34,039 nt of DNA from a virus, in the IMG/VR virus record IMGVR_UViG_3300025642_000003, positions 1 to 34,039 of that record; one strand, given 5' to 3'. Under the pieces are notes generated by a model. The model made no database searches. It saw only the letters and a list, made by a program, of their open reading frames with translations, and was not told where the DNA came from. Numbering within the stretch: position 1 is the stretch's first letter; each line of letters starts with the position of its first letter. Both the position numbers and the translations under genes were made by a program. Shown in pieces: positions 1 through 34,039 of the stretch.

Positions 1-98
1 CGTTGTTGGTCAGGTCCTTCCGGAGCGATCTGAGGATCCGATCGGTGATGGGTTATCTCCGGAGGAGGCGTTGGCCCAGGATATGAAGCTGTGGGTTG
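1..98. repeat. Terminal direct repeat (left copy)
   Basis: These 98 bases are identical to 33942-34039. The reading frame crossing the end of the window continues in phase at base 2, so this is the overlap of one circular or terminally redundant molecule. A length of 98 fits an assembler k-mer overlap better than a biological repeat (inference). Confidence 0.95.
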
Positions 99-541
99 CC
101 CTGGATGCTCAGGTCAATAACTTGAAGGCACGAGTCGCTGAGGTTGGCGAGGCTATCCTTGCTGCTTCTCCGACTCTGGTCGCTGCAGCAGCTGCTCACA
201 AAAAGGCATTGAAGAAAGTCCAGAAGGATTTCGCTGTTCTAGATGCTGATATCAGGTCTGATGCTATGACCAATTATGAAAAGACGAAAGAGGTTGACCC
301 AACTCTGGGTGTAAAAATCACGATGAATAAATCAGTGGTCCTTGATGTCGATGAGGCTGAGGCGATTGCCTGGGCGATCACGAATAAACATGGGAAGCTG
401 CTGAAGCTGGATAAGACGAAGTATGCTGCTCAGCTTCTGTTGGGAACGATGGATGGTATGCCTGGTTCGGTTGATGATTCAAAGGTTCCCAAAGCTCAGG
501 TTTCATTGAAGGCTTACCTGAAGGGGGCCAGCGATGATTGA
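2..541 (+). CDS. Conserved phage protein of unknown function, C-terminal part (N-terminus at 33775..34039)
   Basis: The frame GTT GTT GGT entering at base 2 is the continuation of the gene that starts at ATG 33775. Joined, the protein is about 235 residues. The first ~75 residues are Ala/Gly/Glu-rich and probably disordered. Then comes a helical stretch with heptad character (from about MKLWVALDAQVNNLKARV) and a C-terminal part with the pattern 'GVKITMNKSVVLDVDEAEAI', 'KLLKLDKTKY' and 'AQVSLKAYLKG'. That pattern resembles a family of uncharacterised phage proteins often found near recombination and nuclease genes (from memory of family pattern). The function is unknown. Its neighbours are small replication and accessory genes. 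The TTG at 71 is not needed as a start once the circle is closed. Confidence 0.85.
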   Translation, partial: VVGQVLPERSEDPIGDGLSPEEALAQDMKLWVALDAQVNNLKARVAEVGEAILAASPTLVAAAAAHKKALKKVQKDFAVLDADIRSDAMTNYEKTKEVDPTLGVKITMNKSVVLDVDEAEAIAWAITNKHGKLLKLDKTKYAAQLLLGTMDGMPGSVDDSKVPKAQVSLKAYLKGASDD

Positions 542-1157
542 CCAGACAACAGTAGATAAATGGAAGAAACTAAATAATTTGATTTATGAAACGCTAATCA
601 ATACCACTTGTTCCTATACGGTTGAAGTGGGAACAGATGACGGATTTCCTCTTGTGGATTTACTGTCACCGGGAACAGATATTAAATTGGGAAAGATGGA
701 GTGTCAGCACATTGCTGATGACCTTACAGATGATATTCTCAACTCCCTTGTAAGTGAACCAGTTGAGGATGGGTGCAAACATGATGAACCTGGACTATCA
801 AGGATAAAGCTGGATATGTGTGAGTGTAAATCATGTGTGAAACTACGCAACGAGATAGCCAAGCGGGTATGGGGTAAGTACGCACAATCTTATCCAGACT
901 CACTTGAAATCAAAAACGTAGACTTGGGATATACTCACTGGCTTGACAGTAAACCCTACGACCCGCACGAAGTAGAAGAACCTGTTGAGGATGAGCGTTG
1001 CGAATGGAGATATGACGAACACTGTGATATGTGGGAAGGGGATTGCGGAATAGCGTGGGCGATGATTGAGGGTACTCCAATTGAAAACGATATGATGTAT
1101 TGTCCTAAGTGTGGAAAGAAGTTGCTTGACACGCCCTACGACCCGGAGGACAAATGA
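534..1157 (+). CDS. Cys-rich hypothetical protein, related in patches to the next gene
   Basis: This is a 207-residue acidic protein whose ATG overlaps the previous stop by 8 nt. It has a Cys cluster near residues 80-100 (CKH..CECKSC) and a C-terminal zinc-ribbon-like segment (CEWRYDEHCDMWEGDC ... YCPKCGKKL). Three segments (INSLVSEP-like, NEIAKRV, WLDxKPYDPHEV) recur in the next protein with near-identical DNA, showing duplication or recombination between the two genes. No enzymatic motif is visible and the role is unknown. The C-terminal CPKCG and the pattern 'WAMIEGTPIENDMMYCPKCGKKL' recall small phage zinc proteins. Confidence 0.8.
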   Translation: MIDQTTVDKWKKLNNLIYETLINTTCSYTVEVGTDDGFPLVDLLSPGTDIKLGKMECQHIADDLTDDILNSLVSEPVEDGCKHDEPGLSRIKLDMCECKSCVKLRNEIAKRVWGKYAQSYPDSLEIKNVDLGYTHWLDSKPYDPHEVEEPVEDERCEWRYDEHCDMWEGDCGIAWAMIEGTPIENDMMYCPKCGKKLLDTPYDPEDK

Positions 1158-1618
1158 ACAAAGACAAAATACTTGCTGAGATTGCAGAGCTGTTTGAACC
1201 TAAGTGGGGCTATAACACAAAAGAGCAATGGTTGAAACTTGTTGCTGATATCCTCACCGCTCACGAGCAGGAAGGCATGAACCATACAACAGCAGATAAG
1301 ATACTTACTGATATGTTTGAATCGGGATGGTTTCATCAAGACCAGATTGATTATTTTGAAAAGGAAATCATCAACTCCCTTGTAAGTGAACCTGAAACCG
1401 ACAACGAGATAGCCAAGCGGGTGATTGAGGAATATATCGAGAACGGACTAAAAGAAAAGTACAGAAAGGGTGCAGGGCATGGGTGGGAAAAGGGTATATC
1501 CTACAAACATGAGGTATCCCTGCTTCAAGATTGTTATGAGTGGCTTGACAAGAAACCCTACGACCCGCACGAAGTAGCACAGATGAAGGATAAGGATGAG
1601 AAAGGAAACCTGGATTGA
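1154..1618 (+). CDS. Hypothetical protein sharing modules with the preceding gene
   Basis: A 154-residue protein; its ATG overlaps the previous TGA (ATGA). It is helical and charged. It carries INSLVSEP, NEIAKRV and WLDKKPYDPHEV, the same short modules as the upstream protein, with shared DNA tracts of 20-25 nt. It has none of that protein's zinc-ribbon cysteines. The middle part (EEYIENGLKEKYRKGAGHGW) is unique. The function is unknown. The pair may be accessory proteins diversifying by exchange of short blocks. Confidence 0.78.
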   Translation: MNKDKILAEIAELFEPKWGYNTKEQWLKLVADILTAHEQEGMNHTTADKILTDMFESGWFHQDQIDYFEKEIINSLVSEPETDNEIAKRVIEEYIENGLKEKYRKGAGHGWEKGISYKHEVSLLQDCYEWLDKKPYDPHEVAQMKDKDEKGNLD

Positions 1619-1916
1619 TATCGGGGCAGATCTTATTGGGATCCAGCACATGGATTGCCAGTACTGTTTTGCTCGATTCGCTACTGAGCTGGCTCATGGG
1701 CTGGTGTATAAGAGAAATTACAACCGGAGATCCAGCTGGAAGAAGATCAATGTCCGGCCCAATGCAATGCCTTGCTGCCCTGGGTGTCAGAAGTTCAGTG
1801 AGACCTACGAAGGACGGAAGCATGCGTGGAATGTGTTGTGCGATTGGTACGGGGAAGAAGTTGTCCAGGCTTTCCTGGATGGGCTGGACCTAAAGATAAA
1901 GGATAACTATGGCTGA
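1596..1916 (+). CDS. Small zinc-finger-like hypothetical protein
   Basis: A 106-residue protein with CxxC at residues 21-24 (CQYC) and CCPGC at about 60-64, a plausible four-Cys zinc site. It is followed by a helical segment (AWNVLCDWYGEEVVQAFLDG). The ATG at 1596 overlaps the previous gene by 23 nt and sits after GGATAAGG. A later ATG at 1650 would leave the CxxC pair at the very N-terminus, so the earlier start is preferred. The function is not recognised. Confidence 0.7.
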   Translation: MRKETWIDIGADLIGIQHMDCQYCFARFATELAHGLVYKRNYNRRSSWKKINVRPNAMPCCPGCQKFSETYEGRKHAWNVLCDWYGEEVVQAFLDGLDLKIKDNYG

Positions 1917-2217
1917 GAGAGGAAGGCTTGCAAAAGAACGGGCCAAGATTATGAAGGCTTATTATTGTTTCGTTGGTGAGGCTGAGTATTCGATCCTGGT
2001 ATTCTCTATGACGAAGGGTCTGGCTAAGGCTGCGGTTGCTCAGGAGATCGATGCTGATTTTACAGATGTGACCTGTCGGCGCTGTAGTGGTTATGATCGT
2101 TATGCTCGGAATCGGATCTCTCCACACAATACTCCGCTGCTGTTGATGGATAATGCTGATTGTGCAGCTGCTGGTGTCCCTGATTATTATTCGGAGGTGG
2201 AAGATGCCAGCTTATAA
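1909..2217 (+). CDS. Hypothetical protein
   Basis: A 102-residue protein overlapping the previous stop by 8 nt. The core from residue 15 (MKAYYCFVGEAEYSILVFS) looks like a small alpha/beta unit. A CRRCSGYDRYA segment follows, then an acidic tail. An alternative start at ATG 1951 would give 88 residues. The pattern of short beta strands and 'AKAAVAQEID' resembles small phage proteins of unknown role, and no function is assigned. Confidence 0.65.
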   Translation: MAERGRLAKERAKIMKAYYCFVGEAEYSILVFSMTKGLAKAAVAQEIDADFTDVTCRRCSGYDRYARNRISPHNTPLLLMDNADCAAAGVPDYYSEVEDASL

Positions 2218-2587
2218 TTTCAAAGCTGAGTTCGCTGGTGCTATCGTGTACGGTGAAAAGGCTCAGACCATCCGGAAGGTAAGGAAGAATCCGACGAAGG
2301 TTGGTCAGAGAATTTATCTTTACACTGGGATGCGAACGAAGCATTGCCGAAAGTTGGGGGAAGGAGAGATTATATCAGTTGAGCCATTTGGCATTCTAAA
2401 GGATGGTACTTATCTTGTTGGGAATCTCTTTCACCTGGGAGAAAATAGTTTTGATGAAGATTGTACTGGTGAATTATTGGCTCAGGCTGATGGGTTCAAC
2501 TCATACTCTGAGTTTGTGAAATTCTTTGAGGATACCTACGGGCTGCCATTCAAGGGAGAACTTATCAAATGGAGGTTGGATGAATAA
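2204..2587 (+). CDS. ASCH-like domain protein (putative RNA/nucleic-acid binding)
   Basis: A 127-residue protein starting at ATG 2204 after GGAGGTGGAAG. The frame is open to 2153, but that upstream stretch lacks a ribosome site and reads as junk. The N-terminal half, with FKAEFAGAIVYGEKAQTIR, VGQRIYLYTGMRTKHC and LGEGEIISVEP, follows the ASCH/PUA-like beta-barrel pattern: a 'G.K..TiR' loop, a 'vGd.l.lytg' strand, then 'G...i..v'. ASCH proteins bind RNA or modified nucleotides. In phages they are usually small, stand-alone and unassigned. The fold is inferred from the pattern; the biological role is unknown. Confidence 0.75.
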   Translation: MPAYNFKAEFAGAIVYGEKAQTIRKVRKNPTKVGQRIYLYTGMRTKHCRKLGEGEIISVEPFGILKDGTYLVGNLFHLGENSFDEDCTGELLAQADGFNSYSEFVKFFEDTYGLPFKGELIKWRLDE

Positions 2588-2720
2588 TGTTGAGCGGGAA
2601 AACCTTTATAACAAAATTGACGGTGACGAAGAATTGTCTGATGGAGAAAAACGAGATGCATTTAATGAAATGTTAGAAGATGACTACTGGCGAGAGCAGG
2701 AAGAACGGGAGGGACGATGA
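2580..2720 (+). CDS. Small acidic hypothetical protein
   Basis: A 46-residue protein beginning at ATG 2580, inside the last codons of the previous gene, with GGAGG at 2571-2575 directly upstream. It is highly charged (NVERENLYNKIDGDEELSD, EEREGR) and mostly helical. It ends in a 4-nt overlap with the RusA-like gene, so it is probably cotranslated with it. The function is unknown. Confidence 0.6.
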   Translation: MNNVERENLYNKIDGDEELSDGEKRDAFNEMLEDDYWREQEEREGR

Positions 2721-3073
2721 AGATAATTCTTGAAGGTGAACGTCCCTGGTCCTGGAATCAAATGTACGCTGGCGTTCACTGGTCAAAGCGAAAGGAAGAA
2801 GCCGATCGTGTTCACGATGAGGTCTGGCTTGATTGTCATGTATTCAAAAGGGAAATGATTATTGGCGTGGTGGATATTCTCGTTACTGCTTACTTCAAGA
2901 ATAGACCGCAGGACTCAGATAATATCTGCTCGAAGCTGTATATTGATGGGCTGATTGGAAACGTGATTGAGGATGATACCAGGGAATTTGTCCGGAGGGT
3001 GTCCACTCAATCTGAGGTTGACGAAGAAAATCCACGAGTTGAGATTGAAATAATAGTATTGGAGGATGAATGA
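2717..3073 (+). CDS. rusA: RusA-like Holliday junction resolvase
   Basis: A 118-residue protein matching the RusA endodeoxyribonuclease family in length and motif order: an N-terminal strand IILEGERPWSWNQMY, then the catalytic block PQDSDNICSKLYIDGLIG with D66, D68, N69, K73 and D77, then IEDDTREFVRRVST (D86, D87). RusA enzymes are dimers that cut four-way junctions. In phages they process recombination intermediates before packaging. The Lys here lies five residues after the second Asp, whereas the E. coli enzyme has four; this is a branch variant. The start overlaps the previous stop by 4 nt. Confidence 0.88.
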   Translation: MKIILEGERPWSWNQMYAGVHWSKRKEEADRVHDEVWLDCHVFKREMIIGVVDILVTAYFKNRPQDSDNICSKLYIDGLIGNVIEDDTREFVRRVSTQSEVDEENPRVEIEIIVLEDE

Positions 3074-3393
3074 ATACCATTTGGAAGTATGAGCTTCAGA
3101 TTACCGATGTGCAGACGCTGTCAGTTCCGGTTGGAGCGAGACCATTGAAGGTTGGGTCCCAAGAGAAGGATCAAGATAAGATATCCCAGGCCCAGCTCGA
3201 TGAAGGTTGGCGGTTAGTTCCACTTGATGCTCTGATGATCTGGCTTCAGGTGGATCCGGAAGCAGAGCTGATTGATGTTGTATTTCGGGTCATTGGCACT
3301 GGTCACAAGTTTGATCCAGCTGGGCTTTGGCATTGGGGAACTACAGATTGTAATGGATATATTTGGCATGTATTTATGGAGGCTGGATTATGA
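3070..3393 (+). CDS. DUF7352-like small protein
   Basis: A 107-residue protein whose ATG overlaps the previous stop. The pattern IWKYELQITDVQTLSVPVGA near the N-terminus and VVFRVIGTGHKFD plus NGYIWHVFM at the C-terminus is that of the small phage/bacterial DUF7352 family (IWKYxL..TD.Q...mP.GA ... GTGH ... WHVF). This copy has an extra charged segment (VGSQEKDQDKISQAQ) between the first strands. No molecular function is established for the family. Confidence 0.7.
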   Translation: MNTIWKYELQITDVQTLSVPVGARPLKVGSQEKDQDKISQAQLDEGWRLVPLDALMIWLQVDPEAELIDVVFRVIGTGHKFDPAGLWHWGTTDCNGYIWHVFMEAGL

Positions 3394-3803
3394 ACCATTG
3401 TGAGCGGTGCGGTGATCCAACTTCTAATCCAAGATTTTGTTCCAGACGTTGCTCTATTCTTACTGTGAGGGCAAGTGGAAAGAAACCAGATCCTTCCCTT
3501 GATCGTATGAGGTTTCCTACCGAGCTTGAAAAGGCTTGGGCTTCTGGGTTTTGGCAGGGGGATGGAAGTGTAGCCAATTCTACGAGGAATAGAGGATTTC
3601 GTTCTCTCCGAGTTTCTGTTTATCAGAAAGAGAAATACCCCTTGTTGTTATTGAGGGAATGCTGGGGTGGGAGTATTCGACCAGATAAAGATAAATGGAA
3701 TTGGTCAGCTTGCGGTGCGAGGGCAGAAGAGTTTTTGAATGATATTATCGAATGGGCTTCTCCCAGAAGAATAAAACAAATTAGAAAAGCAAGGAGTGTG
3801 TGA
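3390..3803 (+). CDS. LAGLIDADG-like homing endonuclease with N-terminal zinc knuckle
   Basis: A 137-residue protein from ATG 3390 (4-nt overlap with the previous gene). The N-terminus has C4-x2-C7 and C17-x3-C21, a treble-clef-like metal site. At residues 50-60, WASGFWQGDGS matches the LAGLIDADG helix-plus-acid pattern (A.GFwqGDGs, D58 as metal ligand). It is followed by the expected beta strands (FRSLRVSVYQKEKYPLLLLRE, WGGSIR) and a C-terminal basic tail. The length suits a single-motif enzyme working as a dimer. It is free-standing, not in an intron or intein that I can see. It probably cuts a related phage genome at this locus. Confidence 0.75.
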   Translation: MNHCERCGDPTSNPRFCSRRCSILTVRASGKKPDPSLDRMRFPTELEKAWASGFWQGDGSVANSTRNRGFRSLRVSVYQKEKYPLLLLRECWGGSIRPDKDKWNWSACGARAEEFLNDIIEWASPRRIKQIRKARSV

Positions 3804-3804
3804 T

Positions 3805-4389
3805 ATGCCATCAGGTTACGATAGATATCTCGATTTCCAGTATAGAATGTCTGGTGGATTCTTTACTCATTTGTTCCAGGCCATTGCTGTGGCTGATGGG
3901 GATAATACCGCTGCCCTGGAGAAGGGCTATCCGGAAGAGGTAGATGCTTATCGTGTCTGGACAACGATGGGAGCCCAGGCTTTACTTGCGTTCATTTCTC
4001 ACTGTCATGGTTGTCGACCGAGGTTCATAGAGGAATATGGGCTGGATGAGTTTCCGGATCCGGTTCTGGAGGAACATTACTGGAACCCTGGTGAGGTGGC
4101 TCTTGATAAAACTCTGGGCTTTGATCAGGTCGAAAAGGATCTAGCTGCTCTTATTGATGATGGTCTGGCTGGGCTGCCGATTCCCTATCCGCTGGTGTTC
4201 ATGCATAAGGAAGTCCAAGATGATTTTGAGATTCGGGCTTGGCAGGTGTTGGGTGCTGAGCGTATCCTGGTCGAGATTGATAATCTCAGTGAGGGTGTCT
4301 TTGATGCTGACTCAACCATCCTGGCTGCGATCGGGGAAGTCTATCAGGCTGAGAAGGCTGAGAGGGCGAGCAGGGTAACGAAATCGTGA
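3805..4389 (+). CDS. Conserved phage protein of unknown function
   Basis: A 194-residue protein. ATG 3805 is chosen because AAGGAG (3791-3796) lies 8 nt upstream; the in-frame GTG at 3796 overlaps that site. The N-terminal ~60 residues (YDRYLDFQYRMSGGFFTHLFQAI, then ADGDNTAALEKGYPEEVDAYRVW) match the feel of a small widespread phage protein with 'Y.MyGgFyt.L..AI..AD..N...L...fPeEV.AYr'. The rest is helical and acidic. The role is unknown. It is the last gene before the 4408-4455 hairpins. Confidence 0.75.
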   Translation: MPSGYDRYLDFQYRMSGGFFTHLFQAIAVADGDNTAALEKGYPEEVDAYRVWTTMGAQALLAFISHCHGCRPRFIEEYGLDEFPDPVLEEHYWNPGEVALDKTLGFDQVEKDLAALIDDGLAGLPIPYPLVFMHKEVQDDFEIRAWQVLGAERILVEIDNLSEGVFDADSTILAAIGEVYQAEKAERASRVTKS

Positions 4390-4408
4390 ACTACCTGAGA
4401 TAAAAAAT

Positions 4409-4433
4409 ACCCCAGGGTTTCAAGCCCTGGGGT
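4409..4433. terminator. Strong hairpin after the accessory block (candidate bidirectional terminator)
   Basis: A 9-bp perfect stem, ACCCCAGGG / CCCTGGGGT, with a 7-nt loop lies 20 nt past the stop at 4389. The + strand has no real T-run after it. On the - strand the stem is followed by TATTTTTTAT, so it looks most like a terminator for leftward transcription. A second small stem, TTCGGA-GCCGAA-TCCGAA (4438-4455), follows. Confidence 0.55.
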
Positions 4434-4479
4434 TACGTTCGGAGCCGAATCCGAAAGTAAATTTATTATAAACTATATT

Positions 4480-4488
4480 TGCTATAAT
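4480..4488 (+). promoter_or_regulatory. Extended -10 promoter before the first glycan block
   Basis: TGC TATAAT (extended -10, TGnTATAAT) lies in an A/T-rich stretch (4456-4480) directly before an AAGGAGGT ribosome site (4494-4500) and ATG 4511. No good -35 is visible, which fits an extended -10 promoter. Confidence 0.6.
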
Positions 4489-4510
4489 GGGGAAGGAGGT
4501 TGTGGCTCTG

Positions 4511-4573
4511 ATGAAAAATATACATAGAGGCGAGAGGGCGTTCATCATAGGTAATGGTCCAGGCTTGTTATGA
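4511..4573 (+). pseudogene. Orphan 20-codon N-terminus of a GNGPSL/DUF115-type gene, now a leader ORF
   Basis: The ORF has an excellent ribosome site (GGAAGGAGGT, 4491-4500) and encodes MKNIHRGERAFIIGNGPGLL. The segment 'GERAFIIGNGP' is the nucleotide-binding-like start of DUF115 / MptE-like and sialyltransferase-like proteins; the gene at 11595 has GNGPSL. The frame stops at once with TGA, overlapping the next ATG as TTATGA. I read it as a truncated gene whose start signals now drive the next gene by translational coupling. A genuine leader peptide is the alternative. Confidence 0.55.
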
Positions 4574-4860
4574 GATCACCACCAAAAACCAAACCGCCAA
4601 CCAGTCGACCGTCCGGTCCGGCTCCACCCCCACCACCAGGAGGTCCGATGTCCCAACCGCCACCTAAAAGAACTCCACCAGCTGGTGGGTCGAATGTGTC
4701 TGGTCCTAATAAGAAGATGATCGAGTGTCCCTGGTGTCATATGTTTACGAGGGCATTCGATACATGCAGCCATTGTAATGGTCCGGCTTTCCCTATCATC
4801 AAGCGTGGCCCGAACAAGACTGAGAAACCGAAGATTCCGAAGGGAGGGAGGCGATACTGA
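4570..4860 (+). CDS. Proline-rich zinc-ribbon protein
   Basis: A 96-residue protein. Residues 1-45 are low-complexity Pro/Gly/Ser. Residues 52-70 hold CPWCHMF...CSHC, a CxxC...CxxC zinc ribbon, followed by a basic tail (KRGPNKTEKPKIPKGGRR). There is no good ribosome site of its own; it starts inside the stop of the 20-codon ORF at 4511. A nucleic-acid- or protein-binding role is possible. No family is recognised. Confidence 0.65.
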   Translation: MRSPPKTKPPTSRPSGPAPPPPPGGPMSQPPPKRTPPAGGSNVSGPNKKMIECPWCHMFTRAFDTCSHCNGPAFPIIKRGPNKTEKPKIPKGGRRY

Positions 4861-5528
4861 TGAATGTCGTTGCGATCGTGAGTGCTTATCATTGCTCCGT
4901 TGATGATGTCCTGGGCTGCATCCGGAACCTACGGGAGCAGACTCTCTCTCCCCATATCTGGATGGTGAGCCAGGAGGCTGGGGAGATTGGTCGGCGGTGC
5001 AGGGAGCTGGTTGATTTCAACGTCATTACTCCAGATGTCCCTGGGCTGTATGCTGCTTGGAATATGATTATCCGGAGGCTGCCAGAAGAGGAATGCTTTA
5101 TTACCAATGCCAATACTGATGATCGTAAGGATCCGGAGGGTATCCAGAAGCTGGCCCTGGCCCTGGGTTTGGGTAACGATCTGGTTTATGGGGATTATTG
5201 GAAGGTGGATAATTTACACGCTGAAGGGGTCCGGATAGAGCGTCCTGGTTATTCCATTGAGGATATGAGAACTCATTGCTTTGTTGGCCCGCTGCCCATG
5301 TGGAGGAAGTCCCTGCATGATCGCTTCGGTCTGTTTGATGAGTCCTATGTCGTTGCTGGGGATTGGGAGTTCTGGGTCCGGTGTGCAGTTCATGGAGCCC
5401 TGGTTGCCCATATCCCAGAAGTGGTCGGGTCCTATGTTTGGCGTTGGGATTCCCTGGAGCATCGGAACAAAGAAATCGCTCACGAAGAGCGAGACAAAAT
5501 CCGGAGGTTGTATGAGCAAGACTGTTGA
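4860..5528 (+). CDS. Glycosyltransferase family 2 protein
   Basis: A 222-residue protein with a GT-A fold pattern: N-terminal VVAIVSAYHCSVDDVLGCIRN, PGLYAAWNMIIRR (residues 61-73), NANTDDR at 83-89 as the DxD-like metal/UDP site, LVYGDYW, and C-terminal FGLFDESYVVAGDWEFWVR (about 156-174), whose GDWEFW corresponds to the catalytic-base region of family 2 enzymes. It presumably transfers a sugar from a nucleotide donor in the infected cell. The acceptor is unknown: virion protein, DNA base or host glycan. It overlaps both neighbours by a few bases. Confidence 0.85.
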   Translation: MNVVAIVSAYHCSVDDVLGCIRNLREQTLSPHIWMVSQEAGEIGRRCRELVDFNVITPDVPGLYAAWNMIIRRLPEEECFITNANTDDRKDPEGIQKLALALGLGNDLVYGDYWKVDNLHAEGVRIERPGYSIEDMRTHCFVGPLPMWRKSLHDRFGLFDESYVVAGDWEFWVRCAVHGALVAHIPEVVGSYVWRWDSLEHRNKEIAHEERDKIRRLYEQDC

Positions 5529-6306
5529 GAATTCTAATCCTAATTGGGATCAGGAACTGGCCTGGGAGCCTGGGCGAGTGTCCGGCGTGATGGTTGTCCA
5601 TATCCCTCATCTTACTGGTTACTACGAGAATATGCTGGAGGTGCTGGATCTATCTCTGGAAACCTGGAGTTATCCTGGGATGCATCGGATCATTTATCTC
5701 AACGGTTGCTGCAGTGAGGTTCGTGATCTGGTCCGGTCCCATGTCCCATCGTTCATCCTTGAGTCGCTGAGGAATGTTGGGGCTATCAATGCTCTGTTTC
5801 AGGCTGTACGCTTCGCTCCAGGAGAGGTGATCGCCTATTCTGATTATGATGTCGAGTATGATTACGGCTGGTTGCCGAGGCTATTGGAGATCCTGGATAC
5901 TTACCCCAGGGCTGGGATGGTGTCTGGAAATTGTGCTGGCTGGTCTGCTGAGCATTGTGCGAAGGCTGCGAAGGGATTGAAAGGGAAGTGGAAAAATCAG
6001 GATCTGGAAGCGTTGAAGCAATGGGCAGCAAGTGTAAAGTGGAAATTGGATGCTTGCAAAACTAGGGCCAAGACCGATCGGCAATGGCATACTTCGAAGG
6101 CTGGGGTGAAGGCTGTTGTGGGGGCCAAGCACTATCAGTTCGTTGCTCTGCGGTCCAGGCTGCTGGAGATCGATCCTGGCTACTGGCCCCACAGGATGAG
6201 AGGTCATGTTCCTGTTCTGGATGAGGCGATGGATGCTGCTGGTTATTTGAGGCTATCCACTCCGGATCCGGTGTGCTGGCATCTGGGGAATAAGATAAGT
6301 GTATAA
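5512..6306 (+). CDS. Putative glycosyltransferase (GT-A-like)
   Basis: A 264-residue protein. ATG 5512 follows CCGGAGGTTGT and overlaps the previous gene by 17 nt. A longer open frame to 5281 is only the shadow of the upstream gene. The pattern is GVMVVHIPHLTGYYENMLEVL, GAINALFQAVRFAPGEVIAYSDYDVEY (DYD at 111-113 as the DxD metal site), WLPRLLEIL and GMVSGNC. There is a long basic helical insert (about 145-190), then HYQFVALRSRLLEIDPGYW and VLDEAMDAAGYLRLSTPDPVCWHLG, the usual GT2 'final acceptor' part. The donor and acceptor are unknown. It works next to the preceding GT2 gene. Confidence 0.75.
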   Translation: MSKTVENSNPNWDQELAWEPGRVSGVMVVHIPHLTGYYENMLEVLDLSLETWSYPGMHRIIYLNGCCSEVRDLVRSHVPSFILESLRNVGAINALFQAVRFAPGEVIAYSDYDVEYDYGWLPRLLEILDTYPRAGMVSGNCAGWSAEHCAKAAKGLKGKWKNQDLEALKQWAASVKWKLDACKTRAKTDRQWHTSKAGVKAVVGAKHYQFVALRSRLLEIDPGYWPHRMRGHVPVLDEAMDAAGYLRLSTPDPVCWHLGNKISV

Positions 6307-6317
6307 TGGAGGAAACG

Positions 6318-6500
6318 ATGGATATTGTTGTCTGTGAGAGTTGTGGAGACCAGATTCATGATCCGGTTGATATCTATGGTGAAGAAGATTGGGTGTTGTG
6401 CAGGCACTGCGATTGGGAATTACAGTGTGACCAGATGTTTATTAGTACTCAAAACATTATTGACGCCGGAAAACAAATACCGTTATTTGAGGAAGGATAG
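6318..6500 (+). CDS. Small zinc-ribbon protein
   Basis: A 60-residue protein. ATG 6318 is preferred over ATG 6306 because GGAGG (6308-6312) sits 5 nt before it. It has two CxxC pairs (CESC, CRHC) plus a further Cys, a typical zinc ribbon, then an acidic tail. The function is unknown. Confidence 0.65.
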   Translation: MDIVVCESCGDQIHDPVDIYGEEDWVLCRHCDWELQCDQMFISTQNIIDAGKQIPLFEEG

Positions 6501-6501
6501 C

Positions 6502-6591
6502 ATGGATCAAATCAAAATGGTTCTGGCAGTAATAGTTATTGAGCTTGCGTTTATTATCGGGATATTATTGGGGCAAATAGTCTATGGCTAG
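6502..6591 (+). CDS. 29-residue single-pass membrane peptide
   Basis: ATG 6502 follows GAGGAAGGATAGC. The product starts MDQIKM, followed by one hydrophobic span (VLAVIVIELAFIIGILLG) and a short tail. It overlaps the ParB-like gene by 8 nt. Its size and context suggest a small phage membrane protein of unknown role. Confidence 0.55.
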   Translation: MDQIKMVLAVIVIELAFIIGILLGQIVYG

Positions 6592-7066
6592 ACCAACCTG
6601 GAAGAATTCAAGGATGAAGCTGGGGGATCTGAAGCCCTGGGAGAGAAACCCAAGGCAAATAGAAGGTGACCAGGCTGCCAGGTTGCTGGAATCCTTCGAT
6701 GCTTTCGGGCAGATTGAGACTGTAGCAGTGGGTCCTGGGGGAGAATTATATAACGGGCACCAGAGATTGAACGTGTTATTAGATAAGTATGGTCCAGGTC
6801 ACATTATTGAAGTAAGGCAGTCTGATCGTCAACTGACAGAGAAAGAGAGGGAGAAGCTAACAGTATTCTTACACAGGGGTACTACTGGTTGGTGGGATTA
6901 TGATGCTTTGGCCAATGAATTCGAGGTAGAGGAATTACTAGCTTGGGGCTTCTGGGAGAGTGAATTGGGTATAATTGCAGGAGATAACACAGTAAGGTTG
7001 CCTGAGATTGAAGATAGTATCCCTGTTGACCTTTGCCCTCACTGTGGTGGGGAATTGTATACTTGA
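6584..7066 (+). CDS. ParB/Srx-like domain protein
   Basis: A 160-residue protein with the ParB N-terminal pattern: LKPWERNPRQIEGDQAARLLESFDAFG (residues 15-42), ETVAVGPGGELYNGHQRLNVL (about 45-65; NGHQR is the phosphate-binding 'G.~R' box) and a helical region. It ends with a CPHCGG zinc motif. ParB-like phage proteins bind or act on nucleotides or DNA and commonly sit just before terminase. Here there is no fused methyltransferase domain. The exact activity (CTP binding or nuclease) is unknown. Confidence 0.8.
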   Translation: MARPTWKNSRMKLGDLKPWERNPRQIEGDQAARLLESFDAFGQIETVAVGPGGELYNGHQRLNVLLDKYGPGHIIEVRQSDRQLTEKEREKLTVFLHRGTTGWWDYDALANEFEVEELLAWGFWESELGIIAGDNTVRLPEIEDSIPVDLCPHCGGELYT

Positions 7067-7096
7067 TGGAGTTAGGAACACATAAGGGAGTCACCA

Positions 7097-7531
7097 ATGG
7101 CAAAATCTAAAGGGCATCCTGATTATCTTGTGGCTGCTGAGAGAAGGGCTTCTGTATTCCATCTGAAGAAGCAAGGATTGACCTACCGTACAATTTCGAA
7201 GGCGATGATTGAGAAGTATCCTGGCCGGCTTCCGAAAGGCTATGATGAGCGTTATGCGTACAAAGACGTGATGGCTGTCCTTGATAAGCTAAATAAAGAG
7301 ATCAAAGCAGATGCTGAACAGGTCAGAAGGATGGAACTGGAAAGACTTGATAACATGTTTGTGAAGAACTTTACCAGAGCAGTGAAAGGTGACCCGAAGG
7401 CTGTCCTGTCCTGTATGCGGATCATGGATCGGCGGTCCAGGTATCTTGGCCTGGATGCTCCGACTAAGAGCGAGATATTTGGTCCTGGTGGTGGGGAGCT
7501 GAAGTTCAAGGTAACCTTGACGAATGAGTGA
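7097..7531 (+). CDS. terS: Terminase small subunit-like protein
   Basis: A 144-residue protein with ribosome site GGGAG (7086-7090). The N-terminal helix-turn-helix-like region (ERRASVFHLKKQGLTYRTISKAMIEKY) is followed by a coiled-coil region (VLDKLNKEIKADAEQVRRMELERLDNMF) and a KGDPKAVLSCMRIMDRRSRYLGLDAP segment seen in small terminase-like and Nu1-like phage proteins. Position directly before TerL supports the call. Small subunits recognise phage DNA and regulate the packaging motor. The 8-nt overlap with TerL suggests coupled translation. Confidence 0.75.
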   Translation: MAKSKGHPDYLVAAERRASVFHLKKQGLTYRTISKAMIEKYPGRLPKGYDERYAYKDVMAVLDKLNKEIKADAEQVRRMELERLDNMFVKNFTRAVKGDPKAVLSCMRIMDRRSRYLGLDAPTKSEIFGPGGGELKFKVTLTNE

Positions 7532-8774
7532 GACCGTTGTCCCGATTGAAGTTTCCAGGGCGATGTTCAATGAAGTTTATATTCCCTATCTAGAAGCTCA
7601 GCAACCTATTCAAATTTATTACGGTGGATCCACTTCTGGCAAGTCTGTATTCCTGGCCCAGAGGCTGGTCCTTGATCTGCTTTCCGGCGATCGTAACTAC
7701 CTGGTTGCCAGGGCGGTTGCTCGCTATCTTACCAAGTCCGTTTGGGCTGAGGTCGAGTCGGTCATCAATACCTGGGGGCTGCAGTCCCTGTTCCGATTCC
7801 GCTATTCCAGGAAGATCATTGAATGCGTAAACGGTCGTGAGGCAATTTTCATCGGCCTGGATGATACCGAGAAGCTGAAGTCTATTCGAGCTTCTCATGG
7901 GGCTATCACTGATATCTGGTTCGAAGAGGCAACCGAAGCAACCCTGGACAATCTAAAGACTCTCCAGAAGCGTATGCGTGGTGGTGATGCTGATGTGGTC
8001 AAGCGTGTCACCTTCAGCTTCAACCCTATCCTCCAGCAGCACTGGCTGTTCAAGGAGTTCTTCGAGCCGATTGGCTGGGCTGAGGATCAGACTGTGTTCA
8101 ACTCTCCGGAGCTGGTCATCCTGAAGACCTGGCACATTCACAACCGCTGGAATACTCCGCAGGATATCCAGGCCCTGCTGGATGAGACCGATGAGTATTT
8201 CAAGGCTGTTTACACCTATGGGAATTGGGGTGTCCTGGGTGATGTGATCTTCAAGAATTGGAAGATCAAGGATCTCTCTGGTATGCATGATCAGTTTACC
8301 AACCACAGGAATGGGGGCGATTTCGGCTTTGGAAAGGATCCGGCCACTATCGTGGTTACGCATTATGATCGTGCTAAGAAGATCATTTATGTGTATAATG
8401 AAATGTATGAGCAAGGGCTGACGAATGATCTCTTAGCGATCCGGCAGACTGGCATGGTGGGAAAGGGAATGGTCGTGTGGGATTCTGCTGAGCCGAAGTC
8501 CATTGCCGAGCTGGTAAAATATGGGGCAAATGCGGTCGGTGCGGTGAAGGGGAAGGATTCGGTCCGGCATGGAATCCAGTGGCTGCAGCAGCATACGATT
8601 ATAGTTGATACCAATTGTATTCAAATGCAGAATGAACTGAGGCAAGCTCAGTGGAAGAAGGATAAATATGGCGAAACAATTTCCCCGCCAACTCCAATTG
8701 ATAAAAATAATCATCTCATTGATCCTCTCCGCTACGCATACGAGGGTGATATGAATAGTTTCTGGTTGATTTGA
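7524..8774 (+). CDS. terL: Terminase large subunit (ATPase-nuclease)
   Basis: A 416-residue protein of Terminase_3 (PBSX-like) type. Walker A GGSTSGKS is at 34-41; the Walker B region DIWFEEATEA is at about 130-139 with the catalytic Glu. The C-terminal RNase H-like nuclease has D266 (GGDFGFGKDP), D320 (WDSAEPK) and D400 (LIDPLRYAYEG). It drives DNA into proheads and cuts the concatemer. The family commonly packages by headful (pac), which would fit a circularly permuted assembly (inference). The length is normal and no motif is missing. Confidence 0.95.
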   Translation: MSETVVPIEVSRAMFNEVYIPYLEAQQPIQIYYGGSTSGKSVFLAQRLVLDLLSGDRNYLVARAVARYLTKSVWAEVESVINTWGLQSLFRFRYSRKIIECVNGREAIFIGLDDTEKLKSIRASHGAITDIWFEEATEATLDNLKTLQKRMRGGDADVVKRVTFSFNPILQQHWLFKEFFEPIGWAEDQTVFNSPELVILKTWHIHNRWNTPQDIQALLDETDEYFKAVYTYGNWGVLGDVIFKNWKIKDLSGMHDQFTNHRNGGDFGFGKDPATIVVTHYDRAKKIIYVYNEMYEQGLTNDLLAIRQTGMVGKGMVVWDSAEPKSIAELVKYGANAVGAVKGKDSVRHGIQWLQQHTIIVDTNCIQMQNELRQAQWKKDKYGETISPPTPIDKNNHLIDPLRYAYEGDMNSFWLI

Positions 8775-8788
8775 AAGGGGTGTGATGT

Positions 8789-10315
8789 ATGACAAGTCAA
8801 GATGCAATGTTCTTTGATGGGAATCAGAAGGTGGCGCTGAGTTCGGTCCAGCCTGGTAGCACGATGTTCCAGGCTCTGACTGCTGCATCCAACTCTGGGA
8901 AGAACCTGCAGGTCCTTCGGCAGAAAGTTCCCTGGTTATTCAGGGGCATTGAGGTTCGTAGGCATGCTGTGTCATCCATTCCCTTCTCTATTTTCAAGGG
9001 CGATAAGGAAGTCGACCGCTCTGATGATTATCAGAACGTCCTGGGCTGGCTGCCCAACCCCCATATGTTACTCAAGAAGGCTGCTGGGGCCTTGGCCCTG
9101 TTTGGCTATTCTTATTTCTTCCGAGAGTACAATGCAATGAATCGGACAATGGATCTCCGGTATCTACTTCCTACTACGGTTGCTCCGGTTATCGATCCTG
9201 TCAAAGGCCTGGTCAATTTCGAGCGAATGACTGCAGCTGGTAAGAGGCCGATGCCAGTTGATGATATCGTTTACTTCTGGACCCCGGATGAGTTTGTTGA
9301 GATGGGTCCTCCGTTATCATCTCCGGCTACGGCTGCCCTGGCTGCAGCTGGTGTCTTATACTCTGGTGATGAGTTCGCTCGGATCTTCTTCGATCGTGGA
9401 GCAATCAAGGCTACGATCTTGGGTGTGCCTTCTACCACTCAGCCCGATCAGAAGGAAGAGCTGGAGACCTGGTTTACCAGGGTGATCAATGGCCTGGGTA
9501 ATGCGTTTGCTGCGAAGGTTATCAATGCAGATGCTGTTATTCCTACGGTGATCGGTGAGGGCCTTGAGGGGTTATCCAACTCAGCCCTGTCCAAAGAGAA
9601 GCGTGAGGATATTTCAACCGCTCTGGGTGTTCCTCAGACTATCATGTTCTCTCAATCAGCCAACTTCGCTACAGCCCAGGAGGATTCCAGGCTGCTATAT
9701 GAGTTGACTGCGGTCCCTGATTTCAAGTTCTTGATCTCCGTTCTGAATGCTCAGGTCCTTTCCCGTACTGGCCATCGCTTTGTTTCCAGGGAACAGACTC
9801 TTGATGTATTCCAAGAGGATGAGACTAAACGCTCCACTGCTTTCGTCAATTATCGGCGTGGTGGGATTATGCCTTCGGTCGCTTCGAAGATGCTGGGGCT
9901 TGATCTCCCTGATGGCATGGTGGCTGAGGAACTGGACTCGATGATGATAGAAGCTCGCCAGATGGAGACTGATGTATTTCCTCCGGATGAAGTTCCTGGT
10001 AAGGCTGCAGTTCGGGTTGATCATGTTGATCATCTTCATGAGGAAGCTGCTGGGAATGAACGAAGGCAATTCCGCAATTATCTGAGAAAGGGTAGGGATC
10101 CGGCTCTGTTTGAATTCAATGTACTGGACGAGTTTGAGCAATTCCAGCTGCTGAAGGAGTTACCTTCTCCAACTCCAAGTCCAGCTCCAGCTGGTCCGGA
10201 TCCTGATGCCCTGGCCACAGCCATTCGGGAGCAGCTTGATCTGGATAAGTCTGCCCTGATTGAATCCGTCACTGAGGTTGTTGATGTGCTTCGGGGAAAA
10301 AGTGAAGCCGAGTAA
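8789..10315 (+). CDS. Portal protein
   Basis: A 508-residue protein directly after TerL, with ribosome site AAAGGGGTG. It shows the HK97-type portal pattern: VPWLFRGIEVRRHAVSSIPFSIFKGD near residue 50, LALFGYSYFFREYN, VAPVIDPVKG, the clip/stem region (FARIFFDRGAIKATILGVP) and ALSKEKREDISTALGVPQTIMFSQSANFATAQ (about 265-300). It forms the dodecameric channel at one capsid vertex. The C-terminal ~90 residues are Asp/Glu- and Pro-rich (PSPTPSPAPAGPDPDAL). Confidence 0.9.
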   Translation: MTSQDAMFFDGNQKVALSSVQPGSTMFQALTAASNSGKNLQVLRQKVPWLFRGIEVRRHAVSSIPFSIFKGDKEVDRSDDYQNVLGWLPNPHMLLKKAAGALALFGYSYFFREYNAMNRTMDLRYLLPTTVAPVIDPVKGLVNFERMTAAGKRPMPVDDIVYFWTPDEFVEMGPPLSSPATAALAAAGVLYSGDEFARIFFDRGAIKATILGVPSTTQPDQKEELETWFTRVINGLGNAFAAKVINADAVIPTVIGEGLEGLSNSALSKEKREDISTALGVPQTIMFSQSANFATAQEDSRLLYELTAVPDFKFLISVLNAQVLSRTGHRFVSREQTLDVFQEDETKRSTAFVNYRRGGIMPSVASKMLGLDLPDGMVAEELDSMMIEARQMETDVFPPDEVPGKAAVRVDHVDHLHEEAAGNERRQFRNYLRKGRDPALFEFNVLDEFEQFQLLKELPSPTPSPAPAGPDPDALATAIREQLDLDKSALIESVTEVVDVLRGKSEAE

Positions 10316-11159
10316 GCTGGTTGCACACCAGTTGATTGACTCGATCGTGGATTCCTACGATCTCATTCTCCCTGAAGGTTACAAGAGGCGTGATCCCAAG
10401 GAACCTGGTCGAGCTATGAAGGAAGCCTGGGAGGTCGAGCTTTTCAAGATCTTCCGGCTCCGCTTCGATGCCCAGGCTGATATGATCAGGACCTGGCTTG
10501 AGGATAATCGGTTGAAGAATTCTGGTGTGAATATTCCTATTGACCATCCTGAATCTGATGAGCTGCTGGTCCAGGCTTTCGCTGGCATGATGGATGATGG
10601 CCTTCAGCAGTTCTCTCTCGCAAATGATATCGTGTTGGATTATGCTGCTTACAACGAGGATGCTTTATTCTGGGTTGATTCCTGGGTTACTGATTTGACT
10701 GAAATGATTGATAAGACCACTGGTAAGCGGTTGGAGCGTGAGCTTACCAGTTTCATCTCCGAGGAAGGATATACGATCGGGGATGTGATCGATGGTCTGA
10801 TGGCATCCGGATTGGATTCCGGTCGTGCTGAGGATATCGCAGTGTCCGAGATTACTCGTACGTTCGGGAAGTCTGAGTTCGCTGCTGGCCAGCAAGCCCT
10901 GGCTGAATTCCCCGATGCGAAGGTTATCAAGACCTGGTACACGAATAATGATTCAATGGTCTGCGAGATCTGCGCTCCGTTGAATGAATTGACGGTCCTT
11001 ATCAACGACCAGTTTGTTGGTGAGTTCGATCATCCTCCAGCCCATAAGAGTTGTCGCTGCTGGATGCAGAGCCGGACCGATATCGCTGATACGGTTGCCC
11101 TGGGTAAACCTGAGATTGAAGTCCCTGGATTTGATACGGTTGGGGGATCCGATGATTGA
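10302..11159 (+). CDS. Phage head morphogenesis protein (Mu gpF / SPP1 gp7-like)
   Basis: A 285-residue protein. GTG 10302, behind CGGGGAAAAA, is chosen over ATG 10260; either way it overlaps portal. The C-terminal part has the gpF-like minor head pattern: EITRTFGKSEFAAGQQALAE, then KTWYTNNDSMVCEICAPL and FDHPPAHKSCRCWMQ, with Cys/His residues (CxxC ... HPPxHxxCRC) probably binding metal. Family members are minor capsid proteins injected or incorporated through portal. It abuts portal, as usual. Confidence 0.85.
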   Translation: MKPSKLVAHQLIDSIVDSYDLILPEGYKRRDPKEPGRAMKEAWEVELFKIFRLRFDAQADMIRTWLEDNRLKNSGVNIPIDHPESDELLVQAFAGMMDDGLQQFSLANDIVLDYAAYNEDALFWVDSWVTDLTEMIDKTTGKRLERELTSFISEEGYTIGDVIDGLMASGLDSGRAEDIAVSEITRTFGKSEFAAGQQALAEFPDAKVIKTWYTNNDSMVCEICAPLNELTVLINDQFVGEFDHPPAHKSCRCWMQSRTDIADTVALGKPEIEVPGFDTVGGSDD

Positions 11160-11634
11160 AGTTGATGTCAAGAATGCGAAGGTCATCGCTGCTCTGAAGA
11201 AGGCGCCCATTGAGATCATGCGTCATTGGTCCCAGGCTGGACGGGAAGCTGGCAAGGAGATTATAGGAACGAAGGGTCTGAAGAACTATCCATCGGAGCC
11301 ATCTGGTAGGAAGATCCCTGGGGGATATCTCAGGGGCATTGGTTATATTTATGCTGATGGGACTTCCAAGAATAACTCTGAGCGGTATGGTACTCAGTTC
11401 ACTGTCCGTCAGCGTGGCACGACTCAGACGGTGATTGGGAATCGTGCTTCCTATGCTGAGTATCTGACTGGATCACGTGAGGGTGGTGGGGGCCAGTCCT
11501 ATGTGATCAATAAGAACATCAGTGGTGGTGGTTGGCGTATTCTGCTTGGTGTGGCGAAAGAGAAGATCAATATTCTGAATAGGATTTATACTCTATGGAT
11601 GCTGAAGGCGTTGAAAAAGCTGGGGCTGCAATAA
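11152..11634 (+). CDS. HK97 gp10-like / virion morphogenesis-type tail completion protein
   Basis: A 160-residue protein from ATG 11152 (8-nt overlap with the previous gene). It has the pattern of gp10-like proteins: MIEVDVKNAKVIAALKKAPIE at the N-terminus, GRKIPGGYLRGIGYIY, and the beta-rich GTTQTVIGNRASYAEYLTG with the conserved 'iG..a.YA.yl..G' motif. These proteins complete the head-tail joint or tail end. Its position before the capsid gene, separated from the other connectors by the glycan cluster, is unusual. Confidence 0.7.
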   Translation: MIEVDVKNAKVIAALKKAPIEIMRHWSQAGREAGKEIIGTKGLKNYPSEPSGRKIPGGYLRGIGYIYADGTSKNNSERYGTQFTVRQRGTTQTVIGNRASYAEYLTGSREGGGGQSYVINKNISGGGWRILLGVAKEKINILNRIYTLWMLKALKKLGLQ

Positions 11635-12434
11635 ACGTTGTGGTCCAGGTGGATGATGAAGTTTCTTGGGTGCGGACTCCGGTCCCTGGCCCGAAGGTAG
11701 TGGTGATCGGCAACGGTCCTTCCCTCAGCAAGCATTTGGCTGCTGGGGATTTTGATTTACTGCTGGATCTGCAGTCTCAGGGCCTGGTGGAGACCTGGTC
11801 TATGAACCTTATCGATCTGATGTACGACCGCACTCCTTGGAGGCCATCGGTCTGGGTCTGGGTTGAGTTCCTGGCTTACGATGTCAAGAAGGGAAACCAT
11901 TTGGAGTTTACCCAGGGTTATGCTAAGGATGCGGTGAAAGTTCATCTGGCTCCAGGCGTTGAGCGGTGTATCATCGAGCAGAGATTTGAAAGATATATGG
12001 AGCCCTGGCTGAAGAGGTATCCTGATTCTGGTCCTGAATGGATCTCTCGCTGTGAAGGGCTGGGGCATGGTCGGCAGCATGGTAACGAGTTTGCTCCGGA
12101 TGATTGGCATCTTCCAGTTCCTTGCGTGTACGGGGGAACGATGAATACCGTTCTGCCACTTATTTTCCAGGCTGGTTACTCCGATGTCGCTGTGATCGGC
12201 TGTGATCTAGGGATCGTTGCTCCGGATCCTGGTCGAGACTACAATCATTTTGATTCCAAATATATGACTTACACTCATGGCGATTATTCCCTGGCTGATG
12301 AAACGCTTCGGGATGTTCATCGGTTCGCTCGGAAGAATTTTGAGGGAGCCGGCAGAAGGATTGTGAATGCTGGTATTGGCGGTGTTCTGGATGTGTACGA
12401 TCGGGTTCCACTAAAGGAGTTCCTTGATGTCTGA
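11595..12434 (+). CDS. GNGPSL-motif protein (DUF115 / sialyltransferase-like)
   Basis: A 279-residue protein. GNGPSL is at 39-44 after strand PKVVVI, and the C-terminal half has CVYGGTMNTVLPLIFQAGYSD (177-197), VAVIGCDLG and YNHFDSKYM. This order (GNGPSL ... G(G)T...A...Gy..I.liG.D) is that of DUF115/MptE-like and sialyltransferase-like proteins, which bind nucleotide-sugar or nucleotide donors. The N-terminus overlaps the previous gene by 40 nt in another frame. A later start is possible, but the first Met has the only reasonable context. Its partners are the methyltransferase and GT that follow. Confidence 0.75.
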   Translation: MDAEGVEKAGAAINVVVQVDDEVSWVRTPVPGPKVVVIGNGPSLSKHLAAGDFDLLLDLQSQGLVETWSMNLIDLMYDRTPWRPSVWVWVEFLAYDVKKGNHLEFTQGYAKDAVKVHLAPGVERCIIEQRFERYMEPWLKRYPDSGPEWISRCEGLGHGRQHGNEFAPDDWHLPVPCVYGGTMNTVLPLIFQAGYSDVAVIGCDLGIVAPDPGRDYNHFDSKYMTYTHGDYSLADETLRDVHRFARKNFEGAGRRIVNAGIGGVLDVYDRVPLKEFLDV

Positions 12435-12972
12435 GTTCATCGGTCGATCCTGCTGCTGCTCTGGTAGGGTGAGGGCGTTCAGGAAATACCTTCAAGGCTG
12501 CCAGGATTACATTGAGACTGGTACTTTATTCGGCGGGTCTGCTGTTGAGATCGGGCAGATTGTTTCTGGTGATGTTCATTGTGTGGATCCGCTTACTGGT
12601 TATAACGGTGAGCCTGGGAGACCGGATCCTGAATGTGATATGGTTCCTTCTCCGGAGATCGTTCGGGCCAATTGGGAAGCTGCTGGTCTGGATCCGCTCC
12701 GGCTTCACTTGCATCTGCAGAAAACTCCACCACTCCCTGTGGCCCTGGGTGACCGGAAGTTTGATGTGGCTTATATTGATGGTGATCATACCGTTGAGGG
12801 CTGTATGTCTGATTGGTTGCTGCTGAAGGATAGGATATCGAAGTTTATTATCTTCGATGATCTTGATAATAAACCAGCGGTCCGGCATGTGGTCCAGGTC
12901 GCTGTTGGATCTACTGGTTCTGATTGGAGATTGATCGATCATGATTTCCTGGGGATATTAGCTCATGTATAA
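12427..12972 (+). CDS. Class I SAM-dependent methyltransferase
   Basis: A 181-residue protein. ATG 12427 follows AAAGGAGT (12413-12420). Motif I is YIETGTLFGGSAVEIG at about 28-43; an acidic strand end follows (HCVDPLTGY), and FDVAYIDGDHTVEGCMSDW is the class I motif IV-like region. This matches the Methyltransf_24 type, usually sugar/O-methyltransferases linked to glycan pathways. It is unlike DNA MTases (no DPPY/NPPY). It probably methylates a sugar made or transferred by the neighbouring enzymes (inference). Confidence 0.82.
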   Translation: MSEFIGRSCCCSGRVRAFRKYLQGCQDYIETGTLFGGSAVEIGQIVSGDVHCVDPLTGYNGEPGRPDPECDMVPSPEIVRANWEAAGLDPLRLHLHLQKTPPLPVALGDRKFDVAYIDGDHTVEGCMSDWLLLKDRISKFIIFDDLDNKPAVRHVVQVAVGSTGSDWRLIDHDFLGILAHV

Positions 12973-13597
12973 ATACTCTGCGATCGCTACAACGGTTGAT
13001 GGTGTTCATGGTCCTGAATTCGTTGAATCCTTTTCCAGGGATCCAGATGCTCAGATTGTCCTGGTCCGGCAAGAGAGTTCCTTTTCTGGTGAAGCTCCGG
13101 ATGTTATTCAGAAGGGAAGGTTTACTGGTGTTGAGGCTCCGGTGTGCAGCCGAACGAAGGCTTTGAATATCGGACTGTCCCTGGCCACAGCTGATTGGCT
13201 CTGGATCCTGGATATCGATGTGCTGCTTGAGGATCCGGCTTGGCCCAGGATAAAGAAGCTCAGCCCTGGGAGCGTCTATGGAAACGATTATCGGGATTAT
13301 CAGATCGGTGAGCTGCAGTGTAATTATCATTGGGTTGATGGGTGGTCGATTCTATTCCATCGGGATCTCTATAATTTGATCGGTGGATTTGATGAGGCTT
13401 TCAAAGCTTCCGGATATCTGGATGGAGATTTCTGCTTCAGAGCTGCGGAGGCTGGATTCCAAAGTCACTGGGGCAATCTTCCGCTCCGGCATCTGCGGTC
13501 CAGCACTCGGCTGCAGCTCCCTGGTTATGCTGAGGGTAAGGCTTTCAATCGGGCATATCTAAAAGAGAAGTGGGATCTGGAGGAATTATATGGATGA
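12965..13597 (+). CDS. Glycosyltransferase (GT2-like)
   Basis: A 210-residue protein overlapping the methyltransferase by 8 nt. The GT-A pattern is CSRTKALNIGLSLATADWLWILDIDVLLED, with DID at 83-85 as the DxD metal/nucleotide-sugar site. WSILFHRDLYNLIGGFDEAFKASGYLDGDFCFRAAEAGF follows (acceptor and catalytic base, 'GyldgDFcfRa'). The N-terminus is short compared with full GT2 enzymes. With the two upstream genes it forms a three-gene glycan-decoration cluster inside the head operon. Confidence 0.82.
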   Translation: MYKYSAIATTVDGVHGPEFVESFSRDPDAQIVLVRQESSFSGEAPDVIQKGRFTGVEAPVCSRTKALNIGLSLATADWLWILDIDVLLEDPAWPRIKKLSPGSVYGNDYRDYQIGELQCNYHWVDGWSILFHRDLYNLIGGFDEAFKASGYLDGDFCFRAAEAGFQSHWGNLPLRHLRSSTRLQLPGYAEGKAFNRAYLKEKWDLEELYG

Positions 13598-13739
13598 TCG
13601 TGATCGTAAGTTCTGGATGATGATTCGGTCTGCTTTGTTATCGATCATTGAAGCTGTGGAGGTCCGGTTTGAAATCAACCCCAAGACCAGCGAGCTACGG
13701 AAGTTCGTCAAGGCTTGGATGGAGGCTGGGAATAAATGA
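13590..13739 (+). CDS. 49-residue conserved-type phage protein
   Basis: ATG 13590 overlaps the previous stop by 8 nt and has GGAGGAATTAT upstream. The helical product begins MDDRDRKFWMMIRSALL and continues IIEAVEVRF and KTSELRKFVKAWMEAGNK. Similar small proteins of the type 'W..ir.ALL.iv.aiE...' occur before capsid genes in other phages (family pattern recalled, not searched). The function is unknown. Confidence 0.65.
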   Translation: MDDRDRKFWMMIRSALLSIIEAVEVRFEINPKTSELRKFVKAWMEAGNK

Positions 13740-13822
13740 TGATCTGGAAAATCCGCTGGTGGATTGCTGTCGTATTCGTTGTGTACGCAGCTGCTAAATT
13801 TCTGTGCTATAATTTTTTATAA
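13736..13822 (+). CDS. 28-residue membrane peptide
   Basis: Start ATGATG at 13736/13739 overlaps the previous TGA. The product begins MMIWKIRWW and has one hydrophobic span (IAVVFVVYAAAKFL). It ends 10 nt before the capsid-gene start. The TATAAT of the putative capsid promoter lies inside its last codons. The role is unknown. Confidence 0.5.
   Translation: MMIWKIRWWIAVVFVVYAAAKFLCYNFL
13805..13813 (+). promoter_or_regulatory. Extended -10 element before the capsid gene
   Basis: TGC TATAAT is identical to the element at 4480-4488. It is followed by a T-rich stretch and AAGGGAGG (13821-13828) for ATG 13833. No clear -35 is present. It is a candidate extra promoter giving high capsid expression. 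Confidence 0.5.
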
Positions 13823-13832
13823 GGGAGGTTTT

Positions 13833-15590
13833 ATGAAAAAGAACAATCTAAAGATTTTATCCAAGACTGATACAGAATTACGAGTCGGCAACTACATATG
13901 CATTTTCGGTGGGAAGGATCTGGCCGGGGAGACCTTTACTTCTAAGACCGAATATGAATCTCGCTATACCAAGACGGGCCAGCTTTATGTTGATTGGGAG
14001 CATGGTTACGATTGGAATGATGGAGCCCCAGGTCGGGATGATATCCTGGGTGTTGTGGATTGGAAGACCGCCAAGGCTGATGATTATGGATTGTGGGTCG
14101 AGATGGCCTTGGATCGTCAGGCTGAATATATGGAATATCTGGAGGAGTTGATTGAGGCTGATATTATCGGCACTTCTTCAGAGGCTACTGGCAAGGCTGA
14201 AGTCCATGCTGGTGTTATTACCAAGTGGCCCTTGAAACGGAATGCGTTGACGGTGACTCCGATGGAGCCCAGGATGCTTTCCGAGAATACTTTACATGCT
14301 ATCAAGGCATTAGTTGGGAAGATGCCCTCTCTCAAGGCGTTGCTGCCAGAGGCCGAGGCGATCGGTGGTGCAGCTGCTGGTGGAGCTACGGGTGGTCCCA
14401 TTGTACGCTCAACTCAAATTACTAAAAAGGAAAAGAATATGCCAGAACTTTCTGTTGAACAAATTCAACTCGAAGCAAGGGAAACTCTGCTTAGCGAGCA
14501 GAAGTCTGTTGCTGATAATGCTGCTGCCCTGCAGGAAACTGTGGATGCTGCGGTCGCTGTTGCTGTTGAGGAAGTTTCCAAAACACTTCCTCCGGTGAAT
14601 GCAGCTGGTTATGTTGGAATGGCTGCAGTTATCAAACGCTCCGATCTGGGCGATGTCCCAGAAGCTGCCTATTGTCGGCATCTCCGCACAGGTGACCTTG
14701 GTGCTTTGATGGAGATCGGTGGCGATCCCTTGAAAGCTTCCAATGCTACCGATATGAATATCACGACCGCTGGTGATGGTGGGAATGCTGTTCCTACTGG
14801 TCATTATCAGGGGATCATCGAAAAGCAGGATGAATCCGCTATTGAAGCCCGGTTGGGTGTTCGTGATATCCCTGGCAAGGGAACCACTGTAAATGTCCCT
14901 TACGATAACGAAGACGATGGAGAGTTCATCGTTGCTTCTGAGTCTGGGGATTTCGATCTTGATGCTCCGGATCTCGGAACACATGCGATGACCTTGGCCC
15001 TCTATGCCAAGAATATCTCATTGACCTATCAGCTGCTTGAGGATGAAGATTCCAAGCTGATGGCTTTCCTTGAGGATTTTGTCGGGCGTGGAATTGCCAA
15101 AACCAAGAACTCCCTGCTGCTTACCCAAGTCGCTGCGAATGGAACTGTGTTTGATGAGTTCGCTTCCGCAACTGCGATTGTCCTGGGCGAGCCTGAGCAC
15201 TTGATCTTCAATGATGCCCTGGCTGATTACCTGGATGATGCAGGTTCGGTTGGCTGGGTCATGAAACCTTCCACTCTGGGTTATCTCCGCACAATTGCTG
15301 GGACCAGCGTGAAATCCTATCCGATGGGAAATGAAACTGGCCTGATGGACCTGATGGGTTATCCGGTTGTGTTCAGTTCCAAAGCTGGAGCAATGACCGC
15401 TGCTCTGAAACCCATTTACTTCGGTAACTGGAATCAGGTCGGTGTCCGTAATGGTGCTGGAATTGGTTTCCTTCGGGATCCATACTCCAATGCTCAGAAG
15501 GGCTGGGTCAATCTCTGGTACTACTTCCGGACTGTGTACATGTGTCTGCAGCCCGAAGCAATCGGTTACGGCCAAATGGCAACAGCGTAG
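13833..15590 (+). CDS. Prohead protease-major capsid protein fusion (HK97 fold)
   Basis: A 585-residue protein from ATG 13833 after AAGGGAGG. Residues ~15-148 are an HK97-family (U35) prohead protease: VDWEHG with candidate catalytic His57, IIGTSSEATG with Ser115/116, then AGVITKWPLKRNALTVTPMEPRM, the usual end of that domain. Residues ~150-240 are a Gly/Ala linker and helical scaffold-like region. Residues ~250-585 are the major capsid protein (AVPTGHYQGIIEKQDES, GTTVNVPYDNEDDGEF, KNISLTYQLLEDEDS, LGYLRTIAG, MGYPVVFSS, FLRDPYSNAQKGWVNLWYYFRTVYM). An in-frame ATG at 14439 with its own AAGGA allows a separate 383-residue capsid product. Confidence 0.92.
   Translation: MKKNNLKILSKTDTELRVGNYICIFGGKDLAGETFTSKTEYESRYTKTGQLYVDWEHGYDWNDGAPGRDDILGVVDWKTAKADDYGLWVEMALDRQAEYMEYLEELIEADIIGTSSEATGKAEVHAGVITKWPLKRNALTVTPMEPRMLSENTLHAIKALVGKMPSLKALLPEAEAIGGAAAGGATGGPIVRSTQITKKEKNMPELSVEQIQLEARETLLSEQKSVADNAAALQETVDAAVAVAVEEVSKTLPPVNAAGYVGMAAVIKRSDLGDVPEAAYCRHLRTGDLGALMEIGGDPLKASNATDMNITTAGDGGNAVPTGHYQGIIEKQDESAIEARLGVRDIPGKGTTVNVPYDNEDDGEFIVASESGDFDLDAPDLGTHAMTLALYAKNISLTYQLLEDEDSKLMAFLEDFVGRGIAKTKNSLLLTQVAANGTVFDEFASATAIVLGEPEHLIFNDALADYLDDAGSVGWVMKPSTLGYLRTIAGTSVKSYPMGNETGLMDLMGYPVVFSSKAGAMTAALKPIYFGNWNQVGVRNGAGIGFLRDPYSNAQKGWVNLWYYFRTVYMCLQPEAIGYGQMATA
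14427..14441 (+). promoter_or_regulatory. Internal ribosome binding site and start inside the protease-capsid fusion
   Basis: AAGGA (14427-14431) lies 7 nt before an in-frame ATG (14439-14441), exactly at the junction between the protease linker and the scaffold-like delta region. The A-rich context looks like a former intergenic region with its stop codon lost. It would give MPELSVEQIQLEAR... as a normal-length capsid precursor. Confidence 0.65.
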
Positions 15591-15621
15591 GATTCTAATC
15601 CTGCTGTTTATCCTCCAACCT

Positions 15622-15653
15622 TGTGATCCTGGTCTGAGGGGGCCAGGATCACA
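15622..15653 (+). terminator. Hairpin between capsid and connector genes
   Basis: An 11-bp perfect stem TGTGATCCTGG / CCAGGATCACA encloses a 10-nt loop. No T-run follows directly; GGAG and TTTTT precede ATG 15665. It is likely an attenuator or mRNA-stabilising hairpin that keeps capsid mRNA in excess over downstream genes, as is common after capsid genes. Confidence 0.6.
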
Positions 15654-15664
15654 TCGGAGTTTTT

Positions 15665-16255
15665 ATGGCAATCCAGAATGGTTACTGTACTCTAATTGAG
15701 TTCAAGGCTTTCAAAGATATCGGTTCCACTGATACTGGTGATGATGCTGTCATTGAATCAATCGTGGAGGCTGTGAGTCGATATATCGATAAGGAAACTA
15801 ATCTATTCTTTTATGATGATCAGGCTGCGGTCCGTTGTTACTCTCCGGAGATGGGCGATATGCTCCAGTTAGATGCTCCGCTGTACGGTGTTGATTCTCT
15901 AAAGACTGATGATGATGGTGATGGTACTTACGAGAATACCTGGGCCACGACTGATTATCACTTGATGCCCTTGAATGGCGATACTAAGCATTGGATCCGG
16001 ACTAATCAGAATGGGGATTATGCATTCCCTGTTGGGGTCCTGGCTGGGGTTGAGATTACTGGTGATTGGGGTTATGCTGCTGTTCCTGCTGATATCAACT
16101 TGGTCTGCATGAATATCGTAAAGAACGTGAACGGTCGGCGTGAGGGTCAGGGCGATGAGGCTGTGCAGATTACCGCTGCTGGTGTCGTTATCACTCCCAA
16201 GGATATTTCTCCCTATGATCGGAAGGTCCTGAACCAATATCGGAGGCCCAGGTGA
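15665..16255 (+). CDS. Head-tail connector (gp6-like)
   Basis: A 196-residue protein with GGAG at 15656-15659. The N-terminal helical pair (CTLIEFKAFKDIGSTDTGDDAVIESIVEAVSRYIDKETN) is the 'phage QLRG / gp6-like' connector pattern of small helical subunits bound under portal. A beta region follows (YSPEMGDMLQLDAPLYGVDSL, GDWGYAAVPADI). The C-terminus is helical and ends PYDRKVLNQYRRPR. Its place directly after the capsid gene supports an adaptor role. Confidence 0.8.
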   Translation: MAIQNGYCTLIEFKAFKDIGSTDTGDDAVIESIVEAVSRYIDKETNLFFYDDQAAVRCYSPEMGDMLQLDAPLYGVDSLKTDDDGDGTYENTWATTDYHLMPLNGDTKHWIRTNQNGDYAFPVGVLAGVEITGDWGYAAVPADINLVCMNIVKNVNGRREGQGDEAVQITAAGVVITPKDISPYDRKVLNQYRRPR

Positions 16256-16704
16256 GTCTGCAAATCGTTGCGGTTGCTGATTCGATTTCGAAGCTTACGG
16301 TTACTGGTGTGACCTTGAAGGATCTGAACGAGATTCCTACCAGTGTGTCAGCAAGGGATTGTCCAATTCTATATCCCAGGCCGGATGGATTTATCTCCGG
16401 CTTTGATCCTGAGCGGATGAGCATGGGATCTGGATCTGGAGCCCAGCTGAATGTAACTTACTCCCTGAACTATCGTTTTTTGTTTGCTAAGATTGGGACC
16501 GAGCGTGGTCTGTTTGCTCTCTATCCGACCTTTATTGCGAAGATTGTTTTGATCGCTGATCGTATGCTGGTTAGTGATGCGATCACTGGCCTGGTTGATC
16601 TGCAAATGATTGATATCGGTGAGGTCGGTCCGGTGTCCGATCCTATGGGTAATATGTTTCATGGCTGCGATATCTCTTTTGAGGTATTGGAGTTTGTGAA
16701 CTGA
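16252..16704 (+). CDS. Putative head-closure or tail-terminator protein
   Basis: A 150-residue protein with a GTG start in a GTGA overlap and CGGAGG (16241-16246) just upstream. It is beta-rich (IVAVADSISKLTVTGVTLKDL, LNVTYSLNYRFLFAKIG) with 'MGNMFHGCDISFEVLEFVN' at the end. Position between the connector and the tail tube genes, and size, fit a tail terminator or head-closure subunit. No decisive motif is visible, so the call rests mainly on synteny. Confidence 0.6.
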   Translation: MSLQIVAVADSISKLTVTGVTLKDLNEIPTSVSARDCPILYPRPDGFISGFDPERMSMGSGSGAQLNVTYSLNYRFLFAKIGTERGLFALYPTFIAKIVLIADRMLVSDAITGLVDLQMIDIGEVGPVSDPMGNMFHGCDISFEVLEFVN

Positions 16705-16712
16705 GGTGATGA

Positions 16713-17483
16713 ATGACTAGATCTCTTGTAAAAAATACCAGGGTTTATGTGGATGGTTACGATCTATCCGGTATGGTCGCTGCTCCACCCCCAACTATGT
16801 GGGGTTTTACTCAAAATGATTGGGCTGCTATTACGGATCCAGTTGTTGGTGTTCTTCCTGGTCGATGCGATATCCGAGCTGGAAGCATCAATGCGGTGAT
16901 TGACAATACCGCTACTTCTGGTCTGCATGCTGTGATGTCTACTCCGGATGCAGTTCGGGATCTGATGATTCCGATCGGGGGCATTGCTACCCCAGCTGCT
17001 GGTGTTCCGGCTTTTATGGCCCAGCTTACTCAGCTGAACTACAAGGCTGCTGGTGAAGAAGGTATTGTCCCTGTCACGATCGAGCTTGGGGGCTGGGATG
17101 AGCGTGGTGATACGAAAGCTTATCCGATTCCCTGGGGGCATCTTGTTCACGCTAATGGCGCTGAGACTGGTGTCAACTCCGCTGCTGGGATTGATCCTCA
17201 TGGTGCTGCATCTTCCCTGGGTGGATTTATGATGTATCATGCTTTCGATGCTGATGGGACTGTTACCATCCTGGTTGAGGAAGCTTCCACGAATACTGAT
17301 GGAAACTTCGATACTCTCTCCGGTGCGACTTCCGGTGTGATCGATCCGAGTTCGGCTCCGGTGTCTGGTGTCCTGGCCCTGGGTACGACCGCTGCGGTGA
17401 AGAGATATCTCCGCTGGCAGATTGATTTAGGAACTGCGACTACTGTAACATTTGCTCTGGGCTTTGTCCGGGGCATTCACTAG
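16713..17483 (+). CDS. Tail structural protein (major tail protein-like)
   Basis: A 256-residue beta-rich protein, with VYVDGYDLSGMV near the N-terminus, GRCDIRAGSINAVIDNTA, PVTIELGGWDERGD, then VTILVEEASTNTDGNFDTL and YLRWQIDLGTATTVTFALGFVRG. The last segment resembles a lectin-like or discoidin-type beta unit often seen in phage tail tube proteins. Ribosome site GAGGTGATG is immediately upstream. It probably forms or decorates the tail tube together with the next gene. Confidence 0.72.
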   Translation: MTRSLVKNTRVYVDGYDLSGMVAAPPPTMWGFTQNDWAAITDPVVGVLPGRCDIRAGSINAVIDNTATSGLHAVMSTPDAVRDLMIPIGGIATPAAGVPAFMAQLTQLNYKAAGEEGIVPVTIELGGWDERGDTKAYPIPWGHLVHANGAETGVNSAAGIDPHGAASSLGGFMMYHAFDADGTVTILVEEASTNTDGNFDTLSGATSGVIDPSSAPVSGVLALGTTAAVKRYLRWQIDLGTATTVTFALGFVRGIH

Positions 17484-17502
17484 AAATATGAAGGAGTAAA
17501 TT

Positions 17503-18006
17503 ATGACTGCAAATACTGGTAGAACTTCAGGGAAGTGGATAAAATGGCAGCTAGAAGATTCGGCTGGTACGCTGCGTGATCTTCCTATTTCCAGCATCAA
17601 CGGTTTGGGCCTTAATTATCCGGAGGTCGATGTTTCGGCTATCCAGGATGCTGTGAAAGGATTCCTTACTGGTCAACCGGATTACTCTCTGGAAGTCGGG
17701 GGTCCGTTTGATACCGCTGCAGCTCAGGCTGCTTCAGGATCTGGGGCTGTCGCTGCCCTGTCGGGATCTCACACTGTTCTATATCCATTGAATGGTGTCC
17801 TGACTCCGTTGGGATTCGCAATCTATCTTGGGATCCGGCATGCATGGGAAACTGGTGAGCCAGTGTTTGGCTTGGCATCTTCCGCTGCTAATGGATTGAT
17901 CGAAGTAAACTACAATCCGGATTTCATCAACGGAACCTATACGGCCACTTTCCGGCTGTATCCTGGCTCCGCTGCTCCGGCTTGGGGAACTGCTGCGATA
18001 ACCTAA
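17503..18006 (+). CDS. Major tail tube subunit-like protein
   Basis: A 167-residue protein with ribosome site AAGGAG (17490-17495). The pattern KWIKWQLEDSAGTLRDLPISSINGLGLNYPEVDVSAIQDAVKGFLTGQPDYSLEVGGPFDT is typical of phage tail tube proteins (strand - long loop - 'v.g.l.G.pd.s....Gpf'). It is followed by GSHTVLYPLNGVLTPLGFAIYLGIR and TFRLYPGS. It is the immediate predecessor of the chaperone pair, as expected for the tube gene. Two adjacent tube-like genes raise the possibility that one is a paralogue or decoration protein. Confidence 0.75.
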   Translation: MTANTGRTSGKWIKWQLEDSAGTLRDLPISSINGLGLNYPEVDVSAIQDAVKGFLTGQPDYSLEVGGPFDTAAAQAASGSGAVAALSGSHTVLYPLNGVLTPLGFAIYLGIRHAWETGEPVFGLASSAANGLIEVNYNPDFINGTYTATFRLYPGSAAPAWGTAAIT

Positions 18007-18029
18007 TCAAATAACAAAGGATGAATAGA

Positions 18030-18380
18030 ATGTCTAAAATCATCAAGAGTTCAATCAAGAGTCCAGTGGCTGAATTTCCTGGCAAGGTTACCTTACCCGA
18101 ATTTCTCACGATGCCCCAGGTGTTACTTTACGAACGGGCCATTGGAGAAGTTCGGGTTTTACTCAAAGCGAAAGCTTCCCAGACAGAGATTGACGCTGTT
18201 GTCTTGACTACGATCTGTTCTGTGGTTGAGTCCTGGGAGATCGTTGGGGATTTCTGGCCTGAAGGAGTTATCTCTCCGGATAATTTCCCTGGTTCACCCA
18301 GGGTTCCAAGTGGTCTATTTATTGCCTGGTTGATTGAAGAGATCGGGAAGATATATAGTCCTGCAATCCCAAAAGCATAG
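18030..18380 (+). CDS. Tail assembly chaperone (G-like, frame 0)
   Basis: A 116-residue protein. ATG 18030 is chosen because AAAGG (18016-18020) is 9 nt before it; ATG 18021 would have no spacer. It is helical and moderately acidic (VVLTTICSVVESWEIVGDFW, FIAWLIEEIGKIY). The last codons contain the slippery heptamer C CCA AAA, followed by GCA TAG. It holds tape measure and tube proteins before assembly. It is made in excess over the frameshifted form, as in lambda G/GT. Confidence 0.85.
   Translation: MSKIIKSSIKSPVAEFPGKVTLPEFLTMPQVLLYERAIGEVRVLLKAKASQTEIDAVVLTTICSVVESWEIVGDFWPEGVISPDNFPGSPRVPSGLFIAWLIEEIGKIYSPAIPKA
18368..18374 (+). promoter_or_regulatory. -1 ribosomal frameshift slippery heptamer
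   Basis: C CCA AAA is in exactly the X XXY YYZ phase relative to the frame of the upstream gene (codons CCA 18369-71, AAA 18372-74). Slipping back one base gives CCC AAA. The -1 frame then runs without stops through 18658, bypassing TAG 18378-80. Confidence 0.9.
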
Positions 18381-18658
18381 GAGTCCTAGCATTGCTGGTG
18401 GGCGATGGGGCTGAGATTGAAACTTCACCAGAGCTGTATCTCAACTCCCTGATCAAGAGGTATGGGGTCCAGGGTGTGGTCGGGAGAGTGCTTTCTGGTC
18501 ATGAGATTCGATCAATGGAATTTGCTTTGAAAGTATATAATTATTATATGGAATTGAAAGCTGCTCCAAGCATGGCATCCTGGGCTTTAGAAAACCCGGG
18601 GAAATATAATCTGCTGCAGCAGATCCTGCAGCTGAGGGCTGAGTGGGGTTATGGGTAA
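18374..18658 (+). CDS. Tail assembly chaperone T domain (reached by -1 frameshift)
   Basis: The T part follows the slip: residues from S-I-G-V-L-A-L-L-V-G-D-G to the stop at 18656-58, 94 codons. The fused product is about 209 residues. It is helical with 'SPELYLNSLIKRYG' and 'YYMELKAAPSMASWALENPG', consistent with a tape-measure-binding T domain. A TTG at 18392 with GGAG upstream could give an independent 88-residue product, but the slippery site and position before the tape measure favour the G-GT fusion. Confidence 0.85.
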   Translation, partial: SIGVLALLVGDGAEIETSPELYLNSLIKRYGVQGVVGRVLSGHEIRSMEFALKVYNYYMELKAAPSMASWALENPGKYNLLQQILQLRAEWGYG

Positions 18659-20603
18659 AGACAATAATGTAGATATCGTTCTTCGATCGGTCGATCGGGC
18701 TTCCGCTGGTATCAAGAAGGTCAATAAGGAGCTGGGTGATACTGGTGCTGTAGGAAAGAAAACCAGCGCAGCTATGAAGATGTTGGGGACCGCTGTTGCT
18801 GCTATTGGCTTCGCAGCCCTGGCTAAACAGGCTGGGACGTTTACTCTTGAGGCTACCAAGCTATCTGCGAGGGTAGAGACGCTGGGCGTTGTAACTTCTA
18901 CGCTGGGCCGGAATGCTGGATATACCACAACCGAGATTCGGGTCTTAGAGAGAGCTATTCAAGCCCAAGGAATTACGACTGAGAAGTCAAGACAATCCCT
19001 GGCTCTGATGAAGCAAGCCAATATGGATCTGGCTGATTCTACAGATATGGCTCGTCTGGCTCAGGATGCTGCGGTGATTGCTGGTATTGATAGCTCCCAG
19101 GCATTTGAGCGGTTGGTTACTGTGATCACAACTGGATCCGCTCGCATGGCTCGAACGATGGGCATCCAGGTGAATTTCAATCAGGCGTATAAAGATATGG
19201 CTGAGAATCTTGGCGTGTCTAAAGACGCTTTGACTGAGCAGCAGAAGGTCCAGGCCAGGTCTGATGCGGTAATGAAGCAGGGAGCCCAGATTGCCGGGAC
19301 TTATGCTGCTGCGATGGATACTGTTGGGAAGCAACTGCAGTCGACTCCGAGATATTGGAATGAATTCAAATCTGCTTTCGGTAATCAGCAAGTGAATATG
19401 TTGGGTCGAGTGAATCTTGCTTGGCAGGGTTGGCTGGATACCCAGACCGATGTGATGAATAAGAATACCTTGATGAAGCAAGCTTGGGATATTGGCTTGG
19501 TTTCAGTTCAGGAAAAGATACAGTGGGATATTGAGCTTCGGGATGGGTTGATTGAAGAGGCTGAGCTTATCGATATCCTGATAGAGAGAATGGATGCCCA
19601 GGCGATTGCGACTGATAATGATGCCGAGGCTCTTATGCGAGCTGCAGATGGCATGAGGGCTTTGACTTCGGCTGAGATTGCAGCTGGTCAAGCTACCAGT
19701 GATGTTACCGAGAAACAACTCAGGCTCCTGCAGGTTGAAGCGGTCATGGCTGGGAATTTTGCACTTGCTACAAAGATCGGAGAACAGATTGCCCTGCTCG
19801 AAACAGAAGCATTGAGAGTTGAAGAACTCATTGCAATACTGGATGAGCTTGATGGTAAGACTGTAAATGCACAAGTCGTAATTGGTTATGCTGATCAATC
19901 CGAGCAAGGTATGCCATCAGGTTATACATCTGTTCCTTCCAGTGATGGTTGGAAAACAGACGCAATGGGAAGGAAATATAAACAGGATGCCAGTGGATTT
20001 ACTAAAGGGCCTGGGTATGATTCGCAAGCCAGAGGTGGAGCCCTGGCTCCGGTGTCGCTGGTAGGTGAGGCTGGGCCTGAGTTGATCGTTCATGGTCAGG
20101 TTATCCCTGCTACACAGACCGCTAAGATGCTTCGGGCTGGTGTCCGACCTGGTAGTCGGCATTCTCTGGGCGGTCACATGGGCGGTCAATACGCTTCGGG
20201 TGATTCCTACGATCCGGTTTCAACTTATACAAAGCCACCAGAATTCTGGAATACAATTCCTCCAACAGATACCTGGTATGATCCTGCTACTTTTTCACAG
20301 AGTAAGGGAAAACAATTATTACCTAGTTCCGGCGGTGTAAGTATTCCTTCTGGTTCCGTAGGATCCTCTGCTCCCAAGGAGGTCGCTGCTCCGGTGTCGA
20401 TCGCTGAGATTGCTGCGAGTACCGAGTCGACCGCTGCTTCGGTCGGTGTCCAGATGGCCCAGGTTATTACTGCTGAGCTTGGAAAGGATTCACGAGTATC
20501 AAATAAGCTCCAATCAGAAATGCTTGTTGAGCTGAGAAAGCTTCCGAAGATTGAGGACATGGTTCTCGCTTTCAGGAATGCTGTAGAACAGGCGGTGATG
20601 TAA
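18651..20603 (+). CDS. Tail tape measure protein
   Basis: A 650-residue protein that overlaps the chaperone stop by 8 nt. The N-terminal 'VLRSVDRASAGIKKVNKELGD' and hydrophobic MKMLGTAVAAIGFAALAK (about 42-59) are standard. Long helical repeats follow (SARVETLGVVTSTLGRNAG, LALMKQANMDLADSTDMARLAQDAAVIAG), and the C-terminal GGALAPVSLVGEAGPELIVHG is the conserved tape measure tail-end motif. At ~1.5 A per residue it implies a tail of about 100 nm (general rule, inference). No peptidase domain is visible. Confidence 0.92.
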   Translation: MGKDNNVDIVLRSVDRASAGIKKVNKELGDTGAVGKKTSAAMKMLGTAVAAIGFAALAKQAGTFTLEATKLSARVETLGVVTSTLGRNAGYTTTEIRVLERAIQAQGITTEKSRQSLALMKQANMDLADSTDMARLAQDAAVIAGIDSSQAFERLVTVITTGSARMARTMGIQVNFNQAYKDMAENLGVSKDALTEQQKVQARSDAVMKQGAQIAGTYAAAMDTVGKQLQSTPRYWNEFKSAFGNQQVNMLGRVNLAWQGWLDTQTDVMNKNTLMKQAWDIGLVSVQEKIQWDIELRDGLIEEAELIDILIERMDAQAIATDNDAEALMRAADGMRALTSAEIAAGQATSDVTEKQLRLLQVEAVMAGNFALATKIGEQIALLETEALRVEELIAILDELDGKTVNAQVVIGYADQSEQGMPSGYTSVPSSDGWKTDAMGRKYKQDASGFTKGPGYDSQARGGALAPVSLVGEAGPELIVHGQVIPATQTAKMLRAGVRPGSRHSLGGHMGGQYASGDSYDPVSTYTKPPEFWNTIPPTDTWYDPATFSQSKGKQLLPSSGGVSIPSGSVGSSAPKEVAAPVSIAEIAASTESTAASVGVQMAQVITAELGKDSRVSNKLQSEMLVELRKLPKIEDMVLAFRNAVEQAVM

Positions 20604-21778
20604 TGACTACTGATATTTTAGATCTTACGAAAGCAACTGTTCCGGTCGGTGCGGATGCAATCTATCTTGCGACCGGGATTGTTGGCAAGACTGGAACTGA
20701 TCAATATATCTTGCTGACAGATTTGTTTGATAATATGGTGAATAATAAGAACGTCATCATTAACGGTGACATGGAAATTTCTCAACGAGGTACGAGTTTT
20801 GCGGCGATTGCAACTGGGGCATATTCTTTGGATAGATATGCCTATCGCAAAAACGGGGTAGCAGTTCATACCATCACCCAAGATGCAGATGTTCCAACTT
20901 TTGCAGAGAGTGGACATACGAGTAAACACTCTTTGAAGGTTGATTGTACAACAATAGATGCGTCGATTGCGGCTGACGATTTTGCTAATATTCAATACAG
21001 AGTAGAAGGCTATGATTATTTTCCGCTTGTCGATAGAACAGCAACGCTTTCGTTTATGGTGAAGGCAACAAAGATAGGTATTTATTGCGTTGCCTTTTTG
21101 AATAGTAGTTCTGACAGGTCTTATGTCGTAGAATATGAAGTATTAGTAACAGATACATGGGAAAAGAAAACTATCACACTTGACTTTGATGAAACAGGTG
21201 GAACATGGGATTACACAACTGGAATAGGGATAAAGATTGTGTTTTCACTAACGGCTGGCACAACTATACAAACAACCGCTGATGTTTGGCAGAACGGAAA
21301 CTATAGCGCCACTTCCAACCAAGTCAACGCTTGTGACAGTACGGATAATAACTTCTGGCTTTCGCAGGTCAAGTTAGAAATAGGGAGTAAGGCTACTGAT
21401 TTTGTGTCAAGACCTTATGCGGAAGAACTGGCACTTTGCATGAGATATTTCCAGAAATCATATAACTATGCAACCGCACCCGGTACTGCAACAACAACGA
21501 ACATGCAGGGAGGCGGTGCAAGTGCGGCTTGCGCCACAGTAACTTATCTTAGTTTTCTATTATCGTGGACTAAGATGAGAGGAACCCCAACTATTGTATT
21601 GTACGATAGTGCTGGAGCTAGTGCCAAGGTAGATAGAGCAACACTAGGCGCAGGTCCACAAACGGGAAACGTAGGAGTTAGAACACAGCACGGAGAATCT
21701 TCTGCACTTATTTACAGTAGTAGCGGACTAAGCCATACTCATCTTGAGTGTCACTTTACGCTGGATGCGGAGTTATAA
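20603..21778 (+). CDS. Tail fibre / receptor-binding-type protein
   Basis: A 391-residue protein. The block NVIINGDMEISQRGTSF ... YSLDRYAYR ... TATLSFMVKATKIGIYCVAFLNS ... KKTITLDFDETGGTWDYT ... NACDSTDNNFWLSQVKLEIGSKATDFVSRPYAEELALCMRYFQKSY is the widespread carbohydrate-binding-like module of phage tail fibre tips. The last ~100 residues are a trimeric-looking beta region. Codon use from ~20760 is richer in A/T and uses codons rare in the neighbours, which suggests a recently acquired module. It sits between tape measure and baseplate genes, where a distal tail protein would usually be. Confidence 0.8.
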   Translation: MTTDILDLTKATVPVGADAIYLATGIVGKTGTDQYILLTDLFDNMVNNKNVIINGDMEISQRGTSFAAIATGAYSLDRYAYRKNGVAVHTITQDADVPTFAESGHTSKHSLKVDCTTIDASIAADDFANIQYRVEGYDYFPLVDRTATLSFMVKATKIGIYCVAFLNSSSDRSYVVEYEVLVTDTWEKKTITLDFDETGGTWDYTTGIGIKIVFSLTAGTTIQTTADVWQNGNYSATSNQVNACDSTDNNFWLSQVKLEIGSKATDFVSRPYAEELALCMRYFQKSYNYATAPGTATTTNMQGGGASAACATVTYLSFLLSWTKMRGTPTIVLYDSAGASAKVDRATLGAGPQTGNVGVRTQHGESSALIYSSSGLSHTHLECHFTLDAEL

Positions 21779-21813
21779 ATGGCATATACAAATATGTTGG
21801 GAGTGTTTACTGA

Positions 21814-23418
21814 ATGACAGCAATCACGACTGCGGTCCAGGCTAAGTCTACAATGACTTTTATGAACGGTACTGACTTCTCTGGTGTGTCCGGAGGGGCG
21901 ATGTCCTTTGTGGATCTCTGGGATGCCTGGTCAGCTGATGTTTTGGAGGCAAAGAAGTTCGAGCATAATCGTGGGATCTTCGGGATCCTACCTACTAATT
22001 GTGTTGGCACTCCAGGCACTTTTCACTTCTCTCTGAAGAATGACATTACTAATTCTGGTGGAAAGGCTGGGTATTATTCCTTCGAGCATGATGATGTTCG
22101 GTTCGGTTTCGAGAAGGGAATAGAGATTCGGGTTGGATATACTTTCGATGGGTCGACTACTTATCATTGGCGTGGACGGTTGTACGATGCAACTCCAATG
22201 CCAGATCCGAAAGATCCTTACGTTGATGTGATCTGTTATGGTTGGTTGATGGAGGCTCAGGAACAGAAGTTCAAGGCTACCGAAGTCGCTGTTGATCAGC
22301 GTGGTGATCAGGCTGTCCAAACGATGTTGGATATTTTACCGAATTCAAAGCAGCCGATAGAAACTTCTCTTGATACTGGCCAGACTACTTTCCCGTATGT
22401 ATTTGATTCTGAGCGTGATGAAAAAACATCTGTTATCTCTGTTTTCCAGAAGGCTGCTCAATCTGAGATTGGGAAGGTATACGTCAATGCTGGTTCCTCT
22501 GGCGAGCAATTGGTGTTTGAAAATTCCCAGCATTATGTGACCGAGTCTGTTGTCCAATATATGTTTGATAATTCTATTTCGGATATCCATACCAGTTATC
22601 CGGAGAGATTAGTGAAGACTGTAATTCAGGTGGTTGTTCATCCCAGGGAGATTGATCTTACCGATGTGGTCCTGGGGCAAGTTCAAAAGTCATTTTCTAT
22701 TGGTGGTGGTGTCACTAAAGAAGTCACTTTGTATTTCAGGGATCCTAATGGGGTAGCGAGAGTTTCATCTGCTTCCCTGGCTGCGAGGGTGTCTGGCACT
22801 GATTATGTTGCTAGGGCAAATGAGGATGGGACCGGAGCCGATCGGACTTCTGATATGACTGTTGCGGTTGCTACAGACGATGATGGCAAAGCTAAAACTT
22901 CTGGAAACTCGATCACGTTGAGTATCAAGAATACTGCTGGTACTCTGTTCTGGGTCACAGTCATGCAGCAGAAAGGGAAAGGAATTTATATGTATGATCC
23001 GCTTCCCTATGAGGCACGATCTTCTGATGCTATTATTCGGAAGCATGGCGAGCGTGTTCTTCGATTCGATATGACCTATGCGGATGATTATAATACTGCT
23101 GTAAATACTGCTGATGCTCTGTTGACTACCTGGCAGGAATTGATTTGCCAGGTGAAGGGTTTGACATTCTATCCAGAGAGGTCTGATGCCCTGGCTGAGG
23201 CTTTCTTGGATATAGATATCGGAAAGAGGATCTCTGTTTATCTTCCTCGGCTTGGAATATATAATGATTATTTCATTGCCAATATGAGTGTGTCTAGAGA
23301 CGAGGGGCTGGTTGCTTGTACTTATGGCTTGGCTCCCACTCCATCAGGGAATGTTTGTATCCTGGATGATACTACTTACGGTGTATTAGATTCTGAATAT
23401 GCGAGGGTAGCATTATGA
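21814..23418 (+). CDS. Baseplate / Tal-like distal tail protein
   Basis: A 534-residue protein with ribosome site GGGAGTG. It is beta-rich: SLKNDITNSGGKAGYYSFEHDDVRFGFEKGIEIRVGYTF, TYHWRGRLYDATPMPDPKDPYVDVICYGW (hub-like 'f.G.i......d....v.c.g' strand set), then a long domain with GKRISVYLPRLGIYNDYFIANMSVSRDEGLVACTYGLAPTP. This is the gp27-like hub / tail-associated protein pattern. It probably forms the tail tip onto which the fibre attaches. No lytic domain is visible. Confidence 0.72.
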   Translation: MTAITTAVQAKSTMTFMNGTDFSGVSGGAMSFVDLWDAWSADVLEAKKFEHNRGIFGILPTNCVGTPGTFHFSLKNDITNSGGKAGYYSFEHDDVRFGFEKGIEIRVGYTFDGSTTYHWRGRLYDATPMPDPKDPYVDVICYGWLMEAQEQKFKATEVAVDQRGDQAVQTMLDILPNSKQPIETSLDTGQTTFPYVFDSERDEKTSVISVFQKAAQSEIGKVYVNAGSSGEQLVFENSQHYVTESVVQYMFDNSISDIHTSYPERLVKTVIQVVVHPREIDLTDVVLGQVQKSFSIGGGVTKEVTLYFRDPNGVARVSSASLAARVSGTDYVARANEDGTGADRTSDMTVAVATDDDGKAKTSGNSITLSIKNTAGTLFWVTVMQQKGKGIYMYDPLPYEARSSDAIIRKHGERVLRFDMTYADDYNTAVNTADALLTTWQELICQVKGLTFYPERSDALAEAFLDIDIGKRISVYLPRLGIYNDYFIANMSVSRDEGLVACTYGLAPTPSGNVCILDDTTYGVLDSEYARVAL

Positions 23419-23942
23419 AAACTAAAGATGTTTGGTTCAATCGTGGTCGCTGGTTGGTTCGATGTCCTGTCTGTGGATCTAAGACTGCGTTGAAGCCAGA
23501 GGGACCGCAGAAGGAAATCAAGTTTTATTGCGGGGCTTGTTATGGTGGGAAGATTGCCAAGGTCCCTGTTTCGCTCCCTGGTGGAAGCTTTGTCTGGGGA
23601 TTTGATCATAGGGGTCAGCGTGAGGCTGCCCAGGCTGCCAGGGATAATGGGGAGATACATGTTGCTGTTCTTCCGGCTGATTGGAAGAAGGTTGAGAAAT
23701 TACTTAGGCTTCGGAGAACTCCACACATGGGATTCTATCCTGGGAATTTCAAGGCTCCCAATAATAAAAAAGAAACTATCAAGGATCTAGAACGTGAGAA
23801 TGCTTCCGATCCTGTGCTGAGTTATCTATGGGCTAATCCTCCGGTCAAGGACTTGAAACCTATTCCGGTTGAAGAGTTCGAGGCTAAGGCCAAGCCCACG
23901 AAGAAGAAGCTTACTGATGCGGAATTCCGGAGGTTGCAATGA
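23415..23942 (+). CDS. Zinc-ribbon hypothetical protein
   Basis: A 175-residue protein overlapping the previous stop by 4 nt. N-terminal CPVCGSKTALKPEGPQKEIKFYCGACYGG (residues 17-45) is a four-Cys zinc ribbon. SLPGGSFVWGFDHRGQREAAQAARDNGEIHVAVLPADWKKVEKLLR follows, and then a basic C-terminal region. Similar ribbon proteins occur among tail genes in some phages without assigned function. A structural or chaperone role is possible. Confidence 0.65.
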   Translation: MKTKDVWFNRGRWLVRCPVCGSKTALKPEGPQKEIKFYCGACYGGKIAKVPVSLPGGSFVWGFDHRGQREAAQAARDNGEIHVAVLPADWKKVEKLLRLRRTPHMGFYPGNFKAPNNKKETIKDLERENASDPVLSYLWANPPVKDLKPIPVEEFEAKAKPTKKKLTDAEFRRLQ

Positions 23943-24562
23943 CTAGTATAAATGGCCATGATTATTCTGTGGGTGAGGTTCTTAGAGCTGCCACAATGGA
24001 TGGGATTACCGAGGATCTCAATACTCTGCTGGCTCAGGGGATCGGTGAGGAGACTGTTTATATTCCAGCCGGTTCTATGCGACCAGAAACAGGAGCTGCT
24101 CCTGGTGCAGCTATCGACTTAGACTTTGGGACAATCGTACATCAGGGTATTCCGTTTGATAAGGATACTGACGAATTTTTGAATTTTAGTTTAGAGATGC
24201 CAAAGAGATATGATGCTGGATCTCTGTACCTGGCATGTATATGGACAACAGCTGCAGGTGAAGGTGGGGCTGGCGGTGTAGTCTGGCAAGCCGAAGGAAA
24301 CAAGCTGGATGATGGGGGTGCAATGGGAACGGATCCTGGTTCCGGTGGTGGTACGGTTACTGATGCCTGGCAAGCTGATGGTGATCGTCATAGAACTTCA
24401 TGGTTTGAGGTTACTCCGGAAGGTTCAGTTTCAGATGATATAGTGATGGTTGAAATTCGGATTGGGCGTGATGCTAACAATGGATCTGACACTTTAGGTT
24501 GTGATGCTTATTTGGTAGGTGTAGCATATCGCTGGACTTCAGATGCAGAAACGGATGATTAA
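23939..24562 (+). CDS. Conserved phage tail/virion-associated protein
   Basis: A 207-residue protein in a 4-nt overlap. The pattern VYIPAGSMRPETG ... AIDLDFGTIVHQGIPFDKDTDEFLNFSLEMPKRYDAGSLYLACIWTTAAGEGGAGGVVWQAEGNKLDDG ... AWQADGDRHRTSWFEVTPEG ... DDIVMVEIRIGRDANNGSDTLGCDAYLVGVAYRWTSDA is a common uncharacterised beta-sandwich family in phages ('IyiPA.aM.P', 'MPk.wd.Gt', 'DtL..da.LiGv...y'). It is probably a trimeric tail or neck decoration protein. Confidence 0.75.
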   Translation: MTSINGHDYSVGEVLRAATMDGITEDLNTLLAQGIGEETVYIPAGSMRPETGAAPGAAIDLDFGTIVHQGIPFDKDTDEFLNFSLEMPKRYDAGSLYLACIWTTAAGEGGAGGVVWQAEGNKLDDGGAMGTDPGSGGGTVTDAWQADGDRHRTSWFEVTPEGSVSDDIVMVEIRIGRDANNGSDTLGCDAYLVGVAYRWTSDAETDD

Positions 24563-25323
24563 TGTATAAACCAATTTTACTAGGTTCGGTTGCTTCAGCA
24601 AAGAATGATGCTGATAATTCATTCCTTCATACGTTTGCTGGCGGTACAAGCCCTGTAGGACTTGCTTTCGTAAATTATTACTCTACGAATAATATCAAAC
24701 CGACGGGATTGACTTATGATGGTGTAGCTATGACTTTGTTCGGAAGTCATTATACTTCTTGGTTCGGTGGCACATTTGGTTTTTATATTTTGTCTGAAGA
24801 TATGCCAAAGACGGCTGGGAATTATGCTGTCGCTATGTCTGGTACTCCATCGCATAGGGTTGTTTCATTTGCAGCTTATGGATATGTCGCTCAGCAAGCT
24901 CCAGTTGATACAGATGCTTCTAATACAACTTCCGGCTCATCACAGAGTACCAAAACCTTGACTGCTTCCGTAGCCAATAGTTTGTTCTGTGGTTCTGGTC
25001 ATTGTGAAGCTACTCTTTCAAGTTATGTACAAGGAAATCAGGCAACACTTTATGGTAGTAACTTAGTTTCTGCCGTAAACTCTTATTCGTGGGCTGGTGT
25101 TGTTTCGGCTTCGGGCAATACTGCAGTCGGAATCAATTGGAGTGCTGCTGCTTTTAGTCATAATGTATACGCTGTTTTATCTCCATTAGCTGAAAAAGGT
25201 GGAGCGATATTCTGGTACTTCGATAATTGGAAGAAACGATTGACCGATAACTTGAAAAAGAAACTAGCCTTTCCGCAACCAGCCTATCCGCTGGATGTGG
25301 TAAAAGGTGGGATACTAATATAA
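24562..25323 (+). CDS. Tail accessory beta-sandwich protein
   Basis: A 253-residue protein with a 1-nt overlap (TAATG). The beta-rich pattern includes PTGLTYDGVAMTLFGSHY, FGFYILSEDMPKTAGNYAVAMSG and NTTSGSSQSTKTLTASVANSLFCGSG, like proteins with 'vt.nG.alt' and 'G...i.v..s' strands. C-terminal YFDNWKKRLTDNLKKKLAF is basic and helical. It is probably a virion surface or tail accessory protein; the Ser/Thr content suits adhesion. Function is not established. Confidence 0.65.
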   Translation: MYKPILLGSVASAKNDADNSFLHTFAGGTSPVGLAFVNYYSTNNIKPTGLTYDGVAMTLFGSHYTSWFGGTFGFYILSEDMPKTAGNYAVAMSGTPSHRVVSFAAYGYVAQQAPVDTDASNTTSGSSQSTKTLTASVANSLFCGSGHCEATLSSYVQGNQATLYGSNLVSAVNSYSWAGVVSASGNTAVGINWSAAAFSHNVYAVLSPLAEKGGAIFWYFDNWKKRLTDNLKKKLAFPQPAYPLDVVKGGILI

Positions 25324-25367
25324 TGTGCTGGTCCTGGTTAGAGAGTTTATTGCTAAAGGAGATCTCA

Positions 25368-26282
25368 ATGAATGTGATGAAAGGCAAAACCATGTTTGTC
25401 GTATCCCTATTGAATGCTGATGGTGGATTCATGGGGAATAATATCAAAGATAAATTAGTCGAGGGTGGTTACTCCGGCGTGGCTTTGAAAGTCTGTCATG
25501 GCAATCATTGGAACTATGCTCATGGTAAAGCTGATGTCGAAAGATTCCAGCGGTTGATCTCTGGCCTGGTTCACTTCTATGGATGGCATTGGAATGAGGG
25601 GATCGATCCGGCTGGTGAAGCTGCGATCGCTTCTGAGGCTATTGATACCTACGGGCTTGAGGCTTACATGATGGATTATGAAGCTCCGATGAAGGAGCGA
25701 CCAGAGGCCCAGGTTCCACTGTTGCAGGAGTTCCGGCTCCGGAAGCCCGACTTCCCTCTGGGGCTTTGTTCTTATCGCTACCCATCCTATCATCAAGAAA
25801 TCCTCTGGAAAAAGATTCTCCCGTTCTTCGACTTCCATGCTCCCCAAGTGTATTGGATGCTGGCTAACGATCCGGCTGCCCAGATGCAGCGGTCCTATGA
25901 TGAGCTGAAGGCTCTGGCAGATCTCCCGTTCTTCCCTGTGGGCGTTGCCTGTGCTGAGCAAGGCTGGGAACCAACTCTGGATGAGCTGGATGAGTTTGAC
26001 GAAAAGGTCAAGGCTATGGGCTTTGAAGGAATCCAGTGGTTTACCTATCGTGGCATGAGGGATTGTGGCTTCTTCGCAAGGCTGGCTTCCCATGTGTGGC
26101 CAGTGTACACTCCGGATTCTGGTCCGGATCCGGTTGATTGCTCCGAGCTTGAGGCTGAGGTTGCCAGGTTGGAAGCTGAGGTCGCTGCTCTCCAGGCTTT
26201 GGTAGGCGGGAATTACGATGTGGCTTATAATGATGGATGGAATGCTGGACTCCAGTCTTTGATCGCTCCGTTATTGAAGTGA
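25368..26282 (+). CDS. TIM-barrel lysozyme-like hydrolase (putative endolysin)
   Basis: A 304-residue protein. ATG 25368 is chosen because AAAGGAG (25356-25362) lies 5 nt before it; the open frame from 25323 has no such site. The barrel pattern runs MFVVSLLNADGGFMGNNI, YSGVALKVCHG, YGWHWNEGIDPAGEAAIAS, EAYMMDYEAP (D103 and E105 as a DxE pair like GH25 lysozymes), FPLGLCSYRYPSYHQEILW, APQVYWM and VGVACAEQGW. The last ~50 residues have a short coiled coil (SELEAEVARLEAEVAALQALV), possibly for multimerisation. No signal peptide is seen, so release through the holin is expected. Confidence 0.65.
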   Translation: MNVMKGKTMFVVSLLNADGGFMGNNIKDKLVEGGYSGVALKVCHGNHWNYAHGKADVERFQRLISGLVHFYGWHWNEGIDPAGEAAIASEAIDTYGLEAYMMDYEAPMKERPEAQVPLLQEFRLRKPDFPLGLCSYRYPSYHQEILWKKILPFFDFHAPQVYWMLANDPAAQMQRSYDELKALADLPFFPVGVACAEQGWEPTLDELDEFDEKVKAMGFEGIQWFTYRGMRDCGFFARLASHVWPVYTPDSGPDPVDCSELEAEVARLEAEVAALQALVGGNYDVAYNDGWNAGLQSLIAPLLK

Positions 26283-26288
26283 GGTTTT

Positions 26289-26690
26289 ATGATGGCTCAA
26301 ACATACACAGCTGCTGAGCTAAAAGCTCTTGAGCGTAGGGATGGGAAAACTATGGATCATCTAAAAATACAGCTCGACCGTATTGAGGCATTGGCTGTAT
26401 CTTCCGATCGGGCTTTGCGTGGTCATAACGGTGACGCCGGACTGGTGGCTAATGTTGAGAAAGTAACGAGCGGCTGGGCTGATTGCCATCGGGCTGTGGA
26501 AGAAATGAAGCAGCTATTACATGGGGATCCCAAAGACGCTGATGCTGTAAGTATGGTCATGGAGCAGCGGAATATCCGGACCTGGGTTGCCGAGGTGAAG
26601 AAAAGTATCAAGAATATTCGCTGGTGGGTATTCGTTACTGCTGGTGCGTTACTAGTAGATCTTCTGTTTGGCCATTTTATTGGAGGCTGA
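26289..26690 (+). CDS. XhlA-like membrane-anchored lysis protein
   Basis: A 133-residue protein with ribosome site TGAGG at 26279-26283. Residues 1-105 are helical and charged with coiled-coil character (DHLKIQLDRIEALA, VEEMKQLLHGDPKDADAV, TWVAEVKKSIKNI). Residues ~112-131 are one membrane span (WWVFVTAGALLVDLLFGHFIGG). This layout, coiled coil plus C-terminal span beside a holin and endolysin, is that of hemolysin XhlA-like phage lysis proteins. Confidence 0.7.
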   Translation: MMAQTYTAAELKALERRDGKTMDHLKIQLDRIEALAVSSDRALRGHNGDAGLVANVEKVTSGWADCHRAVEEMKQLLHGDPKDADAVSMVMEQRNIRTWVAEVKKSIKNIRWWVFVTAGALLVDLLFGHFIGG

Positions 26691-26691
26691 T

Positions 26692-26775
26692 ATGAAAAGA
26701 ACCATATTCGATCTCGCTATATTCTGGATTATCATTTACTCTGTGATCCTGGCAAGGGAAGCTATTGAGGTCTGA
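26692..26775 (+). CDS. 27-residue membrane peptide in the lysis cassette
   Basis: ATG 26692 follows GGAGGCTGAT, so it is strongly initiated. The product has one hydrophobic span (TIFDLAIFWIIIYSVILA) and a short tail. It may modulate holin timing. Too short for family recognition. Confidence 0.55.
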   Translation: MKRTIFDLAIFWIIIYSVILAREAIEV

Positions 26776-26857
26776 GTTCCGTTTCGCCAGGGATGTGTTG
26801 GGCAATGTGGATCCACACAACGGGCATCCGGTTGTTGTGGTTGCTTATCAGATATAA
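26765..26857 (+). CDS. Possible 30-residue peptide (weak)
   Basis: The frame starts at TTG 26765 behind AGGGAAG and runs SEFRFARDVLGNVDPHNGHPVVVV to TAA 26855-57, overlapping the previous gene by 11 nt. Codon choice resembles real genes here, but the start is weak and no homolog is recognised. The surrounding 26776-26884 stretch otherwise holds only an AT-rich segment with TATAAT (26853-26858). Confidence 0.25.
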   Translation: MRSEFRFARDVLGNVDPHNGHPVVVVAYQI

Positions 26858-26901
26858 TTATAAATAGAACTTGGAAGCATATTTAAAAAGGAGGCTTTAC
26901 A

Positions 26902-27234
26902 ATGTTTGATAATATTACAGATCTGCTTATGTGGTTTGCTGTAGGGGGCGGGGCAATGTACTTGTTCGGAGTCGTGGAGGCGAGGCTTCTAGAAAACTGG
27001 GAGTTTTATCATCGTATGAAACCAGCTGTCAAGAAACTTGTCCCTATTGTGTTTGCTGGTTTGCTCGGTGTCCTGGCTCAATCCCTGGTGGCTGTTGAGA
27101 TTACTCAATTTATTCCAGAGAGCGTTGCTGCTGTGATCCTCGCTTTGATCAACTGGTACATGTCCCAATCGGAATATCAGCGGATCAAAGATTCTAGCTA
27201 CGGAGTAAGTACAAGGATCGCTGCCGATAAATAA
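26902..27234 (+). CDS. Holin
   Basis: A 110-residue protein with ribosome site AAAGGAGGC (26887-26895). It has two or three membrane spans: MWFAVGGGAMYLFGVV near the N-terminus, LVPIVFAGLLGVLAQSLVAV and VAAVILALINWYM. It has a charged tail (SQSEYQRIKDSSYG). Holins oligomerise in the inner membrane to release the hydrolase. Size, topology and position right before the terminator fit. No dual start is visible. Confidence 0.75.
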   Translation: MFDNITDLLMWFAVGGGAMYLFGVVEARLLENWEFYHRMKPAVKKLVPIVFAGLLGVLAQSLVAVEITQFIPESVAAVILALINWYMSQSEYQRIKDSSYGVSTRIAADK

Positions 27235-27257
27235 ATGGCGGGAGGTGATACTTCAAG

Positions 27258-27287
27258 AAGCCCTGGGAGAAATCCTGGGGCTTTTTT
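27258..27287 (+). terminator. Rho-independent terminator ending the late operon
   Basis: An 11-bp stem AAGCCCTGGGA / TCCTGGGGCTT (two G-T wobbles) has a GAAA tetraloop at 27269-27272 and a T-run of 6 at 27282-27287. It ends the virion/lysis transcription unit after the holin. Confidence 0.9.
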
Positions 27288-27301
27288 GTTATATGATTGA
27301 C

Positions 27302-27329
27302 TTGACATTGTATAACGTTATGATATAAT
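27302..27329 (+). promoter_or_regulatory. Consensus sigma70 promoter with operator-like inverted repeat
   Basis: TTGACA (27302-27307), 16-nt spacer, TATAAT (27324-27329). The inverted repeat TGTATAAC (27309-27316) / GTTATACA (27331-27338), spacing 14 nt, straddles the -10 box, a good position for a repressor. It is the only near-perfect promoter seen, and it probably drives the early rightward genes from 27451. Confidence 0.85.
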
Positions 27330-27362
27330 TGTTATACAGTAAAGATTATAAAGGAGCCGATG

Positions 27363-27436
27363 ATGCAAGTATAGTACCAGTGATATTTATGATTGCTCTG
27401 GTGGTCGTAATGTTTGTTCAAGATAGGATTCAATAA
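27363..27436 (+). pseudogene. Minimal ORF (ATG CAA GTA TAG) over an out-of-frame membrane peptide
   Basis: AAAGGAGCCG (27350-27359) is followed by ATGATG and then CAA GTA TAG, so translation would stop after three or four residues. In the frame shifted by one base (27362 to TAA 27434-36) a hydrophobic peptide, IVPVIFMIALVVVMFV followed by QDRIQ, is open without its own start. A 1-nt indel in a ~25-residue membrane peptide, or a leader ORF, would both explain this. Confidence 0.3.
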
Positions 27437-27450
27437 TAGGAGTGTGTAGC

Positions 27451-28053
27451 ATGAAAAGAATAACCGTTGATCTAGTAATGAGCTTTGACCCCTGTTACGA
27501 CAGAGAAACTGTCAGTAAATTATTTGCTGGCAAAAAGTGGATGTTGCCAACAACTGTATTGAAACTTGATACCGTTAGTGCAGAAGATAAAATCTGGTTG
27601 TTGTGTAGAAACGAGTTTGTATCTGAACAGAACCTGCGTCTATTCGCTTGTGATTGTGCTGAACGAGTGCTACCTATCTTCGAGAAAGAATATCCAGAAG
27701 ATAACCGACCGCGGAAAGCAATAGAAACCGCAAGGCTTTTTGCAAATGGGGAAGCAACTCAAAAAGAAATGGATGCTGCTTGGGCTGCGGCTAGGGCTGC
27801 GGCTTGGGAAGCAACTCAAAAAGAAATGGATGCTGCTTGGGCTGCGGCTAGGGATGCGGCTTGGGCTGCTGCTTGGGCTGCGGCTAGGGCTGCGGCTAGG
27901 GAAGCAACTCAAAAAGAAATGGATGCTGCTTGGGCTGCGGCTAGGGATGCGGCTTGGGCTGCGGCTAGGGATGCTAGGGCTGCTGGGGCTGCTGCTTGGG
28001 ATGCTGAACAGAAGTGGCAGATTAATAAACTGTCTGAATATTTAGGAGGTTGA
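27451..28053 (+). CDS. Imm-5-like domain protein with Ala/Trp-rich tandem repeats
   Basis: A 200-residue protein. ATG 27451 follows TAGGAGTGTG. The N-terminal half (NLRLFACDCAERVLPIFEKEYPEDNRPRKAIETARLFANGEA) is the 'CAE..L...e...P.D.RPr.AIe.ar.w..G...' signature of the Imm-5-like / putative immunity family seen in phages and bacteria. The C-terminal half is built from repeats of EATQKEMDAAWAAARAAAW type; three DNA copies of a 46-nt unit start at 27751, 27808 and 27901. It probably forms a long helical rod. It is the first gene behind the strongest promoter, so a role early in infection is likely. Activity is unknown. Confidence 0.75.
   Translation: MKRITVDLVMSFDPCYDRETVSKLFAGKKWMLPTTVLKLDTVSAEDKIWLLCRNEFVSEQNLRLFACDCAERVLPIFEKEYPEDNRPRKAIETARLFANGEATQKEMDAAWAAARAAAWEATQKEMDAAWAAARDAAWAAAWAAARAAAREATQKEMDAAWAAARDAAWAAARDARAAGAAAWDAEQKWQINKLSEYLGG
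27751..27946 (+). repeat. Three near-identical 46-nt in-frame repeats
   Basis: Unit GAAGCAACTCAAAAAGAAAT plus GGATGCTGCTTGGGCTGCGGCTAGGG, at 27751-27796, 27808-27853 and 27901-27946. Spacings are 57 and 93 nt. Identity at DNA level means recent expansion and likely copy-number variation. Confidence 0.9.
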
Positions 28054-28054
28054 T

Positions 28055-28261
28055 ATGGCTATGGAAGAATTGATTGCTCTGCGATTGTCTAAGGAAGAAC
28101 TGGCCCAGCTGGACAAGCTTGTCTTACTCTTGGGTGAGAAAAATCGCTCCACTTGTCTGCGGTCCCTGATTGCCCTGGCTGCGGTGAGCAATGATCTGGC
28201 TCATTGGGATAAGTTGATTGTTCTGGATCCTGTTCTGGAGGCCAGCGATGAAGCAAGTTGA
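28055..28261 (+). CDS. Small ribbon-helix-helix-like protein
   Basis: A 68-residue protein with TAGGAGG immediately upstream. Pattern: EELIALRLSKEELAQLDKLVLLLGEKNRSTCLRSLIALAA. This fits a ribbon-helix-helix DNA-binding fold (short strand, then two helices: 'lRLs.eEl..Ld.l....g.~Rs..lr.Li'). It may repress early transcription; the palindrome in the 27302 promoter is a candidate target (inference). Overlaps the next gene. Confidence 0.65.
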   Translation: MAMEELIALRLSKEELAQLDKLVLLLGEKNRSTCLRSLIALAAVSNDLAHWDKLIVLDPVLEASDEAS

Positions 28262-28679
28262 TAAGTTCAACTCCGGCGTGGATTTTGGGATCCTGTACGG
28301 GAAGGATGAGCTGCTCCGGTCCTGTGTGCTTATGGCTCTGCGGAATGCTGTCGGGCATTCTCAGCGGATGTCACGAGGATCCCTGGTCGCTAAGGTTCGT
28401 GAGGTCTGGGCTATGCATCAGGGTGGAAACCGGATGCCTGGTGAGCGGAGGATCCGGAATACTATTCGAGATCTCCGGCGTGATGGGGCTTTGATCCTGT
28501 CCACTGGTGGTCGTAAGGGAGGTTATTGGAAGGCTACTTCCCTGGCTGAGGTTCGTGAGTTCTGCGAGGCTGAGCTTGAGGCCAGGGCGAAGGATCTGTT
28601 CTGGACCGCTTACCAGCTGGAGGCTGCTGCCCTGGTTGAGTTCGGTCGGCAAACTAATCTATTCAAGGAAGGTGATTGA
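28248..28679 (+). CDS. Winged-helix-like DNA-binding protein
   Basis: A 143-residue protein. ATG 28248 follows GGAGG (28237-28241); the open frame to 28218 is a shadow. MALRNAVGHSQRMSRGSLVAKVREVW, then GERRIRNTIRDLRRDGALILSTGGRKGGYWKATSLAEVREFCEAE (about 75-118), is a wHTH pattern: recognition helix 'RIRntIRdLRrdG' and wing 'lIlStggrkGGYw.A'. The C-terminus is helical. It is probably an early regulator or DNA-metabolism accessory protein. Confidence 0.7.
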   Translation: MKQVDKFNSGVDFGILYGKDELLRSCVLMALRNAVGHSQRMSRGSLVAKVREVWAMHQGGNRMPGERRIRNTIRDLRRDGALILSTGGRKGGYWKATSLAEVREFCEAELEARAKDLFWTAYQLEAAALVEFGRQTNLFKEGD

Positions 28680-28966
28680 TGAATATTAAAGTTAGATGTC
28701 AGTGTCCAAAGCCACCAATCTCATTTCATAAGGGCGTGGTCCCTGTGATCCATTTCGATGGTGTCCCTGAAGGAACCTTGCATTTCAAGGCCAGCGACCG
28801 CCAGTGCGATCATTGTGGGAAGCCGATCTGCAAGGACTGTGGGATCAATGTCCGGCGTGAGTATCCCTGGGCATGGGATTGGAAAGGGGTCGAGTGGATC
28901 TGTAAGGATTGCAAGTCCCTGTTGGAAGAACCTAGTGAGGTTGGTTATGATTTACGTTTCAAATAA
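28679..28966 (+). CDS. Zinc-finger hypothetical protein
   Basis: A 95-residue protein in a 1-nt overlap, with ribosome site AAGGAAGGTGA. Cys pairs CQC (8-10), CDHC (about 43-46), CKDC (52-55), CKDC near the end. The repeated CxxC...CxxC is a treble-clef/ribbon-like metal site. Function unknown; a transcription or DNA-binding adaptor is possible. Confidence 0.6.
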   Translation: MNIKVRCQCPKPPISFHKGVVPVIHFDGVPEGTLHFKASDRQCDHCGKPICKDCGINVRREYPWAWDWKGVEWICKDCKSLLEEPSEVGYDLRFK

Positions 28967-28976
28967 GTGAAACCTA

Positions 28977-28985
28977 TGCTATACT
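28977..28985 (+). promoter_or_regulatory. Extended -10 element before 29009
   Basis: TGC TATACT, of the same TGC-TATAnT type as 4480 and 13805. Its TSS would be near 28992, upstream of GAGGAGCC (28997-29004) and ATG 29009. The -35 is weak. Confidence 0.5.
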
Positions 28986-29008
28986 ATAAGTCTACCGAGG
29001 AGCCGAGT

Positions 29009-29212
29009 ATGGAAGATTCCCTTGAAACCCCCACCCCAAATAAATGTCAACATCCCGCTGAATCTCTGATCGATGATGAGATTGGCTACATGTATATCGC
29101 TGCTGGCCAGCTGTGCGATTCCAGGCAGATGGTCCAGGTCTGTACAGTCTGTGGCGATATCCTGATTCCTGAAGACGCTTTCGCTGATGCGGAAGGTTCG
29201 TTTCTATTCTAG
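29009..29212 (+). CDS. Small zinc-binding hypothetical protein
   Basis: A 67-residue protein. ATG 29009 behind GAGGAGCC is preferred over the GTG at 28967, which lies in a promoter-like region. It contains C18-x-H (KCQHPAES), C41, C49 and C52 (VCTVCGD), a possible zinc ribbon with acidic flanks. Function unknown. Confidence 0.6.
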   Translation: MEDSLETPTPNKCQHPAESLIDDEIGYMYIAAGQLCDSRQMVQVCTVCGDILIPEDAFADAEGSFLF

Positions 29213-29229
29213 TTATCCTGGAGGATAAT

Positions 29230-30204
29230 ATGTCTGATGATAAAGCTCTATCTGTTCACTCCCCTACTGGCCTACTGGTTCCGGTCGCATCTCTTGAAGA
29301 GTTGAAGGCTGCGTATGATGCTAAACAGGCTTTTGTAAAAGCCTTGATGGTTGACGGGACCGATTATGGGACTATCCCTGGAACGGGATCCCGTCCGACT
29401 TTATTGAAACCAGGTGCTGAAAAGATCGCCAAGCTTTATGGGGTCCGAGTTGCTTTTCACTTGGTTGATTATACTGAGGATTGGCTGGGGGATGATCATG
29501 GCGGTGAACCGTTTTTCTATTATCGCTACCGATGTGATTGGGTCAAAGATGGGGAATTGATTGCTTCCTCTGAAGCTTCCTGTAATTCCTGGGAAGAAAA
29601 ATATCGTTACCGGACTGCAAAGCCGATCTGCCCTACTTGTGGCGAGGGTCTGCGTAAGTCTAAGAATGATGGTGGTTACTATTGCTGGATCAAGATGGGA
29701 GGCTGCGGTGCTACCTTTGGTCCTGATGTCATTGTTGGCCAGCAGCTTGGAAAGATTCCGAATCCCAATCCCGCTGATATCGTAAACACAATTCAGAAGA
29801 TGGGCCAGAAACGTTCGATGGTTTCCAATGCTTTGATCGTTGGGGATATGTCAGATATATTTACCCAGGATCTTGAGGATCTTCCGACCGGTGGATCTCC
29901 GGATGTCACGATCACAAAAGATAATCCTACGAAGGTTCCCCCAAAACGAAAGGGCAAGAAGAAAGCTCCGGCGAAAGAGAAGGCTAAGGTTGATACGGCT
30001 GCTATTTATGATGCGGTTGTCAATGAGGGGCTGGCTGAGAATACTTTTGCTGCTGAGAATGCTCTGGCTCGTTGCTCTACTGGATGGGCCACATCGGTCG
30101 CTGCTATATCCTGGATGCGTTTTTATCGGGGCCACAGAGACCTTGGTAAGTCTGTTGACGCTGCAGTGGATCTCGCCAATTCTGGTCAGCCACCAGCGAT
30201 GTAA
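29230..30204 (+). CDS. Conserved phage protein with central zinc ribbon (possible recombination role)
   Basis: A 324-residue protein with ribosome site TGGAGG (29218-29223). Pattern: VDGTDYGTIPGTGSRPTLLKPGAEKIAKLYGV (residues 42-73), a 'YRYRCDWVKDGELIASSEASCNSWEEKYRYR' strand set, CPTCGEGLRKSKNDGGYYCWIKMGGCGA as the zinc ribbon, then DIVNTIQKMGQKRSMVSNALI...MSDIFTQDLEDL. This layout is shared by many phages and is often near replication/recombination genes; it recalls the RecT/Erf/Sak type of annealing proteins by context only. The C-terminal ~90 residues (basic KRKGKKKAPAKEKAK linker plus helical domain) are an extra. Confidence 0.75.
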   Translation: MSDDKALSVHSPTGLLVPVASLEELKAAYDAKQAFVKALMVDGTDYGTIPGTGSRPTLLKPGAEKIAKLYGVRVAFHLVDYTEDWLGDDHGGEPFFYYRYRCDWVKDGELIASSEASCNSWEEKYRYRTAKPICPTCGEGLRKSKNDGGYYCWIKMGGCGATFGPDVIVGQQLGKIPNPNPADIVNTIQKMGQKRSMVSNALIVGDMSDIFTQDLEDLPTGGSPDVTITKDNPTKVPPKRKGKKKAPAKEKAKVDTAAIYDAVVNEGLAENTFAAENALARCSTGWATSVAAISWMRFYRGHRDLGKSVDAAVDLANSGQPPAM

Positions 30205-30214
30205 TCTATAACTG

Positions 30215-30268
30215 ATGGGGTGCTACTCTATCGCAGGATACTGGCTGGTGAAAGTCAGCCCACCCCAT
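30215..30268 (+). other. Folded RNA leader region downstream of 29230 gene
   Basis: An 8-bp closing stem ATGGGGTG (30215-30222) / CACCCCAT (30261-30268) encloses a second hairpin CTGGC...GTCAG. It is directly followed by GGAGG (30270-30274) and two tiny ORFs (ATG 30279, five residues; ATG 30283, nine residues). No recognisable riboswitch class. Confidence 0.45.
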
Positions 30269-30290
30269 TGGAGGTTCAATGAATGATCTG

Positions 30291-30299
30291 TGGTAAAAT
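30291..30299 (+). promoter_or_regulatory. Extended -10 promoter for the 30306-30377 RNA
   Basis: TGG TAAAAT with a predicted start at about 30306-30307, exactly where the terminator-loop-complementary sequence begins. A second TGC TAAAAT lies at 30317-30325. The -35 is not convincing. Confidence 0.45.
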
Positions 30300-30305
30300 G
30301 AATGT

Positions 30306-30377
30306 TGGGTAGGATGTGCTAAAATTTATAAGAAAGCGATTCCTCACATCCTACCCTGGAAACGGAATCGCTTTTTT
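30306..30377 (+). ncRNA. Putative small RNA with 5' end complementary to its terminator loop
   Basis: GGGTAGGATGTG (30307-30318) is a perfect 12-bp match to CACATCCTACCC (30345-30356). That sequence sits inside the 20-nt loop of stem AAAGCGATTCC (30333-30343) / GGAATCGCTTT (30364-30374), which runs into T6 (30372-30377). The two helices interleave (pseudoknot topology) or compete sterically. No coding function is seen in 30206-30439 apart from tiny ORFs. Confidence 0.6.
30333..30377 (+). terminator. Intrinsic terminator with long loop
   Basis: An 11-bp stem with 20-nt loop and six Ts. The loop contains 12 bases complementary to 30307-30318. Confidence 0.85.
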
Positions 30378-30439
30378 ATTTCTGGAGTTGCAGGTTCTAC
30401 TATTCGGAATATTATTTATAGAAATATCTAGAGGGAAGA

Positions 30440-30865
30440 ATGAGCGGAATATATATCATCATAAATAAAGTGAATAATAAAACTTATATCGGATCGACTC
30501 AAACAACGTTTGCGGATAGGTGGGACAATTGGCGATCTCTATTGAATAATAACAAAGGGCAGCACCATCCTGTTTTACAGAACGCTTGGAATAAGTATGG
30601 GGCTGAAAGTTTTAAGTTTCGGGTGTTGGAGGAATTCCCAGGCTCGATTACAAAAGATGAGGTTAGAGAAATTGAGCAATGGTATTTTGATAATTTCAAA
30701 ACCCATGATACGAACGGTGGATATAACATTGCAACGTATGCTTCTCATTCAAGACAGAAATATGATCCCGCAACGATAAAATTATTAGTTGACACGATGG
30801 GGGTAACTGCTAATACAGCAAGGTTATGGATTCGTAATGTTGAAAAATATGGGGTTGCATTCTAA
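30440..30865 (+). CDS. GIY-YIG homing endonuclease
   Basis: A 141-residue protein with ribosome site GAGGGAAG. The catalytic module MSGIYIIINKVNNKTYIGST holds the GIY and YIG elements (3-5, 16-18). R27 (FADRWDNW) matches the catalytic Arg position of I-TevI. E79 in EIEQWYFDNF is the likely metal-binding Glu. NGGYNIA closes the domain. The C-terminal TIKLLVDTMGVTANTARLWIRNVEKYG is a short HTH DNA-recognition module of NUMOD type. It stands alone (no intron seen) and probably spreads into related phages at this intergenic locus. AT-rich codon use sets it apart from its neighbours. Confidence 0.9.
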   Translation: MSGIYIIINKVNNKTYIGSTQTTFADRWDNWRSLLNNNKGQHHPVLQNAWNKYGAESFKFRVLEEFPGSITKDEVREIEQWYFDNFKTHDTNGGYNIATYASHSRQKYDPATIKLLVDTMGVTANTARLWIRNVEKYGVAF

Positions 30866-31029
30866 TGAGATCTGTAATTTTCCTGGTCGTTTACGGAGTG
30901 TTGTACTTCCACTTTCAGTTGTGGCGGTTGACGGATAGCTTTGTTCAACCGCCATTGTTCTACGGGGTGGTCGCTGGCTTTGTTCTGTTTGATCTACTAG
31001 AGATGGGTTTTATAAGGAGTTACGAATGA
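30865..31029 (+). CDS. 54-residue two-span membrane protein
   Basis: ATG 30865 overlaps the previous TAA (TAATG). The product has two hydrophobic spans, SVIFLVVYGVLYFHFQL (3-19) and FYGVVAGFVLFDLLEMGF (32-49), with a polar turn and a basic tail. The next gene overlaps it by 4 nt. Possibly superinfection exclusion or an inner-membrane factor; unassigned. Confidence 0.6.
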   Translation: MRSVIFLVVYGVLYFHFQLWRLTDSFVQPPLFYGVVAGFVLFDLLEMGFIRSYE

Positions 31030-31508
31030 CGAATGATTTGATCCCTGCTCCCACGAACGATGTCCAATCATATACCGATCCGGCTGATTCATTCCAGGCT
31101 GAGGCGGTGTTCAAAGCCAACTCTGCTTTCAGCAAAGAGCAAAACGATTATGAGCAGATGTTGATCTGGTTCCAGGCTTGGGTGCTGCAGCGGAGGCATA
31201 CTACTTCTCTGGTTCGCTCTATGCTACCTGGCCCTGGGGCTTATTACGGAAACCAGTTCGGGCCAGGTGACGAAAACGTTACTCGGCTCGCCGATTTTGG
31301 CTTTAGTAAGATGCAGTTTTTTAGACGCTGCAAGGAACTTGAGGTTGATCCGGATGTGTTTTATTCTTATTTGGATGAATGCATCGAGCAGACTAAACAG
31401 CCATCACTTTACGGGATGCTCCGCTTCTCTGGTGCTGGTTCCTCGCTGGGTCATCCTGGTGAGGTTCGATGTCCGCATTGCTCCGGCAAAGGTTGGGTGA
31501 AGAAATGA
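31026..31508 (+). CDS. Hypothetical protein with C-terminal CxxCxGxG motif
   Basis: A 160-residue protein with ribosome site AAGGAGTTACGA. The N-terminal 25 residues are polar. The middle is helical (DYEQMLIWFQAWVLQRRHTTS, FGFSKMQFFRRCKELEVDPDVFYSYLDECIEQ). C-terminal RCPHCSGKGWVKK is a single CxxCxGxG unit of the DnaJ-type zinc module. The helix-rich middle could be a DNA- or protein-binding domain. Family not recognised. Confidence 0.65.
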   Translation: MTNDLIPAPTNDVQSYTDPADSFQAEAVFKANSAFSKEQNDYEQMLIWFQAWVLQRRHTTSLVRSMLPGPGAYYGNQFGPGDENVTRLADFGFSKMQFFRRCKELEVDPDVFYSYLDECIEQTKQPSLYGMLRFSGAGSSLGHPGEVRCPHCSGKGWVKK

Positions 31509-31729
31509 AGGTTATTATTCCTGATTACGTTACTGTGAACGTGGTTGTTGATCCTGGTCCTGATGGTGTCAAGACCTGGCATCCTATCCATGTGTCGTTT
31601 GATCTGCTGCAGCAGGGGAATTTCAAGCTGGTTGAGAAGTTCCTGAAAGATATGGCTATTCGTGGTCATGAGAAGAAGATTGCTGCTTATGAAATGTGTG
31701 CTGCTCTTGAGGATAACAATGAGTCCTAA
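31505..31729 (+). CDS. Small hypothetical protein
   Basis: A 74-residue protein. ATG 31505 overlaps the previous TGA (ATGA). Starts MKVIIPDYVTVNVVVDPG with beta strands, then helices (FDLLQQGNFKLVEKFLKDM, KKIAAYEMCAALED). Similar small proteins of unknown role occur next to phage replication genes. Confidence 0.6.
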   Translation: MKVIIPDYVTVNVVVDPGPDGVKTWHPIHVSFDLLQQGNFKLVEKFLKDMAIRGHEKKIAAYEMCAALEDNNES

Positions 31730-32027
31730 AGGTATCCCTGGCTTCCGTCTGTCGGTCAGACAGAGTTTACGGGCTGAGTACCATGAACTACATGGCTCTG
31801 GCGGTTATCGTGTCCTGGGTGATATTTGGGGCATTTCAACTGGGGTCGCTCATTCTCTATGTACTAAAGATAACTACTGGCCTTCCGATCATGGCATCCA
31901 GCTGGCTCTTGAAGCTGCAGCCAGGTCGAGGGGGATTGCTGTCCGGAGGCGTGGTCGCAAGTCGGATCTGTGGTCGATGGATGTTGATGTGCTGTTGTGG
32001 AAGATTATCAATCGTGAGGAAGTCTGA
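31719..32027 (+). CDS. Small HTH-type DNA-binding protein
   Basis: A 102-residue protein with GAGG upstream and an 11-nt overlap. SVRQSLRAEYHELHGSGGYRVLGDIWGISTGVAHSLCTKDNYWPSD resembles small phage HTH proteins ('...gsy..la...gvs.g.v..i......P'). C-terminal basic RSRGIAVRRRGRKSD, then a helical end. Likely a regulator; the next locus is the second terminator element. Confidence 0.6.
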   Translation: MSPKGIPGFRLSVRQSLRAEYHELHGSGGYRVLGDIWGISTGVAHSLCTKDNYWPSDHGIQLALEAAARSRGIAVRRRGRKSDLWSMDVDVLLWKIINREEV

Positions 32028-32032
32028 TTTCA

Positions 32033-32041
32033 TGGTATACT
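32033..32041 (+). promoter_or_regulatory. Extended -10 promoter for the 32048-32137 RNA
   Basis: TGG TATACT; the predicted start is at about 32048, which coincides with the first base of GCTTAGG, complementary to the apical loop of the same RNA. Confidence 0.5.
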
Positions 32042-32047
32042 GGAAGA

Positions 32048-32137
32048 GCTTAGGGTTTACAGATCATTGAGAATAAAAAGCGACTTCTGAACTGTGATCC
32101 TAAGCAATCACTCTCAATTTTTCAGAAGTCGCTTTTT
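32048..32137 (+). ncRNA. Putative small RNA, second member of the terminator-loop-complementary type
   Basis: A 17-bp perfect stem AAAAAGCGACTTCTGAA (32075-32091) / TTCAGAAGTCGCTTTTT (32121-32137) has a 29-nt loop. In the loop a small hairpin GTGAT (32094-32098) / ATCAC (32107-32111) presents CCTAAGC (32099-32105), which is complementary to the predicted 5' end GCTTAGG (32048-32054). ATTGAGA (32066-32072) also pairs with TCTCAAT (32112-32118). Same order as 30306-30377. Confidence 0.6.
32075..32137 (+). terminator. Intrinsic terminator with 17-bp stem
   Basis: A stem of 17 bp without mismatch ends in T5 (32133-32137), followed by GTTT. It separates the accessory genes from the replication initiator. 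Confidence 0.85.
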
Positions 32138-32154
32138 GTTTATAAGGAATGTTC

Positions 32155-32604
32155 ATGGCATATAAATTACCAAATCATACTCAGACACCAAATGAATTAC
32201 TGGATGATCACTTACCTGATATGGGGTTCGCTGAGTTGAAAGTGGTTCTGGTCATTTGTAGAAAAACATTTGGCTGGCACAAAGGTGTTGATCGGATTAG
32301 CTTATCTCAGTTGGAAAAGCTTACTGGCTTGTCCAGGCCGGCAGTTGTGAATGGGATCAAGGAAGGTATAGATCGAGGGGTTATTCAACGGGATCAAGTA
32401 GGTAACGGTTTTTACTATTCGCTTATCTGTAGTAAAGAAGCTTTACCAGCACCTAGTAAAGAAGCTTTACTAATGAATAAGGGGTGGACTAGTAAAGAAG
32501 CTTTACCCACAAAAGAAAGAACTAAAAAAAGTAAAGTAATAAAGAAAGATGGTGTGCGCACTTCTTTCTTATTAAAAGAATTTCCAGATTTTATTGAAGA
32601 CTGA
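32155..32604 (+). CDS. Replication initiator / replisome organizer N-terminal domain protein
   Basis: A 149-residue protein. ATG 32155 is 6 nt after AAGGA (32144-32148); ATG 32149 would have no spacing. N-terminal NHTQTPNELLDDHLPDMGFAELKVVLVICRKTFGWHKGVDRISLSQLEKLTGLSRPAVVNGIKEGIDRGVIQRD is the wHTH of phage RepO/replisome organizer proteins ('tpn.lld.~m...s.~e.kVll.i.R.t.Gwhk..d.is.sql...tGls...v...i'). The C-terminal half (SKEALP repeats, then Lys-rich) is encoded by origin iterons and an AT-rich tract, as in lambda O. It binds the origin and recruits the helicase loader. Confidence 0.85.
   Translation: MAYKLPNHTQTPNELLDDHLPDMGFAELKVVLVICRKTFGWHKGVDRISLSQLEKLTGLSRPAVVNGIKEGIDRGVIQRDQVGNGFYYSLICSKEALPAPSKEALLMNKGWTSKEALPTKERTKKSKVIKKDGVRTSFLLKEFPDFIED
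32430..32560 (+). other. Candidate origin of replication (iterons plus AT-rich region)
   Basis: Three palindromic iterons (32432-32506) are followed by an A-rich tract (32510-32550, mostly AAAGAAAG / AAAAAAAG / TAATAAAG) suited to strand opening. The arrangement inside an initiator gene is as in lambda O. Confidence 0.75.
32432..32506 (+). repeat. Three iterons GTAAAGAAGCTTTAC in the initiator gene
   Basis: Identical 15-nt units at 32432-32446, 32456-32470 and 32492-32506. Each is an inverted repeat GTAAAG-AAG-CTTTAC. Start-to-start spacings are 24 and 36 nt. They encode the three SKEALP peptides. Confidence 0.9.
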
Positions 32605-32614
32605 AGGAGCTGAA

Positions 32615-33037
32615 ATGAATAAAAGACCGGAACGGGTTGTCGTTGAAACGTGGGTGAAGTTATTTCCAGAAAAAAAACTAAACAGGCAGATGTTGAATAG
32701 GATTGAGGATAATTTAGAAAACCGCTGGAATGATGAATGGTTCAGGGATAATTGGTTGGTTGCTATGACCAGGGCGAGCAAGTCTGACTGGTGTCATAGA
32801 TCTGCGGTATTCAACTTGTTCTGGTTTTCAAGCAATATTCAGAATGTTGAGAAATGTCTGGCTGGCAACTATGACAATGATGGTACTTCCCAGTCCGAAA
32901 TAAAGAAGGATTACTATGGTGATCCATACTCCGATTACCTACAGGATTATGACGAGGATGAATGGAACCGCTGGAATGATGATTTTGATAAGGCGCATCC
33001 AGAATTGATTGGTGTTTATCAAGATATGCAAGTTTGA
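32615..33037 (+). CDS. Replisome organizer C-terminal domain-like / helicase loader-type protein
   Basis: A 140-residue protein with GAAGGAGCTGAA before ATG 32615. Helical segments VVVETWVKLFPEKKLNRQMLNRIEDNLENRWNDEW, WLVAMTRASKSDWCHRSAVFNLFWFSSNIQNVEKCLAGNYDN match the C-terminal part of RepO/DnaD-like replication proteins ('W...i.....S.fl.G......f..~fdWl....N~.Kil.GnY'), the region that contacts helicase or its loader. The acidic tail is unusual. Here this part is a separate gene downstream of the wHTH gene. Confidence 0.7.
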   Translation: MNKRPERVVVETWVKLFPEKKLNRQMLNRIEDNLENRWNDEWFRDNWLVAMTRASKSDWCHRSAVFNLFWFSSNIQNVEKCLAGNYDNDGTSQSEIKKDYYGDPYSDYLQDYDEDEWNRWNDDFDKAHPELIGVYQDMQV

Positions 33038-33068
33038 GTTTATTGAAGACTAGATAAAGGAGCCGAAC

Positions 33069-33548
33069 GTGAGTCACTCAACGATCTGGAAAGTTTATAA
33101 GACAACAGCAACGCCCTATAAAGAATTGTCGAATAGTTGGGGCACTGTTCCCCCCTTATGGGGATGGTTGGGGATGAAATATTTGGGTTGGGAAAAAGAA
33201 AGCGTTTGGCTTCACAATTCTGACAATCCCCTTTTGTGGGAGTTGTATAAAAACGAATCCGTTCCTATTCACATGAGATTTGGACTAATGGCAACCTTTG
33301 ATGAAGGCATTGTTGAAATAAAGGATCTAGTCAAAGCTTCTAAATTAGCACGGCAGGTATATGACGCATTCGGTTACGATCCCCATAAGGCGAATAACTG
33401 GAATGGAATATCAAAAGCTTATATTGGACTTTCAACAATCAAAGACAAAAGAATCCAAGGTATTGCCCTGGGATGCACAAGCGTAAGTGATCCCTGGGAG
33501 GACAGAAAACATCAAGAGCCGTTCAGCATTTTTGATTATCTAGACTAG
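33069..33548 (+). CDS. Hypothetical protein
   Basis: A 159-residue protein with a GTG start behind AAAGGAGCCGAAC. Trp/Tyr-rich segments (PLWGWLGMKYLGWEKESVWLHN), then DEGIVEIKDLVKASKLARQVYDAFG and WNGISKAYIGLSTIKDKRIQGIALGCTSVSDPW. AT-richer codon use than the structural genes. No known family recognised. It lies behind the replication genes and may be a host-interaction factor. Confidence 0.7.
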   Translation: MSHSTIWKVYKTTATPYKELSNSWGTVPPLWGWLGMKYLGWEKESVWLHNSDNPLLWELYKNESVPIHMRFGLMATFDEGIVEIKDLVKASKLARQVYDAFGYDPHKANNWNGISKAYIGLSTIKDKRIQGIALGCTSVSDPWEDRKHQEPFSIFDYLD

Positions 33549-33560
33549 AAAAAGGTTCTT

Positions 33561-33782
33561 ATGAAAACAACCCAGGAAGCATTTGATGATCTGATTGAAT
33601 CAATAAAAGGTTATCCGGCGTTGATGGAATCCACGTTGAAGGCCATGATGTTATTTGAAGGGAGGGAAGCTATTTATAAAGCGTATGCTGAAGGACTTGG
33701 GAGGCCATCTCTGACTGCTGAAGAAAAGAAGCAAGCTTTATTCAATGAAGTATTAGATAAAGGAGCCGGAAACAATGACTGA
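33561..33782 (+). CDS. Small acidic hypothetical protein
   Basis: A 73-residue helical protein (EAFDDLIESIKGYPALMESTLKAMMLFEGREAIYKAYAEGLG, then LTAEEKKQALFNEVLDKGAG). Its stop overlaps the start of the next gene by 8 nt. Unknown role. Confidence 0.65.
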   Translation: MKTTQEAFDDLIESIKGYPALMESTLKAMMLFEGREAIYKAYAEGLGRPSLTAEEKKQALFNEVLDKGAGNND

Positions 33783-34039
33783 CGAAAAGAACGTTTTATC
33801 TGCTGAAGAAGAATCCTTACTCGCATCATTTGAAACAGATCCAGGTCCTGGCGAGCATGCTGTCGCTGCTGCTACGGGTCTGGCTGAGGGGGGAGCCCTG
33901 GCTGCTGGCCCTGGCTTTGTTTCGCAGTCTGGACCGGAGACCGTTGTTGGTCAGGTCCTTCCGGAGCGATCTGAGGATCCGATCGGTGATGGGTTATCTC
34001 CGGAGGAGGCGTTGGCCCAGGATATGAAGCTGTGGGTTG
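33775..34039 (+). CDS. N-terminal part of conserved phage protein (continues at 2..541)
   Basis: ATG 33775 after AAAGGAGCCGGAAAC. The frame is open to the window end and continues across the 98-bp repeat into 2..541. The N-terminal ~75 residues are acidic then Ala/Gly-rich (HAVAAATGLAEGGALAAGP, SGPETVVGQVLPERSEDP), probably disordered. Confidence 0.85.
   Translation, partial: MTDEKNVLSAEEESLLASFETDPGPGEHAVAAATGLAEGGALAAGPGFVSQSGPETVVGQVLPERSEDPIGDGLSPEEALAQDMKLWV
33942..34039. repeat. Terminal direct repeat (right copy)
   Basis: Exact copy of 1-98, see the left copy. Confidence 0.95.

Follow-up and report, generated by a model that had tools for sequence, protein, structure and literature searches.

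The locus examined here raises the question of why a short intergenic segment of a phage genome should place, between a promoter and a homing-endonuclease-like gene, a terminator whose loop contains the perfect complement of the first transcribed bases, and whether this arrangement reflects chance, an insulating terminator, a free-standing RNA or a regulator of the gene behind it. The window, by which we mean the whole stretch of DNA analysed, is a 34,039-bp circular phage contig with a terminal repeat of 98 bp. Our analysis points to a member of a family, apparently not described before, of short phage RNAs in which the opening bases pair with the loop of the transcript's own terminator. As to function, we infer with slightly better than even confidence that the site encodes a leader RNA that acts in cis as a transcription attenuator and that phages carry as a portable control cassette.

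Genomic context and near relatives

The element (element 2 hereafter; a second, element 1, lies further downstream) is located between the phrog_10048 gene at 29230-30204, whose function is unknown, and a + strand gene at 30440..30865 encoding a GIY-YIG homing-endonuclease-like protein of 141 aa (Pfam GIY-YIG, 1.7e-10; phrog_314, 3.7e-23), with its ribosome binding site (RBS), GAGGGAAG, just 5' of 30440 on the same strand. Two further + strand features occupy the gap. A predicted three-way-junction hairpin (30212..30270; closing helix ATGGGGTG/CACCCCAT; MFE -25.4, z -1.6) is placed between the upstream stop codon and the Shine-Dalgarno (SD) sequence of a mini-ORF of five codons, MNDLW* (30279..30296; ATG AAT GAT CTG TGG TAA), and this SD, TTGGAGG at 30268-30274, is strong. 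Further upstream in the window, a perfect consensus sigma-70 promoter (27302-27329; TTGACA-16-TATAAT with a TG extension) stands just 3' of a strong terminator (27255-27286) and is likely the main promoter of the rightward early genes, and the ORF at 27442-28053 contains tandem 12-bp coding repeats (27771-28013) specifying an Ala/Trp/Arg-rich stretch (AAWAAARDAAW...).

The window has two near-identical relatives (L002 and L003), and a third relative (L018) is a mosaic: its positions 2110-2960 match window 30202-31047, an 846-bp block with diverged flanks that opens precisely at the upstream gene's stop codon and includes element 2, the gene for the GIY-YIG protein and an ORF of 54 aa. The three-way-junction hairpin is also identical in L018 and moves together with the cassette. 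The sharing of this block between differing flanks argues that element 2 and the nuclease gene moved jointly as one recent cassette, and the block has the appearance of a tract left by recent homing or exchange. The arm, stem and loop segment of element 2 (X, B and X' below) are identical in its near relatives, so that no covariation can be read from element 2 itself.

The sole difference within the L018 block is an in-frame insertion of three nucleotides in the mini-ORF at 30279 (MPNDLW* vs MNDLW*). This insertion, the strong SD and a stop codon about 11 nt 5' of X would suit leader-peptide attenuation, in which ribosomes on the mini-ORF of read-through transcripts decide whether X can pair. 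We give that mechanism very little weight, however: the insertion is the one informative difference, and most other members of the class start their transcript at X, with no such ORF.

Anatomy of the element and departure from chance

The original prediction had named an extended -10, a 5' arm and a terminator with the arm's complement in its loop, and every one of these parts was found where it had been placed, all on the + strand. The extended -10 (TGG-TAAAAT, TGGTAAAAT; 30291..30299), with a predicted transcript start at about 30306, has the TG extension, lacks a good -35 and overlaps the last codon and stop of the mini-ORF (30279-30296). The arm X (GGGTAGGATGTG, 12 nt) occupies 30307..30318, and its perfect 12-nt complement X' (CACATCCTACCC, 30345..30356) lies inside the 20-nt loop of the terminator. 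The terminator had been correctly located, as had its T6 tract (30372-30377), but its stem is longer than the 11 bp first proposed: 14 perfect pairs join the 5' strand B (30330..30343) to the 3' strand B' (30364..30377, T tract included), or 16 positions with one mismatch on an alternative count (30328-30343 / 30364-30379).

Shuffling, which had been put forward as a way to refute the prediction, produced equal complementarity only rarely, and the arm:loop match is beyond chance. With the 80 nt upstream dinucleotide-shuffled and the loop held fixed, at least 12 perfect complementary bases arose in 6 of 50,000 shuffles (a chance of about 1e-4), and the same test over 30205-30329 gave 9 of 50,000; counted from the predicted start onward, the arm match has a p of 3e-4. 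Complementarity to this loop was at most 10 in every other 80-nt segment of the genome, and a scan of the whole window for terminator loops complementary to upstream sequence ranked element 2 first. Fold predictions give an MFE-stable terminator (z -7.0 with the arm left out), and in them an RNA ending at the arm's complement adopts the arm:loop helix (-20 kcal/mol, z -4.1).

A sequence family supported by covariation

The same scan independently recovered, as 32048-32137, what is evidently the other element of the original prediction (element 1, at 32030-32151). Its parts, again on the + strand, are an extended -10 (TGG-TATACT, TGGTATACT; 32034..32042; predicted start about 32048-32049), the 5' arm X (GCTTAGGGTTTACAG, 32048..32062), a segment D (ATTGAGA, 32066..32072), the 5' strand B of a 17-bp terminator stem (32075..32091), X' and D' in the loop (32092..32105, and TCTCAAT at 32112..32118), the 3' strand B' with the T tract (32121..32137), and a conserved 3' flank, TTATAAGGA (32140..32148). 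This flank holds the SD of the next gene, an O-like replication initiator (32149..32604, + strand; Phage_rep_O, 4.6e-11; phrog_678, 2.6e-18). In both elements the predicted start falls within about one base of the first base of X. A search of element 2 for a complementary D:D' pair gave none.

By blastn, a stretch of L298 is 69% identical to element 1. This homolog (L298a) has a TTGACA-17-TATGAT promoter and retains X:X', D:D' and B:B' with different bases; double compensatory changes separate it from element 1 at two pairs of X:X', four of D:D' and six of B:B', and a single pair, in B, fails to form in both. The covariance-model search suggested with the original prediction was carried out with a model (R1) built from element 1 and L298a, with the B stem as its sole structure, and it found members in other phages. 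R1 recovered L152 (E 1e-10), L142 (9e-6) and a second L298 copy, L298b (4e-5), and also matched L004 at the correct place (E about 0.5); E-values from R1 and from R2, its refit to element 1, L298a, L298b, L152 and L142, are rough, and the sequence family consists of those five members only. Neither a model search of 291 additional genomes nor a blastn search covering 398 genomes from the order to which L298's host bin belongs yielded a further member.

All five members keep three crossing helices, namely the arm:loop helix X:X', the helix D:D' and the terminator B:B'. L298a and L152 are close homologs, alike in promoter flank, D and 3' flank, and in them 9 of the 15 pairs of X:X' carry double compensatory changes and none is broken; these changes are the strongest evidence that the arm:loop pairing is under selection. 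Because the MAFFT alignment puts D' one base off, the count of compensatory pairs was taken from helices that had been written out explicitly.

L298 itself carries two RNA cassettes about 1.5 kb apart (1823-3734), each before a different HNH nuclease gene. At about 3706-3760 of L298 (- strand), and in the matching region of L152, an inverted repeat (CGTTACA...TGTAACG) flanks the -35 TTGACA and is likely an operator through which a repressor controls the leader promoter.

Element 2 clearly belongs to the architectural class and, as far as its sequence can tell, is likely a member of the element 1 family as well. R1 aligns it end to end (positions 1-137, 18.4 bits), matching -10 to -10, X to X and B to B and placing its -10 on the TATNAT of relatives that carry TTGACA too, with an E-value of 2.3e-4 in the 235-bp intergenic region and of 0.09 in 92 kb. 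An R2 search of 1.4 Mb did not return element 2 at E ≤ 1, and family membership is therefore likely rather than certain. The preference originally expressed for a shared class rather than chance is borne out, as R1 both recovers members in other phages and aligns with element 2. The accompanying description of the two elements as unrelated sequences is probably wrong, because the model makes them look like distant homologs.

The same layout in other phages

The layout extends beyond the five-member family. The phage of L004, whose phrog_10048 protein is 50% identical, has the promoter TTGACA-17-TATTAT and behind it an X:X' of 20 pairs, a D:D' of 9 bp and a terminator of 17 bp, directly upstream of an HNH-like gene related to endonuclease VII. 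Relatives with a phrog_10048-type protein yielded further units, one before a DUF1064/Myb-like endonuclease (L139) and two associated with a DnaD-like replication protein (L146 and L147), and bacterial contigs with prophage-like genes yielded two units in L315, one of which precedes a T5orf172/GIY-YIG-type gene, and one in L359. Outside the family the D:D' helix occurs in L004 and L139. A unit also lies upstream of the replication initiator gp39 of Eggerthella phage PMBT5 (p 0.001), which shares its PHROG (678) with the replication gene of the window; a diverged relative of this PMBT5 protein, sought in the viral collection for covariation, was not found. Altogether about nine more phage units, unrelated in sequence, have the promoter, arm and terminator-loop layout, including the one in the cultured PMBT5. 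Consensus promoters (TTGACA-16 to 18-TATNAT or close variants) stand just 5' of X in L004, L298a/b, L152, L142, L315 and L359.

A promoter-first scan of the loci, in which a sigma-70-like promoter had to lie 15-110 nt before a strong large-loop terminator, gave 21 units. X:X' helix scores were at least 24 in nine of them (loop-swap expectation 1.7) and at least 33 in five (expectation 0.0); most of the extra units came from a detector tuned on the first cases, a tuning that the loop-swap control addresses. The detector combining helix score, promoter requirement and loop-swap control replaced an earlier energy-based one (RNAduplex, open interior loops), which was too lenient and showed no enrichment at most thresholds. 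The notion that the element is the partner RNA of one nuclease family was rejected, 80 GIY-YIG and 80 L139-type loci being mostly without it. The rep-O genes of Acinetobacter and Pasteurella have no upstream gap and hence no space for an element.

These results bear on the simplest reading, namely that a plain intrinsic terminator insulates a nuclease gene inserted recently, its long loop matching the arm to no effect. The terminator is indeed strong by itself, and free-standing homing genes are often held at low expression (PMC2988022). The reading is nevertheless already disfavoured, and we regard it as very improbable: nine double changes keep the arm:loop pairing between close homologs, the match beats both shuffles and loop swaps, and the same cassette precedes replication genes too.

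Two other RNA-like features were seen among the loci. L178 (4261-4461, - strand) and L179 (about 4430-4633, - strand) share a structured RNA, 89% identical and with a strong terminator, in which the bases of an internal hairpin change and the pairing is kept (GCCC/GGGGC vs CCGCC/GGCGG); the L178 copy precedes an HNH-like gene, and the RNA has no Rfam or phage match. L328 (about 15721-15800, - strand) carries a promoter and terminator unit before an Abi_2/AbiF-like protein, which recalls the described abiF RNA.

A portable cassette

The conserved block of element 1, L298a and L152 extends via TTTATAAGGA to the start codon of the next gene, which is a replication initiator behind element 1 and an HNH nuclease behind each of the other two. 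The block of L142 and L298b likewise extends via CAGGGAGTAA to the start codon of the next gene, which specifies a DnaD-like replication protein in L142 and an HNH nuclease in L298b. The flank at 32140..32148 is common to element 1, L298a and L152, and the next genes of the latter two are unrelated to that of element 1. Because conservation reaches the start codons of non-homologous genes, the moving unit comprises promoter, RNA, terminator and RBS, and a module conserved through the SD to the ATG of unrelated genes favours a leader acting on the next gene over a free-standing RNA gene.

Such a gene would encode a small trans-acting phage RNA, its three crossing helices forming a compact pseudoknot with the 5' end protected in the terminator loop, and nucleases and other genes would sit behind it because its terminator is a harmless insertion site. 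We consider this unlikely, though less so than the other alternatives. It would agree with the units' own promoters and strong terminators, with a structure that is highly conserved and a sequence that is little so, and with the two copies per phage or contig (the window, L298 and L315); the linkers in element 1, L298a and L152 would, by our own estimate, permit three side-by-side helices. It agrees less well with a conservation that takes in the next gene's SD and ATG, with the same-strand ORF that begins about 4-60 nt past the terminator in nearly every unit, and with a target search that was negative, no 9-mer of X recurring elsewhere in the genome.

Proposed mechanism of attenuation

Returning to the cis-acting leader, two features of an attenuator are present: an intrinsic terminator between promoter and gene, and a helix that is predicted to compete with this terminator and shows compensatory change, the covariation coming from the sequence relatives, not from element 2. 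Growing transcripts of ten units were folded from their own starts, in predictions that leave out pseudoknots and kinetics. X:X' was part of the MFE structure once X' ends in all ten (with five pairs in L146) and was still in the fold at mid-B' in eight, and the completed B:B' won at full length in ten of ten.

Under this mechanism, transcription would begin at or near the first base of X, and X would pair with X' as soon as the latter emerges from the polymerase, at a time when, by thermodynamic prediction, the second half of the terminator has yet to be made. In the five sequence relatives and L004 the second helix, D:D', could follow, and the terminator B:B' would form last. These helices cross, and the longer ones would be sterically strained if all coexisted, so that they may compete or form a strained pseudoknot; the event at the T tract would then set the frequency of read-through into the downstream gene, here the GIY-YIG nuclease. 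The majority of transcripts would probably be short, about 75 nt, and hold their 5' end in the terminator loop; candidate triggers are read-through from upstream, ribosomes translating the mini-ORF, a factor of phage or host origin, or the short RNA in trans.

Because the linker from X' to B' is short, full coexistence of X:X' and B:B' should be strained for the longest arms (20-24 pairs), and X:X' should thereby delay or weaken the terminator. Such weakening predicts partial, tunable read-through, and it is on this basis that we infer attenuation. Against this, the completed terminator wins by MFE in all ten units, so that the effect of the arm on termination may be small, and element 2 itself has neither a good -35 nor a D helix. 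More tentatively, and with somewhat less than even confidence, the arrangement X D B X' D' B' may represent a new, three-crossing-helix class of phage RNA regulator, acting as a compact triple pseudoknot or a three-step folding relay, in a promoter-to-RBS cassette swapped between homing nucleases and replication initiators.

Comparison with known systems

Type III toxin-antitoxin systems (ToxIN) have the order promoter, pseudoknotted RNA, terminator and nuclease ORF, together with tandem repeats. The order is shared by the cassettes described here; a type III toxin-antitoxin RNA was nonetheless rejected, as the reported site has no tandem repeat units and the downstream proteins belong to GIY-YIG, HNH, DUF1064 or replication families. 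The CI RNA of phage P4 is a same-strand leader with complementary segments, associated with early termination before replication genes and with termination-based immunity. Our elements resemble it in the complementary segments of the leader and in the proposed control by early termination before replication genes, but a P4 CI RNA-type leader was also set aside, since the arm-in-terminator-loop layout was absent from the P4 leader, which served as positive control in the same scan.

Same-strand feedback, as with the P4 CI RNA or Gifsy-1 IsrK, would make the element an autogenous attenuator acting in trans, in which the terminated short RNA pairs with X or X' of nascent transcripts of the same type and sets their termination or translation. 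Both X and X' are present on each short RNA, and copy-to-copy pairing is possible by sequence. We judge this improbable, since intramolecular pairing would compete strongly and the P4 leader lacks the layout; IsrK does have the same part order and, in trans, targets its own long transcript (PMC4825925).

IsrK, from the Salmonella prophage Gifsy-1, has its own promoter, a short RNA and a leaky intrinsic terminator, with read-through into a phage gene (PMC4825925). The likeness to our elements lies in the order of promoter, sRNA, leaky terminator and ORF and in partial read-through, which for our elements is predicted, and alternative RNA structures control IsrK. The differences are that the available part of that source describes no 5' arm paired into the terminator loop, and that IsrK is a single locus exerting antirepressor control via a translated ORF, with a known effect in trans (PMC4825925). 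The T4 homing endonucleases I-TevI, I-TevII, I-TevIII and SegB, and MobE of Aeh1, are subject to promoter-dependent hairpin control (PMC2988022). There too, an RNA structure before a homing gene limits its expression in a manner that depends on the transcript start; in those genes, however, the hairpin hides the RBS and acts on translation, whereas here the structure is an intrinsic terminator with the RBS behind it. The HMP-PP (thiS) riboswitch, with its terminator-embedded aptamer, likewise has a regulatory fold inside the terminator hairpin of a short leader, but is a metabolite sensor of thiamin genes (PMC6478431), whereas our element has no Rfam match. A ligand pocket within X and X' is made less likely by their lack of sequence conservation.

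Searches against Rfam 15 (riboswitches, T-box, HEARO, abiF RNA and others) returned only tRNAs in the window, at gathering and relaxed thresholds, and only tRNAs at the gathering threshold in the element-bearing loci L004, L139, L142, L146, L147, L152, L177, L298, L315, L359 and L364. Similarly, when the region and several elements were compared with cultured phages by blastn, nothing matched apart from PMBT5 itself. No description of the arm-in-terminator-loop layout was found in the open-access papers searched, nor in the available parts of the accounts of the nearest systems.

Biological implications

The element looks like a portable, built-in switch for the output of DNA-cutting and replication genes. 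The cassette precedes selfish nuclease genes and genes for the start of DNA replication, two kinds whose level a phage must limit. If the attenuator reading is true, a portable and hitherto undescribed RNA switch is at work in phages, with the first bases of a transcript reaching into its own terminator loop, and an unusual crossing-helix design would join the known transcription attenuators and provide a compact part for RNA engineering. The silencing of homing genes outside T4-like phages would then become a directly testable question, and PMBT5, a cultured Eggerthella phage with this layout, is an accessible system in which to test it.
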